64,000 bases of DNA, taken from positions 1 to 64,000 of the forward strand of contig NZ_CAMQSF010000016.1 in assembly GCF_947036865.1 (NCBI RefSeq), in the 5' to 3' direction. Positions within the stretch are counted from its first letter, which is position 1. Each line of letters begins with the position of its first letter. The DNA comes from an uncultured Caulobacter sp. (GTDB taxonomy: Bacteria; Pseudomonadota; Alphaproteobacteria; Caulobacterales; Caulobacteraceae). The translations under genes were made by a program, and so were the position numbers. The notes below the pieces were generated by a model, which was given only the letters and a program-made list of their open reading frames with translations, ran no database searches and was not told where the DNA came from. Shown here piece by piece: positions 1-64,000 of the stretch.

Positions 1-69
1 GCTTCGTTCAAGCCCGCCTCCGGGTGAACAACCTTCATAGCTTCGACAGCTAGGCTCCTATGCCGAAGG

Positions 70-85
70 TTAACCGGGGATTTAC
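70..85 (+). promoter_or_regulatory. Candidate CtrA binding site upstream of fliK-like gene
   Basis: The sequence reads TTAA (70-73), seven bases, then TTTAC (81-85), one mismatch from the CtrA consensus TTAA-N7-TTAAC. CtrA controls early flagellar genes in Caulobacter. The box lies 47 bases before the GTG chosen as start of the fliK-like gene, a normal distance for an activator site overlapping a -35 region. The inference is from motif and context only; about one one-mismatch match is expected by chance in 64 kb at this base composition. Confidence 0.5.
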
Positions 86-131
86 GCACGAGGGGTCATC
101 CTCCGGACACCTGTCGCCCGGAGCCGTCGTC

Positions 132-1895
132 GTGGCTATCGACCCGACCGCGCCCTTGAGCCCGATGATCCCGCCTACGCCGGCGGGGACGCCCGCGGGC
201 GCGACCGCGCTGGCTCAGGCGATCGCGCGTCAGGCCCTTTCCGATGCGACCGCCCGTCTCGGCGAGATCGTGGGCCGCGCGACGGACGCGGCCGAGGGGG
301 AAAAGCCCGTCGGCCAAGCCGGTCAGGCCTCCGCCCAAGACGCCGGTCACGCCGCCGATACGCCGGCCAAGGGCGCGCCGTCCGCGCGGACGACGCCGTC
401 CTGGTCCGCGCCCGAAACGCGAATGGCGCGCGTCGTCCAGGCGGCCGCCGCCGAGGCGGCCCCGCGCCAGGCGGGCCTCGCCCCGCTGATGGCCGATGTT
501 CGAGCCCTGGTCGAGCGCCCGGATGCGCCGGCCGAGGTTCGCCAGGAGGGCGAGGCCCTGCTGGCGCGGGCGCCGCCGGCGGTCGAGATCGCCACGCCGC
601 TGGGGTTGCGTCGCGCCATCGCGCGCTCCGGCGTCTTCCTGGAGGCGAGGATGGCGCGCCTGGCCGTCGGATCGCCCGCCGAAGCGCCGCCGCGCGAAAC
701 CCGCGCCGCCGACTTGAAGGCGGGCCTTCTGGTTTTCCGAAGCGCGTTGTCCGCGTGGCTGGTCCGCGCCGCGCCGCCCGCCATCTCGCCGTCGTCGCCG
801 GAACCGACCGCCCAAGTCCAGGCCGCGGCGGAGACGGCCTTGGCGGCGCGCTCCGCCGATGCATCCGCCCCGATGGCGCCTGACGCGGCGCGACAGGTTT
901 CCGCCCAGACCGCGCCCGGCCCGGCGCCAGCGACCCAGGATCTCGTCCAAGTCGACGAGGACTCGCGCGCGGAGGCGCCGGCCTCGAGAGATCATCCGCC
1001 CCCCGCGAGCGTCGCGCCGAGCCCGCTCGCGCATGATGTGGAACCCGCTCGGAAGGCCGCTTCACCAGTCGCCGCTTCGCCGGTCGGCGAGCCCCTAGAG
1101 CCGCGGTTCGCGGGCTTCACGGCGTCGCCCCGGCCGCCGGCCGCCCACGCCTCGCCTGATCGCGCCGGGCTGCCCGCCGTGGTCCAACTCGGCCTGATCG
1201 AGGCGGAAGAGGCCGCGCGTCCGCTTTCCGATGGCGTCCCGACGGCCGAGGGCGAGACGCGGGGCGCTAGGGCCTACGGCGCGGCGACGGCCGAGCCCCG
1301 GCCCAAGGCGCCGCCGCCGCCCTATGCGGGTGGCCCGATGCTCGGCCAGAGGCCCGCGACGCCGGACCTGCCGGCTGATCTGCCCCTGGTCGAGCTGGTT
1401 CGCCGCCTGCTGAAAGGCGCCAGCGGGGCCTTGGCGCGTCAGGCCCTGATGCAGATCGCCTCGTTGCCGGAGACGCCGCGCCATGAGGGCGAGGCGCCGG
1501 AGGCCAGATCCCCCGGCGCCCGACTGAACTTGGATCTGCCGTTCGTGACGCCGCAGGGTGTCGCCGTCGCGCAGATGGAGATCAGCCGCGACGGCGGCGG
1601 CGCGGGCGGCGGCGTCGCCGCTCCGGTCGAGCGCACCTACCGCGCCCGCTTCTCGATCGACGTCGAGCCTTTGGGTCCGGTCCATGCCTTGGTCACGCTC
1701 ACCGGCGCCCGGACACGCGTGTCCTTGTGGGCCGAGCGTTCGGAGACGATCGCGCGGCTTCGCGCCGGCGAGGAGAGCCTGGGCGCGGCGTTGCGCGAGG
1801 CCGAGCTGTCGCCGGAGGTCGCCGTCCATTCGGGCGCGCCGCCCAGCGCGGACGGCGGCGGTCCGCTGGGCCATTTCGTGGATCAGGCCTCATGA
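132..1895 (+). CDS. FliK-like flagellar hook-length control protein
   Basis: Protein of 587 aa. Roughly the first 400 residues are low-complexity Ala/Pro/Arg-rich sequence with no fold I recognise. The last ~150 residues match the FliK C-terminal (Flg_hook) pattern: a stretch starting LPFVTPQGVAVAQMEI, then an RARFSIDVEPLGPVHALVTL strand set and an acidic/Leu helix (LRAGEESLGAALREAEL). FliK measures hook length and switches flagellar export specificity through FlhB. GTG at 132 is preferred because GGAG (120-123) sits 8 bases upstream and a CtrA-like box lies before it; the frame is open to an ATG at 60, which has a poor ribosome site and would place the box inside the gene. The stop overlaps the start of the FlhB-domain gene, supporting a flagellar role. 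Confidence 0.75.
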   Translation: MAIDPTAPLSPMIPPTPAGTPAGATALAQAIARQALSDATARLGEIVGRATDAAEGEKPVGQAGQASAQDAGHAADTPAKGAPSARTTPSWSAPETRMARVVQAAAAEAAPRQAGLAPLMADVRALVERPDAPAEVRQEGEALLARAPPAVEIATPLGLRRAIARSGVFLEARMARLAVGSPAEAPPRETRAADLKAGLLVFRSALSAWLVRAAPPAISPSSPEPTAQVQAAAETALAARSADASAPMAPDAARQVSAQTAPGPAPATQDLVQVDEDSRAEAPASRDHPPPASVAPSPLAHDVEPARKAASPVAASPVGEPLEPRFAGFTASPRPPAAHASPDRAGLPAVVQLGLIEAEEAARPLSDGVPTAEGETRGARAYGAATAEPRPKAPPPPYAGGPMLGQRPATPDLPADLPLVELVRRLLKGASGALARQALMQIASLPETPRHEGEAPEARSPGARLNLDLPFVTPQGVAVAQMEISRDGGGAGGGVAAPVERTYRARFSIDVEPLGPVHALVTLTGARTRVSLWAERSETIARLRAGEESLGAALREAELSPEVAVHSGAPPSADGGGPLGHFVDQAS

Positions 1896-2155
1896 GCGGC
1901 GTCACCGGACCCTCGGCCCGCCCGCGCCTCGCGGTGGCCTTGCTGTATGAGGACCCGAACGCGCCAAAGGTCGTGGCCTCGGGCCAAGGCTGGGTCGGCG
2001 AGAAGATCATCGAGACGGCCCGCGAGCACGGGGTGCCGATCGAGGAGGACCCGGTTCTGGCTCAGGCCCTGTCGACGATCGAGATCGACGAGGAGATCCC
2101 CGAGGCGCTGTATCGCGCCGTCGCCGAGGTGTTGAGCTTCCTGCTAAAACCCTGA
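1892..2155 (+). CDS. Stand-alone FlhB cytoplasmic-domain protein
   Basis: 87 aa protein matching the C-terminal part of FlhB/YscU after its autocleavage point: the pattern AVALLYED..APKVVASGQG..GEKIIETAREHGVPIEED..LAQAL is followed by IPEALYRAVAEVLSFLL. There are no membrane helices and no NPTH cleavage motif, so it is not FlhB itself but a soluble paralogue of its substrate-specificity domain. ATG at 1892 overlaps the TGA of the fliK-like gene (ATGA), which implies coupled translation. Because FliK acts on the FlhB cytoplasmic domain, the pair probably works together in export switching; that is an inference from family knowledge. Confidence 0.8.
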   Translation: MSGVTGPSARPRLAVALLYEDPNAPKVVASGQGWVGEKIIETAREHGVPIEEDPVLAQALSTIEIDEEIPEALYRAVAEVLSFLLKP

Positions 2156-2157
2156 AC

Positions 2158-2183
2158 AAAAAAGGCCCCGCCGAAGCGGGGCC
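2158..2183 (-). terminator. Intrinsic terminator of gltA
   Basis: Read on the minus strand: GGCCCCGC, a TTCG tetraloop, GCGGGGCC, then six T residues. It begins 25 bases after the gltA stop codon. The T-tract lies only on the minus side, so it serves gltA rather than the convergent flagellar pair. Confidence 0.92.
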
Positions 2184-2207
2184 TGATCCGTGGTCGCGTC
2201 GTTCGCC

Positions 2208-3488
2208 TTAGCGGCTCTCGACCGGCACGTAGTCGCGGTGCGTGGCGCCGGTATAGAGCTGGCGCGGACGGCCGATCTTGCGGGTCGGATCCTCGAACAT
2301 TTCCTTCCACTGGCTGATCCAGCCGACGGTGCGGGCCAGGGCGAACAGCACGGTGAACATGTTGGTCGGGAAACCCATCGCCCGCAGGGTGATGCCCGAA
2401 TAGAAGTCGATGTTCGGATAGAGCTTGCGGTCGACGAAGTACGGATCGTTAAGGGCGACCTTTTCCAGCTCCTGGGCGACGTTCAGCAGCGGGTCGTTGT
2501 TGTGGCCCAGCTGGCCCAGGACCTCGTGCGCGGTCTTCTGCATGACCTTCGCGCGCGGGTCGAAGTTCTTGTACACGCGGTGGCCGAAGCCCATCAGCTT
2601 GTACTTCCGGTCCTTCACGCCCTGGACATAGTCCTTGATGTTGTCGACCGAACCGATGGTCTCCAGCATCTCGAGCGCTTCCTGATTGGCGCCGCCATGC
2701 GACGGGCCCCACAGGCAGGCGATGCCGGCGGCGATGCAGGCGAACGGGTGCGCGCCCGACGAGCCGGCCAGGCGGACGGTCGAGGTCGAGGCGTTCTGTT
2801 CGTGGTCGGCGTGCAGGATGAAGATCCGGTCCATGGCGCGGGTCAGCACCGGGTTCGGCTTCCAGTCCTCGGCCGGCACGGCGAAGCACATGCGCAGGAA
2901 GTTTTCCGAATAGGACAGGTCGTTGCGCGGCGACACGAACGGCTGACCGACCGTGTACTTGTAGGCGCGGGCGGCGATCGTCGGCATCTTGGCGATCAGG
3001 CGGTGGGCGCTGATCTCCCGCTCGCGCGGATCGTCGACATTGATGCTGTCCGAATAGAAGGCCGACAGGGCGCCGACGGCGCCGGTCATCACCGCCATCG
3101 GGTGGGCGTCGCGACGGAAGCCCTCGAAGAAGCGATCGAACTGGGCGTGCAACATCGTGTGATAGGTGATGTTGTGCTCGAACTTGGCGAACTCGTCGGC
3201 CTTGGGCAGTTCGCCGTTCAGCAGCAGATAGCAGACCTCGAGGAACGAGGACTTCTCGGCCAGCTGGTCGATCGGATAGCCGCGGTGCAGCAGAACGCCG
3301 GCGTCGCCGTCGATATAGGTGATCTTGCTTTCGCAGGACGCCGTCGAGGTGAAGCCCGGATCGAAGGTGAAATGGTCGCTTTCGGCGTAGACCTTCCGGA
3401 TGTCCAGAACGTCCGGACCCGTGCTGCCCTTGAGGATCGGCAGGTCGTAGCTCTTGTCGCCGATCGTCAGCGTGGCTTTATCGGTCAT
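2208..3488 (-). CDS. gltA: Citrate synthase, type II
   Basis: 426 aa, the usual length of hexameric Gram-negative citrate synthase. It condenses acetyl-CoA with oxaloacetate as entry to the TCA cycle. The catalytic triad is visible: H264 in GPSHGGAN, H303 in GFGHRVYK and D361 in NIDFYSG. The start ATG is preceded by a purine stretch (TAGGGA). The gene has its own strong terminator downstream and a consensus-like -10 (GCTATAAC) inside the end of the upstream gltX, so it can be transcribed independently of gltX. Confidence 0.97.
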
Positions 3489-3545
3489 TCCCTAGACCCC
3501 TTCATAATTGGAGCGAGCAGTCCAACCTTGGCATTTCGCAGGCGC

Positions 3546-3553
3546 GTTATAGC
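3546..3553 (-). promoter_or_regulatory. Putative -10 element of gltA promoter
   Basis: On the minus strand the sequence GCTATAAC fits the Caulobacter sigma-73 -10 consensus GCTANAWC at all positions. It is 58 bases before the gltA start. No convincing TTGAC -35 was found at the normal spacing. Confidence 0.5.
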
Positions 3554-3556
3554 GCC

Positions 3557-4969
3557 TCATGCGCGCGTAGCCAGGGCGTCGTCAAGGCGCCCCAAACTCT
3601 CTTCGCGGGCGAGCGCGGCCATGGTCCTGTTCAGATCCGGCGCCGGCGCGCCGCCGGTCAGGATCCCCCGCAGCGCGGGGCCGAACTTGCCGAAGCCGAC
3701 GCCCTCGGATTCCGCGAACGATTTCAATACCGTCTCCAGAGCGGCGGCGTCGAAGGACGGCGCGTTCGCCAGCTGATCACGCAAGCGCTTGAGACGCTCG
3801 ACGGTTTCATCGGTCAGCTGTTTGAGGGTCTTCTCCTCCAGGGCGAGCGGGCGGGTCTTCAGCGCGAACGCACAGTGATCGACCAGTTCGAGGATGGTCT
3901 TGGCGCCTTCCTTGACCTCGGGGACGGTCCGGGCGATCCGCTCGCGCGCGTCGGAGGGCAGGGGCTCGCCACGCTTCTCGGCGGCGGCCAGGGCCAGATC
4001 GGTCAGGCGCCCGTCGTCGGCCTTGCGCAGGTGCTGGGCGTTGATGTGGTTCAGCTTGGCCCAGTCCAGGCGCGCGGGCGCCTTGACCACGTCGGCCACG
4101 TCGAACCAGCCGATCGCCTGCTCGTCGGTGAACACCTCGTCGTCGCCGTGGCCCCAGCCCAGGCGCGCCAGATAGTTGCGCATACCCTCGGGGATGTAGC
4201 CAAGATCGGCGAACTCGCCGACCGCCTGGGCACCGTGGCGCTTGGACAGCTTGGCGCCATCCGGACCGTGGATCAGCGGGATGTGCGCGAAGGCCGGCAC
4301 GGCCCAGTCCATCGCCTGATAGATCAGGGTCTGGCGGGCGGCGTTGTTCAGGTGGTCGTCGCCTCGGATCACATGGGTCACGCCCATGTCGTGGTCGTCG
4401 ACCACGACCGCCAGATTGTAGGTCGGCGCGCCGTCGGCCCGCAGCAGGACCAGATCGTCGAGCTCGATATTGCGGAAGGTCACCGGGCCCTTGACCAGGT
4501 CGTCGACCAGGGTCTCGCCGTCCAGCGGCCCCTTGAAGCGGATCACGTGCGGCGCCGACAGATCGCCTTCGGGCGCGTCGCGCCAGGGGGAGCGGATGGC
4601 GCGGCCCTCGGCGCGGGCCTTCTCGCGGGCGACTTCCAGCTCCTCGACGGTCATCCAGCAGCGATAGGCGCGGCCCTTGGCCAGCAGCTCATGCACCACC
4701 TCGACGTGGCGCGGCGCGCGGGTGTGCTGGAAGATCACCGCGTCGTCGGACTTCAGGCCCAGCCAGTCCAGGCCCTCGAAGATGGCCGCCACGGCCGCCT
4801 CGGTCGATCGCTCCCGATCCGTGTCCTCGACGCGAACAAGGAACTTTCCTCCCGTATGGCGAGCATATAACCAGTTGAACAGCGCGGTGCGCGCGCCGCC
4901 GATATGCAGGAAACCGGTGGGCGAGGGGGCGAAGCGCGTGACAACGCCGGAGGAAATGGGGTTCGACAT
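3557..4969 (-). CDS. gltX: Glutamyl-tRNA synthetase
   Basis: 470 aa class I aminoacyl-tRNA synthetase that charges tRNA-Glu. The N-terminal Rossmann region has RFAPSPTGFLHIGGAR (HIGH-like motif at about residues 22-25), then RVEDTDRERS, and the KMSKS-like loop appears as KLSKRHG. The frame is open for 47 more codons upstream, but those encode basic, unconserved sequence; the ATG at 4969 (MSNPISSG) starts just before the conserved fold and gives the family length. It is divergent from comEC and followed by gltA on the same strand. Confidence 0.95.
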   Translation of the reverse strand: MSNPISSGVVTRFAPSPTGFLHIGGARTALFNWLYARHTGGKFLVRVEDTDRERSTEAAVAAIFEGLDWLGLKSDDAVIFQHTRAPRHVEVVHELLAKGRAYRCWMTVEELEVAREKARAEGRAIRSPWRDAPEGDLSAPHVIRFKGPLDGETLVDDLVKGPVTFRNIELDDLVLLRADGAPTYNLAVVVDDHDMGVTHVIRGDDHLNNAARQTLIYQAMDWAVPAFAHIPLIHGPDGAKLSKRHGAQAVGEFADLGYIPEGMRNYLARLGWGHGDDEVFTDEQAIGWFDVADVVKAPARLDWAKLNHINAQHLRKADDGRLTDLALAAAEKRGEPLPSDARERIARTVPEVKEGAKTILELVDHCAFALKTRPLALEEKTLKQLTDETVERLKRLRDQLANAPSFDAAALETVLKSFAESEGVGFGKFGPALRGILTGGAPAPDLNRTMAALAREESLGRLDDALATRA

Positions 4970-5131
4970 GGACTTCAAGGCTGCGGGATGGCGCGCCGGA
5001 AGCGCGCGGGAAAGCACGGGCCGCGAGGCGGCTTGGGCGGCGCGTCTTAGCATGCCGCTTCGCGCCGGGCCTAGCGGTTTTCGGCCTTGCGGCGAAGTTG
5101 GCGTCTCCAACGAAAATTCAACGGTTTCTAG

Positions 5132-7303
5132 GTGTTAGCGACCGAGATCCCGGTAGCGTCGTCGTCGGAAGCGGCCGCTGATGATCCGCCATGGCGCGAT
5201 TTCCGGGTCTGGGCGCTGGCGGAGCTGCGCCGGAACCTGGAGCGGGACTTTCTGTGGGCGCCGGTCGCCTTCGGCCTCGGCGCCTCGGCCTATCTGGAGG
5301 CGCGGTCCGAACCCAGCCTCTGGGCGCTGGCGGCCAGCGTGGCGGCGCTGGTCGCTTTTCGATGGGCGTGCCTGAGATGGAGCGCCCCCAGATGGGCGTT
5401 GGTGCTGGTCACCCTGGCAAGCTTCGCGGCCGCCGGCGGCCTGGCCGCCAAGATCCGCGGCGATCGGGTCGCCGCGCCGATTATCAGCGGCGAACGCATC
5501 GTCCGGCGCGTCGAGGGGTTCGTCGTGGATGTCGCCAGCCCGGGGGCGGGCGGCCAGCGTCTTGTGATCGCGCCGGTGACGATCTCTGGCCTCGCGCCCG
5601 AACGGACGCCCACGCGGATCCGCGTGACGATCGGCGACGTCCCGCCGCCGGCGCCGGGGCAGGCGTTGCGTCTGAAGGCCATGCTCGGCCCGCCGCCGCC
5701 GCCCGCCGCGCCGGGCTCCTACGACTTCGCGCGCGACGCCTGGTTCGACTCGATCGGCGGGGTCGGCTTCGTGATCGGCGACGTCGCCGCCACGCGCCTC
5801 GATCAGCCGCCGCTCCGGCTGCGCCTGACCATGGCGGTGAACGCGTTTCGCTGGCGGCTCGCGCAGCGCCTGGTGGCGCGCATGGGGCCGACCAGCGGCG
5901 GCATCGGCGCGGCGATGGTCACCGGCCACGAGGCGTGGATCACCAGTGCTCAGACCGACGCCATGCGCGCCTCGGGCCTGGCCCACATCCTGTCGATCTC
6001 GGGCCTGCACATGGCGATCGTCGGCGGCTTCGTGTTCGGCGGCGCGCGCCTGCTCATCGCCGCCTGGCCGTGGCTGGCCTTGCGCGCCCCGGGCAAGAAG
6101 CTGGCCGCGGTCGCGGGCCTCGCGGCGGTGCTGGCCTATCTCGTCATCTCCGGCGCGCCGCCCCCGGCCGAGCGCTCGGCGATCACCGCCAGCGTCGCCT
6201 TCCTAGCCATCCTTTTCGACCGGCGGGCCATAACGCTTCATGGCCTCGCCGTCGCGGCCCTGGTGATCCTGGCCTTGATGCCCGAGACGGCGGCCGAGCC
6301 GGGCTTCCAGATGTCCTTCGCGGCCACGGCGGCTCTTGTGGCCTTGGCCGAGGCCTGGCCGACGCCCGTGCGCGAGATCTCGACACCCTGGTGGATCCGC
6401 TGGCCCCAGGCCGCCCTGACCTGGCTGGCCGCCAGCGTCGCGGCGAGCCTGGTGGCCGGTCTCGCGACCGCGCCGTTCGCCATGCAGCACTTCAATCGTG
6501 TCGCGGTCTGGGGCTTGCCGGCCAATCTGGCGGTCGAGCCGCTGTCATCCTTCGTCATCATGCCGTTTCTGGCGGTCGGGACGGTGTTGGAGGCCTTTGG
6601 GCTCGGCGGCCCCTTCCTGAAGGTCGCGGGCTGGGGCGTCGACTCGATGGTGGCGATCGCCAGCCGCTTCGCCAGCGCGCACGGCGCTCAACAGATCGTG
6701 GCCAGCGCCCCGTCTCAGGCTTTGGTCGTCGCGTTCCTGGGGCTGATGATCCTGTGCCTGTGGCGCGGCCGTCTGCGCTGGATCGGCGCGCCCCTGGCCC
6801 TATCGGTGGCGCTGTGGCCGAGACCCGCGCCGCCGGACGCGTGGATCGCCGCCGACGGCGTGACCGCCGCCGTCCGCGCCGGCGACGCGGCGGTGCTGCT
6901 GCGGGCGGACGCCAAGCGGTTCGGGGCCGAGCTCTGGGCGCGGCGGCGCGGCCTGATTCCGTCGGCTTCGGCGCTCTATGCCTGCGATCGCCGAACCTGC
7001 GCGCCGCGACCGGGCGCTCCGGCGCGGCTGGCCCTGGCCTGGAGCCGCAAGACGCCCGATGCCGAGACCCTGTCTGGCCTTTGCGTTCGGGCCGAGGTCG
7101 TGGTGGTGCGCGCGGCCGCGCCGACGCGGACGCCGCCGCTGTGCGCCGACACGGTGCTGCTGACCGGCGAGGACTTCGCCCGGGGCGGCGCGGCCGAGCT
7201 TTATCGACGGCCCGACGGCTGGCGCGTCGTCTGGGCCCAACCCTTGCGCGGCGACCGTCCGTGGAGCCGTATGCTGACAGGCGATGTCACGAGCGACCGC
7301 TAG
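5132..7303 (+). CDS. comEC: ComEC/Rec2-family membrane protein
   Basis: 723 aa polytopic inner-membrane protein of the ComEC/Rec2 family, the channel for single-stranded DNA uptake. After two N-terminal hydrophobic segments there is a soluble DUF4131-like domain (about residues 100-210), then the competence domain with the diagnostic SGLAHILSISGLHMAI motif and several membrane helices. The C-terminal ~180 residues are short and lack the HxHxDH motif of the metallo-beta-lactamase domain found in longer ComEC proteins, a known alphaproteobacterial form. Start is GTG at 5132. Whether this strain is naturally competent cannot be told from this. Confidence 0.88.
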   Translation: MLATEIPVASSSEAAADDPPWRDFRVWALAELRRNLERDFLWAPVAFGLGASAYLEARSEPSLWALAASVAALVAFRWACLRWSAPRWALVLVTLASFAAAGGLAAKIRGDRVAAPIISGERIVRRVEGFVVDVASPGAGGQRLVIAPVTISGLAPERTPTRIRVTIGDVPPPAPGQALRLKAMLGPPPPPAAPGSYDFARDAWFDSIGGVGFVIGDVAATRLDQPPLRLRLTMAVNAFRWRLAQRLVARMGPTSGGIGAAMVTGHEAWITSAQTDAMRASGLAHILSISGLHMAIVGGFVFGGARLLIAAWPWLALRAPGKKLAAVAGLAAVLAYLVISGAPPPAERSAITASVAFLAILFDRRAITLHGLAVAALVILALMPETAAEPGFQMSFAATAALVALAEAWPTPVREISTPWWIRWPQAALTWLAASVAASLVAGLATAPFAMQHFNRVAVWGLPANLAVEPLSSFVIMPFLAVGTVLEAFGLGGPFLKVAGWGVDSMVAIASRFASAHGAQQIVASAPSQALVVAFLGLMILCLWRGRLRWIGAPLALSVALWPRPAPPDAWIAADGVTAAVRAGDAAVLLRADAKRFGAELWARRRGLIPSASALYACDRRTCAPRPGAPARLALAWSRKTPDAETLSGLCVRAEVVVVRAAAPTRTPPLCADTVLLTGEDFARGGAAELYRRPDGWRVVWAQPLRGDRPWSRMLTGDVTSDR

Positions 7304-7334
7304 GTCTTGTCGCGCCCGTCCCGAGGAGCCTCGC

Positions 7335-8102
7335 ATGCCGAACCCGTTCGCCGCCCGCCGCGCGGCCTTCCGCGCCCTGCACGCCGAGGGCTGTTTCGCG
7401 CTGCCCAACCCGTGGGACGCCGGAAGCGCCAAGCGGCTGGCCAAGCTGGGCTTCAAGGCCCTGGCCTCGACCAGCGCCGGAGCGGCCTGGGCGCTCGGCA
7501 AGGACGACGGCCAGATCACGCGCGACGAGGCGATCGCGCATCTGCGCATGCTCTGCGCGGGCACGGATCTGCCGGTGAACGCCGACTTCGAGGACGGCTT
7601 CGCCGAGACGCCGGAGGGCGTCGTCGAGAATGTCGCCCTGGCGGTCGAGGCCGGTGTCGCCGGGCTGTCGATCGAGGACTGGTCGGGCCAGGCGCTCTAT
7701 GATCTCCCGGTCGCGGTCGAGCGCCTGAGGGCGGCCCGCGCCGCGATCGACGCGACGGGGCAGGACGTCCTGCTGATCGGCCGGACCGAGGGCTATTTGC
7801 GTGGGATGAAGGACCTGGCGCCGACGCTGGAGCGCCTGCGGGCCTATGCCGCCGCCGGGGCCGACTGCCTCTATGCCCCGGGCGTCAGCGATCCCGACGA
7901 GATCGAGGCGATCGTCCAGGCCGTGGCGCCCAAGCCGGTCAATGTTCTCTTGTGGGGACCCGAGATGTCGGTCGAGACCCTCGGCGCGCTGGGCGTGCGG
8001 CGGGTCAGCACCGGCGGCGCGCTGGCGGCGGCGGCCTGGGCGGGCTTCGACGCGGCCGCCAGGCGTCTGGCGGAGGAGGGGCGTCTTATGCCGCGCGCCT
8101 AA
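7335..8102 (+). CDS. Isocitrate lyase/PEP mutase-family protein
   Basis: 255 aa TIM-barrel enzyme of the ICL/PEP mutase superfamily. Visible family features are LPNPWDAGSAKRL near the N terminus, NADFEDGFAETPEGV containing the metal-binding Asp/Glu cluster, LIGRTEGYL and DCLYAPGVSDPDEI. The KKCGH catalytic loop of true isocitrate lyase is absent, so it is more like a carboxyvinyl-phosphonate mutase/oxaloacetase-type member; the substrate is unknown. ATG at 7335 has GGAG 8 bases upstream. The gene closely follows comEC (31 bases) and converges on lexA. Confidence 0.85.
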   Translation: MPNPFAARRAAFRALHAEGCFALPNPWDAGSAKRLAKLGFKALASTSAGAAWALGKDDGQITRDEAIAHLRMLCAGTDLPVNADFEDGFAETPEGVVENVALAVEAGVAGLSIEDWSGQALYDLPVAVERLRAARAAIDATGQDVLLIGRTEGYLRGMKDLAPTLERLRAYAAAGADCLYAPGVSDPDEIEAIVQAVAPKPVNVLLWGPEMSVETLGALGVRRVSTGGALAAAAWAGFDAAARRLAEEGRLMPRA

Positions 8103-8108
8103 CCTCGT

Positions 8109-8287
8109 TGAGTGTTGGACGCCTCTCGGGAACCGTCCTCGCCCTTCGACAAGCTCAGGGTGAGGACGACTGTCGGCCCCGCAGGCGCAAAATCCTCATC
8201 CTGAGCTTGTCGAAGCATGTCCTCGGGCCGGCGCCGCCGGACCCGCGGGGACGAGGATTTCCATCCGGACTCGCCTCCACGCTCAAC
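8109..8287 (+). repeat. MITE-like repeat, copy A (eroded ends)
   Basis: About 180 bases of non-coding sequence nearly identical over most of its length to copies at 18949-19153 and 41226-41431. It contains nested inverted repeats built on TTCGACAAGCTCAGG and its complement, a GTCCTC...GAGGAC hairpin and a GC-rich GGGCCGGCGCCGCCGGACCC palindrome. The ends retain TTGAGTGTT and CACGCTCAAC but lack the outer GGCTG ends of the other copies. It lies between two convergent genes and abuts the U-tract of the lexA terminator. Confidence 0.85.
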
Positions 8288-8298
8288 ATGGACACCGC

Positions 8299-8334
8299 AA
8301 AAAGAACAAGAGCCCGGCCAGCATGACCGGGCTC
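8299..8334 (-). terminator. Intrinsic terminator of lexA
   Basis: On the minus strand GAGCCCGG pairs with CCGGGCTC around a short loop, followed by TTGTTCTTTTT. It starts 28 bases after the lexA stop. Confidence 0.85.
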
Positions 8335-8361
8335 CTCCCGAAACCGAGGATCGAGCGCGAT

Positions 8362-9069
8362 CTAGTGGTATCGCCGGATCAGGCCCACCAGCTTGCCCTG
8401 CACCTCGACCTGGTCGGGGCCGAAGATGCGGGTCTCGTACTTCGGATTGGCCGCTTCCAGAGCGATCGAGCCGCCCTTCTTGCGCAGGCGCTTCAGCGTG
8501 GCTTCCTCTCCGACCAAGGCGACGACGATCTCGCCCGACGTGGCGGTGTCGCCCTTCTTGATGATCACATAGTCGCCATCGAGGATGCCGGCCTCGATCA
8601 TCGAGTCCCCCTGCACCTCGAGGACATAGTGTTCGCCAGCGCCTAGCATGGTCTCGGGCACCGGCAGGCGTTCGCGCTCGTGCTGGATGGCGTCGATCGG
8701 CGTACCGGCGGCGATGCGGCCCAGGATCGGCAGTTCGCGACTATCGTTGGCGGGCGCTCCGACGGGCGCGGACGACGAGGCCGTCGCGCCGCCCCCTTCC
8801 AGAACCTGCGGTCGGAAAGCCCCGCGCCCCTTGGGCGGCGCCGCCGTCGTGGCCTGCTGCGGCAGCTTCACCACCTCCAGCGCCCGCGCCCGGTGAGCCA
8901 GGCGACGGATGAAGCCGCGCTCCTCAAGCGCCGTGATCAGGCGATGGATGCCCGACTTCGACGCCAGGTCCAGGGCCTCCTTCATCTCGTCGAACGACGG
9001 GGAGACGCCGGTCTCCTTGATCCGCTCGTGGATGAACATCAGCAGTTCGTGCTGCTTACGGGTGAGCAT
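8362..9069 (-). CDS. lexA: SOS repressor LexA
   Basis: 235 aa transcriptional repressor and self-cleaving protease. The N-terminal winged helix starts [29 protein letters not shown]. The C-terminal S24 domain has the cleavage bond A121-G122, catalytic S156 in GDSM and K193 in EATLKRL. The frame is open 15 codons further up, but those codons overlap the promoter; ATG at 9069 is the family start. RecA filaments on damaged DNA trigger its cleavage. Two operator boxes upstream show autoregulation. The linker (residues ~72-110) is long and Ala/Pro-rich, as in other alphaproteobacterial LexA. Confidence 0.97.
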
Positions 9070-9114
9070 GGCGACCTCGGCTGGAGCGCGGAACAAACCG
9101 CAAACCTTGGTCAT

Positions 9115-9129
9115 GTTCTCTAGGCGTTC
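9115..9129 (-). promoter_or_regulatory. LexA box 1 (lexA operator)
   Basis: Perfect alphaproteobacterial SOS box GTTC-N7-GTTC (GTTC at 9115-9118 and 9126-9129). It overlaps the likely -10 region of lexA and lies 46 bases before the lexA ATG. A TTGACA -35 element on the minus strand (9138-9143) sits 8 bases further upstream. Confidence 0.9.
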
Positions 9130-9137
9130 TTCGTTAA

Positions 9138-9143
9138 TGTCAA
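9138..9143 (-). promoter_or_regulatory. lexA -35 element
   Basis: Minus-strand TTGACA between the two LexA boxes; a weak -10 (TAGAGA) lies 15 bases downstream inside LexA box 1, so bound LexA would occlude the polymerase. Confidence 0.55.
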
Positions 9144-9152
9144 GTTGACGCT

Positions 9153-9167
9153 GTTCGCGCTGTGTTC
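9153..9167 (-). promoter_or_regulatory. LexA box 2 (lexA operator)
   Basis: Second perfect GTTC-N7-GTTC box (GTTC at 9153-9156 and 9164-9167), spaced 38 bases from box 1, upstream of the -35. It also lies just past the end of the neighbouring acyltransferase gene. Confidence 0.85.
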
Positions 9168-9182
9168 ATCCGGCCCCAAGGC

Positions 9183-9791
9183 TCAAGCCGCGTTGGGCGG
9201 CGCCGCGACGGACGGCTTTTCGATATCCTCGAACCGCGTCGCCAACTCGGGGAACTTGGGCGTGCAGGTCTCGTAGAAGCTGGCGATTCGGCGCATGTCC
9301 GATTCGTAGTCGCCGGTCGGGTAGAGCGCGGGCCCGAGACCGACCACCTTGCGGCGGTAATCCATCAGGCCCAGGACCATCGGCACGCGGGCGCCCATGG
9401 CGATATGGTAGAAGCCCGTCTTCCACTGCCGCGCCTTGCCCCGCGTGCCCTCCGGCGCGATCGTCAGCATGAACTGGTCGCGCTTGGCGAATTCCTCGAC
9501 CATGGCCTTGACCATGTCCTTCGAGCGCTCGCGATCCAGCGGGATCCCACCCAGGTCCCGCATCATCTGGTCGAACGGCGGCTTGAACAGCGATGCCTTG
9601 CCGATGAAGCTCAGATTGAGGTTCAGCGCGTCGGCCGCGCCGACGAAATAGACGAAGTCCCAGTTGCTGGTGTGCGGCGCGGCTATGATCACGAACTTCC
9701 GCGTCTCCGGCGGCGCGCCTTCGATCCGCCAGCCGCGCAGCTTGAAGTGCGTGGCGAGACCCCATTTCACCACGTGGGCGAGCCAGTGCAT
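9183..9791 (-). CDS. PlsC-type acyltransferase family protein
   Basis: 202 aa. It carries the glycerolphosphate acyltransferase signatures: HX4D as H40-TSNW-D45, an internal GGIPLDRERS motif and EGTR at residues 114-117 (APEGTRGK). The family transfers acyl chains to glycerol-phosphate or other lipid acceptors at the inner membrane. The protein is shorter than standard PlsC and lacks an obvious N-terminal membrane anchor. It is upstream of and co-directional with lexA, ending 13 bases after LexA box 2. The exact acceptor is not predictable. Confidence 0.88.
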   Translation of the reverse strand: MHWLAHVVKWGLATHFKLRGWRIEGAPPETRKFVIIAAPHTSNWDFVYFVGAADALNLNLSFIGKASLFKPPFDQMMRDLGGIPLDRERSKDMVKAMVEEFAKRDQFMLTIAPEGTRGKARQWKTGFYHIAMGARVPMVLGLMDYRRKVVGLGPALYPTGDYESDMRRIASFYETCTPKFPELATRFEDIEKPSVAAPPNAA

Positions 9792-9815
9792 GTGTTCTCC
9801 GAGTAGACTCGAAGC

Positions 9816-10604
9816 TTAGCCTAGCAGGGTTTTCGTGGCCGCCGTCACGTCGGGTTGTCGCATCAGGCTTTCGCCGACCAGCATGGCCTTGGCGCCAGCC
9901 GCTTCCATGCGCGTGACGTCGTCGTGGGTGAAGAGACCGCTCTCGGTGACCAGCAGCGCGCCTTTCGGCGCCTGGACCGCCAGCCGTTCGGTCACGGCCA
10001 GGTCGACGACGAAGCTCTTCAGGTCGCGGTTGTTGATCCCGACGAGGTCGGATCCAAGCGCCCCGGCCCGCGCCATCTCGGCTTCGTCATGCACCTCGAC
10101 CAGGGCGTCCATGCCCAGGCTCCTGGCTTCCGACATCAACTCGGCCGCCAGCGTGTCGTCGATCATGGCCAGGATGACGAGTATGGCGTCAGCGCCCAGA
10201 GCGCGGCTCTCGGCCACCTGCCAGGGATCGACCAGGAAGTCCTTGCGGATGCAGGGCAGGGCCGTCGCCGCGCGGGCGGCCACGAGATAGTCGTCGGCGC
10301 CCTGGAAGCTTGGGCCGTCGGTCAGCACCGAGAGGCACGCCGCGCCGCCGGCTTCGTAGGCCTTGGCCAGAATGGGCGGATCGAAGTCCTCGCGGATCAG
10401 GCCCTTGGACGGCGAGGCCTTCTTGATCTCGGCGATCAGGGACAGCTTGCCGGGCGCGTGCTTGGCCTCCAGGGCGGCCTTGAAGCCGCGCGGCGGGGAG
10501 GCGGCCTTGGCGGCGGCGTCGACCTCGGCTTGCGCGCGCGCGACCTTGCGGGCGGCGACGTCCTCACGCTTGTAGGCGGCGATCTTGGCCAGGATATCGG
10601 TCAC
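9816..10604 (-). CDS. trpC: Indole-3-glycerol phosphate synthase
   Basis: 262 aa monofunctional IGPS, step four of tryptophan synthesis. Family motifs: [21 protein letters not shown] (catalytic Lys), [31 protein letters not shown], and [11 protein letters not shown]. The start is a GTG at 10604 that overlaps the trpD stop (GTGA), so translation is coupled. The frame runs on upstream through trpD but without homology. It is the last gene of trpG-trpD-trpC. Confidence 0.96.
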
Positions 10605-11626
10605 GCGGGAAGTTCCGTGTTGGTGGCGGCCACCAGGCCGTCCAGGGCGGCCTTGGCGCGGCCTTCGTCGATGATGTCGGCGGCCAGGTCGACGCCCTCG
10701 GCCAGGGTCTCGACCTTGTCGGCGACCAGGAAGGCGGCGGCGGCGTTCAGCAGCACGATGTCGCGATAGGGGCCCTTCTCGCCGTCCAGCAGCCGCGTCA
10801 GGGCCGCGGCGTTGAAGGCCGGATCGCCGCCGGTCAGGTCGGCCAGCGAGGCCCGGGGCAGGCCCACGGCCTCGGGGGTGATGGTGAAGAGCCGCAGGCG
10901 GCCTTCGCGCCATTCGGCGACCTCGGTCTCGCCCGTGGTGGTCAGCTCGTCCATGCCCGAGCCATGCACCGACCAGGCCCGCTCGGCGCCCAGCGCGCCC
11001 AGGGCCTTTGCGATCGGCTCAACGAAGCGGGGCGCCGACACCCCCACCACCTGTCGCTTGGCGCCGGCCGGATTGGTGAGGGGGCCCAGCAGGTTGAAGA
11101 TCGTCCGGAAGCCCAGTTGCTGACGGATCGGCGAGACGTGCTTCATCGCCCCGTGATGGGCCTGGGCGAACAGGAAGCAGATGCCGGCCTCGTCCAGCGC
11201 CCGGCGCTGCTGCTCGCGGCTGGCGTCGATATTGACGCCCAGCGCGGTGAGAACGTCCGCCGTGCCCGACTTGGAGGTGATGGCGCGGTTGCCGTGCTTG
11301 GCGACCTTCAGTCCGCCGCCGGCGGCCACGAAGCCGACCGCCGTCGAGATGTTCAGCGTGTGCAGGCCATCGCCGCCGGTGCCGCAGACGTCGATGACGT
11401 CGTAGGGATGCTCCAGCCGCACGGCCGCGCGGCGCATGGCGCGGGCGCAGGCGGCGATCTCGCCCACGGTCTCGCCGCGCAGGCGCATGGCCGTGACGGC
11501 GGCGGCCACCTGGGCCGGGGTCGGCTCGCCGCGCAGGCAGGCGGCGAAGAACACCTCGGCGTCCTCGTCGCCCAGGGTCTGACCGTCGGCCAGCTTGGCC
11601 AGCAGCGGCTTGAAGGCGTCGGACAT
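10601..11626 (-). CDS. trpD: Anthranilate phosphoribosyltransferase
   Basis: 341 aa enzyme joining anthranilate to PRPP. The glycine-rich PRPP site [34 protein letters not shown] and HGSGMDE motifs are all present. ATG at 11626 follows the trpG stop by two bases. It overlaps trpC at its 3' end. Confidence 0.97.
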
Positions 11627-11628
11627 GG

Positions 11629-12225
11629 CTAGACCCAGATCGCCGCGTCGCGCTGGACCTTGGCCAGGTCCATGAAATTGGCCAGCAGCTGGTGGCCGCC
11701 TTCGGTGGCGATCGATTCGGGGTGGAACTGGACGCCGAACACCGGCCGGGTGCGGTGCTGCACGCCCATGATCTCGCCGTCGTCGGTCCAGGCGGTGACC
11801 TCCAGCTCGGGCGGCAGATCCTCTCGCCGGACGGCCAGCGAGTGGTAGCGCGTGGCGGTGAACGGGTTGGGCAGGCCCTTGAAGACGCCCTTGTCGTCGT
11901 GGCGGACCTTGCTGACCTTGCCGTGCATCACCTGCTTGGCGCGGATCACCTCGCCGCCATACGCCTGACCGATGGCCTGGTGGCCCAGGCACACGCCCAG
12001 GATCGGCAGGTCCTCGGGCGCGCCGCGCAGCAGTGGCAGGCAGATCCCGGCCTGGTCCGGGGCCTTGGGGCCGGGCGACAGCAGCACGGCCTGCGGCTTC
12101 AGCCCCAGCGCCTCCTGCACGGTCAGGGCGTCGTTGCGGTAGACCACCGTCTCCGCGCCCAGCTCGTTCAGATAGTGGACGAGGTTGTAGGTGAAGCTGT
12201 CGTAGTTATCGATGACCAGGATCAT
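11629..12225 (-). CDS. trpG: Anthranilate synthase glutamine amidotransferase subunit
   Basis: 198 aa class I glutamine amidotransferase that supplies ammonia to TrpE. The nucleophile is C79 in [10 protein letters not shown], and the His/Glu pair is in [11 protein letters not shown] near the C terminus. [13 protein letters not shown] is the typical N terminus. The same fold serves as PabA, so a dual role in folate synthesis is possible. It leads trpGDC and is separated from trpE by a small gene on the opposite strand. Confidence 0.96.
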
Positions 12226-12341
12226 GAGGCCGCCTTTCGCAGCGTCGTTCTAGCGCGCGGTAATCCGATGTGTAGCGGCATTTTCGCGCGGAGCCTTCAG
12301 GGACGGTGACAACGGTCGCGGCGCTTAGGCATGCTTGGCGG

Positions 12342-12551
12342 ATGGAACCCCGTGATTCCGCCCTCGATCCCGTCGCCATCGCCTATGTTCGGGCGCTGCT
12401 GCGACCCAGAACGCGCGTCCATAAGATCGGACCCGTCCTGGCCGCGGCGGCGTTCGCGGCGGTCTGCGCGATCAGCTTCGCCACCGTGATGGTGCTGGCG
12501 CCGCCGGCGGTGACCCAGCATCTGCCGGAAGATCGCCTCGGCGGACCGTAG
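12342..12551 (+). CDS. Small single-pass membrane protein, unknown function
   Basis: 69 aa from the ATG at 12342 (an in-frame GTG at 12306 would add 12 residues). The N-terminal half is charged (MEPRDSALDPVAIAYVRALLRP) and is followed by one hydrophobic helix at about residues 31-53 and a short polar tail. I do not recognise a family. It lies on the opposite strand between trpG and trpE, ends 16 bases before the trpE stop, and has coding-like codon usage, but its reality rests on the open frame only. Confidence 0.5.
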   Translation: MEPRDSALDPVAIAYVRALLRPRTRVHKIGPVLAAAAFAAVCAISFATVMVLAPPAVTQHLPEDRLGGP

Positions 12552-12567
12552 CAATCAGCCCTAAGGC

Positions 12568-14103
12568 TCAGCCGAACCGCCAGGCCTCCTCGGCCGCGCG
12601 CTTCAGGGCGCGGGACTTGTGGAGGGTCTCGTCGTACTCGGCGTCCGGATCGCTGTCGGCGACGATGCCGCCGCCGGCCTGGACGTACATCATGCCGTCC
12701 TTGACCAGAGCCGTGCGCAGCACGATGCAGGTGTCGACCGCGCCGTCCGCGCCGAAATAGCCGACCGCGCCGGCATAGCCGATGCCGCGCTTTTCGACCT
12801 CAAGCTCGTCGATGATCTCCATCGCCCGCACCTTGGGCGCGCCCGACAGGGTGCCGGCGGGCAGGGCGGCCATCAGCACGTCGACCGGATCGACGCCCTC
12901 GGGCGCCGTCCCTTCCACGTTCGAGACGATGTGCATCACGTGGCTGTAGCGCTCGATCGTGAAGCTCTCGGTCACTCGGACGTTCGGACCTTTCGGACGC
13001 TCCGACGGCGCGTTGCGGCCCGGTTCGCGCAGCATGGCCACCCGGCCCACGTCGTTGCGGCCCAGATCGAGCAGCATCAGATGCTCGGCGCGCTCCTTGG
13101 GGTCGGCCAGCAGCTCGGCTTCCAGGGCGGCGTCCTCCTCGGGCGTGGCGCCGCGCGGACGGGTGCCGGCGATCGGTCGGATGGTGATCTTGCCGTCGCG
13201 CAGGCGGACCAGGATCTCGGGGCTGGAGCCGACGAGATTGAAGCCGTCCAGGTTCAGGAAGAACAGGAACGGCGAGGGGTTGGTGCGCCGCAGCGAGCGG
13301 TACAGCGCGAACGGCGGCAGGTCGAACGGCGCGCGGAAGCGGTGGCTGGCCACGACCTGGAAGATGTCGCCGGCGGCGATGTAGTCCTTGGCCTTGGCCA
13401 CGACCTCGGCGTAGTCGGCGCGGCTGACCGGCGTCGTGAAGTCCATCGGACCGCGCGGGGCGCGCGGCGCCTCATGGGCCAGGGGACGGCGCAGGTCGGC
13501 CATCACCGCCTCGATGCGCGCGCGGGCGGCGTCGTGGGCGTCCTTGGCCGAAACGCCAGCCCGAGGCCGGACCGCCGTGGTCAGGATGATCTCCTGGGCG
13601 ATGGCGTCGAACACCGCCACGATCGAGGGCCGCGTCATGATCCCGTCCGGCAGGCCCAGGGTGTCCTCGTTGACGTCGGGCAGGCGCTCGACAAGGCGGA
13701 CAAGGTCGTAGCCCAGGGCCCCGAACACCCCGGCGGCCATGGGCGGCAGCCCCTTGGGCAGTTCCATGCGCGCGTTCGCCACGAGGTCGCGCAGACTGTC
13801 CAGCGCGCCGTCCGGCTGGGGCGTGAAGCGGCCGGCGGCGATGGCCTCGCCCTCGGCGATCTCGGCCTGGTCGCCGCGACAGCGCCAGACGAGATCGGGA
13901 TTGAGCGTGACGATCGAATAGCGACCGCGCCAAGCCCCGCCCTCGACGCTCTCGAACAGGAAGCTATAAGGCCGCGCCTGGGCGATTTTCAGATAGGCCG
14001 AGACCGGGGTCTCGAGGTCGTCGATCAGGCGGGTCCAGACGACCTGCGGCCGTCCAGCGTCGTAGATTTCCGAGAAGACGTCGTACGCGGGCTCCAGGCT
14101 CAT
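12568..14103 (-). CDS. trpE: Anthranilate synthase component I
   Basis: 511 aa chorismate-utilising enzyme that makes anthranilate with TrpG. The C-terminal chorismate-binding domain is intact: GDIFQVVASHRF, FFLNLDGFNLVGSSPEILV, PIAGTRPRG, DLGRNDVGRVA, SNVEGTAPE, PAGTLSGAPKVRAMEIIDELE and VQAGGGIVADSDPDAEYDET. The ATG overlaps the ppiD stop (TAATG), leaving no room for a leader peptide or attenuator directly before it. It is therefore probably co-transcribed with ppiD rather than with trpGDC. Confidence 0.97.
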   Translation of the reverse strand: MSLEPAYDVFSEIYDAGRPQVVWTRLIDDLETPVSAYLKIAQARPYSFLFESVEGGAWRGRYSIVTLNPDLVWRCRGDQAEIAEGEAIAAGRFTPQPDGALDSLRDLVANARMELPKGLPPMAAGVFGALGYDLVRLVERLPDVNEDTLGLPDGIMTRPSIVAVFDAIAQEIILTTAVRPRAGVSAKDAHDAARARIEAVMADLRRPLAHEAPRAPRGPMDFTTPVSRADYAEVVAKAKDYIAAGDIFQVVASHRFRAPFDLPPFALYRSLRRTNPSPFLFFLNLDGFNLVGSSPEILVRLRDGKITIRPIAGTRPRGATPEEDAALEAELLADPKERAEHLMLLDLGRNDVGRVAMLREPGRNAPSERPKGPNVRVTESFTIERYSHVMHIVSNVEGTAPEGVDPVDVLMAALPAGTLSGAPKVRAMEIIDELEVEKRGIGYAGAVGYFGADGAVDTCIVLRTALVKDGMMYVQAGGGIVADSDPDAEYDETLHKSRALKRAAEEAWRFG

Positions 14104-16064
14104 TACTCGGCTTTCTTTCCGCCCTTGGCCGCTTGGGCCTTGGCCAAGGCCTCGGTGTCGACCCCGATGGCCTGACGGGCCAGGGTCAGGTTGCTCTTGG
14201 TCTTCAGCTGAACCTTGGCGGCGGCGCGCGAGGCTTCGCCCAGGTCACGCATCAGGCCGTTGCCGACCTGACCCTGGGCCAGCACGGCGATCTGGGCCAC
14301 GCCGGCCGTCGGCGCGGCGCGAACCGCTTCCAGCTTGGCGACGACGAACGCCTCGCCCTGCTGACCGGCGCGGGCGGTGAAGACCTCGCCGGGCTTGGCC
14401 TGGAAGGCGGCGCCCAGGAACTCGCGGCCCAAGCCCATGTGCTGCTGCATGTTCTGGCGCGACAGGCCGGCCACGCGCTGCACCTTCGACTGGGTCGAGG
14501 CCGCGACGGCGTCCATGGTCTCGCCCTTCTTGACGCGCGCGGCCAAGGCCTCGCCCTTGGCCTTCAGGCGCTTGGCCATTTCCTGACCCAGCCAGACATT
14601 GGTCAGCAGCGGCTTGATCTCGGCCAGCGGCGGCATGGCGGCCGGGATCACCTTCTCGACCTTGACGGCGTAGTACTCGCCCTTGCCGGCTTCGATGAGA
14701 TCGCTTTCGGCGCCTTGGCCCAGGCCGAAGGCGGTCTTGACCATGTCCGGGGTCAGGCCCGGGACGGGCTGGCCGGTCTGGTCCGCGCCCTGGGCGGTGA
14801 TCGGCGCGGTCGTCTGGACGAGGGCGCCGGCCTTGGTCGCCGCGGCGACAAGATCGGCCCCGCCGTCATGGGCGTCCTGATAGGTCTGGGTCTGGTCGTA
14901 GGCCTTGCTCTGGGCGGCCTGGGCGCGAACCTCGGCCTCGATCTGCGGCCGCACGCTGGCCAGCGTCGCCGTCACCCCCGGCGTGATCTTGGTGATCTTG
15001 ATCACCGAAATGCCGAGCTCGCCATTGATCGGACCGCTGACCTGGCCGGCGGCCAAGCCGAAGGCGGCGTCGGCGACCTTGCGGTCGGGCACGGCGCTCT
15101 TGGGCTTGTCGACCAGGGCGACCGGCGAGCGGCCGAAGGCCTTGGCGACTTCGGCGGGGTCCTCGCCCTTGGCCAGGCGCTGCGAAATCGTGGCGGCGGC
15201 CTTGGCGTCCGGCGCGACGATCTGGATCAGCGAGCGCGTCTCGGGCTTGGCCAGGCTGTCCTTGCGGAAGTCGAAGGCCTTCTGGATCGCGGCCGGATCG
15301 GGCGTCACGCTCGGCTCCAGCGCCTTGGCGCTGATGCGCATGATCGACAGGACGCGGGTCTCGGGGCGCGTCAGCCGCTCGCGGTTCTCGTTCATGAACG
15401 CTGTAAGCTGGGCGTCGGTCGGGGCAGCCGGACGCTCGATCGTCGCCGGATTGATCGCGAAGGCGGCGATGTCGCGGCCTTCCATCTCGTACGCGGCCTG
15501 CATCGCGCCGTAGATGCGCGGCGCCTTCAGGCCATCGGCGACGGCGGAGAAGAAGTGGGTCTGGGCGATCTCGTCGCGCAGCGAGGCCTCATAGGTCTGC
15601 GGCGTCAGATTGTTCTGCCCCAGCAGGGCCGTGTAGAGCTTAGCGTCGAACTTGCCGGTGATCGGATCGAACGGACGCTGGCCCGGCGGCAATTGGCTCA
15701 TCTGCTCTCGCACGATCTTGCCGACCAGCTTGTCCGACGGAATGACGCCCATGTCGTGGATGGCGGCGGCCATCGATTCCTGCAGCGTCAGCTCCTGCAC
15801 GATCTGGCGGTCGATGCCGGTCTCCACCGCCTGGTCCGGCGTGATGGCCTGGCCGTTCCGCTGCTCCATCGCCTTGCGATAGTTGTCGAAGCGCAGCTTG
15901 AAGTCCTGCGCCGACAGGGTGCGCGACCCCGCGCTGATCACGCCCGAGCCGCGCGGCCCCTTGAACACGTCGCTGATGCCGAAGATGGCGAAGCTGACGA
16001 TCAGCAGGCCAAACAGCAGCACCGCGAACGGCGATTTGGCGAAGGCGCGGAAACCGGCGAGCAT
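14103..16064 (-). CDS. ppiD: PpiD-like periplasmic folding factor (SurA_N/parvulin family)
   Basis: 653 aa. An N-terminal anchor (residues ~14-33, FAVLLFGLLIVSFAIFGISD) is followed by an N-terminal chaperone region and a parvulin-like domain at about 225-330 (ETRSLIQIVAPDAKAAATISQRLAKGEDP is split around it). PpiD assists folding of exported proteins at the Sec translocon. The parvulin core looks degenerate, as is common in PpiD. The frame is open for 250 codons upstream, antisense to tpiA, without homology; ATG at 16064 starts the conserved MLAGFRAFAKSP. It overlaps trpE by one base. Confidence 0.92.
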   Translation of the reverse strand: MLAGFRAFAKSPFAVLLFGLLIVSFAIFGISDVFKGPRGSGVISAGSRTLSAQDFKLRFDNYRKAMEQRNGQAITPDQAVETGIDRQIVQELTLQESMAAAIHDMGVIPSDKLVGKIVREQMSQLPPGQRPFDPITGKFDAKLYTALLGQNNLTPQTYEASLRDEIAQTHFFSAVADGLKAPRIYGAMQAAYEMEGRDIAAFAINPATIERPAAPTDAQLTAFMNENRERLTRPETRVLSIMRISAKALEPSVTPDPAAIQKAFDFRKDSLAKPETRSLIQIVAPDAKAAATISQRLAKGEDPAEVAKAFGRSPVALVDKPKSAVPDRKVADAAFGLAAGQVSGPINGELGISVIKITKITPGVTATLASVRPQIEAEVRAQAAQSKAYDQTQTYQDAHDGGADLVAAATKAGALVQTTAPITAQGADQTGQPVPGLTPDMVKTAFGLGQGAESDLIEAGKGEYYAVKVEKVIPAAMPPLAEIKPLLTNVWLGQEMAKRLKAKGEALAARVKKGETMDAVAASTQSKVQRVAGLSRQNMQQHMGLGREFLGAAFQAKPGEVFTARAGQQGEAFVVAKLEAVRAAPTAGVAQIAVLAQGQVGNGLMRDLGEASRAAAKVQLKTKSNLTLARQAIGVDTEALAKAQAAKGGKKAE

Positions 16065-16123
16065 CGTGACGAGAACCTTCCTGGCGGACCGCCGGCGAAC
16101 GGACGCGGCGGTCGAGAGCAGCG

Positions 16124-16153
16124 GATATAGTAGAGCCGAAGGCGCGGGGGCAA
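16124..16153 (-). promoter_or_regulatory. Putative ppiD-trpE promoter
   Basis: On the minus strand TTGCCCC (16153-16147), 15 bases, then ACTATATC (16131-16124), which fits the Caulobacter -10 GCTANAWC at 7 of 8 positions. It is 60 bases upstream of the ppiD ATG in the ppiD/tpiA divergent gap. Confidence 0.45.
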
Positions 16154-16202
16154 GCGGCGCGGGCTTGACTTCCCAAGCGGGCGTGACCCCAAGAAGGCGC
16201 CC

Positions 16203-16964
16203 ATGAGCCTTACAAGCACGACTCCCCGGCCTCTGATCGCCGGAAACTGGAAGATGAACGGCCTTTCGGCCGCCCTGGACGAGGCCCGCGCCGTCGCGGC
16301 GGGCCTGGACCGCCGCCCCGCGGCCGCCCGCGTCGCTCTCTTCCCGCCCGCCACCCTGCTGCACCGCCTCGCCGAGGCCGTCGAGGGTTCCTTCGTCCTG
16401 GTCGGCGGCCAGGATTGCCACGCCCAGGCCAAGGGCGCCCACACCGGCGACGTCTCGGCCGAGATGATCGCCGACGCCGGCGGAACACTGGTCATCGTCG
16501 GCCATTCGGAGCGTCGCACCGATCACGGCGAAACCTGCGCGCGGGTCGCCGCCAAGGCCCAGGCGGCGATCGACGCCGGCCTCGAGCCGATCATCTGCGT
16601 CGGCGAGAGCCTCGCTCAACGTGAAGCCGGCGAAGCCGTCGCCTTCGTCGTCGACCAGATCCGCAACTCGCTGCCCGCGAGCCTGACCGGCAAGGCCTTC
16701 AATGTGGCCTACGAGCCGCTTTGGGCCATCGGTACGGGACGCGTCGCCTCGGTCGACAACATCGTCGAGATGCACGCGGCCATTCGCGCCGAGCTGATCG
16801 CGCGTTTGGGCGACCAAGGCGCGACTGTTCCGATCCTCTATGGCGGGTCGGTCAAGCCCGATAACGCCCGCGAAATCCTGGCCGCGCCCGAGGTGGGCGG
16901 CGCCCTGGTGGGCGGCGCGTCGCTGAAGGCCAAGGATTTCCTGGCCATCATCGAAGCCGCCTGA
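16203..16964 (+). CDS. tpiA: Triosephosphate isomerase
   Basis: 253 aa TIM barrel interconverting glyceraldehyde-3-phosphate and dihydroxyacetone phosphate. Active-site residues are visible: K17 in GNWKMNG, H101 in VGHSERR and E171 in AYEPLWAIGTG, with the phosphate loop YGGSVKPDNA near the C terminus. It is divergent from ppiD and lies 120 bases before aspS. Confidence 0.98.
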   Translation: MSLTSTTPRPLIAGNWKMNGLSAALDEARAVAAGLDRRPAAARVALFPPATLLHRLAEAVEGSFVLVGGQDCHAQAKGAHTGDVSAEMIADAGGTLVIVGHSERRTDHGETCARVAAKAQAAIDAGLEPIICVGESLAQREAGEAVAFVVDQIRNSLPASLTGKAFNVAYEPLWAIGTGRVASVDNIVEMHAAIRAELIARLGDQGATVPILYGGSVKPDNAREILAAPEVGGALVGGASLKAKDFLAIIEAA

Positions 16965-17084
16965 GACGCCGACGGCGCTCGGGCCGGGGGGAGCGAAGGC
17001 TTCACTCGGCCCAGAATCCTTGACAGAGCGGCGCCCACGTGCGCCTTACCGCGCCTTGCAAATCACCGCGTATTCAAGACTTTC

Positions 17085-18923
17085 ATGACCTCGATGCACG
17101 CCTATCGCACCCATACCTGCGGCGCTCTGCGCGCCTCCGACACCGGCGCGGCCGTGCGTCTGTCGGGCTGGATCCATCGCAAGCGCGACCACGGCGGCCT
17201 GGTCTTCATCGACCTGCGCGACCACTACGGTCTGACCCAGCTGGTCCTGCACCCGGAGACCCCGGGCTTCAACGTGGTCGAGCGCCTGCGCGCCGAGAGC
17301 GTGATCCGCGTCGATGGCGAGGTCATCGCCCGTGACGCCAGCGTGGTGAACCCGAACCTCCCGACCGGCGAGATCGAGATCCGCGTCTCGGCCGTCGAGG
17401 TGCTGTCCGAGGCCGCCGAGCTGCCGCTGCCGGTCTTCGGCGAGCCGGACTATCCGGAAGAGATCCGCCTGAAGCACCGCTATCTCGACCTGCGCCGCGA
17501 GACCCTGCACAAGAACATCATCCTGCGCTCGCGCGTGATCCAGTCGATCCGCAACCGCATGTTCGCGCAGGGCTTCCACGAGTTCCAGACGCCGATCCTG
17601 ACGGCCAGCTCGCCCGAGGGCGCGCGCGACTTCCTGGTGCCTTCGCGGCTGCATCCGGAGAAGTTCTACGCGCTGCCCCAGGCGCCCCAGCAGTTCAAGC
17701 AGCTGCTGATGGTCTCGGGCTTCGACCGGTACTTTCAGATCGCGCCGTGCTTCCGCGATGAGGACCTGCGCGCCGACCGCTCGCTGGAATTCTACCAGCT
17801 CGACGTCGAGATGAGCTTCGTGACGCAAGAAGACGTCTTCGCCGCCATCGAGCCGGTGATGCACGGCGTGTTCGAGGAGTTCTCGAACGGCAAGCCGGTG
17901 TCGCCGATCGACGGCACGCACACCTTCACCAACGATTTCGGCCAGTCGTTCGAGCACAAGGGCTTCGAGCGCCTGACCTACGCCCAGTCGATGGCCTGGT
18001 ACGGCAGCGACAAGCCGGACCTGCGCAACCCGATCAAGATGGCCAACGTCTCGGAGCACTTCCGCGACGGCGGTTTTGGCCTGTTCGCCAAGATCCTCGG
18101 CGCCGACGCCAAGAACCAGGTCTGGGCGATCCCCGCGCCGACCGGCGGCAGCCGGGCTTTCTGCGACCGCATGAACAGCTGGGCCCAGGGCGAAGGCCAG
18201 CCGGGCCTGGGCTACGTCTTCTGGTCGGAAGACCAGGGCGGCTGGGGCGGCCCGATCGCCAAGAACCTGGGCGAACCGACGCAGGCGCTTATGGAGTCGC
18301 TGGGCCTGGGCGCCGGCGACGCCGCCTTCTTCGTGGCCGGCGATCCCGCCGTGTTCGCCAAGTTCGCGGGCCTGGCTCGCACGCGCGTCGGCACGGAGCT
18401 GAAGCTGGTCGACGAGAACCAGTTCAAGTTCTGCTGGATCGTCGACTTCCCGATGTTCGAGTGGAACGAGGACGAGAAGAAGGTCGACTTCTCGCACAAC
18501 CCGTTCTCGATGCCGCAAGGCGGTCTGGAGGCCCTGGAGAACCAGGATCCGCTGACGATCCGCGCCTATCAGTACGACATCGTCTGCAACGGCTACGAGC
18601 TGTGCTCGGGCGCGATCCGGAACCACAAGCCCGAGATCATGCTGAAGGCCTTCGCGATCGCCGGCTACGGCCCCGAAGTCGTCGAGGAGCAGTTCGGCGG
18701 CATGCTGAACGCCTTCCGCTACGGCGCGCCGCCGCACGGCGGTCTGGCGCCCGGCATCGACCGCATCGTCATGTTGCTGGCCGACCAGGTGGCCATCCGC
18801 GAGGTCATCGCCTTCCCGCTGAACCAGCAGGGCCAGGATCTCCTGATGAACGCCCCGGCCCATGTGCTCGACAAGCAGCTCAAGGAACTGCACATCCGCA
18901 CCGCGCCGCCGATCAAGGTCTAG
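17085..18923 (+). CDS. aspS: Aspartyl-tRNA synthetase
   Basis: 612 aa class IIb synthetase of bacterial length. An N-terminal OB-fold ([23 protein letters not shown]) precedes the catalytic domain: motif 2 [23 protein letters not shown], the bacterial GAD insertion (about residues 290-430) and motif 3 [29 protein letters not shown] at 17085 is used; an ATG three codons later is equally possible. A TTGACA sequence (17020-17025) may be its -35, without a clear -10. Whether it also charges tRNA-Asn cannot be decided here. Confidence 0.97.
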
Positions 18924-18948
18924 GACCCGCGGATCGATCCAAACGAAA

Positions 18949-19153
18949 GGCTGTTTTAGCCTTGAGTGTTGATGGCCTCGTCAGCGCCGTCCTCGCGCTT
19001 AGACTGGCTCAGGGTGAGGACGACTGCCGGCCCGGCGGGCGCGAAATCCTCATCCCGAGCTTGTCGAAGCATGTCCTCGGGCCGGCGCCGCCGGACCCGA
19101 GGGGACGAGGATTTCCGTCCGGACCAGCCTCCACGCTCAACGTGAATGCAGCC
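18949..19153 (+). mobile_element. MITE-like non-autonomous element, copy B with 8-bp target duplication
   Basis: A 205-bp non-coding element. It starts GGCTGTTTTAGCCTTGAGT and ends with the complement of GGCTGCATTCACGTTGAG, so both ends read GGCTG inwards. An 8-bp direct repeat AAACGAAA flanks it exactly (18941-18948 and 19154-19161). The inside has nested inverted repeats. There is no open frame for a transposase, so it would need one in trans. It lies between convergent aspS and a pentapeptide gene, and its right end meets the minus-strand U-tract of the adjoining terminator. Confidence 0.8.
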
Positions 19154-19160
19154 AAACGAA

Positions 19161-19190
19161 AACCCCTCCGGTCCCGAGATCGGAGGGGTT
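19161..19190. terminator. Bidirectional intrinsic terminator
   Basis: A perfect 10-bp stem AACCCCTCCG/CGGAGGGGTT with a 10-base loop. The minus-strand side is followed by TTTTCGTTT and the plus side by CTTTAT, so it can serve both aspS and the pentapeptide gene ending at 19222. Confidence 0.85.
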
Positions 19191-19221
19191 CTTTATGTCC
19201 ATATCGCCGCCAGGGCGAGTA

Positions 19222-20112
19222 TCACCACTTCGGCGGTTTGGGCGGCTTCGGGACGGCCGGCGGCGCGGGCGGGGCCGGCGGGCTCGTCATGGTTTTCGAG
19301 ATCTCGCGCAGCAGCATGAAGCGCTGCGAACCCCGGAGGCCGTTGCATGGCCGCACGGTGAGCCCCTGAGGCAGGCGCGCCCCAGTGCCGCAGGCCTCGT
19401 CCAGCTGGTCCTGATTGAGGCCGCGCGCGCCCGAGAAGTCGACGCCACTCAGATTGGCCAAGCTGAGGTCGGCGTTATGGAAATCGGCGCCGCTGAACAC
19501 CGCGCCCTGCAGGCTGGCGCCGGTCAGGTCGGCGTCGCGGAAGCTGGCCCCTTCGAAGCGACCGCCCGTCAGGTTCGCGCGGGTCAGATCGGTGTTCGAG
19601 AAGTCGGCGTCGCGGGCGTTGACCGACTGCAGGTTGGAGCCGTTGAGCTCGGCGTGCGACAGCCGCGCCTTGCGCAGGTCCGCCGCGACCAGTTGCGAGC
19701 CGTGCAGTTCGGCCGACGACATGTCCGCCCGGACAAGGGCGGCGGACTGCAGGTTGACGCCGCTGCCCTCGACGCCCGACATGCGGGCGTCGGTGAAATT
19801 GGCGCTGGCGAAATTGGCGCCGCGCATCTCGGCGCCGCGAAGATCGGCGCGGCTGAGGTCCGAGGACTGGAAATTGCTGCCGTAGAACATCGCGCCGCGC
19901 AGATCGGCGCCGATCAGCACGGCCTTGACGAAGTTGGCGCCGGCGAACTTGGCGTTCATCAGTTTGCGGCCGGCCAGGTCGCAGTTGGCGCACATCCCGC
20001 CGAACGAGGTCAGCTTGGCGACGTCCTTGTCCTCGATCGACGCTTGCGCCTGGCCGGACATGGCCAGCAGGCTCAGCGTGATGGCGACAATGGAAACGCC
20101 CAAGCGGGACAT
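19222..20112 (-). CDS. Secreted pentapeptide-repeat protein
   Basis: 296 aa. A signal peptide (about residues 1-24, ending SGQAQA) is followed by a CANC motif in FGGMCANCDLAGRKL and then about 30 tandem A(D/N)LXX-type pentapeptides (residues ~45-235), which form a right-handed quadrilateral beta helix. The C-terminal part has LNQDQLDEACGTG..LPQGLTVRPCNG and a Pro-rich tail. Exported to the periplasm or outer surface; the function is unknown. A shorter relative with the same layout lies just upstream on the same strand. Confidence 0.85.
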   Translation of the reverse strand: MSRLGVSIVAITLSLLAMSGQAQASIEDKDVAKLTSFGGMCANCDLAGRKLMNAKFAGANFVKAVLIGADLRGAMFYGSNFQSSDLSRADLRGAEMRGANFASANFTDARMSGVEGSGVNLQSAALVRADMSSAELHGSQLVAADLRKARLSHAELNGSNLQSVNARDADFSNTDLTRANLTGGRFEGASFRDADLTGASLQGAVFSGADFHNADLSLANLSGVDFSGARGLNQDQLDEACGTGARLPQGLTVRPCNGLRGSQRFMLLREISKTMTSPPAPPAPPAVPKPPKPPKW

Positions 20113-20205
20113 CGACTTCTCCGTTCAGTCATAAGCGACTGTGTGAGTTACGGTTTGGACCGGCGGAGGTCGATAAGCCACTTAAATCGCGGTAATGACA
20201 GGTCT

Positions 20206-20697
20206 TTAACGGCACCGGGGGATGGAGAGACCACGCGGGGGCGCCGTGGAGTCGTCGCCGCACGCCTGGCTCAGCTGGCCTTGGGTCAGACCCGTCGCGC
20301 GATCCATCTCGGCGCCCGAGAAATTGACGCCGGAAAGTCTGGCCCCGGAGAAGTTGGCGCCTTGCAGATAGGCGCCGACGAAGCTGGCGTTGGTCAGGTC
20401 CGCGCGCGCGAAGCTGGCCCCCGTCAGCACGGCGCCATAGGCGTTGACGTCGCGCAGGTCGCCGCCGGTGAAGCGCGTGCGGTTCATGATCGCCGCCGAA
20501 AGATCCGCCTGGCGCAGCCGCGCGCCGGCGAGGTTCTTGTTCTTCAGCTCGAGGTTCGAGAGATCGGCCTGGAAGAGATTGCAGCGCGGGCAGTTGGCCC
20601 CGCGACGCACGGCCGCGATCTGGCTGGCGTTCTGGGCGTCGGCGGGCGCGGCGAGCGCCAGCAGGGCGAGGGCCGAGAGGAGGGCGATCGGTTTCAT
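20206..20697 (-). CDS. Secreted pentapeptide-repeat protein, short paralogue
   Basis: 163 aa from the ATG at 20697. It has a signal peptide (about 1-22, ending APADAQ), a CPRC motif in GANCPRCNLFQADL, about 20 pentapeptides, and a C terminus LTQGQLSQACGDDST...GLSIPRC that mirrors the downstream gene. The frame continues 58 codons upstream without homology. The shared CxxC and ACG...C pattern suggests disulfide-capped beta-helices and a tandem duplication. Function unknown. Confidence 0.83.
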   Translation of the reverse strand: MKPIALLSALALLALAAPADAQNASQIAAVRRGANCPRCNLFQADLSNLELKNKNLAGARLRQADLSAAIMNRTRFTGGDLRDVNAYGAVLTGASFARADLTNASFVGAYLQGANFSGARLSGVNFSGAEMDRATGLTQGQLSQACGDDSTAPPRGLSIPRCR

Positions 20698-20765
20698 TCT
20701 GGGGCGGATCCCGCGAAAAGGGTCGTCTTCACCCTCGCGCAGCAAGCTTAACGCCAAGCGAACGC

Positions 20766-23486
20766 TCAGGACGAGGCCATCGGCCCCGGTCGGTCTGATT
20801 GCGCGCCGCAGGTGTCGCACACCGTCATCCCGCCGCGTCGGACCAGCGAGAGGTCGCCGCAGGCCGGACACATCTCGCCGTCCGCGCCCGGACGGTCCGC
20901 GCCTTCGACCCGCTTGCGGCCGAACGAGGCGAAGACCAGGTTGTCGGGGGCCGCGCCGCGCGAAAAGCCTTTGGAAATGAACTTGCTGGCCGGAACGGCG
21001 TCGGACTCGGCTTCCTCGGCGTCGCTGTCCGGCGCGCCCTTGCCCCAGCCCAGGCCGTCGGCGTTGAATTGACCGCTATCGCCATTGGCCAGGTCGTCAC
21101 GGCCCAGATAAGACACCCCGAGTTCGCGGAAGATGTAGTCCAGGATCGAGGTGGCTGACTTGATCGAGTCGTTGCCGGTGACCGGGCCGGCGGGCTCGAA
21201 CTTGGTGTAGACGAAGGCGTCGACGAACTCCTCTAGGGGCACGCCGTGCTGCAGGCCCAGCGACACCGCGATGGCGAAGTTGTTCATCAGGCTGCGGAAG
21301 GCCGCGCCTTCCTTGTGCATGTCGATGAACAGCTCGCCCAGCTCGCCGTCCTCGTACTCGCCGGTGTGCAGATACACCTTGTGACCGCCCACGGCCGCCT
21401 TCTGGATATAGCCCTTGCGGCGGTCCGGGAGGCGCCGGCGGGAGCGATCGCGCTCGACGATCTTCTCGACCACGCGCTCGGTGACAACCGGCTCGCGGGC
21501 GGGCGTCGGGCGCGGCGTCTCGGTCGCTTCCTCGGGCAAATCCAGTCTGAAGTCCGCGGGCGGCGCCGCGCGGACCAGACGCAGGGCGCGGACGCCCGCG
21601 CGCGCCGCCGCCGCCTGGGCGCGGACCGCGTCTGCGGGCCGGGCGTCGAAGGCGATCGGCGCGACAACGGGCGAGGGAGCGCAGGCGAAGGCCTCGACCG
21701 CCGCGATCATCGCGAGCCGGTCCGCGAAGCTTGGCGCCTCGACCGACCGGAAAGCCTCGCGCAGCTCCGGGTTCAGCGCCTCGCAGTCGCCCAGGGTTCC
21801 GGCCCCCAGGGCGTGGCGTTCGGCGGCGGCGATCTCGGCGGGCGAGAAGTCGGCGAAGGCCAGGGTGTCGAAGTCGCGACGGGCCACGTCCTCGGCCGAG
21901 GCGCCCAGGACGTCGCGCAGGAAGCCCGCGCCGACTACGGCGGGCGCGAAGGCGGCGCGCAGGCCGTGGTGCTCGCGCAGCGCATGTTCGGCCCTTTCGA
22001 TCTCGTGGGCGGTGAAGCCGCGCGCCTGCAGCATGGCATGGTCGATCGCCGGGCTCTCGGCCAGGGAGCCATGGCCGAGGGCGTGACGGCGGGCCGCGTC
22101 CAGGTCGACGCCTTCGCTCGACAGGGCCTCGAAAGCCGCGGCGCTGAAGGCGGGCAGGAGGAAGCCGTCGGCGGTCTGGGTCACCGACACGGGCGACATC
22201 GCGCCGGCCGGCCCGACTGGCGCGCCGCCCAGACGCAGCGTGGCCTCCGGGTCTTCGATCGGCGCCACCAGCATCGCCGAGCGCAGCCCGTGCTTACGGG
22301 CCAGGGCGTGGGCGGTGGCGAGCGCGGCGGCGGCCTCGGTGGCCAGGGCCGAGCGCAGGGCGGCGGCGCGCACGCGGCGTTCGGCCAGGGTCTTCAGCAC
22401 GCCCTGCTTGTCCTGCGCGAAGACGGGGTCGTGGCCAAGAACGGCGGCGGCCTCGGCGCTGGCGGACAGGGCCGCGCCCACGGCCAGGGCCCACAAGGCG
22501 GCGGCGCCGTCGCGGCCCTCGACGCTGGTCTGGGCGTAGCCTTGGCTCAGCAGGCAGTCGCCGACCCCCGCCAGCGACAGGCGGGCCGGGCGGTCGCCGC
22601 GCTCCAGTTCCAGCGCCGTGGCCCACAGGTGGCAGACATAGGTGAAGCGCTCGACGTCGAAGCCGTCCGCGTCGAGGAAGGCGCTGGCGTCGATGGCCGC
22701 GCCGATCCCGACGCCGCGCGACAGGGCCTCGGCGTCGGCGGGCGAGAAGGTCAGGGTCAGGGATCCGGTCTCCCAGCCGACCTGGGCGGCGAGGGCGGCG
22801 GCCTCGTCGCCGGCCGCCACGCCCGTTCGTGACGCCGAGGCGACCATCGCGCGGTCGGGCTCCGGCGCGGGCTCGCCGACGGGCGCGCGCGCGGTGTCGG
22901 CGCTGGCGATGGCGTCAAGGATCGTGCGGTCGTCGGCGCCCAGCTCGCGCGCTTTTCGCGCCGCGCGGGCCAGGGCGGGGTTCTTGCGAACATCGGCGCA
23001 GGCGCGCGGATCGCCCGAGCAGCGGCGGACCGCGTCGGTGACCTGGGCCAGCGCCGCGTCCAGCCGCGCCGCCGCCTGGGCGGCCAGGAGGCGACCACGC
23101 CGCCGCGCCAGGCTGTCGCGCGCCAGACCCTCGAACTCAAAGCCCCCGATGTCTGGGAGCAGTTCCATCCCCGGCTGGCCCCGCGCTGGCGTGGCGATCC
23201 CCGACAGCATGGTGGTCAGCAGGGCGTCGCGGAACGCCGCGGCGTCGGCCTTGTCGCCGAACAGACCTTGGGCAAGCCCCGCCTGGGCGATCCGATCGGC
23301 GTAGCGCGCCGGACCGCCGCCCAGCGGCGCCTTGGGCGCGATCTCGCCGCCCCAGTCCAGCCAGGCCTCGACACGCGCGTCGCTCCAGGACGCCGGCGCG
23401 GAGATCACGACGACCCCATCGGCGCGCTCAAGGTCGCGCCACTCCATCGCGGGGGCGAGTCCGGCGGCTTTGACGGGCGTGCGCAT
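20766..23486 (-). CDS. Degenerate NrdJ-like (B12-dependent ribonucleotide reductase) protein with TSCPD domain
   Basis: 906 aa. The last third is clear: a TSCPD domain (about residues 665-780, [36 protein letters not shown]) and a four-cysteine ribbon (C873, C876, C890, C893), as at the C terminus of class II reductase NrdJ. Upstream, [28 protein letters not shown] and the following GVFLRDVLG-like and [27 protein letters not shown] segments also follow NrdJ order, but the NCNE-type catalytic residues, the CCGTMTLEGAPH motif and most cysteines are lost, replaced by Ala-rich sequence. Probably a non-catalytic paralogue with a retained structural or regulatory role; the frame is intact, so it is not an obvious pseudogene. 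Its start region has cell-cycle-type sites. Confidence 0.78.
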
Positions 23487-23521
23487 GGGCTGTTTCCGGT
23501 CCGGGCGGCGATCTTCGCGGC

Positions 23522-23546
23522 TTAAGAAATCCCTAACGACTGATTC
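23522..23546 (-). promoter_or_regulatory. Candidate CtrA site and CcrM methylation site before the NrdJ-like gene
   Basis: TTAA (23522-23525), seven bases, CTAAC (23533-23537) is one mismatch from the CtrA consensus. A GATTC CcrM methylation site lies at 23542-23546. Both are within 60 bases of the start of the NrdJ-like gene. Motif evidence only. Confidence 0.4.
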
Positions 23547-23604
23547 CAGGCGGGCGGGATGCGCTTAAGGTCGCAGCCGAGGTTAGGACTTCGCTCGCCG
23601 CGCC

Positions 23605-23649
23605 TCAATACATGTTGCGGGTGTGCCCGCCCTAATCCACAAGATGTTG
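23605..23649. promoter_or_regulatory. Pair of NrdR-like boxes
   Basis: TCAATACATGTTG (23605-23617) and CCACAAGATGTTG (23637-23649) match the NrdR box ACACWATATWTTG at about 9 and 10 of 13 positions. Their 32-base spacing is what NrdR box pairs show elsewhere (three helical turns). They lie in the 278-base gap between the NrdJ-like gene and the NDUFA12-like gene. The individual matches are imperfect. Confidence 0.35.
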
Positions 23650-23764
23650 AAACACGCCGCCGCCGCGTGGCGCTGGACGCTGCGGGTCCGGAACGCTATG
23701 GTCCGCGCGACTTCGCCGCGCCCGTCGCGGCGTCCAAAGACTTGCGAATTCAGGTGCGAACCGA

Positions 23765-24160
23765 GTGCTGAAAGCGATCTTCACGTGGTGGAACGGCGCG
23801 ACCCTGGGTCAGCGTTTCCACATCGGCCGCCGTGGCGTGTTCGTCGGTCAGGACGACTACGGCAACCGCTATTTCGAAGCCCGCGACAACAGCGACAGCT
23901 ACGACGGCCGTAAGCGCCGCTGGGTGATCTATGATGGCTACGCCGAGGCCTCGAAGGTGCCGCCGGAGTGGCACGGCTGGCTGCACTACACGATCGACGA
24001 ACCGCCGACCCAAGCGCCACTGAAGCGCCGCGCCTGGGAGAAGGATCACCTGCCGAACCTGACCGGCACCGTGCACGCCTGGCGTCCGCAAGGCTCGCTG
24101 GCGCGCGGCGGCGAGCGTCAGGCCGCCACCAGCGACTATCAAGCCTGGACGCCGGAATAG
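23765..24160 (+). CDS. NDUFA12-family complex I accessory subunit
   Basis: 131 aa protein of the NDUFA12/B17.2 family, an accessory subunit of NADH:ubiquinone oxidoreductase shared by mitochondria and alphaproteobacteria. Recognised by the start MLKAIFTWWNGATLGQRFHI, then VGQDDYGNRYFEAR, RRWVIYDGYAEASKVPPEWHGWLHY and the PNLTGT..AWRPQGS tail. Start is GTG at 23765. It is 4 bases from the next gene and likely co-transcribed with it. Confidence 0.93.
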   Translation: MLKAIFTWWNGATLGQRFHIGRRGVFVGQDDYGNRYFEARDNSDSYDGRKRRWVIYDGYAEASKVPPEWHGWLHYTIDEPPTQAPLKRRAWEKDHLPNLTGTVHAWRPQGSLARGGERQAATSDYQAWTPE

Positions 24161-24164
24161 GCCG

Positions 24165-24866
24165 ATGGCCCGTCGGGCGTCCCTGGCCGTCGCCGTTGTC
24201 GGTCTGTCCGGTCTCTGTCTGACCGGCGCGGCCCTGGCGCGTCAGAGCGCGTCCCAAGTCCAGACCCCCGCCGCGCCGACGCAAGCGCCCGCGGCGCCCG
24301 TGGCGCGCCCCGCCACGCCGGCGAGCTCCGCGCCAGCGGAGCTGCGTCCGGCTCAGCCGGTGCAGGTCTCGCCGGCCGTCGCCAATCCCAATCCGCCCGC
24401 CTCGCCGCCGCCGGCCGCCGCCGGAGCTCCGGCCGCGACGACCGATCCCAAGGCCGCGACCACGACGCCGGCCAAGCCGGCCGAGCCGGCCAAGCCGGCC
24501 GAGCCGGCCAAGCGCCAGCGCTACACGATCGCCATCCTGCAGGCGCTGGACAAGGTGACCACCGAGACCATGCGCTTCGAGGCGCCGGTCGGCCAGCCGA
24601 TCCGCTACAAGACCCTGGTCTTCACGGTCCGCGCCTGCGAAACCGCCGCCGCCGACGAGATCGCGCCCGAGACGGCGGCCTATGTTATCGTCGACACCCA
24701 GCCCAAGGCCCAGGCCGGTCGCGCGGCCCCGCCTGGTCGCCAGGTGTTCAAGGGCTGGATGTATGCGAGCTCCCCGGGCCTGCACCCGCTGGAGCACCCG
24801 GTCTATGACGCCTGGCTGATCGCCTGCAGGCAGGCCGCGCCCGTGGCCCCCGCCGCCAAGCCGTAG
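24165..24866 (+). CDS. DUF2155 domain-containing secreted protein
   Basis: 233 aa. Signal peptide (about 1-25), then a long Pro/Ala-rich linker with an AKPAEP repeat (about residues 100-118), then a C-terminal DUF2155 domain ([35 protein letters not shown] .. [27 protein letters not shown]). DUF2155 proteins are exported alphaproteobacterial proteins of unknown role. The last 64 bases overlap the end of aat on the opposite strand. Confidence 0.88.
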
Positions 24867-25456
24867 AAGTCGCCGGGCGCGGTCAACGCCTTGGACAGCC
24901 GCCGGCGATAGTCCGCGCGGCTGATCTCAATCACGCCGAACTGGGCCAGGTGGTCGGTGATGAACTGGGTGTCCAGCAGCTGATAGCCGCCGGCCAGCAG
25001 CCGCGCGACCAGATGCACCAGCGCCACCTTGCTGGCGTCGCGCGCGGTCGAGAACATGCTCTCGCCGAAGAACGCCCCGCCCAACGAGACGCCATAGAGC
25101 CCGCCGACCAGCTCGTCGCCGCGCCAGGCCTCGACGCTGTGGGCTAGACCGCGCGCGAAGAGCTGGCCGTAGAGCCGCTGGATCGGATGATTGATCCAGG
25201 TCTCGAGACGCCCGGGCCGCGAGGCCGCGCAGTTCTCGATCACCGCGTCGAAGGCGGTGTCGATCCGGATGGCGTAGAGGTCGGCCCGCACGGTGCGGGC
25301 CAGGCGCTTGGGGAGGTGGAAGTCCCCGAGCGGCAGGACGCCCCGCCGCTCGGGATCGATCAGGAAGACGCTTTCATCTTCCCGGGCGTCCGCCATCGGG
25401 AAGACGCCCCGGGCGTAGCAGGCGATCAGGTCCTCGACCGTGAAGGCGTTGTCCAT
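24803..25456 (-). CDS. aat: Leucyl/phenylalanyl-tRNA-protein transferase
   Basis: 217 aa N-end rule enzyme adding Leu or Phe to N-terminal Lys/Arg for ClpS/ClpAP degradation. Family signatures: [13 protein letters not shown]-type start, [44 protein letters not shown] and [21 protein letters not shown]. The last ~21 residues ([19 protein letters not shown]) are encoded opposite the end of the DUF2155 gene. It lies 13 bases downstream of accC and may be co-transcribed with it. Confidence 0.95.
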
Positions 25457-25469
25457 CGCCTGGTCCGGA

Positions 25470-26816
<1,347 letters not shown>

Positions 26817-26821
26817 CAGCT

Positions 26822-27325
26822 TTACTCGATGACGACGAGCGGCTCGCCGAACTCGACCGGCTGGGCGTCGGCGACCAGGATCTCGACGACCTTGCCGGCC
26901 TTGGGGGCCTGGATCGGGTTCATGGTCTTCATGGCCTCGACGATCAGCAGGGTCTGGCCGGCGTTGACCGTGTCGCCCACCTTGACGAAGGCGTCGGCGC
27001 CGGGCTGCGGCGACAGATAGGCGGTGCCGACCATCGGCGACTTCACCGCGTCGCCGCGCGCGGGAGCGGGGGCGGCTTCGACCGCGGGCGCGGCGGCGAC
27101 AGGCGCCGGAGCGGCGGCGGCGGGCGCGTAGGCTGGCGCGGCGGCCTGGACATAGTTGACGGGCGCGGCGGTCAGTTCGCGCGCCACGCGGATCTTCAGG
27201 CCGGCGTGCTCGACCTCGATCTCCGTCAGGCCCGTGTCCTTCAGGATGTCCGCGATCTTGCGGACCAGACGGGCGTCGATGGCCGGAGCTTCGACCGGAT
27301 CGGCGGGGGCCTTGGGGTTCGACAT
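26822..27325 (-). CDS. accB: Acetyl-CoA carboxylase biotin carboxyl carrier protein
   Basis: 167 aa. An N-terminal dimer region, an Ala/Pro-rich linker (about residues 50-90) and the biotinyl domain with the biotinylated Lys in [10 protein letters not shown]. It carries carboxybiotin between AccC and AccAD in fatty-acid synthesis. It starts with a short purine stretch (AAGG) about 10 bases upstream, in the order aroQ-accB-accC. Confidence 0.97.
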
Positions 27326-27386
27326 GGAAGCTTACCTTGTTGTGTTGAGCGCCGCGGCGGCGGAAATCGCCGGGACGATATCGTTG

Positions 27387-27827
27387 CTAAACGCGGATCA
27401 GGCCCAGAGCGGCCTCGATCGCCAGTTCGTAGCTCGCCGCGCCGAACCCGGAGACGATCCCCGTGGCGGCCAGCGAAACATAGGTGTGGCGGCGGAAATC
27501 CTCCCTCGCCGCCGGGTTGGACAGATGGCACTCGATCACCGGAATGCTCAAGGTCTTGAGCGCGTCCAGCAGCGCGATCGAGGTGTGGCCGTAGCCGGCC
27601 GGATTGAGCACGAGCGCCGAGGCCGACTCACGCGCCTCCTGCACCCAATCGATCAGCACGCCCTCGTGGTTGGACTGGCGGAAGACCACCGATACGCCGC
27701 GCGTCGCCGCCCGCGCCTCGCAGCGCGCGCGGACATCCTCGAGCGTGTCCTTGCCGTAAATCTCGGGCTCGCGGGTTCCCAACAGATTGAGATTGGGGCC
27801 GCTCAGCACGTGGATCGGTTTTACCAT
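27387..27827 (-). CDS. aroQ: 3-dehydroquinate dehydratase, type II
   Basis: 146 aa, the shikimate-pathway enzyme that dehydrates 3-dehydroquinate. Family motifs: [19 protein letters not shown] with the catalytic Tyr, [30 protein letters not shown] and [20 protein letters not shown]. The ATG at 27827 starts the conserved region; upstream codons are open but unconserved. It heads aroQ-accB-accC. Confidence 0.97.
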
Positions 27828-27856
27828 GCGGCTCCGCCGTCGATTCCGGGAGGTCT

Positions 27857-27883
27857 TGTATAGCCGGTTCCGTCGGGTCACAA
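27857..27883 (-). promoter_or_regulatory. Putative aroQ-accB-accC promoter
   Basis: Minus strand TTGTGAC (27883-27877), 12 bases, GCTATACA (27864-27857), close to the Caulobacter sigma-73 pattern. It is 30 bases before the aroQ ATG, in the gap shared with thiS. Confidence 0.5.
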
Positions 27884-27906
27884 GCACGGCTCGCTTCGGA
27901 GGAGAG

Positions 27907-28107
27907 ATGAGGCTTTTACTGAACGGGGAAGAGCGGGACGTGCCGGGCGTGGCGACGATCGCTGATCTGGTCGCCGCGCTGGGCCTTGACGCCCGCAAGG
28001 TGGCGGTCGAGCGCAATCTCGAGATCGCCCCCCGCTCGACCTATGCCGACACGGCGTTGGCCCACGGGGATCGCATCGAGATCGTGACGTTTATCGGCGG
28101 CGGTTGA
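27907..28107 (+). CDS. thiS: Sulfur carrier protein ThiS
   Basis: 66 aa ubiquitin-like sulfur carrier for thiazole synthesis. It ends in the required GG (VTFIGGG), which is thiocarboxylated by ThiF and presented to ThiG. Start ATG at 27907 has GGAGGAG directly upstream. thiG follows, but the two are separated by a 100-bp palindromic repeat. Confidence 0.95.
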
Positions 28108-28110
28108 GGT

Positions 28111-28213
28111 CTTGCGTCCTTCGAGGCTCGCTCTGCTCGCGCCTCAGGATGAGGATAGCTCATGCCGACATCCTCATCCTGAGGCGCCGCGAAGCGGCCT
28201 CGAAGGACGCAAG
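28111..28213. repeat. Nested palindromic repeat between thiS and thiG
   Basis: A 103-bp block. The outer arms CTTGCGTCCTTCGAGGC (28111-28127) and its complement (28197-28213) match over 17 bases, and inner arms GCCTCAGGATGAGGAT and its complement match over 16 bases. The folded RNA would be a large cruciform-like hairpin. It follows thiS by 3 bases and is 39 bases before thiG. A family different from the GGCTG element, but with similar intergenic use. Confidence 0.85.
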
Positions 28214-28252
28214 GCATTTGAAACAGCGGCTTCCCAGGCGTAAACCACGCCC

Positions 28253-29062
28253 ATGAACGCGCATGTCTCCCCCGACTCCGTCTCGGCTGAATCCGAGGAA
28301 ACCTGGACCGTCGCCGGCCGCACCTTCCGCTCGCGTCTGATCGTCGGCACGGGCAAGTACAAGGACTACGCGACCAACGCCGCCGCCGCCCGCGCGGCCG
28401 GGGCCGAGATCGTCACGGTGGCCGTGCGCCGCGTGAACCTGACCGATCCCAGCCAGCCGCTGCTGGTCGACTACGTCAAGCCGACGGAATTCACCTATCT
28501 GCCCAACACCGCCGGCTGCTTCACCGGCGAGGACGCAGTCCGCACCCTGCGCCTGGCCCGCGAGGCCGGCGGCTGGGATCTGGTCAAGCTGGAGGTGCTC
28601 AGCGACCCCAAGACCCTGTTCCCGGATATGGAAGAGACCCTGCGCTCGCTGAAGCTGCTGGTCGCCGATGGGTTCCAGGTGATGGTCTACTGCTCGGACG
28701 ACCCGGTCTACGCCAAGAAGCTGGAAGAGGCCGGCGCGGTGGCGATCATGCCGCTGGGCGCGCCGATCGGCTCGGGTCTGGGCATCCAGAACCGCGTCAA
28801 CCTGCGGATCATCGTCGAGAACGCTAAGGTGCCGGTGCTGGTCGACGCCGGCGTCGGCACCGCTTCGGACGCGGCGATCGGCATGGAGCTGGGCTGCGAC
28901 GCCATCCTCATGAACACCGCCATCGCCGAGGCCAAGGACCCGATCCGCATGGCCAAGGCGATGAAGCACGCGGTCATCGCCGGCCGCGAGGCCTATCTGG
29001 CCGGGCGTATGCAGAAGCGACTTTACGCCGATCCGAGCTCGCCGCTGGCGGGGCTGATCTAG
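28253..29062 (+). CDS. thiG: Thiazole synthase ThiG
   Basis: 269 aa TIM barrel that builds the thiazole phosphate of thiamine from deoxyxylulose-5-phosphate, dehydroglycine and ThiS thiocarboxylate. The Schiff-base Lys is K112 in [43 protein letters not shown] and [20 protein letters not shown] are typical. thiE and thiO are not in this window. Upstream repeat sequence may affect its expression relative to thiS. Confidence 0.97.
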
Positions 29063-29067
29063 GACGA

Positions 29068-29865
29068 TCAGATCTCCAAGCGCGCCGCGATCTTTCGCGA
29101 CACCAGCACCTCGTTCAGTTCGGCGCGAATGCCTTGGCTAAGGTCGTCGATCATCACGATGGTCGTGGTCAGGCCGCTGCATCCGTCGAGCCACGGAACC
29201 ATGTCCAAGCCATAGTCGATGGTCACCAGCGAGCCTGAGTCGTCGATCGGATTGCCGTGATAGACGGGAACGTCGAGGTGCTCGATTTCGCCGTCCTCGC
29301 CTCGGCGCGCGCGGCGGACGGAGGGGCCCTGAAGCGGCATGGGCGCCGTGAAGACGTGCGCGCCGCCGACCGCCAGGGTGCGGGCGATCTCGGCCGCCGC
29401 CAGGTCGGGCCGGAACAGGTGCTCGAACACGTCCTGGGTGATGACGAGGTCGAATCTTTCGTCGGCGAAGGTCTGCCTTTCCAGATCCTCGCTGCGCAGA
29501 CCGTGCTCGGGATGAACCTCTCCGAAGGGAATGGACGGCTCATAGTGCGAGCCGATGTAGCCTGGGCATTCCCGCCGCAATTTCAGGCTCGCGCCGCGCG
29601 GAGCCGGCGAGCTTTCGTGGATCCGCAACTCGCGCCAATGCGGATAGAAGCGATGCAGGGTCGCCATCAGGGCGCGCTCTCGCGGCAGCGAGCCGCATTG
29701 GACGCAGAGCAGGTGATCCCGAAACCACGGATCCCGCGCCACGAAACGGCTCTCGGCTTCGCAGATCGGGCATAGGCCGGCGACGTCCAGCACCGCCGGG
29801 GGCTCCGGCGGCGGCTTTGGCGGGAAAAGCCGATGCTTTAGGCTTCGCGAAAGTCTAAGCAGCAC
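29068..29865 (-). CDS. SAM-dependent methyltransferase with N-terminal zinc ribbon
   Basis: 265 aa. A four-cysteine ribbon (C32-C35 and C54-C57) with a QCGSLPRERALM stretch precedes a class I methyltransferase core: RIHESSPAPRGASLKL, FDLVITQDVFEHLFRPDLAAAEIARTLAVGGAHVFTAP (motifs II/III). Type 11 methyltransferases of this shape are often found with glycan or glycolipid genes, but no such genes lie adjacent here; the substrate is unknown. Its end is 5 bases from thiG on the opposite strand. Confidence 0.82.
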   Translation of the reverse strand: MLLRLSRSLKHRLFPPKPPPEPPAVLDVAGLCPICEAESRFVARDPWFRDHLLCVQCGSLPRERALMATLHRFYPHWRELRIHESSPAPRGASLKLRRECPGYIGSHYEPSIPFGEVHPEHGLRSEDLERQTFADERFDLVITQDVFEHLFRPDLAAAEIARTLAVGGAHVFTAPMPLQGPSVRRARRGEDGEIEHLDVPVYHGNPIDDSGSLVTIDYGLDMVPWLDGCSGLTTTIVMIDDLSQGIRAELNEVLVSRKIAARLEI

Positions 29866-29917
29866 GGCGAATCTCGATGCCTCTCGATGACGACCGTCGT
29901 GTTGGCGGGCCGAGGCC

Positions 29918-30667
29918 TTAGCCAGCCTTGGCCTTGCTGGCCCGCGTCTGCTCGATCGCCAGCTTCAGGGCGTTGATGTCGGCCCCCGGAACCAGCGTGT
30001 CGCCGACCACGAAGGCCGGCGTGCCCTGCAGGGCCAGGGCCTTGGCCAGGGTGTCGTTGTCGGCCAGATGCTGGGTGACGGCCTGGCTCTCGCCGACGGC
30101 CTTGGCCTTGTCCACGTCGATGCCCAGGCCGCGGGCGATGCGCACGGCGCCGGCCGCGTCGAGCGCGTTCTCGGCCATCAGCGCCTTGTAGAGCTCCAGA
30201 CCCTTGCCCTGGTCCTTGGCCCCCAGCGCCAGGCGCGCGGCGGCCTCGCTGTCGTGCCCGAAGATCACGAAGTCCTTCAGCACGAAGCGGATGTCCGGGT
30301 TCTTCTGGACGAGGTCGACGATCTCCGGCGCGGCGTGGCGGCAGTAGCCGCATTTATAGTCGAAGAACTCGGTTACGGTGATCGCGCCGGCCGGATTGAT
30401 GACGACGTCGCGGGGATCGCGCTCGATCGCCTGGCGGTACTGGCCAAGCGCCTTCTGGGCCGAGACGGCCTGCTGCTGGGCCTGCTTCTCCTGCAGCTTC
30501 TGGCTCGCCTCGACCAGCACCTCGGGGTGGGCCAGCAGATAGGCGCGGACCTTCTCGCCGAACGCCTTGTCTTCCTTGCCGACGGAGGCCTTGTCGCAGC
30601 CGGCGAGGGTCAGGCCGGCCAGGGCCAGCGGAACGGCGAGGGTCGCGGCGCGACGGAGCAGGGGCAT
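29918..30667 (-). CDS. DsbA-family thioredoxin-like lipoprotein
   Basis: 249 aa. A lipoprotein signal with lipobox LAGC (lipidated C24), an alpha-helical linker, then a DsbA-like domain (residues ~90-245) with active site C106-GY-C109 in FFDYKCGYCRHA and the cis-Pro loop QGTPAFVVG. Probably a periplasmic disulfide oxidase or isomerase of the BdbD/ScsC type. It lies 26 bases downstream of the M48 peptidase, a likely two-gene unit acting on envelope proteins. Confidence 0.88.
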   Translation of the reverse strand: MPLLRRAATLAVPLALAGLTLAGCDKASVGKEDKAFGEKVRAYLLAHPEVLVEASQKLQEKQAQQQAVSAQKALGQYRQAIERDPRDVVINPAGAITVTEFFDYKCGYCRHAAPEIVDLVQKNPDIRFVLKDFVIFGHDSEAAARLALGAKDQGKGLELYKALMAENALDAAGAVRIARGLGIDVDKAKAVGESQAVTQHLADNDTLAKALALQGTPAFVVGDTLVPGADINALKLAIEQTRASKAKAG

Positions 30668-30693
30668 CTTTGTCTCGAAAGAAGGGCGGCCGG

Positions 30694-32124
30694 TCAGCGG
30701 CCGGGGTTGAGTTGTACGGCGCCGTCCTTGGCCAGGTCCTTGAGTTCCTGGTTCGAGGGGCGCGACGCCAGGACGATATCGGTGGCGCGGCGCCAGTCCG
30801 GGGTGTCCTTGGGCAGGAGCTCGCGGGCGCGCATGGCGAAGACCTTGGCCTCCCGCACGGCGCCCAGCGAGAAATACTGTTCGGCGGTCGCCAGGCGCGC
30901 CTCGCCGTCCTTGTGCTGCTTGTCGTAGGCGTCGGCCAGGAGGCGCCAGGTCACGGCGTTGTCGGGATCGTTGAGCAGGCTGCGCTTCAGCTCCTGGACG
31001 CCTTCCTCAAGCTTCTTGGGATCATTCAGGCTGATCAGGGTCTGGCCCAGATTGATCCGCAGCAGGGCCGCGTCCGGCTTCAGGGCCACCGACTTGCGCT
31101 GCGGCTCCTCGGCCTGGGCCACGCGATTGAACTCGAACAGGATCTGGCCCTTCAGCTCCCAGAGGTAGGGGTTGTCGGGATGGTCGGCGATCAGCGGGTC
31201 CAGCAGTTGCAGGGCCCGATCGGGCTCCTTCATCTGGTAGTAGGCGATCGCGCGGGCGTAGCGAGCCGGAAAGCCGGTGTCGGTCTCCTTGTACTTCATC
31301 AAGGCGACCTGCGGATTGATGAAGCCCTCCAGCTTGGCCTTCATCACCTCGTGCTGGGCCAGGTCCTCGGGCGTGTCGACGGCGCTGTAGTGCGGCATGC
31401 GCTCGACGCGGCTGCGCAGCACCTCGATCCGCTCGGACGACAGCGGGTGGCTGCGGAAATAGGCGAAGCGGCGCGACTGGTCGAAGACTTCCTGGTAGCG
31501 GAAGTTGTCGAAGAACTCGACGAGGCCGCGTCCCGACTGGCCCGTGGCCTCCAGGAACCCGGCCCCGGCCTGGTCGGCGCGCGACTCCTGCTCGCGGCTA
31601 TAGCCCAGCGCGCCCAGGGCCCCGGCATATTGGGAATTGGCGATCAGGGCCGCGCCGCCGTCGGGCGACCCGGCCAGGGCCGCCAGGATGCCCAGGCCCA
31701 TGGTCAGGATCATGGGCTTGAGGCCGGCCTTCATCATCTCGTCGGACCGGATCGGGTGACCGCCGGCCAGGTGTCCGGTTTCGTGGGCGATGACGCCGCG
31801 TAGCTGGTTTGGGTTCTCGGTCTGCAGGATCAGGCCGGTGTTCAGGCCCAGCTGCAGGCCCTGAGTGGCGAAGGCGTTCAGGGTCTTGTCGCCGACGATC
31901 AGGATCCGCACCGTCTTGGGATCGAGGCCGGCCGCGGCGAACAGCGGATCGGCGTCGTGGTGCAGGATCTCCTCGATCTCGGTGTCGCGGATCAGCGAGA
32001 CGCCGTCGTCCTGCGCCCGGGCCGGCGCCGAGACGCCGGAGGCCAGAACCGCGAGGGTCGAGAGGGTGACGCCCAGGCTCCGTCCGATCCGGCGTTGTCC
32101 GGTGCGCCCGCTAGGCGAGGTCAT
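30694..32124 (-). CDS. M48-family zinc metalloprotease with TPR domain (BepA-like)
   Basis: 476 aa. Signal peptide (about 1-38), M48 catalytic domain with HETGH zinc motif (H114, E115, H118) and a downstream E in SREQESRADQAGAGF, then TPR repeats (residues ~300-450). This layout is that of BepA/YfgC, a periplasmic quality-control protease and chaperone for outer-membrane proteins such as LptD. The following DsbA-like lipoprotein fits a role in envelope biogenesis. Confidence 0.9.
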   Translation of the reverse strand: MTSPSGRTGQRRIGRSLGVTLSTLAVLASGVSAPARAQDDGVSLIRDTEIEEILHHDADPLFAAAGLDPKTVRILIVGDKTLNAFATQGLQLGLNTGLILQTENPNQLRGVIAHETGHLAGGHPIRSDEMMKAGLKPMILTMGLGILAALAGSPDGGAALIANSQYAGALGALGYSREQESRADQAGAGFLEATGQSGRGLVEFFDNFRYQEVFDQSRRFAYFRSHPLSSERIEVLRSRVERMPHYSAVDTPEDLAQHEVMKAKLEGFINPQVALMKYKETDTGFPARYARAIAYYQMKEPDRALQLLDPLIADHPDNPYLWELKGQILFEFNRVAQAEEPQRKSVALKPDAALLRINLGQTLISLNDPKKLEEGVQELKRSLLNDPDNAVTWRLLADAYDKQHKDGEARLATAEQYFSLGAVREAKVFAMRARELLPKDTPDWRRATDIVLASRPSNQELKDLAKDGAVQLNPGR

Positions 32125-32224
32125 CGATTGATCTCCAGATCGCGCCCCCGCGAACCCCGACCAGTCTAACTTGGAACCCGAAGGGGAGGGAACAAGGGTT
32201 TCCTTCTCCCGACGGGCGGATTTA

Positions 32225-32250
32225 GGCCCGCGCGCTCAAGCGCGCGGGCC
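32225..32250 (-). terminator. Strong hairpin downstream of rne
   Basis: GGCCCGCGCGCT and AGCGCGCGGGCC pair perfectly over 12 bp with only a two-base gap. It starts 12 bases after the rne stop. No T-tract follows on the minus strand, so it may be an mRNA 3'-end stabiliser or a weak terminator rather than a standard one. Confidence 0.5.
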
Positions 32251-32261
32251 TTGTCTTCACG

Positions 32262-34976
32262 CTACCGGCGCCACCAGCCGCGACGCGGCCTTTCGGGCGG
32301 GGTGGTGATTTCGTTCGGATCCGGCTCGGCCGGCGCGGCGACGGCCTCCACGACCGGTTCCTCGGCGGGAACCGGCGCCGGTTCCGGCGCGGCGGCCACA
32401 GGCGCGGCTTCGGGCTCGGGCGGCGCGATCGCGACGCTTTCGGTCACGGCCTCGGCGACGGCCTCGACGGCCTCCGCCGAGGATTCGGCCTCGGCGACCG
32501 CCTTCTTGCTCCGCGAACGGGTCCGCTTCGGCTTCTTCGGCGGCTCCTCGGATTCCGGCAGTTCCACCCAGACGTCGGCCGGCGGCGCGGCGATCACCGG
32601 CGGGGCCAGGATCGGCGCTTCAAACGGCTCGGCGGGCTCGACGGCCGCCGGCTCGATGGCCGCGGTTTCGACCACGGGCGTCTCGACGGCGTCCTCACGA
32701 TTGCGCCGGCCGCGATCACGACCGCGACGACCGCGCTCGCGCCCGGGGCGCTCCTCGCGCTCGGCCCGCGCCGGGCGCTCGATGGCTTCCGGCGCTTCGG
32801 CCCGCGCCTCGGGCGCCGGACGGCGCGGCTCGCCGCCGTGGCCGCCGACCAGGGCGGCCGGATCGTGCCAGGTGAAGACGTTCTCGCCGAACGGGACGCG
32901 GGGACGGATCCAAACGAAGGCGTCGGTCGGACGATCGCCGTCCTCGCGACCGCCGCGACGGCCGCCTCGGCGACCCCGACGGCGGCGGCGACGGCGCGAA
33001 TCCTCGTCCTCGTCGCCGAACTCGGCGCGGTCCTCGCCGTCGATCTCCTCGTCGTCGCTCTCGACCTCGGAGTCGCTCTCGACCTCTTGCTCGTCACGGC
33101 GGCCGCGGCCGCGACCCCGGTCGCGACGGCGACGGCCCTTGCGGTCGCCGCGATCATCCTCGCGCGCCTGCTTGCGGCTGGCCGCGTCGTCGTCGTCGGT
33201 GTCCTCGCGCTCGAGGCCCTCTTCGTCCTCGTCGAGGATGATCTCTTCGTCTTCCTCCTCGTCCTCGAACGCGGAGGGATCGAAGTCGTCGTCCTCCTCC
33301 TCGACATAGGGCGCGGGGGCGACGGCGATGCGTTCGCCCAGTTCGGTGCGCTCGATCTCCTGGTCGCCGGCGTGCAGGCTGTCGTCGACCACGACGGTGA
33401 CGAACAGGCCGTGCGTCTGCAGCAGCCGCTGCAGGTACGGACGCTTTTCGTTGAGGATGTAGAGGCCGACCGCGCGCGAGACCTTCAGGATCACGCTGCC
33501 CGAGCCCTTCAGAGCCTCGACCTCGACCGCGCGCAGGGCGGCCAGGGCGCTGGATTCCACCGAGCGGACGCGGCCGGTGCCCTCGCAGTGCTCGCAGACA
33601 TGGGTGGTGCCTTCCAGCACGCCGGTCCGGCGACGCTGGCGGCTGATCTCCATCAGGCCGAAGCCCGAGATCTTGCCCATCTGTATGCGGGCCCTATCGT
33701 CCTTCAGGGCGTCCTTCAGGACCTTCTCGACCGTGCGGTTGTTCTTGCCTTCATCCATGTCGATGAAGTCGATGACGATCAGGCCGGCCAGGTCGCGCAG
33801 GCGCAGCTGCCGAGCGGCTTCCTCGGCCGCCTCGCAGTTGGTCTTCAGGGCCGTGGCCTCGATGTTGCGCTCGCGCGTGGCCTTGCCCGAGTTGACGTCG
33901 ATGGCGACCAGGGCCTCGGTCTGGTTGATCACCAGATAGCCGCCGGAGCGCAGCGGCACGACCGGCGAATAGATCTGGCCCAGATGGTCCTCGATCTTGT
34001 GCTTGACGAACAGCGGGGTCGGGTCGCGGTAGTTGAAGACCTTCTTGGCCTGGCTCGGCATCAGCATGCGCATGAAGTCGCGCGCTTCCTTGTAGCCGGC
34101 GTCGCCCTCGACCCAGATGCCGTCCAGGTCCTTGTCGTACATGTCGCGGATGGCGCGCTTGACGAGATCTTCCTCCTCGTAGATCAGCGCCGGCGCGATC
34201 GAGTGCAGCGTCGTCTCGCGGATGTTTTCCCACAGACGCAGCAGATATTCATAGTCGCGCTTGATCTCGGCCTTGGTGCGCTTGGCGCCGGCCGTGCGGA
34301 CGATCAGCCCCATGCCCTGCGGCACGTCCAGGCTCTGGACCACGCTCTTCAGGCGCTTGCGGTCGGTGACCGCCGTGATCTTGCGGCTGATGCCGCCGCC
34401 GCGGGCGGTGTTGGGCATCAGGACGCCGTAGCGGCCGGCTAGGGAGAGGTAGGTGGTCAGGGCCGCGCCCTTGTTGCCGCGCTCTTCCTTGACGACCTGG
34501 ACCAGCATGATCTGCCGGCGGCGGATCACTTCCTGGATCTTGTACTTGCGCATCAGCCGGCGCTTGCGGCGCGCCAGCTCCTCCTCGACGTCGTCGTCCT
34601 CGTCGTCGACCGCGTGGCTGTCGCCGTTGACGTCGTCCTCGTCGTCGCCGCCGGTGGCGCGGCGCGAGATCGGGGTGTCGTCCTCGTCGTCGCCGCTGTC
34701 GTCGCGCATCAGCGCTTCACGGTCGGCGACCGGGATCTGGTAGTAGTCCGGATGGATTTCGTTGAAGGCCAAGAAGCCGTGGCGGTTGCCGCCATATTCG
34801 ACGAACGCGGCCTGCAGGCTGGGTTCGACGCGGGTTACCTTGGCGAGATAGATATTTCCCCGAAGCTGTTTGCGGGTCTGGCTCTCGAAATCGAATTCTT
34901 CAACGCGGGTTCCGTCCACGACGACCACACGCGTCTCTTCGGCGTGTGCTGCGTCGATCAGCATCTTCTTCGACAT
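32262..34976 (-). CDS. rne: Ribonuclease E
   Basis: 904 aa endoribonuclease and degradosome scaffold. The N-terminal S1 domain is interrupted by an acidic insert (about residues 85-150, runs of D and E followed by RRKRRLMRKYK). The catalytic DNase I-like domain has VAIDVNSGKATRERN and VIDFIDMDEGKNNRTVE, and the Zn-link is CEHCEGTGR. The C-terminal half is disordered, with acidic and Arg-rich tracts, ending RRGWWRR; a GWW tail is the PNPase-binding element in Caulobacter. ATG at 34976 has GGAG 9 bases upstream; the frame extends five codons further. Long upstream leader suggests autoregulation. Confidence 0.95.
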   Translation of the reverse strand: MSKKMLIDAAHAEETRVVVVDGTRVEEFDFESQTRKQLRGNIYLAKVTRVEPSLQAAFVEYGGNRHGFLAFNEIHPDYYQIPVADREALMRDDSGDDEDDTPISRRATGGDDEDDVNGDSHAVDDEDDDVEEELARRKRRLMRKYKIQEVIRRRQIMLVQVVKEERGNKGAALTTYLSLAGRYGVLMPNTARGGGISRKITAVTDRKRLKSVVQSLDVPQGMGLIVRTAGAKRTKAEIKRDYEYLLRLWENIRETTLHSIAPALIYEEEDLVKRAIRDMYDKDLDGIWVEGDAGYKEARDFMRMLMPSQAKKVFNYRDPTPLFVKHKIEDHLGQIYSPVVPLRSGGYLVINQTEALVAIDVNSGKATRERNIEATALKTNCEAAEEAARQLRLRDLAGLIVIDFIDMDEGKNNRTVEKVLKDALKDDRARIQMGKISGFGLMEISRQRRRTGVLEGTTHVCEHCEGTGRVRSVESSALAALRAVEVEALKGSGSVILKVSRAVGLYILNEKRPYLQRLLQTHGLFVTVVVDDSLHAGDQEIERTELGERIAVAPAPYVEEEDDDFDPSAFEDEEEDEEIILDEDEEGLEREDTDDDDAASRKQAREDDRGDRKGRRRRDRGRGRGRRDEQEVESDSEVESDDEEIDGEDRAEFGDEDEDSRRRRRRRGRRGGRRGGREDGDRPTDAFVWIRPRVPFGENVFTWHDPAALVGGHGGEPRRPAPEARAEAPEAIERPARAEREERPGRERGRRGRDRGRRNREDAVETPVVETAAIEPAAVEPAEPFEAPILAPPVIAAPPADVWVELPESEEPPKKPKRTRSRSKKAVAEAESSAEAVEAVAEAVTESVAIAPPEPEAAPVAAAPEPAPVPAEEPVVEAVAAPAEPDPNEITTPPERPRRGWWRR

Positions 34977-35490
34977 AAAGGAAGTCTCCACGGCGCGCGG
35001 CGGGCGCTTGGCCCGGTCGCCGATCTGAATGAAGGGCGCGCGCGTCGCCGGCCGTCATCGCGCCGCCGGAGCGGTGGCGAAGGGTCGGATGCCAAAGGCG
35101 GTTGGGTGCGGCGCAGCCCATTGAGGTTTCGTTTGTCCCTACCGCGCCAGGCGCGGATTGGATGGCGCGTCGTCGCCGGAAGGGCGTTTGAGCCCGACGC
35201 GGGCCCCGCGACCCGGCGTCTCGGCGGGCGTCTTGCCCGCCCGATCGGCCGCGTCTCGAACACTATCTAGTCCGCCGTCTCCGCTTCGGAAGAGGTTCTC
35301 GACCCCTTTCCCAAGCTCGGCCGGCCCGCGCGGAGTCGTGACGATCACGGTCTTCGCGCGCGGCGGGACTGTAGCCACATCGGCGCGCAAAAGAAAAGCT
35401 TTCGACGGACGATGTCGACTTAACCCTTTCGCTACCCGGCCCGAGCGATATTGACGTTCGGTTCACCAGTTCCGGATCACGCGGGCGGGG
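34977..35490. other. 514-base gap between rne and the amidase gene
   Basis: No convincing gene is seen on either strand. Most of it is GC-rich sequence with several short inverted repeats and would form the 5' leader of rne, consistent with leader-mediated feedback on rne in other bacteria. The end near 35380-35460 is more AT-rich and has TTGACGT (35451-35457), a possible -35 for the amidase gene. No motif identifies a specific regulator. Confidence 0.5.
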
Positions 35491-36684
35491 ATGCGTAGGG
35501 TTCTTATCGGTTTGGCGCGCATGGGCTGGGTTCGGGCCGTCCTGATCGTGGGCGCCCTGACCTTGGCTGGCGTCGCCGTGGCCACGGCCCAGGGCCCAGC
35601 CGCGCCGGCGGGCGTGCAGAAGGTCCGCTTCGGCGGCGACCGCACGGAGACCCGCGTCGTCATAGACCTCGATCGCGCCAGCGCCGGCAAATTGCTGGCC
35701 GACGGCCAGGCCGACCAGCGCCTCGTGATGGCCCTGCCGAACGTCGTGGTCTCCGGAGGGCTTCAGGGCTCGGGGCAGGGCCTGGTCAAGCGCTGGGTGA
35801 TCGACGAGGGCTCCGGCGGGGCGCGGCTGCGCCTGGACCTGGCGGGCCGCGCCGAGGTCCGCCGACGCTTCCTGCTGCCGCCGGGCGACGGCGCGACCGC
35901 CTATCGCTATGTCATCGATCTGCGCGCGCTCGAGCCCGTGCCGGTCGTTCCGGCGCCGCCCGCGCGCGCGACCCTGGTCAGCGCGTCGGTCAAGGCCGCG
36001 CCGCTGCGCCTGAAGAAGGTGATCGTCATCGACGCCGGACACGGCGGCAAGGATCCGGGCTCCCTCGGCGCCAATGTCTATGAGAAGGACGTCACCCTGG
36101 CGGCGGCGAAGGCCTTGAAGGCCCGTCTGGAGCGCACGGGCCGCTTCCAGGTGGTGCTGACCCGCGAGACCGACACCTTCATCCCGCTGGAATCCCGCGT
36201 TCAGATCGCCCGTCGCGCCGACGCCGATCTGTTCATCTCGATGCACGCCGATTCCGGGCCGGACACCAGCACGCGCGGCGCGTCGGTCTACACCCTGTCG
36301 GAAAAAGGCACGGACCGCGTCGGCTTGGTCCTCGACAAGAACGACTGGCTGATGAAGGCCAACATGCCGAGCCGCGATCGCGCCGTCAGTCAGATCCTGC
36401 TGGATCTGTCGCAGCGCGCCACCAAGAACCGCTCGGCCGCGTTCGCCCAACTGCTGCTGGATCGAGTTGGCGAGGAGACCACCTTGTTGCGCCGCAGCCA
36501 CCGCGACGCGGGCTTCATCGTCCTGCTCGCGCCCGACGTGCCCGCCGTGCTGCTGGAGATGGGCTTCATCACCAATCCCGACGACGAAGCCTTCCTGACC
36601 AAGAAGGCCAGTCGCGCCCGGCTGGTCGACGCCGTGGCCGATTCCATCGAAGCCTACTTCTCGGCCGACGTTCGCAAGTCGTAA
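35491..36684 (+). CDS. amiC: N-acetylmuramoyl-L-alanine amidase AmiC type
   Basis: 397 aa. Signal sequence (about 1-34), an AMIN domain (residues ~42-155, targets septal peptidoglycan) and an Amidase_3 zinc domain (~175-395) with DAGHGGKDPGS, a zinc Glu in NVYEKDVTL, SMHAD and the catalytic Glu in LLEMGFITNPDD. It splits septal peptidoglycan during daughter-cell separation. An inserted helix (NDWLMKANMPSRDR region) resembles the autoinhibitory helix that LytM factors displace. It is upstream of PBP1A on the same strand. Confidence 0.95.
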   Translation: MRRVLIGLARMGWVRAVLIVGALTLAGVAVATAQGPAAPAGVQKVRFGGDRTETRVVIDLDRASAGKLLADGQADQRLVMALPNVVVSGGLQGSGQGLVKRWVIDEGSGGARLRLDLAGRAEVRRRFLLPPGDGATAYRYVIDLRALEPVPVVPAPPARATLVSASVKAAPLRLKKVIVIDAGHGGKDPGSLGANVYEKDVTLAAAKALKARLERTGRFQVVLTRETDTFIPLESRVQIARRADADLFISMHADSGPDTSTRGASVYTLSEKGTDRVGLVLDKNDWLMKANMPSRDRAVSQILLDLSQRATKNRSAAFAQLLLDRVGEETTLLRRSHRDAGFIVLLAPDVPAVLLEMGFITNPDDEAFLTKKASRARLVDAVADSIEAYFSADVRKS

Positions 36685-36848
36685 GACGCGCGAGCCTGCT
36701 TTCCCTTTTCACCGTGTCGCTCTAATCACAGGGAGATCGCTCGTGCGTCATCGCGACGCGCGTGGCCGCTAAACCGCTTACGGTTCGGCGGCGGGCGATC
36801 TAGTGAAGGGTGTAAGGCGGGCGAGGGGCTCCGCCCGGCGGAGGTCGC

Positions 36849-39224
36849 GTGGATCTGAAACCCACCGAACGATGGATGGCCATCGCGGGCGTGGCGGTGC
36901 TGTCGGCCATCGCGGTCGCGGGCTTCGCGATCGCGATCTATGCCGCCTGGCTGTTCCACGACATGCCCGACGCCGGCGAACTGCAGGACTATCGTCCGCC
37001 GACCGCGACGCGCGTCTATGCCTGGGATGGCACCCTGATCGGCGAGTACTCCAAGGAGCGCCGGATCTTCATTCCCTACGATCAGATTCCGCCGCAGCTG
37101 GCCCAGGCCTTCCTGGCCGCCGAGGACCGCAACTTCTTCCAGCACGGCGGCGTGGACGTCTCGGGTCTGTCGCGCGCCATGCTGAAGAACGTCGGCAACG
37201 CCCTGCGCGGTCGCCGCCTGGAAGGCGGTTCGACCATCACCCAGCAGGTCGCCAAGAACGTCCTCCTGACCAGCGACGCCACGGTCGGCCGCAAGTTCAA
37301 GGAAGCGATCCTGGCCCACCGCCTGGAGCAGTCGCTGACCAAGCAGCAGATCCTGGAGCTGTATCTCAACGAAATCTGGCTGGGCTATCGCTCCTTCGGC
37401 GTCGGCGCGGCCGCGTACAACTATTTTGGCAAGTCGTTGCCGGACCTGACCCTGGCCCAGTGCGCGTTCCTGGCCTCGCTGCCCAAGGGTCCCGACAACT
37501 ATCACCCGATCCGCAACAAGGCCAAGGCCATGGCCCGGCGCAACTGGGTGCTGGACCAGATGGCCGAGCAAGGCTGGGTCTCCAAGGAAGACGTGGCCAA
37601 GGCCAAGACCGAGGACCTGGTGGTCCAGGCGGCGCCGAAGCGCGCGGCCTATCGCGACGCCGACTATTTCGTCGAGGAGGTCCGCCAGCGCGGCATGGCC
37701 ACCTTGGGCCCCCGCCTGAACGAGGGCGGCTACTACATGCGCACCACCCTGGACCCGCGCCTGCAGACCGCCGCCCGCGCGGCGCTGATGGACGGCCTGG
37801 AGAAGTACGACCGTCGCCACGGCTGGCGCGGCGCGTGGGGCCACGTCGAGGCCACCGACGTGAACTGGGAAAAGACCGCCCTGGCCAAGGCCGCGCCCTC
37901 GGAGCGCGGCGGCTGGCGCGCCGCCCTGGTCGTCTCGAACGACGGCCGCGTGCGCCTGGTCAAGAACGAGGGCGAAGGCCAGATCGTCGGCGAGGACATG
38001 GCCTGGGCCAGGGCCGGCAAGGGCCTGAAGGCCGGGGACCTGGTCTTTGTCGAGAAGACCAGCGCCGGCTACCGCCTGCGGCAGATTCCGGCCGTCAACG
38101 GCGCCATGGTGGCCATGGAGCCCTATACGGGGCGCATCGTCGCCCTGGTGGGCGGCTACAGCTACTCGCTGTCGAACTTCAACCGCGCCACTCAGGCGAT
38201 GCGTCAGCCGGGTTCGTCGTTCAAGCCGTTCGTCTACGCCACGGCGCTGGAGAACGGCTACACGCCGGCCAGCGTGGTCGTGGACAGCGCCATCACGCTG
38301 AAGGGCGCCAATGGCCAGGACTGGAGCCCGGAGAACTATCACAAGGAGTTCTACGGGGCGCAGCCGCTGCGCAGGGGCCTGGAGCTGTCGATCAACGCCA
38401 TGACCGTGCGCCTGGCCCAGGGCGTGGGCATGAAGAAGATCGTCGACTTCGCCAAGCGCGCCGGGGTCGTGCGCGACATGGATCCCGTGCTGGCCATGGC
38501 GCTGGGCGCCGGCGAGACGACCCCGTTCAAGCTGACCGCCGCCTACGCCGCCTTCGTCAATGGCGGTCGCCGCGTCGATCCGCATCTGATCGAGCTCGTG
38601 CAGGACCGCGAGGGCAAGGTGATCTTCCGCGCCGACAAGCGCGACTGCGACCGCTGCGGCGCCGGCTTCAACGGCGACGAGAGCCCGCGGTTCGCCGCGC
38701 CGGGCGATCAGGTCATGGACCCGATCACCGCCTATCAGATCACCTCCATGTTGCAGGGCGTGGTCCAGCGCGGCACCGCGGCCGCCGTCAGCTCGCTCGG
38801 CCGGCCGCTGGCGGGCAAAACCGGCACCACGAATGAGTATCGCAGCGCCTGGTTCGTCGGCTATTCGCCGAACCTGGTCGTCGGCGTGTTCGTCGGCTTC
38901 GACGACAATCGGTCGCTGGGCGAGGGCGAGACCGGCGCCGTCGACGCCGTGCCGGTGTTCATGGACTTCATGAAGGAAGCGCTGGTCGGCCAGCCGATCG
39001 TCGACTTCAAGCCGCCTAAGAACGCCAAGTTCGCGCTGGTGCGCGGCATTCGCGAGGCCTTCCGGCCCGGAACCGAGCCCAAGCTTGAGGCGCCGACCGG
39101 ACCGATCCCCTATGGCGACGCCTTCCCGAACGGTCTGTCGCCGGGGCTGCCGCAACCGCCGCCGCCGCAGGCGCAACCTGGAAAGCCGGCCCAAAAGGTG
39201 GATCCGCTCAGCGGCCTCTACTGA
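36849..39224 (+). CDS. mrcA: Penicillin-binding protein 1A
   Basis: 791 aa bifunctional class A PBP. One N-terminal membrane helix (~13-35), GT51 glycosyltransferase domain with catalytic E92 in AAEDRNFFQHGG, an OB-like insert, and a transpeptidase domain with S456-SFK459, SINAM (SxN) and K657-TGTT. The tail is Pro-rich. It polymerises and cross-links peptidoglycan in the inner membrane. Start is GTG at 36849 with GGAGG directly upstream. It follows the amidase by 164 bases, in which no gene is seen. Confidence 0.95.
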   Translation: MDLKPTERWMAIAGVAVLSAIAVAGFAIAIYAAWLFHDMPDAGELQDYRPPTATRVYAWDGTLIGEYSKERRIFIPYDQIPPQLAQAFLAAEDRNFFQHGGVDVSGLSRAMLKNVGNALRGRRLEGGSTITQQVAKNVLLTSDATVGRKFKEAILAHRLEQSLTKQQILELYLNEIWLGYRSFGVGAAAYNYFGKSLPDLTLAQCAFLASLPKGPDNYHPIRNKAKAMARRNWVLDQMAEQGWVSKEDVAKAKTEDLVVQAAPKRAAYRDADYFVEEVRQRGMATLGPRLNEGGYYMRTTLDPRLQTAARAALMDGLEKYDRRHGWRGAWGHVEATDVNWEKTALAKAAPSERGGWRAALVVSNDGRVRLVKNEGEGQIVGEDMAWARAGKGLKAGDLVFVEKTSAGYRLRQIPAVNGAMVAMEPYTGRIVALVGGYSYSLSNFNRATQAMRQPGSSFKPFVYATALENGYTPASVVVDSAITLKGANGQDWSPENYHKEFYGAQPLRRGLELSINAMTVRLAQGVGMKKIVDFAKRAGVVRDMDPVLAMALGAGETTPFKLTAAYAAFVNGGRRVDPHLIELVQDREGKVIFRADKRDCDRCGAGFNGDESPRFAAPGDQVMDPITAYQITSMLQGVVQRGTAAAVSSLGRPLAGKTGTTNEYRSAWFVGYSPNLVVGVFVGFDDNRSLGEGETGAVDAVPVFMDFMKEALVGQPIVDFKPPKNAKFALVRGIREAFRPGTEPKLEAPTGPIPYGDAFPNGLSPGLPQPPPPQAQPGKPAQKVDPLSGLY

Positions 39225-39232
39225 CCCTCATT

Positions 39233-39265
39233 GCGCGGGAGAGCGACGCAAGGTATCTCCCGCGC
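39233..39265 (+). terminator. Hairpin after mrcA
   Basis: GCGCGGGAGA pairs with TCTCCCGCGC over 10 bp with a 13-base loop, 9 bases after the mrcA stop. No T-tract follows, so efficiency as terminator is uncertain; it ends 28 bases before prfB. Confidence 0.4.
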
Positions 39266-39292
39266 CCTTCAACACTGTCACGGAGTTACGTG

Positions 39293-40415
39293 ATGCGACC
39301 GGATGTCGAGGCCGCCGCGGCCGACATCGAGCAGTCCGTGGGACTGCTCAGGAGGCGTCTTTGACTGGGACGTCGCTCTCCGCAAGCTCGATGAGCTGAA
39401 CGCCCGGGTCGAGGACCCGACCCTGTGGGACCGTCCGTCCGAGGCCCAGGCGGTGTCGCGCGAGCGCGCCAACCTGGCCGCCAAGGTCGAGGCCGTGCAG
39501 TCGATCGAGCGCGACCTGAAGGACGCGCTCGACTACGCCGAGCTGGCCGACATGGAGTCCGACGAGGACTCGCTGAACGACGCCCGCGCCCAGCTGAAGG
39601 CGATCAAGGAGCGCGCCGGTCGCGCCGAGCTCGAGGCCCTGCTCTCCGGCGAGGCCGACGGCAACGACTGTTACGTCGAAATCAACTCCGGCGCCGGCGG
39701 CACCGAGTCCTGCGACTGGGCGGGCATCCTGCTGCGCATGTACACCCGCTGGGCCCACGCCCACGGCATGACCACCGAGCTGATCGAAGAGACCGACGGC
39801 GACCAGGCTGGAATCAAGTCGGCGACGCTGCTGGTCAAGGGCCAGAACGCCTATGGCTGGCTGAAGACCGAGGCCGGGGTGCACCGCCTGGTGCGCATCA
39901 GCCCCTATGACAGCAGCGCCCGCCGCCACACCTCGTTCGCCTCGGCCTGGGTCTATCCGGTCGTCGACGACAATATCGAGATCGAGATCAATCCGTCCGA
40001 CGTGCGGACCGACACCTATCGCGCGTCCGGCGCCGGCGGTCAGCACATCAACAAGACCGACTCGGCCGTCCGTCTGACGCACATTCCCACCGGCATCGCC
40101 GTGGCCTGCCAAGCCGGCCGCTCGCAGCACCAGAACCGCGAGGAAGCCTGGAAGATGCTGCGCGCCCGTCTTTACGAGGCCGAGCTGCAGAAGCGCGAAG
40201 CGGCCCAGCAGGCGCTTGAGGATCAGAAGACCGACATCGGCTGGGGCCACCAGATCCGCAGCTACGTCCTGCAGCCCTACCAGATGGTCAAGGACCTGCG
40301 GACCAATGTCGAGACCTCCGACACCCAAGGGGTGCTGGACGGCGATCTCGACGCCTTCATGGGCGCGTCCCTGGCCCAGCGCGTGGGCCACACGCGCGAC
40401 GGGGCCGAAGCTTAG
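39293..40415 (+). CDS. prfB: Peptide chain release factor 2 (programmed +1 frameshift)
   Basis: Release factor for UGA/UAA. The zero frame from ATG 39293 encodes 23 residues and stops at TGA 39362-39364; skipping base 39362 (CTT TGA C) joins the frame that continues [13 protein letters not shown] to 40415. Total about 373 aa. The GGQ peptidyl-release motif is in [16 protein letters not shown], and the codon-recognition tripeptide SPF appears as SPY, usual for this class. An SD-like AGGAGG precedes the slippery CTT. RF2 shortage increases frameshifting, giving autoregulation. Confidence 0.96.
39350..39365 (+). promoter_or_regulatory. prfB programmed frameshift site
   Basis: AGGAGGCGTCTTTGAC: internal SD-like AGGAGG, slippery CTT, in-frame TGA and a following C, the same arrangement as the E. 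coli RF2 site. Confidence 0.95.
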
Positions 40416-40443
40416 GCCGAGACTTTAGGATCGTCGCTGGACC

Positions 40444-40482
40444 GGAAACCTCACCCTGAGCCTGTCGAAGGGCGAGGTTTCC
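40444..40482. repeat. Single palindromic repeat of the TTCGACAAGCTCAGG type
   Basis: GGAAACCTCACCCT and AGGGCGAGGTTTCC form a near-perfect hairpin with a GAGCCTGTCGA loop. It is the same module as inside the GGCTG element and the doublets at 46535 and 59209. It overlaps the last codons and the stop of the HTH gene. Confidence 0.85.
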
Positions 40483-40768
40483 GCCACGGGCTCAGCGGGA
40501 CGTAGGTCGCCGCCTCCGTCGGCCCCTGGCGGCTGACGTCGATCAATCCACGACGCTTGAGGTTCTCCACCGCGCTCTGCACGGTCCGCCGCGACTGGCC
40601 GGTGCGCTCGGCCAGTTCCGCGTGGCTGAAGCTGGCCCGGCCGTCGGCGTGGGCGGCCAGAATCGCCATGTAGACGAGGAATGACGACGGCCTGTGATCG
40701 TGGCCCACGAGGTCGGCCATCAGGGTGTCCAGCACGTAGCGGTCGACGACATAGCTTTGCGCAGTCAT
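40451..40768 (-). CDS. Small helix-turn-helix DNA-binding protein
   Basis: 105 aa. A winged-helix segment is visible: FLVYMAILAAHADGRASFSHAELAERTGQSRRTVQSAVENLKRRGLIDVSR, as in GntR/MarR-like regulators. There is no ligand domain. The last ~11 residues (WRKPRPSTGSG) are encoded by a palindromic intergenic repeat, so the original C terminus was probably shorter or different. It is divergent from the VOC gene (80 bases apart) and could regulate it; this is inference from position. Confidence 0.75.
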   Translation of the reverse strand: MTAQSYVVDRYVLDTLMADLVGHDHRPSSFLVYMAILAAHADGRASFSHAELAERTGQSRRTVQSAVENLKRRGLIDVSRQGPTEAATYVPLSPWRKPRPSTGSG

Positions 40769-40848
40769 GACTATAGCAATGCCTGCACGACTTCACCCGC
40801 GCAAGGCCGCCGCGCTACGCCCTCGGCATACGCAAAGAGGGGACCGCC

Positions 40849-41217
40849 ATGAGCGTGATCAGCAAGGTGAAGTTCGTCGGCATCCCGGTCAGCGACCAGG
40901 ACCGGGCGCTGGCCTTCTGGACCGAGAAGGTCGGCCTCCGGGTCGCCACCGACCAGCCGATGGGCCAGCAGCGCTGGATCGAGCTGGCCATTCCGGCCGC
41001 GGAGACGGGTCTTGTGCTATTCACGCCGGAAGGCCACAAGGACCGGATCGTCACGTTCTTCAACGGGTCTTTGGCCTGCGACGATGTCGAGCACGCCTAT
41101 CGCAAGCTGTCGGAGAAGGGCGTCGAATTCGAAGGACCGCCCCAGAAGCAGCCCTGGGGGACCTTCGCGAAGTTCAAGGACCCGGACGGCAACACCTTCG
41201 TGCTGAGCAGCCGCTGA
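40849..41217 (+). CDS. VOC-family (glyoxalase-like) protein
   Basis: 122 aa. Two beta-alpha-beta-beta-beta halves of the vicinal oxygen chelate fold: KFVGIPVSDQDRALAFWTEKVGLRV..WIELAIP and CDDVEHAYRKLSEKGVEFEGPPQKQPWGTFAKFKDPDGNTFVL. Members include glyoxalase, dioxygenases and antibiotic-binding proteins; substrate unknown. ATG at 40849 has GAGGGG 8 bases upstream. Confidence 0.88.
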   Translation: MSVISKVKFVGIPVSDQDRALAFWTEKVGLRVATDQPMGQQRWIELAIPAAETGLVLFTPEGHKDRIVTFFNGSLACDDVEHAYRKLSEKGVEFEGPPQKQPWGTFAKFKDPDGNTFVLSSR

Positions 41218-41225
41218 CATGAAAA

Positions 41226-41431
41226 GGCTGTGTTCACGTTGAGCGTGGAGGCTGGTCCGGATGGAAATCCTCGTCTCCCCGGGTGCCGCGGCGCCGGCCC
41301 GAGGACATGCTTCGACAAGCCTGGGATGAGGATTTCGCGCCCGCGGGGCCGACAGTCGTCCTCGCCCTGAGCCTGACGAAGGGCGAGGCCGGGCGCTTAA
41401 GAGGCCATCGGTACTCAAGGCTAGAACAGCC
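41226..41431 (-). mobile_element. MITE-like non-autonomous element, copy C with near-perfect target duplication
   Basis: A 206-bp element in inverse orientation to copy B. Left end GGCTGTGTTCACGTTGAGCG, right end the complement of GGCTGTTCTAGCCTTGAGT, matching the two ends of copy B. The flanks are CATGAAAA (41218-41225) and AATGAAAA (41432-41439), identical in 7 of 8 positions. It lies between the VOC gene and bactofilin, and the right flank is the U-tract of the bactofilin terminator. No coding capacity. Confidence 0.8.
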
Positions 41432-41435
41432 AATG

Positions 41436-41463
41436 AAAAACGCCCCGGATCGCTCCGGGGCGT
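41436..41463 (-). terminator. Intrinsic terminator of the bactofilin gene
   Basis: Minus strand ACGCCCCGGA, GCGA loop, TCCGGGGCGT, then TTTT. It begins 24 bases after the bactofilin stop. Confidence 0.9.
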
Positions 41464-41486
41464 TGTCCTGCTGACGGGCGAAAGCC

Positions 41487-41987
41487 TCAGCCCGCGACCG
41501 GCTTGGCCTGGGCGATCGCCAGGGTCTCCGGATGCGGCGCCGGCTGGGCCGGAGCCGTCGGACGCTGGAACTTCAAGCTGCGGCCCTGGAAGAAGGCGCC
41601 GGTCTCCATGGCCAGCTGCTCGTGGGTGATGTCGCCATCGACATACGAGGTGCCATAGAGGCGGACCTGCTTCGAGGTGATCGCGCCGACCACGCGGCCG
41701 CGCACCTCCACCGCCTCGGCATAGACGCCGCCTTCGATGTGGCCGGTCTCGCCGACGGTCAGGCGGCCGACGCGGACGTCGCCCTTGACCACGCCGTCGA
41801 TCTGCAACTCGCCCTCGCCGATGACGCTGCCCTCGATGGTCAGGTCGGCGGACAGCAGGCTCGCCACCTTCGGCGGACCGCGTCGCGCGGCCTCGACCGG
41901 CGCCGCGGCGGCGGTCGGAGCGGGCAGGGGTTCGATACGCGTCGGAGTCTTGGACCCGGACTTAGCTTGCTTGCTGAACATACTCAC
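41487..41987 (-). CDS. bacA: Bactofilin
   Basis: 166 aa cytoskeletal protein. The DUF583 beta-helix core is ADLTIEGSVIGEGELQIDGVVKGDVRVGRLTVGETGHIEGGVYAEAVEVRGRVVGAITSKQVRLYGTSYVDGDI (about residues 48-125), flanked by Pro-rich disordered tails. In Caulobacter bactofilins form membrane-associated sheets at the stalked pole and recruit PbpC. The start overlaps the end of the M23 peptidase gene by 26 bases, a conserved pairing that links it to wall remodelling. Choice of bacA rather than bacB rests on the neighbouring peptidase. Confidence 0.9.
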   Translation of the reverse strand: MSMFSKQAKSGSKTPTRIEPLPAPTAAAAPVEAARRGPPKVASLLSADLTIEGSVIGEGELQIDGVVKGDVRVGRLTVGETGHIEGGVYAEAVEVRGRVVGAITSKQVRLYGTSYVDGDITHEQLAMETGAFFQGRSLKFQRPTAPAQPAPHPETLAIAQAKPVAG

Positions 41988-43113
41988 CAGCCTTCAAGAA
42001 GCGATTGGGGTTTTGGGCCTTGCCATTGACCCAGACTTCGTAGTGCAGGTGCGGGCCGGTCGAGCGGCCGGTCGAGCCCATGGCCGCGATCCGCGTGCCG
42101 ATGGTCACGCGCTGACCGACGCGAACGCCGATCGTGGCGAGGTGGGCGTAGCGGGTCTTGAAGCCGTTGCCGTGGTCGATCTCGACCGTGTTGCCATAGC
42201 CCGAGCGCACGCCGGTGAACGACACCACGCCCGGCGCGGTGGCCATGATCGGCGTGTAGAAGGAGCCAGGGAAATCCAGGCCCGAATGGAAGGCGGGCCG
42301 GTGCGTGAACGGGTCGAAACGGACGCCGTAGCTCGACGACAGGGCCGGATTGCCGGTCGGGCGATAGAAGGGCAGCTTCTGGGCCGCCGCGCCCAGGGTG
42401 CGCATGTCCGACATGTCGTTGGCCGCGTGCTGGATGCGGCTGGCGAAGTCCTCGTCGACGTCCAGGACGGCGGCGAGGGCGCGGGGGTCCTTGGCTTCGA
42501 TCAGCGGACCGCCCAGCGAAACGCCGCGGCCGGTGAAGTTGCCGGCGTCCAGACCCGCCATCCGCATGGCCAGGCGCAGGCGATCGGCGCGGCTCTTGGC
42601 GAAGCTTTCGGCGGCGTCGATCAGGCGCTCCTGATCCATCCGCGTGGCCTGGATGCGCTGCACGGGGCTGGCGGCCAGCAGGCGGGGCTTGGCCACCTTC
42701 AAGGCGTCGGCGGCGCCGGGCACGCCCTTGAAATCGGAGACCAGCAGGGCGAGGGCGGCGTGACGCTTCTCCACCGAGGCGGCCAATTCCTCCAGAGAGC
42801 CGTTGGTGGCCGACAACTGAGCCACGGCGCTGTTCAGGCGCGCCTGCCGATCGGCGTTCAGGCGCTCGTAATAGGCCTTCTGCTTGATCACCTGCTGGTC
42901 GGTCGAGCTGACCGCCAGGGCGTTGACCATCATCGCGGCGGTGCAGACGCCCATCCACAGCGCGGCGCCGGCGACCACGGTGGCGCCCAGCAACTGCTTG
43001 TTGGTGGAGAACACATAGCCCCGCATCTCGCCGCCCGAGCGGATATAGATGTGGCGCTCAGGAAAAAGAGCCTCGAGAGATTGCCGCAGCCGCTTGAAGC
43101 GCGTGATCGCCAT
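41962..43113 (-). CDS. M23 (LytM) peptidoglycan endopeptidase
   Basis: 383 aa. One N-terminal membrane helix (about 40-65), a coiled-coil region (~80-130) and a C-terminal M23 domain with zinc and catalytic residues in FHSGLDFPG, YAHLATI and GPHLHYEVWVNG. All metal ligands appear present, so it is probably an active D,D-endopeptidase anchored in the inner membrane. It is translationally coupled to bactofilin. Three GANTC sites lie within 130 bases upstream. Confidence 0.92.
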   Translation of the reverse strand: MAITRFKRLRQSLEALFPERHIYIRSGGEMRGYVFSTNKQLLGATVVAGAALWMGVCTAAMMVNALAVSSTDQQVIKQKAYYERLNADRQARLNSAVAQLSATNGSLEELAASVEKRHAALALLVSDFKGVPGAADALKVAKPRLLAASPVQRIQATRMDQERLIDAAESFAKSRADRLRLAMRMAGLDAGNFTGRGVSLGGPLIEAKDPRALAAVLDVDEDFASRIQHAANDMSDMRTLGAAAQKLPFYRPTGNPALSSSYGVRFDPFTHRPAFHSGLDFPGSFYTPIMATAPGVVSFTGVRSGYGNTVEIDHGNGFKTRYAHLATIGVRVGQRVTIGTRIAAMGSTGRSTGPHLHYEVWVNGKAQNPNRFLKAGEYVQQAS

Positions 43114-43175
43114 CGCCCAAGAAACCCCCCGTTTCAGGTCTCGGCGATATGCAACAAGAAAGCGGAAAGGCGCAA

Positions 43176-43242
43176 GACTCTTCGCGCCCGAAGTGAGCGC
43201 GAGTCACGAAATATTATTGTCCGTCGCAAATCTTAATGATTC
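43176..43242 (-). promoter_or_regulatory. Cluster of three GANTC (CcrM) sites upstream of M23-bactofilin
   Basis: GACTC at 43176-43180, GAGTC at 43201-43205 and GATTC at 43238-43242 within 67 bases, in an AT-rich stretch just before the M23 gene. GANTC is methylated by CcrM in Caulobacter and read by GcrA. Confidence 0.5.
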
Positions 43243-43355
43243 CTGACCACGCGCGCCACTCGGATGGCGAAAAGCGCGCGAAAAGGCCACACATCGCGGC
43301 GCGGGCGCCACACCTCGGTGTCGATGACTTCGAAACCGCCCGCGCGGGCTTTTGG

Positions 43356-43817
43356 CTATTTCAGGGCCTTGGCGGCGGTCATCACCGCCTTGATGTGGCC
43401 TGGCACCTTCACCTTGCGCCACACCTCGCGGATCACGCCCTCGCGGTCGATCAGGAACGTGGAGCGGTCGATGCCCATGTATTTGCGGCCGTACATGCTC
43501 TTTTCGACCCAGGCGCCGTAGGTCTCGACCACATCGCCCAGGGGGTCGGCCGCCAGCTCGATCGTCAGGTCGTGCTTCGCGCGGAACTTGGCGTGCGAGG
43601 CGACGCTGTCCTTCGAGACGCCCACGATCACCGCGCCCAGCTTCTGGAACTCCTCGACCTCGGACGAGAACTGCAGCGCCTCGGACGTGCAGCCGGCCGT
43701 GTCGTCCTTCGGGTAGAAGTAAAGGACGATGTTCTTGCCCTTCAAGCCGGCCAGGCTGACGCGGCCGGTGTCGGTCGGAAGGTCGAAATCGGGAGCCTTG
43801 TCGCCGGGCTGCAGCAT
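43356..43817 (-). CDS. bcp: Thioredoxin-dependent peroxiredoxin (Bcp/PrxQ type)
   Basis: 153 aa. The peroxidatic Cys is C43 in DDTAGCTSEALQF. The position of the usual PrxQ resolving Cys five residues later is Leu, so the protein is of the 1-Cys-like form and may resolve through another thiol. It reduces hydroperoxides in the cytoplasm. Start MLQPGDKAPDF is the family start. It stands alone between the M23 promoter region and tyrS. Confidence 0.93.
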   Translation of the reverse strand: MLQPGDKAPDFDLPTDTGRVSLAGLKGKNIVLYFYPKDDTAGCTSEALQFSSEVEEFQKLGAVIVGVSKDSVASHAKFRAKHDLTIELAADPLGDVVETYGAWVEKSMYGRKYMGIDRSTFLIDREGVIREVWRKVKVPGHIKAVMTAAKALK

Positions 43818-43902
43818 CGAACGCGTCCTTGAGGTCCGTTAGGGAAACCGTCGTCCCGACCCCTGGCCTACGCCAGGGGCGGAACCATAATCAACCCCAT
43901 AA

Positions 43903-45162
43903 CTAAACAGGCTTCACCAACACGATCTTCTTCTTGCCGGCGGCCAGCTTGACCACGCCCTCGACGAGGTCCGCCGAGGTGATCAGCCGGTTCGCGTCGG
44001 GCTCGGCCTTGTCGTTGACCTTCACGCCCCCGCCCTGGGCCAGGCGACGGGCCTCGCCGCGCGAGCTTGCCAGACCCGCGTCCGCGAACAGGGCCGCCAG
44101 CACCACGCCGGCCTCCAGGTCGGCGGCCGGCAGTTCGAAGGTCGGCAGGTCCGCCGACAGCGCGCCCTGCTCGAACGCCTTCTCGGCCGCGTCGCGGGCC
44201 TTGCGCGCCTCTTCGTCGCCATGGACCATGCGGGTGGCCTCGTCGGCCAGCACCTTCTTGGCCTCGTTGATCTGGGCGCCCTCCAGGGCCTCCAGTTCGG
44301 CGACGCGTTCCAGCGGCAGGTCGGTGAATAGCTTCAGGAACCGGCCGACGTCGGCGTCCTCGGTGTTGCGCCAGAACTGCCAGTAGTCGTAGGGGCTCAG
44401 CTGCTCGGCGTTCAGCCACACCGCGCCCGCGGCCGTTTTGCCCATCTTGGCGCCCGAGGCCGTGGTCAGCAGCGGCGTGGTCAGGCCGAACGCCGGCTTC
44501 TGGTCGACGCGCCGGATCAGCTCCACCCCGTTCAGGATGTTGCCCCACTGGTCCGAGCCGCCCATCTGCAGCCCGCAGCCGTACTTACGGTTCAGCTCCA
44601 GGAAGTCGGTGGCCTGCATCAGCATGTAGTTGAATTCGAGGAAGGTCAGCGGCTGCTCGCGATCGAGCCGCAGCTTGACCGAGTCGAAGGTCAGCATGCG
44701 ATTGACCGTGAAGTGACGGCCGTATTCGCGCAGGAACTCGATGTAGCCCAGCTTGCTGAGCCACTCGTCGTTGTCGACCATCACCGCGTCGGTCGGGCCG
44801 TCGCCGAACTTCAGCAGCTTGGCGAAGACGCCCTTGATGCTGGCGATATTGGCCTTGATGCCGTCCTCGGTCAGCAACTTGCGGCTTTCGTCCTTGCCCG
44901 AGGGATCTCCGACCTTGGTCGTGCCGCCGCCCATCAGGACGATCGGCTTGTGGCCGGCCTGCTGCAGCCGGCGCAGCATCATGATCGAGATCAGATTACC
45001 CACGTGCAGGCTCGAGGCCGTGGCGTCGAAGCCGACATAGGCGGTGATCACGCCCGTGCTCGCGGCGGCGTCCAGTTCCTCTGGATGGGTGATCTGGTGG
45101 ATATAGCCGCGCGCCTCCAGGGTTCGCAGGAACTCCGACTTGAAGGACGAGGCGGCGGACAT
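43903..45162 (-). CDS. tyrS: Tyrosyl-tRNA synthetase
   Basis: 419 aa class I synthetase. HIGH-like HVGNL in [21 protein letters not shown], the KMSKS loop as KMGKT in [25 protein letters not shown] for tyrosine binding, and a C-terminal S4 domain ([19 protein letters not shown]). ATG at 45162 starts the conserved part; 22 open codons upstream are unconserved. Confidence 0.96.
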
Positions 45163-45418
45163 GGATCGACTCTCTTTTTGGGCTGGCGGGCCGTCTAGCA
45201 CGGCTTGGTCGGTGTGTGAGGACTTCATTTCTCGGACTCCGGGGAAGGGCCGGAGCGCATGATCGACTGATTGGAAACGACCCCGGCGAGGCGGGGGCTA
45301 AGCGACGTGTCTGGTCGGCCTCCCGCTATGGCAGCGGGCGGTAATAGGGGCGGGCCAGGGCGAAGGCGTCGATCATGGGCCTAGCTAGCGGTTCGCGGGC
45401 GTGGCAGTCAACGTCGCC

Positions 45419-46522
45419 ATGAAGATCCTGGGATTCATGACCGGCACCTCCCTCGACGCGGTCGACATGGCGGTGCTCGAAACCGACGGCGAGGACATCC
45501 AGGCCTTCGGGCCGGCGGGCGAGCGCAAGTTGCGCGATGAGACGCGCGATCTGCTGCTGGTCGCCACCGAGGTCGCCCGGGGCTGGCCCCGCGACAAGCC
45601 CGCGCCCGACATCTTCGCCGAGGCCGCTCGCGCCGTCGCCGACGAGCACCTGCATGCCGCCGGGAGCTTCCTGGCCGAGCACGGCCTGACCTGGGACGAC
45701 TTCGACCTGCTGGGCGTCCATGGTCAGACGGTGCTGCACGAGCGGCCGACGCCGGAGCGGATCGGCCGGACCGTGCAGTTGCTCGACGCCGAGCGCCTGG
45801 CCAAGGTCTCGGGCCGACCCGTGGCGTTCGACTTCCGCACCGCCGATGTCGCGGCGGGCGGGCAGGGCGCGCCTCTGGCCCCGATCTATCACGCCGCCCG
45901 CGCCCGGGCCTCGGGCCTGGCCGCCCCGGTGGCCGCGCTGAACATCGGCGGCGTCGCCAATATCACGCTCATTGGCGAGGGCGACGACTTGCTGGCCTTC
46001 GACACCGGTCCGGGGAACGGCATGATCGACCTGATGCTGCAGGAGCGGGGTCTGGGGCGTTTCGACGAAAACGGCCGCCTGGCCGCCGCCGGCCGGGTCG
46101 ACCGGGCGATCCTCGAGGCCTTCCTCGCCAGCGACTATTTCGCCGGCCCAGCGCCCAAGTCGCTGGACCGCTACGACTTCCCGCTGGACCTAGTGGAGCC
46201 GCTGTCGGCCGAGGACGCCGCCGCCACCCTGGTGGCCTTCACCGCCGAGGCGGTGATCAAGGCCTTCGAGCATGGCGCGCGGCCCAGCGCCCTGATCGTC
46301 TGCGGCGGCGGCCGGCGCAATCCGCAGATCATGCGCGCCTTGTCCGAGCGCGCCCCGATCCCGGTTCGGACCGCCGAGGACTACGGCTGGCGCGGCGACA
46401 GCATCGAGGCCGAGGCCTTCGCCTACCTCGCCGCGCGGACGGCGCGCGGGTTGCCGATCAGCTTTCCCGGCACCACCGGCGTTAAGGCGCCGATGACGGG
46501 AGGGCGGATCATAGAGCCTTAG
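45419..46522 (+). CDS. anmK: Anhydro-N-acetylmuramic acid kinase
   Basis: 367 aa from ATG 45419; a GTG six codons upstream is also possible. It phosphorylates and hydrolyses anhMurNAc in peptidoglycan recycling. Motifs: FMTGTSLDAVDMAVLE, GVHGQTVLHERP, FDFRTADVAAGGQGAPLAP, NIGGVANITLI, FDTGPGNGMIDL and VCGGGRRNPQIM. It is divergent from tyrS across about 250 bases in which no other gene is supported. Confidence 0.95.
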   Translation: MKILGFMTGTSLDAVDMAVLETDGEDIQAFGPAGERKLRDETRDLLLVATEVARGWPRDKPAPDIFAEAARAVADEHLHAAGSFLAEHGLTWDDFDLLGVHGQTVLHERPTPERIGRTVQLLDAERLAKVSGRPVAFDFRTADVAAGGQGAPLAPIYHAARARASGLAAPVAALNIGGVANITLIGEGDDLLAFDTGPGNGMIDLMLQERGLGRFDENGRLAAAGRVDRAILEAFLASDYFAGPAPKSLDRYDFPLDLVEPLSAEDAAATLVAFTAEAVIKAFEHGARPSALIVCGGGRRNPQIMRALSERAPIPVRTAEDYGWRGDSIEAEAFAYLAARTARGLPISFPGTTGVKAPMTGGRIIEP

Positions 46523-46534
46523 TCTGGGGAGCCG

Positions 46535-46627
46535 AAAACCTCGTCCTTCAACAGGCTCAGGATGAGGTTTTCTAGGGACTGGGCGGTCAGAATAGTCCTC
46601 ACCCTGAGCTTGTCGAAGGGCGAGGAC
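46535..46627. repeat. Palindromic repeat doublet after anmK
   Basis: Two hairpins 23 bases apart: AAAACCTC..GAGGTTTT (46535-46571) and GTCCTCACCCT..AGGGCGAGGAC (46595-46627). Both carry the GAGCTTGTCGA/TCAACAGGCTC loop. The layout and length (93 bp) match the doublet at 59209-59300. Between convergent anmK and ndh, so it may act in place of a terminator. Confidence 0.85.
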
Positions 46628-46651
46628 GGGCCCGCCATCCCGTCGCTCATC

Positions 46652-47935
46652 TCAGTGCAGCTTCAGGCGGCCAGACACACGCTCTTGCAGCAGCCTCGCC
46701 AGGGCCAGGGTCGCCGTGCGCCAAACGCCCAGGATCGCCCGGTGGTGGTCCAGGTGCAGCGACATGTAGGCCCACTTGGCCAGCAGGCCCTCGATGAAGA
46801 AGTTCGGCCCGCCCAGACCGCCCATCAGCGCCCCGACTCCCTTGTGGTCGCCCAGCGACACCAGCGAGCCGAAGTCGCGATAGACGAACGGCGCGGCGAC
46901 TCGCCCCTGGTTCAAGCGCGCGACGAGCACGCGTTCCAGATAGCTGGCTTGCTGGTGCGCCGCCTGGGCGCGCGCGGGAACGAGCTTGCCGTCCTTCCAC
47001 GGCGCGGCGGCGCAGTCGCCCAGCGCCCAGACGTCGGGCGACGAGGTCTCCAGCCGCTCATTGACCACGAACTGGTTGCCGGCGTTGATGTCGAGGCCAA
47101 AGGCCTTGTTGCCCTCGGCCGCCTTGATCCCGGCGGCCCAGACGATCAGGTCGGCGCGCAGCACGCCCTGGCTGGTCTCCAGGCGGTCGGGATGCACGGC
47201 CAGCACCTTGGCGCCGGTCTTGACCGCCACGCCCTTGCGCTCCAGGGCCAGCGTCGCCTTTTCCGCGATCTTCGCCGGCAAGCCGTTCAGAATGCGCGGC
47301 GCGGCCTCGACGACGGCGATGTCCAGGCGGAAGCGCTGCTCGTCGCCCAGGCTGCCCAGCAATTCCCGATGCGCCTCGATCAGTTCGGCCGCCAGCTCGA
47401 CGCCGGTCGCGCCGCCGCCGACGATGGCGACCCGCATGATCCGGTCCTCGGCGAACGAGGCCTTGGTGAACGCCGCCAGCAGCCGCGCGTGAAAGGCTTC
47501 GGCGTCCTCGGTTCGCTCCAGCAGGTGGGCCTGCTCTGCGCCCGGCGTGCCGAACAGGTTCGAGCCCGAGCCGATCGCCAGCACGCCGAAGGTGAAGCTG
47601 ACGGCGCGCTCGGGGACCAGCACCTGGCCGTCCTCGCCGGTGATCGCCTTCAGGGTCAGGCGCTTGGCGACGGGATCGAAGGTCGCCAGATCGCCGAGCA
47701 GGAAGTTGAAGCCGTTCGAGCGGCCCAGGATCGAATAGGAGATCCCCTCCTGATGGACGTCCAGGGTCCCCGCCGCCACTTCGTGCAAGGTCGGCTTCCA
47801 GATGTGGAAGCTGGAGCGGTCGATCAGCAGCACCCGGCGCTTGCCGTGTCGTCCGCCGAGGCGGCGTCCCAGCCGCGAGGCCAGTTCCAGTCCGCCGGCG
47901 CCGCCGCCGACGATGACGATGTCGTAGTGCATCAC
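46652..47935 (-). CDS. ndh: Type II NADH dehydrogenase (NDH-2 family)
   Basis: 427 aa flavoprotein oxidising NADH without proton pumping. FAD-binding GGGAGGLELASRL near residue 10, NAD-binding VAIVGGGATGVELAAEL near 165, and VWALGDCAAAPW in the second FAD motif. The C-terminal amphipathic segment (WAYMSLHLDHHRAILGVWRTATLAL) is a likely membrane anchor. An imperfect palindrome 15-30 bases before its ATG may be an operator. Confidence 0.93.
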   Translation of the reverse strand: MMHYDIVIVGGGAGGLELASRLGRRLGGRHGKRRVLLIDRSSFHIWKPTLHEVAAGTLDVHQEGISYSILGRSNGFNFLLGDLATFDPVAKRLTLKAITGEDGQVLVPERAVSFTFGVLAIGSGSNLFGTPGAEQAHLLERTEDAEAFHARLLAAFTKASFAEDRIMRVAIVGGGATGVELAAELIEAHRELLGSLGDEQRFRLDIAVVEAAPRILNGLPAKIAEKATLALERKGVAVKTGAKVLAVHPDRLETSQGVLRADLIVWAAGIKAAEGNKAFGLDINAGNQFVVNERLETSSPDVWALGDCAAAPWKDGKLVPARAQAAHQQASYLERVLVARLNQGRVAAPFVYRDFGSLVSLGDHKGVGALMGGLGGPNFFIEGLLAKWAYMSLHLDHHRAILGVWRTATLALARLLQERVSGRLKLH

Positions 47936-47949
47936 CGCCTCGCTTGATA

Positions 47950-47965
47950 TTCATCAATTGGTGAA
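47950..47965 (-). promoter_or_regulatory. Imperfect palindrome upstream of ndh
   Basis: TTCATCAATTGGTGAA, a 16-base palindrome broken at one pair, in an AT-rich stretch that stands out from the GC-rich surroundings. It looks like a dimeric repressor operator; the regulator is unknown. Confidence 0.4.
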
Positions 47966-47989
47966 AATATAGGCGAGCATCGTTCAACG

Positions 47990-48016
47990 AAAAAGGCCTC
48001 CCGGAGGGGAGGCCTT
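47990..48016 (-). terminator. Intrinsic terminator of the alpha/beta hydrolase gene
   Basis: Minus strand AAGGCCTCCC, CTCC loop, GGGAGGCCTT, then TTT, starting 10 bases after the hydrolase stop. Confidence 0.9.
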
Positions 48017-48025
48017 CTGAAACGT

Positions 48026-48676
48026 CTAGATCGGGTTTTCCGCCAGCCGTTTATCCAAATAGTCGCTGACGCTCTTTTCGACGCTGGGCAGATGCTCGGC
48101 CCAGAAGTGCGTCGCCTTGTCGATGACCTCGTAGTCGATCGTGATGCCCTTCTGGGTGCGCAGCTTGGTGACCACGCGCTCCACCTCGACCGGCGGGGTG
48201 ATGGTGTCGGCCGAGCCGGTAAGGAACAGGCCCGAGGCCGGGCAGGGGGCCAGGAAGCTGAAATCGTACATGTTGGTCGGCGGCGAGACCGAGATGAAGC
48301 CGTCGGTCTCGGGACGACGCATCAAGAGCTGCATGCCGATATAGGCGCCGAAGTCGAAGCCGGCGACCCAGGTCTGGCTGGCGGCCGGATTGCTGGTCTG
48401 CAGCCAGTCCAGCGCCGTCGCCGCGTCGGCAAGCTCGCCGATGCCGCTGTCGAACTCGCCCTGGCTGCGGCCCACGCCGCGGAAATTGAAGCGCAAGGTG
48501 GCGAAGCCGCGCTTCATGAACAGGTGATAAAGCTGCACCGCCACCGGATGGTTCATGTGACCGCCGGCCTTGGGGTGCGGGTGCAGGATCAGCGCGATCG
48601 GCGCCGTTTCGGTCTTGCCCGGCGAATAGCGACCTTCGATCCGGCCGGACGCGCCGGTCAAAATCACATCAGGCAT
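48026..48676 (-). CDS. Alpha/beta hydrolase with Asp in place of nucleophile Ser
   Basis: 216 aa, COG2945-type hydrolase. LILHPHPKAGGHMNHPV, FNFRGVGRSQGEFD and LASGSADTITPP are family features. The nucleophile elbow, GFSFG in relatives, reads G106-F-D108-F-G110. The acid (D157) and His (H190 in KATHFW) remain. Asp nucleophiles occur in dehalogenases and epoxide hydrolases, so a changed chemistry is possible, or loss of activity. Substrate unknown. It is 181 bases from iscR, transcribed away from it. Confidence 0.85.
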   Translation of the reverse strand: MPDVILTGASGRIEGRYSPGKTETAPIALILHPHPKAGGHMNHPVAVQLYHLFMKRGFATLRFNFRGVGRSQGEFDSGIGELADAATALDWLQTSNPAASQTWVAGFDFGAYIGMQLLMRRPETDGFISVSPPTNMYDFSFLAPCPASGLFLTGSADTITPPVEVERVVTKLRTQKGITIDYEVIDKATHFWAEHLPSVEKSVSDYLDKRLAENPI

Positions 48677-48732
48677 ATCGTCCCTTTCCGCTGGCGGCGG
48701 TCCGGATCCGGCCTTTTTCCGGCCCGGAATAC

Positions 48733-48761
48733 TTGACCACCGCGCTTGGTCTTCCTAAATC
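48733..48761 (+). promoter_or_regulatory. iscR-suf operon promoter
   Basis: TTGACCA (48733-48739), 14 bases, CCTAAATC (48754-48761) fits the Caulobacter sigma-73 pattern at most positions. The sequence ATACTTGAC (48729-48737) overlapping the -35 equals one half of the E. coli IscR type 1 site, which hints at autoregulation, though no second half at the standard spacing is seen. Confidence 0.6.
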
Positions 48762-48857
48762 GCCAACCGCGCGGCGGGCCGACGGCCCGCGCGCGAAGTC
48801 GCGGCTTGTAGCACACGCAAAAGCCGATGCGCGCGGAATCTGCAAGGGGTAAGGCTC

Positions 48858-49319
48858 ATGCGCCTGAGCACCAAAGGGCGATACGCGGTCATGGCGATGA
48901 CCGACCTGGCCAAGCGCCAGGACGAGAGCGAGGGCCGCGCCGTGGCCCTGGCCGAGATCGCCGCGCGCCAGCAGATCTCGCTGTCCTATCTGGAGCAGCT
49001 GTTCGCGCGTCTGCGCCGCAAGGGTCTGGTGATCAGCGCCCGCGGGCCAGGCGGCGGCTATCGCCTGGCCAAGGCCTCGGCCGAGACCTTCATTTCCGAC
49101 ATCGTGCTGGCGGTCGACGAGCCGCTGCGCGCCACGCGCTGCAACTTCACCAAGGGCCAGGCCAAGGGCTGCATGGCCGGGGGCGAGCGCTGCATGACCC
49201 ATGGCCTGTGGGAAGAGATGGGCCGCCAGATCCACGGCTATCTGGCCAGCGTCTCGGTCGCCGACGTGCTGGCGGGCGAGCTGCGACCCTCGCGTCCTCT
49301 GGAGATCGCGGCCGAGTGA
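48858..49319 (+). CDS. iscR: Iron-sulfur cluster regulator IscR (Rrf2 family)
   Basis: 153 aa. N-terminal winged helix MRLSTKGRYAVMAMTDLA..ISLSYLEQLFARLRRKGLV..RGPGGGYRLAK. Cluster ligands C95, C105, C112 and H115 lie in RCNFTKGQAKGCMAGGERCMTHG. Holo-IscR represses Fe-S genes; apo-protein relieves this. It heads the suf operon and its TGA overlaps the GTG of iscS. Confidence 0.95.
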   Translation: MRLSTKGRYAVMAMTDLAKRQDESEGRAVALAEIAARQQISLSYLEQLFARLRRKGLVISARGPGGGYRLAKASAETFISDIVLAVDEPLRATRCNFTKGQAKGCMAGGERCMTHGLWEEMGRQIHGYLASVSVADVLAGELRPSRPLEIAAE

Positions 49320-50454
49320 GCACGCCCCGCGCCTCGATCTATCTCGACTACAACGCCACCGCGCCGCTGCGGCCGGAGGCGAAGGACGCGCTGCTGCGCG
49401 CCTTGGAGAGCCCGGCCAACCCCTCGTCGGTCCACGCCGCCGGCCGCGCCGCCCGCGACGTCGTCGAGCGCGCCCGGGCCGAGGTCGGCGCCTTGGTCGG
49501 CGTGCCCGCCGGCTCCGTCACCTTCGTCAGCGGCGGCACCGAGGCCAACGCCCTGGCCATCGACAGCGCCAAGGCCGCCGGCGTCGAGCGCATCATCCTC
49601 TCCGCCATCGAGCATGACGCGGTGACCGAGACCGCCAAGGCCTCTGGCCTGCCGGTCGAGGTCCTGCCTGTGGACAGCCATGGCGTCGCTGACCTTGGCT
49701 GGCTGGCGCAAGCGCTTGAAAGGCCGGGCAAGACCCTGGTCTGCCTGATGCTGGCCAACAACGAGACCGGCGTCATCCAGCCTGTGGATAAGGCCTCCGC
49801 CCTGGTCCGGGCCGCCGACGGCTGGCTGCATGTCGACGCCGTCCAGGCCGCCGGCAAGATCGCCATCGACTTCTCCGGTCTGGGCGCGGACACCATGGCC
49901 CTGTCGGCCCACAAGCTGGGCGGGCCGCAGGGCGTCGGCGCCCTGGTCGCCGGGACCCGCGCCACCGTCACCCGCCGCCTGCATGGCGGCGGTCAGGAGC
50001 GCGGCCGCCGGGCGGGCACCGAGAACGTGGCCGGCATCGCCGCTTTCGGCGTCGCCGCCAAGTTGGGGCGGGAAGGCCTTGCCGCGATGGCCGAACAGGC
50101 TCAATGGCGCGACACCCTGGCCGAGCGACTGAAGGCGGAAGGCGCGATTGTCCTGAGCGAAGGCGTTGAACGCCTGCCGCAAACCCTGTGTTTCGCCGGC
50201 CAGGGCTTCGGCTCCGAGGTCCAGGTCATGACCATGGACCTGGCCGGGATCATGGTCAGCGCCGGCAGCGCCTGCTCGTCGGGCAAGGTCAAGGCCAGCC
50301 GCGTCGTGGAAGCCATGGGCCGCGCCGATCTCGCCCCGTTCGCCCTGCGTATCAGCGGCGGCTGGGCGAGTACGGAAGACGATTGGATCAAGTGCGGCGA
50401 CGCCTGGCTCGCCGCCTGGAAGCGGATCGGCGCCCGGCGCCGGGAGGTGGCGTA

Positions 50455-50455
<1 letters not shown>
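49316..50455 (+). CDS. iscS: Cysteine desulfurase (IscS/NifS class)
   Basis: 379 aa PLP enzyme releasing sulfur from cysteine. [14 protein letters not shown] start, [38 protein letters not shown] with the PLP Lys, and GSACSSGK with the persulfide Cys. GTG at 49316 overlaps the iscR stop. It is a second desulfurase besides sufS in the same operon, which is typical for Caulobacter-type suf clusters. Confidence 0.95.
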
Positions 50456-51920
<1,465 letters not shown>

Positions 51921-51924
<4 letters not shown>

Positions 51925-52302
51925 CCACGGTCACCCTCTATCAGCCCGTTGGCCTGGAGGAGCTGCAGGATATCCGCGCCGCGGATTGGAAAGCCTTTCC
52001 GCCGCACGATATCGACCAGCCCATCTTCCGCCCCGTCACCGACGAGGCCTTCGCGGCCCAGTTGGCCCGTGACTGGAACGCGGCCCATACGACCTATCGG
52101 CGCGGCTACATCGTGCGGTTCGAGGTCGCCAAGGCGTTCCTCGATCAGTATGAGCAAAGGGTTTCGGGCACGCCGGGCCACGAGGAATACTGGATCCCGC
52201 CCGAGGATCTTCCGCTCTTGAACGCCGCCCTCCAAGGCCAGATCGCCGTCGCCGGCACCTTCGCCGACCGCGAGGCGGAATACAGAAAAATCAACGAGAC
52301 CC

Positions 52303-52310
<8 letters not shown>
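51921..52310 (+). CDS. Unknown protein of the 'ADP-ribosylation/crystallin J1' annotation class inside suf operon
   Basis: 129 aa, no signal or membrane segment. [44 protein letters not shown], then [16 protein letters not shown] and [18 protein letters not shown] resemble a small family databases label ADP-ribosylation/crystallin J1, without tested function. ATG at 51921 overlaps the sufB stop and the end overlaps the sufC start by 8 bases, so it is embedded between two subunits of one complex. A role in cluster assembly is possible but unproven. Confidence 0.75.
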
Positions 52311-53048
<738 letters not shown>

Positions 53049-53052
<4 letters not shown>

Positions 53053-54077
53053 CCCTTTCGATCGCCCTCAAGACCGGCGATCTCTCGGCGCTGCCGTCGC
53101 GGCGTGACGAGGACTGGCGCTGGACGGATCTGCGCGGCCTGCTGAAGACCCTGCCGCCGGCCGCCCCGGCCCATGACGGCGCCGTTCCGGCGGGGCCGTT
53201 CGCGGGCCTGGCCGACGCCGAGACCGTGTTTGTGAACGGCCGCCGCGTGGTGGGCTCCGACGCCGCCTCGGGCGTCGTGGCCCTGCGCTTCGTCGCCCTG
53301 GCCGACAAGGCCGCGCAGGGCGCCAGCCACGCCCTGGTCGTGAAGCCAGGCGAGAGCCTCGTTCTGCTGGAAAGCCACGAAGGTCGCGCCGGGGCTTACG
53401 TCTCCGACGTTATGCTCGACATCGCCGTGGGCGAGGGCGCGTCGCTGGAACGCATCGTCCTGGTCGAGGACGAGGCCGAGGCGGTCAATGTCGTCACGGC
53501 CGAGGTCGCCCTGGCCCCCGGCGCCAAGTTCGCCCAGACCATCCTGACCTCCGGCGCGCGTCGCCAGCGGATCGAGACGCGCGTCGGCCACCCCGGCGCG
53601 CACGCCGAGGTCCGCCTCGACGGCGCCTATCTGCTCGACGCCCAGCGTCACGCCGACCTGACCAGCGTCGTCACCCACGGCGGCCTCGAAGGCGTCACCA
53701 GCCAGCTGACGAAGGGCATGGTGACGGACCAGGCGCGCGGCGTGTTCCAAGGCCGGATCGTCGTCGAAAAGGGCGCGGATCAGACCGATGCGCGGATGGG
53801 CCATCACGCCCTGATCCTGTCCGATAAGGCCGAAATCGACGCCAAGCCGGAACTCTTGATCTTCGCCGACGACGTCTCCTGCGCCCACGGCAACACGATC
53901 GGCGCGCTGGACGACGAGGTGCTGTTCTACGCCGAGCAGCGCGGCATTCCCGAGGCCGAGGCCAAGGCCATGCTGACCGTGGCCTTCGTCGGCGAAGTGA
54001 TCGAGCGTATCCAGCACGAGGGCGCGCGCGACGCCGCCGCCGCCTGGGTCGCCGCCAAGCTGGGGAGCGAGCTGTGA
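53049..54077 (+). CDS. sufD: Fe-S cluster assembly protein SufD
   Basis: 342 aa, shorter than E. coli SufD but with the family C-terminal block HHALILSDKAEIDAKPELLIFADDVSCAHGNTIGALDDEVLFYAEQRGIPEAEAKAMLTVAFV. The start is a TTG at 53049 overlapping the sufC stop (TTGA), which is the only start close to the DEDWRWTDLR N terminus. It is the SufB partner in the scaffold. Confidence 0.95.
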
Positions 54078-55342
54078 GCAACGCCGCGCTGACACCCCCA
54101 TCCCCAACCCCTTCCCCGCAAGGGGGAAGGGGCTTCGATGTCGAGGCGATCCGCGCCCAGTTCCCGATCCTGGCGCGAGAAGTTCACGGCAAGCCGTTGA
54201 TTTATCTCGACAGCGCCGCCAGCGCCCAGAAGCCCGACGTGGTTCTGGACGCCATGACGGGCCTGGCCCGCACCGCCTACGCCAACGTCCATCGCGGCCT
54301 GCACACGCTCGCCAACGAAACGACCGAAGCCTATGAAAAGGCGCGGGAAACCGTCGCTCGCTTTATCAACGCCGAGCGCGACGAGGTCGTCTGGACCAGC
54401 AGCGCCACCGAGGCGGTGAACCTGGTCGCCAGCTCGTTCGGCCTCGGGCTCAACGCCGGCGACGAGATCGTGCTCTCGGAGATGGAGCACCACGCCAACA
54501 TCGTGCCGTGGCACTTCCTGCGTGAGCGCAAGGGCGTGGTCCTGAAGTTCATCCCGGTGCTGGACGACGGCCGTCTGGACATGGAGGCCTACAAGGGCCT
54601 GTTGTCCGAGAAGACCAAGATGGTCGCCGTCACCCACATGTCGAACGTGCTGGGCACGGTCAACGACGTCGCCGAGATCATCCGCCTGGCCCACGCGGCC
54701 GGCGCGCCGGTGCTGCTGGACGGCTGCCAGGGCGTGGTCCACGCCAAGGTCGACGTAAAGGCCCTGGACGTCGATTTCTACGTCTTCTCCGGCCACAAGC
54801 TGTACGGCCCCACCGGGATCGGCGTGCTCTATGGCAAGGCCGAGCGCCTGGCGGCCCTGCCGCCCTACCAGGGCGGCGGCGAGATGATCGGTACGGTCAG
54901 CCTCGACAAGATCACCTATGCCGATCCGCCGCACCGCTTCGAGGCCGGCACGCCGGCGATCCTGGAGGCCGTGGGCCTGGGCGCGGCGATCGCGTGGCTG
55001 AACGGCCTGGACCGCGACGCCATCTTCGCCCACGAGCACGCCCTCTACGAACGCGTCGCCGAGCGGCTGCGCGGCGTCAACGGCGTGCGGATCCTGGGTG
55101 ACGCCCCCGGCAAGGGCGCGGTGCTGTCCTTCACGGTCGAGGGCGCCCACGCCCACGACATCGCCCAGGTGCTGGACCGCTACGGCGTCGCCGTCCGGGC
55201 CGGTACGCACTGCGCGGAGCCCCTGATGCGGCGTTTTGGCGTCACCTCCAGCGCCCGCGCGTCCTTCGCCCTATATAACACCGAGGCCGAGGCCGACGCG
55301 TTCGTGGACGCGCTGGCCAAGGCCCGCAGCTTCTTCGGTTGA
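54074..55342 (+). CDS. sufS: Cysteine desulfurase SufS
   Basis: 422 aa class II desulfurase. The conserved fold starts at FDVEAIRAQFPIL and includes YLDSAASAQKP, VHRGLHTLANETT, SSATEAVNLVA, SGHKLYGPTGIGVL (PLP Lys) and RAGTHCAEPLM (active Cys). The start is GTG at 54074 overlapping the sufD stop. Residues ~7-20 (TPPSPTPSPQGGRG) are encoded by a palindromic repeat that has inserted before the fold. Confidence 0.96.
   Translation: MSNAALTPPSPTPSPQGGRGFDVEAIRAQFPILAREVHGKPLIYLDSAASAQKPDVVLDAMTGLARTAYANVHRGLHTLANETTEAYEKARETVARFINAERDEVVWTSSATEAVNLVASSFGLGLNAGDEIVLSEMEHHANIVPWHFLRERKGVVLKFIPVLDDGRLDMEAYKGLLSEKTKMVAVTHMSNVLGTVNDVAEIIRLAHAAGAPVLLDGCQGVVHAKVDVKALDVDFYVFSGHKLYGPTGIGVLYGKAERLAALPPYQGGGEMIGTVSLDKITYADPPHRFEAGTPAILEAVGLGAAIAWLNGLDRDAIFAHEHALYERVAERLRGVNGVRILGDAPGKGAVLSFTVEGAHAHDIAQVLDRYGVAVRAGTHCAEPLMRRFGVTSSARASFALYNTEAEADAFVDALAKARSFFG
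54101..54132. repeat. Palindromic repeat inside sufS
   Basis: CCCCTTCCCC (54108-54117) and GGGGAAGGGG (54123-54132) form a perfect 10-bp stem inside the coding sequence, keeping the frame. Low-complexity residues PSPTPSPQGGRG come from it. Similar C-rich palindromes lie between genes at 56419-56545. Confidence 0.8.
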
Positions 55343-55346
55343 GGCC

Positions 55347-55688
55347 ATGACAGAGACCGCCACCGCCCTTTCCCAGGACGAACTCAATCGGCTGACCGAC
55401 CAGCTGATCGAGAAGCTGAAGACGGTGTTCGACCCGGAGATCCCGGTCGACATCTATGAGCTCGGCTTGATCTACAAGGTCGACGTTTCCGACGACAAGG
55501 ACGTGGCCATCGACATGACCCTGACCGCGCCGGGCTGCCCGGTGGCCGGCGAGATGCCGGGCTGGGTCAAGGACGCGGTGATGGAGATCCCGGGCCTGAG
55601 GTCCTGCACCGTCGACCTCGTGTTCGATCCGCCGTGGGACCCCTCGCGCATGAGCGACGAGGCCAAGCTGCAGTTGAATATGTTCTAG
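55347..55688 (+). CDS. sufT: SufT / MIP18-family Fe-S assembly protein
   Basis: 113 aa DUF59 (MIP18) protein. DPEIPVDIYELGLIYKVDV..MTLTAPGCPVAGEMPGWVKDAV and VDLVFDPPWDPSRMSDEAKLQL are diagnostic. SufT helps in maturing Fe-S proteins. ATG at 55347 has GAGG just before it and it follows sufS by 4 bases. Confidence 0.95.
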   Translation: MTETATALSQDELNRLTDQLIEKLKTVFDPEIPVDIYELGLIYKVDVSDDKDVAIDMTLTAPGCPVAGEMPGWVKDAVMEIPGLRSCTVDLVFDPPWDPSRMSDEAKLQLNMF

Positions 55689-55689
55689 T

Positions 55690-55792
55690 ATCTTTCCTCC
55701 GATCTTCCCGGCGAATGCCGGGACCCAGGTGAAACCCGGCGCCGTTCCGGATGGATCTGGACCCCGGCATTCGTTGGGGAGGTCGGAAAAAG
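55690..55792. repeat. Palindromic repeat between sufT and sufA
   Basis: Two facing arms, CCCGGCGAATGCCGGGACCC (55707-55726) and the inverse CTGGACCCCGGCATTCG (55757-55773), each with an internal stem, in an imperfect inverted repeat of about 100 bp. The right end supplies the AAAAAGGGAG upstream of sufA. A repeat family distinct from the others here. Confidence 0.8.
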
Positions 55793-55806
55793 GGAGTTCG
55801 AACGCC

Positions 55807-56211
55807 ATGGAAGCCACCGTCTCGCCCCGTCCTCGCCGCCCGCGCCCGAAGGTCGTCACCCTGACCGACGCCGCGGCCGCGCGCGTGAAAGAGATCATGG
55901 ACAAGGCCGACAAGCCCTATGCCGGCCTTCGCGTCGGGGTAAAGAACGGCGGCTGCGCGGGCCAGGAATATATCTTCGAATATGCCGAGACGAAGGGCCC
56001 GATCGACGAGGTGGTCGAGGACAAGGGCGTCACCATCCTGATCGAGCCCAAGGCGGTGCTGTTCCTGATCGGCACCGAGATCGACTACGAGGTGACCAAG
56101 CTGTCCTCGAAGTTCGTGTTCCACAATCCGAACGAGACCGACGCCTGCGGCTGCGGCGAGAGCGTGACGATTCAGCCGGCGGCCGAGGGCCAAATGGAAG
56201 GCGAACACTGA
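55807..56211 (+). CDS. sufA: A-type iron-sulfur carrier (SufA/IscA/ErpA)
   Basis: 134 aa. The three ligand cysteines are in GGCAGQEY and ACGCGES. VTLTDAAAARVKEIM..LRVGVKNGGC and LIGTEIDYEVTKLSSKFVFHNPNE are family features. The N-terminal 18 residues are an Arg/Pro-rich extension. ATG at 55807 has AGGGAG 10 bases upstream within the adjoining repeat. It delivers clusters to apoproteins. Confidence 0.95.
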   Translation: MEATVSPRPRRPRPKVVTLTDAAAARVKEIMDKADKPYAGLRVGVKNGGCAGQEYIFEYAETKGPIDEVVEDKGVTILIEPKAVLFLIGTEIDYEVTKLSSKFVFHNPNETDACGCGESVTIQPAAEGQMEGEH

Positions 56212-56411
56212 TGCTGGCCAGAACCCCATCCTGCGTCGAATGCGGCCTGCCTTGGGGCGCGCCGAGCTTCAAGCACGAGGACGACGCGCCGCTCTACTGG
56301 TCGGACACCGGCCTGCTGTGCTCCTCCACGTGCGCCCACACCCACTTCGCCAAGCGTCGGACCGAGGGGACCTTCGTGGCGGTTCCGGCGGAGTGTCCGG
56401 TCGAGGTCTAG
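56211..56411 (+). CDS. Small cysteine-rich protein, unknown function
   Basis: 66 aa. CVEC near residue 8 and C..C (LLCSSTCAHTHF) suggest a zinc ribbon or metal site. ATG overlaps the sufA stop (TGATG), so it is the last gene of the suf operon. I do not recognise a characterised family. Confidence 0.7.
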   Translation: MLARTPSCVECGLPWGAPSFKHEDDAPLYWSDTGLLCSSTCAHTHFAKRRTEGTFVAVPAECPVEV

Positions 56412-56418
56412 CCTTGAA

Positions 56419-56545
56419 CCCTCTCCCATGGGGAGAGGGCAGGGTGAGGGGGCGCCATTTGACGGCGTGTCGGCCCGCCGTCCACCGCTGTACCCCCTCA
56501 TCCGGTCCCTCGGACCACCTTCTCCCTATGGGAAAAGGGAAGACG
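56419..56545. repeat. C-rich palindromic repeat at the suf operon end
   Basis: CCCTCTCCCATGGGGAGAGGG (stem 56419-56439) followed by AGGGTGAGGGGG, 50 bases, then the inverse TACCCCCTCATCCGGTCCCT and TTCTCCCTATGGGAAAAGGG. Between convergent genes; the right part overlaps the end of the acyltransferase gene. Confidence 0.8.
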
Positions 56546-57326
56546 GAGCGACCTTCGGCATCACCACCACGTTCTTCCGCCCATCCCACTCGACCAGAAC
56601 CGCCGGCTTCACCGGCTCGCCACGCGCCTGGGCGATCAACTCGTTGGTGCGGCCTTCGATCACCCGCTCCATCTCGGCCATGAAGGCGTCTTTCTCCAGG
56701 CCCTGGGGCAGGGCCGGCAGGAACTCCACCGTCGCCGTCCCCGGCGTCTTCTTCGCTTCCTGCTGCCGCCAGAAGCAGCCGAGGTTCGTCGCCACGGGCA
56801 CGACCGGCAAGCCGAAGTCCTTGCTCATGTAATAGACGCCGGTCCGGTAGCGGAACCGCTCGCCCGGCGCGGCCAGATGCCCCTCGGGATAGATCAGGAT
56901 CCGCCGCCCCTCCGCCGCCACCTGGGCGGCGCTCTTGGACAGGGCCTCGCGCGCTTCCGGGCCGCCGCAGCTGTCGACGACGATGGCGCCGAACTTCTTC
57001 AGGATCGCGCCGACCAGCGGAAACTTCTCCAGATGGTCGCCGGTGACGAAGCTCAGGTTGTCGACGTGGGCGAACATCACGAAGCCGTCGCCCCAGCTGT
57101 GGTGCTTGGCGGCGATGATGCAAGGGCCGGCGGGCAGATGCTCCTGGCCCTTCACCTGAACCTTCACGCCGGCGAGGCGATCCAGCGCCCACAGCATCCG
57201 GCGGCTGTAGAGCCTCAGGGTGAAGGTCACCGCCTCGCGGCCCGGCGCCAGGGCGGCGAGGGCGGCCGACAGGCCGTAGAAGATCGACAGGACCCAGTAA
57301 TAGGCGTTGAACAAGGCGCTGCGCAT
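56526..57326 (-). CDS. 1-acyl-sn-glycerol-3-phosphate acyltransferase-like protein
   Basis: 266 aa PlsC-fold enzyme. An N-terminal hydrophobic segment, HX4D as H75-HSWG-D80, a GAIVVDS block and YPEGHL (about 143-148) in place of the usual EGTR. It likely acylates a lysophospholipid at the inner membrane. ATG at 57326; 36 open codons upstream are unconserved. The last residues (SSLFP and the stop) are encoded by the palindromic repeat. Confidence 0.85.
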   Translation of the reverse strand: MRSALFNAYYWVLSIFYGLSAALAALAPGREAVTFTLRLYSRRMLWALDRLAGVKVQVKGQEHLPAGPCIIAAKHHSWGDGFVMFAHVDNLSFVTGDHLEKFPLVGAILKKFGAIVVDSCGGPEAREALSKSAAQVAAEGRRILIYPEGHLAAPGERFRYRTGVYYMSKDFGLPVVPVATNLGCFWRQQEAKKTPGTATVEFLPALPQGLEKDAFMAEMERVIEGRTNELIAQARGEPVKPAVLVEWDGRKNVVVMPKVAPSSLFP

Positions 57327-57432
57327 CGGGTCCGTCTCTAGCCGCTCCACCTCCAGCTTAGCGCGCGTTGGGCGAGGAAGACAGCGCGCGGTCGGCGTTG
57401 ACCGAGCGGCGCGGCGCGGCCTAAGCGATGCC

Positions 57433-58407
57433 ATGGTCCAGACGGTTCTGATCTATTCGATGGGCGAGGTGATCGGCGACGGTCTGATCAAGCTGCCCTT
57501 CATCGCCGGCCTGCGCGCGGCCTTTCCAGACGCCCGCATCACCTGGTGCGCGGCCAAGGGCGACACCGTCTATACAGGTCCGCTGAAGAGCGTCGTCGCC
57601 GGCTATGTCGACGAGGTGATCCTGGACCGGGGCAATGGCGCGGCGGCGGTGGACAGCCTGCCGTGGCGCAAGCCCTTCGGCGGCCGAAGGTTCGACCTTG
57701 TCATCGACACCCAGGAAAACCTGCGGCGCAGCGGCGTCGCGCGGCGGGGCGCCAAGGGACGCTTCGTCTCCGCCGCCCGCCAGGCGCGGACGCGCGATTG
57801 GCCGGTCGCGGTCACCGACCGCCTCGCGCGACTGCTGGCGCTAGCGACGGACGGGCAGGGCGCTCCAAAGCCGCTCACGCTCACGCACCCCGACGCCCTC
57901 AAGGCCGCCGAGGCCCTGCTGCCGTCCGGTCCCACCTATATCGGCCTCGCGCCCGGCGCCGGCGGTCAGGACAAGCGCTGGCCGCTGGAAAACTATCTGG
58001 CGCTCGCTCGGCGCGTGACGGCGCGAGGCTGGACGCCGGTGTTTCTGTTCGGCCCCGACGAGGCCGAGGACGCTGCCATCGCCGCCCACGAGGTTCGCGA
58101 GGGGCTCCAGCCCGAGAGAAACCGGGTCGACGCCTTCCAGGGCGTGAAGGGGCCCTTGCTGGTCATCGCCCTGGCCGGGCGTCTGGCGGCGGCCGTCGCC
58201 AACGACGCCGGTCCTGGCCACATGCTGGCCGCCGGCGGCGCGCCGCTGCTGTCGTTGCAGCAGGACCGGCGCAAGGCGCTGAAGTTCCGCCCGGCCGCCG
58301 ATCGGCTTGAGATGCTGATCGCGGAGGACTACGGAGATGGCATGGGCGCCCTGCCGATCGACGCGGCGTGGGCCGCCCTCGAGAAGCTGGTCTCCGGAGC
58401 CGCCTGA
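57433..58407 (+). CDS. Glycosyltransferase family 9 (heptosyltransferase-like) protein
   Basis: 324 aa. SMGEVIGDGLIKLPFIAGLRAAFPDARITW, FDLVIDTQENLRRS, GLAPGAGGQDKRWPLENYLALARR, and ANDAGPGHMLAAGGAPLLSL match GT9 enzymes that add heptose or related sugars to LPS. ATG at 57433. Next gene begins directly after its stop. The donor sugar cannot be told. Confidence 0.88.
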   Translation: MVQTVLIYSMGEVIGDGLIKLPFIAGLRAAFPDARITWCAAKGDTVYTGPLKSVVAGYVDEVILDRGNGAAAVDSLPWRKPFGGRRFDLVIDTQENLRRSGVARRGAKGRFVSAARQARTRDWPVAVTDRLARLLALATDGQGAPKPLTLTHPDALKAAEALLPSGPTYIGLAPGAGGQDKRWPLENYLALARRVTARGWTPVFLFGPDEAEDAAIAAHEVREGLQPERNRVDAFQGVKGPLLVIALAGRLAAAVANDAGPGHMLAAGGAPLLSLQQDRRKALKFRPAADRLEMLIAEDYGDGMGALPIDAAWAALEKLVSGAA

Positions 58408-58812
58408 ATGTCCATCCTCGCGCCGATCTCGGCGGGCGAACTGGTCGACAAGATCACCATCCTGCGGGTCAAGGCTCAGCGCATCGGCGACCCGGCCAAG
58501 GAGGCCAATGTCCGCAAGGAACTGGCGCTGCTGGAAGCGACGGCCCGCGAGCACCTGCCGGATACTCCCGAGATCGCCCGCCTGACCGAGGCGCTGACCG
58601 CCGTCAACGCCGCGCTTTGGGACGTCGAGGACGGCAAGCGTGATTGCGAGCGCCGCCAGGACTTCGGTCCGGATTTCGTGGCCCTGGCCCGCCGGGTCTA
58701 TATCGACAACGACAAGCGGGCCGCCATCAAGCGCGCGATCAACGAAGCCGCTGGCTCGGAGATCGTCGAGGAGAAGAGCTACAAGCCCTATCTCGCCGCG
58801 TCGCAAACATGA
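58408..58812 (+). CDS. DUF6165 family protein
   Basis: 134 aa helical protein: PISAGELVDKITILRVKAQRI.. LTEALTAVNAALWDVEDGKRDCERRQDFGPDFVALARRVYIDNDKRAAIKRAINEAAGSEIVEEKSY. The family occurs near LPS glycosyltransferase genes. ATG follows the GT9 stop directly, and the stop overlaps the next start. Function unknown. Confidence 0.82.
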   Translation: MSILAPISAGELVDKITILRVKAQRIGDPAKEANVRKELALLEATAREHLPDTPEIARLTEALTAVNAALWDVEDGKRDCERRQDFGPDFVALARRVYIDNDKRAAIKRAINEAAGSEIVEEKSYKPYLAASQT

Positions 58813-59207
58813 CGCAAGTCGTTCGCGATGCTCGTGAAATGGTCGCCGGGATGACGCCCGATCTGAAGTCCGGAGCCTATGTGTTCTGTGCGGCGGGCGA
58901 CCGCGACTGGGCCGCGCTGGCGCCGCTGGCCATGTTCCGCGAAGCCGAAGGCGTCAGCCTGATCCTGGAGCGCGACGCCGCTCGAACGGCCGGTTTTCCC
59001 GTCGACGCGCCGATGGCGATGATAACCCTCAACGTCTATTCCGCGCTGGACGGAGTGGGCCTTACCGCCGCCGTGGCCACCGCGCTCGCCAAGGTCGGCA
59101 TTGCCTGCAACATGGTCGCGGCCCTGAACCACGACCATGTCTTCGTACCGCTGGCTCGCGCCGACGAGGCGCTGGCGACGCTGCTCGCGCTACAGGCCTC
59201 CGCCTAG
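58809..59207 (+). CDS. ACT-domain protein (DUF2241 type)
   Basis: 132 aa. DUF2241/ACT-like core: MTPDLKSGAYVFC, VSLILERDAARTAGFP, VYSALDGVGLTAAVATALAKVGIACNMVAALNHDHVFVPLARADEALATL. Small ACT proteins are usually metabolite-binding regulators. It overlaps the DUF6165 stop (ATGA). The ligand is unknown. Confidence 0.85.
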   Translation: MTQVVRDAREMVAGMTPDLKSGAYVFCAAGDRDWAALAPLAMFREAEGVSLILERDAARTAGFPVDAPMAMITLNVYSALDGVGLTAAVATALAKVGIACNMVAALNHDHVFVPLARADEALATLLALQASA

Positions 59208-59208
59208 C

Positions 59209-59300
59209 GTCCTCGCCCTTCGACAGGCTCAGGGTGAGGACGACTTTCGACGCCTTTCGGTACAGACCCTCACCCTGAGCTTGTCGAAGGGCGGGGGTCT
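59209..59300. repeat. Palindromic repeat doublet before echA
   Basis: Two hairpins 22 bases apart: GTCCTCGCCCT..AGGGTGAGGAC (59209-59241) and AGACCCTCACCCT..AGGGCGGGGGTCT (59264-59300), same family and geometry as 46535-46627. It starts one base after the ACT-domain stop, between convergent genes. Confidence 0.85.
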
Positions 59301-59311
59301 TGGCCCCGAGG

Positions 59312-60115
59312 CTACCGCCCCTTGAACGCCGCCGCGCGCTTCTGGAGGAAGGCGCTGACGCCCTCGATGAAGTCCTCGGTCTTGCCGGCGAACTTCTGGG
59401 CCTTGCGCTCGGCGTGCAGCTGGCCGGTCCAGTCGCTATCGAGGCTGTCCCAGACCAGCTTGCGGATCGCGCCCAGCGCGGCCGGGCCGTTGGCGAGCTC
59501 CAGGGCCAGGGCCCGAGCGGTCGTCATCAACTCGGCGTCGGGAACGCAGCGATTGATCAGTCCCCATTGCAGCGCCGTGGCGGCGGGGACCTTGTCGCCC
59601 AGCAGCATCATCTCCATCGCCCGCGCCTTGCCGATCAGGCGCGGCAGCAGGTAGGTCGAGCCGCCGTCGGGCACGAGGCCGATACGGCGGAAGGCCTGCA
59701 GGAAATAGGCGCTCTCGGCCGCCACCACGATATCGCCCATCAGCGCGATCGAGCAGCCGACCCCGGCCGCCGGACCGTTGATCGCCGTCACGATCGGCAG
59801 CGGAAAGTCGCGCAGCGCCGTGATCAAGGGGTTGTAGGTCGTCTCCAGCGCCGAGCCGGCGTCCGGCTTGCCGTCGACGTCCAGTTCGCGCCCCGCGGCG
59901 CCGCCGCCCGACAGATTGGCGCCCGAGCAGAACCCGCGGCCTTCGCCGGTCAGGATGACCGCGCGCGCCTCGATCTTCCCCGCCGCGATCGACGCGAAAG
60001 CGTGGGTCAGTTCGCGGGCGATTTCCAGGCTGGCGGCGTTCAGCGTGGCCGGATCGGCGAGGGTGACGGTGGCGACGGCGCCCTCCGTCGAGACACGGAT
60101 CTTCTGATACTCCAC
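59312..60115 (-). CDS. Enoyl-CoA hydratase/isomerase family protein
   Basis: 267 aa crotonase-fold enzyme. FCSGANLSGG forms the oxyanion hole, AAGVGCSIALMGDIVVAAESAYF and FRRIGLVPDGGSTYLLPRLIG hold the second loop. The Gly/Asp pattern (VPDGG) resembles isomerase-type PaaG members rather than classic hydratase with two Glu. Its CoA substrate is unknown. Alone between the repeat and dgcB. Confidence 0.85.
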   Translation of the reverse strand: MEYQKIRVSTEGAVATVTLADPATLNAASLEIARELTHAFASIAAGKIEARAVILTGEGRGFCSGANLSGGGAAGRELDVDGKPDAGSALETTYNPLITALRDFPLPIVTAINGPAAGVGCSIALMGDIVVAAESAYFLQAFRRIGLVPDGGSTYLLPRLIGKARAMEMMLLGDKVPAATALQWGLINRCVPDAELMTTARALALELANGPAALGAIRKLVWDSLDSDWTGQLHAERKAQKFAGKTEDFIEGVSAFLQKRAAAFKGR

Positions 60116-60192
60116 GGCCAGGGCCTCCCTTGTTGCTTGGCGGCAGTCTAGGCGCCTCTGCCCCTTGGGAAGGCTAGTGGAATCTGCGCGCC

Positions 60193-60222
60193 AAAACGCC
60201 GCCGGTCGAGGATCGGCGGCGT
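60193..60222 (-). terminator. Intrinsic terminator of dgcB
   Basis: Minus strand ACGCCGCCG, 9-base loop, CGGCGGCGT, then TTT. It starts 27 bases after the dgcB stop and separates it from the enoyl-CoA hydratase gene. Confidence 0.85.
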
Positions 60223-60248
60223 GGCTTCAAGACGTCGCTTAAAGTCGA

Positions 60249-61310
60249 TCAGGCGGCGTTGGCCGCGCCCGGCATCGATTCCGCCGCCGTCACGCGGTTG
60301 CGGCCGCCGCGCTTGGAGGCGTAAAGCGCCGCGTCGGCGCGTTCCATGATCGAATGGCCGCTCTCGCCCGGCTTGCGCTCGGCGAAGCCGGACGAAATGG
60401 TGATCGCGCCCAGGTCCTCGTTGGTCGAGCGACGCTTGAGCATGCGCGAGGAGACCTCCACGCGGATCTCTTCCAGGGTCGAGGCGACCGCCGAGGCGGC
60501 CTCGCGCGGGAAGATCATCGCGAACTCCTCGCCGCCGTAGCGCGCCGCGAAGCGCGGCGGGGCGGCGACGCGGCCGATGACCGACGCGACGTAGCGGATC
60601 ACCTGATCGCCCGTCTGGTGGCCCCAGGTGTCGTTGAAGCCCTTGAAATGGTCGATATCGAGCACGGCCAGGCAGATGGTCGAGCCGCCTTCGTCGGCTT
60701 CCTGGCAGGCGCGGTCCAGTTCCTCGTCGAAGGCCTTGCGGTTGGCCAGATTGGTCAGGCCGTCGGTCGTCGCGTCGCGGCGAACCTGTTCCAGGTGCTC
60801 GCGCAGGCGCTCGACCTCGGCGGTCGATTCGGCCAGGCGCGTTTCCAGCGACTTGTTTTCCTTGTGCACCCGCCGGGTCGCCTCGGCGAGATTGCCGACC
60901 ACGGCCTTGATGGCCTCGACATCGGTCGACTTGTCCAGGCTCTTGGTCGCGCCCGCCAATTCCCGGCCGAAGGCGGCGTTGGATTTCTGGGCGTTGTGAA
61001 TGGCCTTGGAGACCGCCTCGAGTTCCTTGGACAGCAGGTCGCCAGCGTCGCGGATCTGTTCGTTCAGGCGGGCCTTGGGCAGATAGGCCGCGGCGAGCTC
61101 CTCGCTGACCAGCTCGGTCATCGGCTCGCCCAGGGAAATCAGGCGAGTCAGCTCGCGCGCCAGGGCGCCGTCGGGATCGGCCACATAGTGGGTCCAGAGT
61201 TCGAAGTTCAACGCGGTCGGCCAGACCTGGTGCCGCTCCATGAGCTCCAGGGCGCGGGAGGCGATCTTGTACGCCTCGGGACCGCGCAGAGTGGTTTCGA
61301 CGTCGGACAT
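60249..61310 (-). CDS. dgcB: Diguanylate cyclase (DgcB-like)
   Basis: 353 aa. N-terminal helical region (~15-90) and coiled coil (~145-178), then a GGDEF domain with TDGLTNLANRKAF, LDIDHFKGFNDTWGHQTGDQVIR and active site GGEEF (259-263). No RxxD allosteric I-site five residues before it (APPR instead), so no simple product inhibition. It makes c-di-GMP from two GTP. In Caulobacter DgcB drives holdfast and the motile-to-sessile switch; gene order and architecture support the name. The next gene is divergent. Confidence 0.88.
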   Translation of the reverse strand: MSDVETTLRGPEAYKIASRALELMERHQVWPTALNFELWTHYVADPDGALARELTRLISLGEPMTELVSEELAAAYLPKARLNEQIRDAGDLLSKELEAVSKAIHNAQKSNAAFGRELAGATKSLDKSTDVEAIKAVVGNLAEATRRVHKENKSLETRLAESTAEVERLREHLEQVRRDATTDGLTNLANRKAFDEELDRACQEADEGGSTICLAVLDIDHFKGFNDTWGHQTGDQVIRYVASVIGRVAAPPRFAARYGGEEFAMIFPREAASAVASTLEEIRVEVSSRMLKRRSTNEDLGAITISSGFAERKPGESGHSIMERADAALYASKRGGRNRVTAAESMPGAANAA

Positions 61311-61501
61311 CGTTCTTCTTCCCTCGTCGGCGTCGCCCCTCGCGGAAACGCCGATCGCTTGGAGCGCGACCTTAAGCCCGAGAGTTCTTACGAGGCGTTA
61401 AGAACGACGTTCTCTTGCGCCAGAACGCCGCCTCCCTCATGGTGATCGTTGATAAGCTGAGCCCCTTGCCGAGAAAGGGGCCGCGACAGGGAGGCGAGCG
61501 G

Positions 61502-62959
61502 ATGAACGCACCGGCGAACCTGGGCCAGGAAGCCCACAAGGCGGCGATGAACGAGGTCCTGCGGCGTCAGAAGGCCGCGCACCTGCGCGACGGCCCGCCC
61601 AGCGTCGAAACACGGATCGATTGGCTGAACCGCTGCATCGATCTGCTGGTCGGCCATCAGGCCGAGATCGCCAGGGCCGTGAACGCCGATTTCGGCTCGC
61701 GCTCGCCCGAGGCCACGGCGCTGACGGATGTCGCGGGCTCGATCGGACCGCTGAAGCACGCGCGCGACCACGTGGCCAAGTGGATGAAGCCCGAGAAGCG
61801 CAAGACCACGCCGGCGATCCTCGGCCTGTTCGGCGCCAAGGCCACCGTCCAGTGGCAGCCCAAGGGCGTCGTCGGCGTGATCAGCCCCTGGAACTTCCCG
61901 GTCAACCTGACCTTCTCGCCGCTGGCCGGCGTGTTCGCGGCGGGCAACCGGGCGATGATCAAGCCGTCGGAATTCACGCCCGCCACCTCCGACCTGATGA
62001 AGGCGATGTTCGCCAAGGCGTTCTCGGAGGAGGAGGTCGCGGTCTTCGTCGGCGGTCCCGAGGTTGGCCAAGCCTTCGCCGGACTGGCGTTCGATCACCT
62101 GGTCTTCACGGGGGCGACCTCGGTGGCGCGCCACGTGATGCGGGCGGCGGCCGAGAACCTGGTGCCGGTGACGCTGGAACTGGGCGGCAAGAGCCCGGTG
62201 ATCCTGTCGCGCGGCGCCGACATCGCCACCGCCGCGGCGCGCGTCATGAACGGCAAGACCCTGAACGCCGGCCAGATCTGCCTGGCGCCGGACTACGTCC
62301 TGGCCCCGCGCGAGTCGGTCGAGACGTTCGTGGAGGAGGCCAAGGCCGCCGTCGGCCGCTACTTCCCGACCATCAAGGACAATCCCGACTACACCGCCGT
62401 CGTGGCCCAGCGGCACTACGACCGCATCAAGGGCTATGTCGACGACGCTCGGGCCAAGGGCGCGCGCGTGGTCGAGATCAATCCGGGCGGCGAGGACCTT
62501 TCGCAGCAGGAGCACCGAAAGATCGCCCCGACGCTGATCATCGATCCCACCGACGACATGAGCGTGATGCGCGAGGAGATCTTCGGCCCGGTGCTGCCGG
62601 TCAAGGCCTATGACACCATCGACGAGGCCGTCGACTATGTGAACGCTCACGATCGGCCGCTGGCTCTCTACTGGTTCGGGACCGACGAGGCCGAGAAGGA
62701 TCGCGTGCTGGCGCGCACCACCAGCGGCGGGGTCACCGTAAACGACGTGATCTTCCACGTCGCCCAGGAGGACCTGCCGTTCGGCGGCGTCGGCCCGGCC
62801 GGCATGGGCGCCTATCACGGTCACGACGGCTTCCGCGAGTTCAGCCATCGCAAGGCCGTCTTCCAGCAGTTGAAGAAGGACATCGCCCCGATGCTGGGCC
62901 TGCGCCCGCCATACGGCGAGGGCATCCGTAAGTATCTGGCCGGACAGATCAAGAAGTAG
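61502..62959 (+). CDS. Aldehyde dehydrogenase (coniferyl aldehyde dehydrogenase-like)
   Basis: 485 aa NAD(P)-dependent enzyme. VISPWNFPVNLTF binds cofactor, VTLELGGKSPVI holds the general base Glu and NAGQICLAPDYVL the catalytic Cys. The C terminus (GGVTVNDVIFHVAQEDLPFGGVGPAGMGAYHGHDGFREFSHRKAV) matches fatty or coniferyl aldehyde dehydrogenases. ATG at 61502 has GGGAGG 10 bases upstream; an open N-terminal extension is unconserved. Substrate not certain. Confidence 0.9.
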   Translation: MNAPANLGQEAHKAAMNEVLRRQKAAHLRDGPPSVETRIDWLNRCIDLLVGHQAEIARAVNADFGSRSPEATALTDVAGSIGPLKHARDHVAKWMKPEKRKTTPAILGLFGAKATVQWQPKGVVGVISPWNFPVNLTFSPLAGVFAAGNRAMIKPSEFTPATSDLMKAMFAKAFSEEEVAVFVGGPEVGQAFAGLAFDHLVFTGATSVARHVMRAAAENLVPVTLELGGKSPVILSRGADIATAAARVMNGKTLNAGQICLAPDYVLAPRESVETFVEEAKAAVGRYFPTIKDNPDYTAVVAQRHYDRIKGYVDDARAKGARVVEINPGGEDLSQQEHRKIAPTLIIDPTDDMSVMREEIFGPVLPVKAYDTIDEAVDYVNAHDRPLALYWFGTDEAEKDRVLARTTSGGVTVNDVIFHVAQEDLPFGGVGPAGMGAYHGHDGFREFSHRKAVFQQLKKDIAPMLGLRPPYGEGIRKYLAGQIKK

Positions 62960-62991
62960 CCAAGCCGGCGCGGGCGTGCTCCAAGCGGCGC

Positions 62992-64000
62992 ATGCCCGCG
63001 CCGTTGTCCCTGCGCCCGATCATCGAAGCCCGCGATCTTCCGCCGCTGTCCGTCGAGGCGCTGCGCGAGCGGTTGGCCGGCGGGGAGGCGGGCGTGGCCT
63101 TCGCCGCCGAGCACGACGCCTCGGCTGGCGCGTCGTTGGGCCGGGTCGGCGGGCCCGAGGCCAAGGCCTGGCCGCATGACATCGCCGCCGCGCCGCCGGT
63201 CAATGTCCCGGCGCTCTGCGCGATCGGCGAGGCTTGGTGGTTTCCGCGCTTCGGCGGCCTGATCGGAACCGACGGGGCGCTGTACGACGCCACCATCGGG
63301 GAGGCGCGGCACGGCTCGGGCGATCTCTCCGCCATCCCCGGCGTCGGCGGGAACGCCACGCGCTTCACGCCGCCCGTCTCGGCCCCCGAACTCGATACGG
63401 GAGCCGTGTTCGTTCCCTGGGGCGCGACCTTCAATTACGGACATTTCGTCATCGACGCCCTGCCGTCGCTGCTGGCGCTGGAGCAGGCGGACCTGCTGGG
63501 CGGCGTCGCGCCCGTCGCGCCGCCGCTGACCGCGTGGCAGCGGGAACTGGCCAGCCTGGCCTTTCCCGACGTGACGATCCGCGAGGTCGAGGGGCCGGTC
63601 GCGCGTCTGAAGCGCGCCGTCTTCGCCACCAGCATGAACCACTTCCTGCACCACCCGAACGGGCTGCTAGCCGATCTGTCGGCGCGGGTGCTGAAGCGGG
63701 CGCCCTCGGGACGCGGCGCGCGGCGCGTTTATCTCTCGCGGCGCGGGCAGTCGATGCGGGTCATGGTCGGGGAAGCGGCCCTGGAGAAGGCCCTCGCGGC
63801 GCGGGGCTTCGCGATCGTGCGGCCCGAGACGCTGGGCGCTTCGGAGCAGGTCGCGCTGATGCGCGACGCCGACGTGGTGGTCGGCGCCAGCGGCGCGGCC
63901 CTGGCCAACGCCGTATTCCTGCCGCGCGACGCCCGCGTGGTGGAAATCCAGCCCCTGAACTTCACCAGCCAGTGGGTCCGGGCGGCCTGCCGCCAGGTCG
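62992..64000 (+). CDS. Glycosyltransferase family 61 protein, cut by window end
   Basis: At least 336 codons, open to the last base. Visible from ATG 62992: an N-terminal region of no clear fold, then ATFNYGHFVIDALPSLLALEQADLL, RVYLSRRGQSMRV, DADVVVGASGAALANAVFLPRDARVVEIQPLNFTSQW, the GT61 (DUF563) signature. The family adds xylose or related sugars to surface glycans. It follows the aldehyde dehydrogenase by 32 bases. Confidence 0.8.
   Translation, partial: MPAPLSLRPIIEARDLPPLSVEALRERLAGGEAGVAFAAEHDASAGASLGRVGGPEAKAWPHDIAAAPPVNVPALCAIGEAWWFPRFGGLIGTDGALYDATIGEARHGSGDLSAIPGVGGNATRFTPPVSAPELDTGAVFVPWGATFNYGHFVIDALPSLLALEQADLLGGVAPVAPPLTAWQRELASLAFPDVTIREVEGPVARLKRAVFATSMNHFLHHPNGLLADLSARVLKRAPSGRGARRVYLSRRGQSMRVMVGEAALEKALAARGFAIVRPETLGASEQVALMRDADVVVGASGAALANAVFLPRDARVVEIQPLNFTSQWVRAACRQV

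What the first reader, a model, noticed from the sequence alone, without database searches (positions are those of the whole stretch)
18941..19161. Mobile MITE-like element with flush 8-bp target duplications
Copy B (18949-19153, 205 bp) is bounded by GGCTG at both ends reading inwards and by AAACGAAA immediately outside each end. Copy C (41226-41431, 206 bp) has the same two ends and is bounded by CATGAAAA and AATGAAAA. Two unrelated sites with flush 8-bp duplications are strong evidence of transposition by an enzyme supplied in trans. The ends and the 8-bp duplication recall ISL3-type transposition, which is only a guess. No open frame is present, so it is non-autonomous.
Basis: partly seen in the sequence, partly recalled or inferred. 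Interest (0 to 1): 0.8.

Follow-up and report, generated by a model that had tools for sequence, protein, structure and literature searches.

The report
IS1595 mini-transposon seated in terminators
A 205-base non-coding hitchhiker transposon, built to be moved by an IS1595-type transposase, sits again and again in the A/T tract of gene-end transcription terminators and carries a double hairpin inside; it is a new variant of a known kind of element.

Summary
Copy B (18949-19153) has an exact 8-bp duplication, AAACGAAA; copy C (41226-41431) has 7 of 8; a truncated third copy lies at 8108-8290. The ISL3 guess is wrong: in a congener a 1497-bp IS with an IS1595-family transposase (NF033547, 117.9 bits, cut-off 75) has perfect 23-bp ends GGCTGTTTTCACGTTGAGTGTGG and an 8/8 duplication. 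The four ends of B and C match that end at 16-21 of 23; only 6 of 127,954 window 23-mers reach 16, and five are ends of the element. No IS1595 transposase was found in the window's own genome, and its full-length copies are 86-89% like B, so the family is probably old. New features: 15 of 18 end-bounded elements lie flush against a GC-rich stem of 8 bp or more, in the A/T tract of terminator-like hairpins (matched A/T octamers: 41 of 371). B's site holds no element sequence in 23 of 23 related aspS loci. The interior is a double hairpin that also occurs without the ends in many congeners. Verdict: a decayed IS1595-derived MITE family with terminator-seated insertions and probably captured cargo; new variant of a known kind.

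The parts
18941..18948 (.). left copy of the 8-bp target duplication, AAACGAAA
18949..19153 (+). copy B, 205-bp MITE
18949..18971 (+). left terminal inverted repeat of B, 19 of 23 to the IS1595 end of L075
18988..19022 (+). first cargo hairpin of B (arms 18988-19002 and 19008-19022)
19043..19115 (+). second cargo hairpin of B (arms 19043-19056 and 19102-19115)
19070..19102 (+). 33-bp segment with a nested hairpin in the loop of the second hairpin; absent from several other copies (query 122-154 skipped)
19131..19153 (-). right terminal inverted repeat of B, 20 of 23 to the IS1595 end
19154..19161 (.). right copy of the duplication, AAACGAAA
19161..19190 (+). terminator-like hairpin downstream of aspS (arms 19161-19173 and 19178-19190), followed by a T-rich stretch; the insertion lies in its A-tract
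41218..41225 (.). left flank octamer of C, CATGAAAA
41226..41431 (-). copy C, 206-bp MITE in the opposite orientation
41226..41248 (+). terminal inverted repeat of C, 21 of 23 to the IS1595 end
41409..41431 (-). other terminal inverted repeat of C, 16 of 23
41432..41439 (.). right flank octamer of C, AATGAAAA
41439..41464 (+). terminator-like hairpin next to C (arms 41439-41449 and 41454-41464)
8108..8290 (+). truncated third copy; left end lost, right end continues to about 8299, followed by an A-rich stretch and a hairpin at about 8310-8334 (by eye)

Best explanation
The 205-bp sequence is a non-autonomous element (MITE) of the IS1595 family. An IS1595-type transposase, from a full IS of the kind found in a congener, acted on its roughly 23-bp GGCTGT...GTGG ends and inserted it at A/T-rich octamers, with an 8-bp (perhaps sometimes 9-bp) duplication. 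In these GC-rich genomes the insertions that survive lie mostly in the A/T tract beside intrinsic-terminator hairpins. Since the octamer is duplicated, the hairpin keeps a tract beside it, so the insertion should cost little. Between the ends lies a double hairpin (two inverted palindromes around CCTTCGACAAGCTCAGG, the second with a nested hairpin), which also occurs without the ends in many congeners and was most likely captured as cargo. In this genome the family looks old and probably no longer moves. Shown: ends, duplications, element-free orthologous sites, an IS with the same ends, hairpin adjacency, hairpins outside the element. Inferred: transposition in trans, low cost, direction of capture, present immobility.
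For: IS L075 in a congener: perfect 23-bp ends, TAAGTTTT on both sides, transposase over the curated IS1595 cut-offs (NF033547 117.9 against 75; PF12762 36.8 against 27). Ends of B and C match at 19, 20, 21 and 16 of 23; 6 of 127,954 window 23-mers reach 16, five of them ends of the element. A second IS (L110, 62% identical transposase): 3937 bp, ends TCCTGTATTCACGTTGAGTGTTGG, duplication AAGAAAAA 8/8, flush with a 9-bp stem. Plasmid IS1595 elements have ends GGCTTTGTTCGCGTTATG (L215) and GGCTCAATTCGCATTAGC (L216) with 8/8 A/T-rich duplications. No element sequence at B's site in 23 of 23 relatives; single A-tract in those read; C's site empty with one tract in L168. 15 of 18 elements flush with a stem of 8 bp or more, against 41 of 371 A/T octamers (17 of 189 intergenic), 32 of 144 and 12 of 75 with a stricter tract. 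Loci chosen by end sequence alone: 17 of 28 with hairpin plus T tract outside the end. Hairpin pattern 139 times in this genome, in 37 of 75 congeners, reversed pattern 0; ends at up to 3 mismatches in 11 of 75.
Against: No IS1595 transposase in the own genome, so supply in trans is inferred from a relative. L075 itself is on a 3.5-kb contig of a MAG, binning error not excluded, and is not beside a hairpin. Nine of 18 elements lack a clear 8-bp duplication. L004 and L010 have stems under 8 bp. C's orthologous region in L167 and L169 does not show a clear single tract. RNA folding of C is not clearly better than shuffles (z -1.5, 13 of 200; B z -5.5, 0 of 200). The elements are related, and some congeners share insertions, so the counts are not fully independent.
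Confidence: 0.88

Rival explanations
1. The enzyme only prefers A/T-rich octamers; in GC-rich genomes the harmless intergenic ones are often terminator tracts, and selection removed the rest. Terminators are then a side effect, not a target.
For: IS1595 duplications are A/T-rich elsewhere too: L215 TAAAATAA, L216 TATATCTT, no terminator there by eye. L075 is not beside a hairpin. Mean A/T content of the octamers is 78%.
Against: Intergenic A/T octamers lie beside such stems in only 17 of 189 cases, 12 of 75 with a stricter tract, against 15 of 18 elements (p 1e-11 and 1e-7). These controls come from 58 fetched loci and the window, with a crude ORF mask.
Confidence: 0.4
2. The element belongs to ISL3.
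For: 8-bp duplication and a GGCT start; the ISL3 end is recalled, not looked up.
Against: An IS1595 element has the same 23-bp ends. ISL3 transposases were not searched for in the genome.
Confidence: 0.03
3. The hairpins are the active unit (REPIN moved by a RAYT transposase) and the outer ends are a passenger.
For: Hairpins occur as inverted pairs and in high copy without ends.
Against: RAYT (PF01797) genes in 5 of 26 hairpin-rich and 17 of 49 hairpin-poor congeners, none in the own genome; no hairpin in 30 fetched RAYT loci of 33 matches; the duplications are flush with the outer ends.
Confidence: 0.04
4. The repeats are the Caulobacter CIR elements of Chen and Shapiro 2003.
For: CIRs are about 110 bp, intergenic, with two hairpin arms and a linker (PMC2229807, passages), much like the interior here.
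Against: CIRs carry a GANTC site in one arm; 0 of 5 full-length copies have one, and 99 cores hold 2 sites. The original paper is not held, so sequences were not compared.
Confidence: 0.06

Closest known systems
IS1595-derived MITE of Haloquadratum walsbyi, ISHwa6 type (PMC3852290, one table passage)
   Same: IS1595 family, 165 bp, 25-bp inverted repeats, 8-bp direct repeat, 7 copies
   Different: archaeal host; the passage says nothing of terminators or a hairpin cargo
IS1595 family insertion sequences (PMC8101967, passages; L075, L110, L215, L216 here)
   Same: 8-bp duplications, GG ends for the related Merlin group, same end pattern
   Different: autonomous; ours has no transposase gene
CIR elements of Caulobacter (PMC2229807, passages)
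   Same: intergenic, two hairpins and a linker
   Different: no GANTC site here; ours has outer inverted repeats and duplications
SPRITE and RUP repeats of Streptococcus pneumoniae (PMC3049150, passages)
   Same: small structured repeats; SPRITE is enriched near 3' ends of genes, RUP is thought to be moved by an IS in trans (PMC2229807)
   Different: SPRITE resembles a terminator itself; ours lies in existing terminators

Membership tests
IS1595-derived MITE | terminal inverted repeats match those of an IS1595 element | tested here: met
   16-21 of 23 to the ends of L075
IS1595-derived MITE | 8-bp target duplication | tested here: met
   B 8/8, C 7/8; 9 of 18 elements with 7 or 8 of 8, 9 of 18 with fewer
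IS1595-derived MITE | matching IS encodes an IS1595-family transposase | tested here: met
   NF033547 and PF12762 above cut-off, in a congener
IS1595-derived MITE | transposase present in the same genome | tested here: not met
   0 PF12762 matches and 0 P0001 matches in G000; draft of 95 contigs; not a strict requirement for a decayed family
IS1595-derived MITE | moved in trans by that transposase | not testable with these tools
   needs a transposition assay
ISL3 derivative | ends match an ISL3 element | not tested
   no ISL3 search was made; the ends match IS1595
CIR | GANTC site in one arm | tested here: not met
   0 of 5 full-length copies; 2 sites in 99 cores
CIR | sequence match to CIR1-CIR4 | not tested
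   paper not held
REPIN / RAYT (interior) | inverted pair of palindromes | tested here: met
   99 distinct H1-H2 pairs extracted; opposed pattern hits a few tens of bases apart
REPIN / RAYT (interior) | linked to a RAYT gene | tested here: not met
   5 of 26 hairpin-rich against 17 of 49 hairpin-poor genomes; none near 30 RAYT loci

The most novel reading that the evidence does not exclude
A lineage of IS1595-type transposases in this genus and family targets the tract of intrinsic terminators, and its 8-bp duplication re-creates that tract, so that insertions leave the terminator working. It moves exchangeable cargo between the same ends (a genome-resident double hairpin, near ends-only dwarfs, an integron-cassette-like gene in L117) and so spreads new 3'-end structures at almost no cost.
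Probability: 0.4. Interest if true: 0.65.

Novelty: new variant of a known kind. Interest (0 to 1): 0.45.

Why it matters
It gives a mobile-element origin to some intergenic hairpin repeats of these bacteria and names the transposase family whose ends they bear. A transposon that lands in a terminator tract and duplicates it would be a natural safe-harbour strategy, testable with one helper plasmid. The interior shows how an element can pick up a repeat that the genome already holds in many copies.

Tried and rejected
ISL3: set aside for IS1595. RAYT-driven hairpins: no association. CIR identity: GANTC absent or nearly so. Rfam at gathering cut-offs: 0 matches in the window. tRNA genes: 0 in the window. 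Viral contigs: no relative of the transposase. A draw of 299 genomes for the order: none at E 1e-30; 299 for the family: 2 with a match. Of the 22 PF12762 loci in 61 genomes, only L075 showed such ends, which printed the three best candidates per locus. Of seven plasmid IS1595 loci fetched (of 64 records), L215 and L216 gave clear ends; L212 (ISAma5) has GGCTATGTTC ends and, by eye, TTTAAAAA on both sides; L211, L213, L214 and L217 gave nothing convincing. Literature: ten searches of an open-licence library; in the listings and passages seen I found no paper on IS1595 elements in terminators or on this hairpin sequence; subscription papers are not covered.

Limits: the 18-element list depends on mismatch thresholds. 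Own copy L005 (C1:74638), by eye beside a terminator and with 6 of 8 flank bases alike, fell outside it, as did L083, L101 and L103, where one end is degenerate. Some congeners share insertions (L126/L132, L128/L138 have the same flanks), so the loci are not all independent; there 30 loci of 36 hits were given, and L113 and L120 were mis-positioned by the script and left out. In one search locus L164 was read in the wrong orientation (one of the three misses in 20 of 23); one search has it right. The first strict octamer control (0 of 79) came from element loci with their centres masked; searches are the fairer ones. The GANTC shortfall in the cores (2 against 33 by composition) is not independent evidence, since the cores are related. 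Hairpin counts per genome were copied by hand into.

Full report
What is there. The window is contig C16:1-64000 of a 4.25-Mb genome in 95 contigs. Copies B and C are as described, with flank matches of 8/8 and 7/8. A third copy at 8108-8290 has lost its left end. BLAST gives 55 pieces in the genome: five end-to-end copies (B itself and four at 86-89% identity to it), truncated ones, and many that match only the interior. Pairing of ends by script found 11 end-bounded copies in this genome, one of them 77 bp long and nearly ends only (L035), and 7 in congeners, one of these the autonomous IS. Copy B lies between aspS (PF00152) and a convergent pentapeptide-repeat gene, copy C between a glyoxalase-like gene and a convergent bactofilin gene.

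The partner. PF12762 in 61 congeneric genomes, the own one included, gave 22 loci in 18 genomes, none in the own genome. A search for inverted ends and flank repeats around them singled out L075: 1497 bp, GGCTGTTTTCACGTTGAGTGTGG at both ends, TAAGTTTT on both sides. Its 320-aa transposase is over the curated cut-offs for IS1595. It lies on a 3.5-kb contig of a MAG. A relative with a 62% identical transposase (L110) sits in a 3937-bp element with ends TCCTGTATTCACGTTGAGTGTTGG and AAGAAAAA on both sides, beside a 9-bp stem. In 299 genomes of the family only these two transposases matched at 1e-10. IS1595 elements on plasmids of Burkholderia glumae and Octadecabacter arcticus have ends of the same pattern and 8/8 A/T-rich duplications. 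The ends of B and C match that of L075 at 16 to 21 of 23; six of 127,954 window 23-mers reach 16, five of them ends of the element. Published descriptions agree: IS1595 members usually have 8-bp duplications, the related Merlin elements GG ends (PMC8101967, passages), and an IS1595 MITE of 165 bp with an 8-bp DR is on record (PMC3852290, one passage).

The target. None of 23 related aspS loci carries element sequence in the 420 bases examined; 20 of 23 show a stem with a flush A/T-rich octamer there (one miss was read in the wrong orientation). In those read out the A-tract stands once, for instance CAAAGAAAAGCCCTCCGG in the congener with the most similar aspS (96%) and CACGAAAAAGCCCTCCGG in another. 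Copy C's site is empty in L168, with one CATGAAAGCAAAACGCCCC; L167 has neither element nor clear terminator, and L169 has other sequence there.

Terminators. In 15 of 18 end-bounded elements (9 of 11 own) the joined empty site has a stem of 8 bp or more, at least 60% G+C, flush with the octamer; random positions give 155 of 6720. With stems of 6 bp or more it is 17 of 18, but 852 of 4860 random positions then qualify too. The fairest control is octamers with 7 or more A/T, mostly one base: 41 of 371, or 17 of 189 intergenic; with 6 or more of one base 32 of 144, or 12 of 75 intergenic (p from 6e-7 to 1e-11). Loci picked only for holding the end sequence show the same: 17 of 28 have a stem of 8 bp or more and a T tract outside the end, six more an A tract there, five neither with a stem. 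TTTTCTTT recurs as the flank octamer. Whether the enzyme seeks terminators, or only A/T tracts with selection doing the rest, is open: the two plasmid IS1595 elements are not beside terminators by eye, nor is L075, whereas L110 is.

The interior. Two inverted hairpins, the second with a nested hairpin at 19070-19102. Over 128 distinct hairpins from the fetched loci, stem positions 1, 7, 8 and 9 pair well above shuffles while changing sequence; part of this is the difference between the two hairpin types. The hairpin pattern occurs 139 times in this genome and in 37 of 75 congeneric genomes, up to 242 times, and 0 times read backwards; the congener with the most similar aspS has none. Ends at up to 3 mismatches occur in 11 of 75, so the hairpins exist apart from the ends and were most likely captured, though diverged ends are missed by that pattern and loss of ends from old copies may contribute. 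RAYT genes do not go with them. As RNA, copy B folds far better than shuffles (z -5.5), copy C barely (z -1.5). A congener holds a 425-bp element with similar ends, TTTCTTTT on both sides by eye, and an integron-cassette-like gene inside (L117), which suggests that cargo is exchangeable.

Age. The other four full-length copies differ from B by 11-14%, half of the 18 elements lack a clear duplication, and no IS1595 transposase was found in this draft genome. 'Mobile' should be read as 'was mobile'.

Judgement. It works like, and by its ends and duplications is, an IS1595-derived MITE. The kind is known, so it is a new variant rather than a new kind. What lifts it above routine is the terminator seat, the element-free sites that show it, and the interior that the genome holds on its own.

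Noticed in passing
L117, about 1100-1523 (G281): A 425-bp element with similar ends, TTTCTTTT on both sides by eye, in the T tract of a terminator, holds a 108-aa frame matching an integron cassette protein (PF18287, 66.7 bits).
   Followed up: partly
L083 and L103: One end of the element seems replaced by a copy of the opposite flank (19-21 bp repeated on both sides), perhaps by conversion.
   Followed up: no
L080, L081, L084, L099: Different nested hairpins sit at the same place in the loop of the second hairpin.
   Followed up: no
own genome and congeners: The TTCGACAAGCTCAGG hairpin is patchy: 139 copies here, 0 in the congener with the most similar aspS, 242 in another; its way of spreading is unknown.
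   Followed up: partly
L110, 715-4651: The IS1595 element there is 3937 bp and carries further frames (168, 132 and 110 aa) with no Pfam match at 0.01.
   Followed up: partly
L124 (G281): One end next to a terminator T tract with a possible partner 990 bp away; the other end is too diverged to be sure.
   Followed up: no
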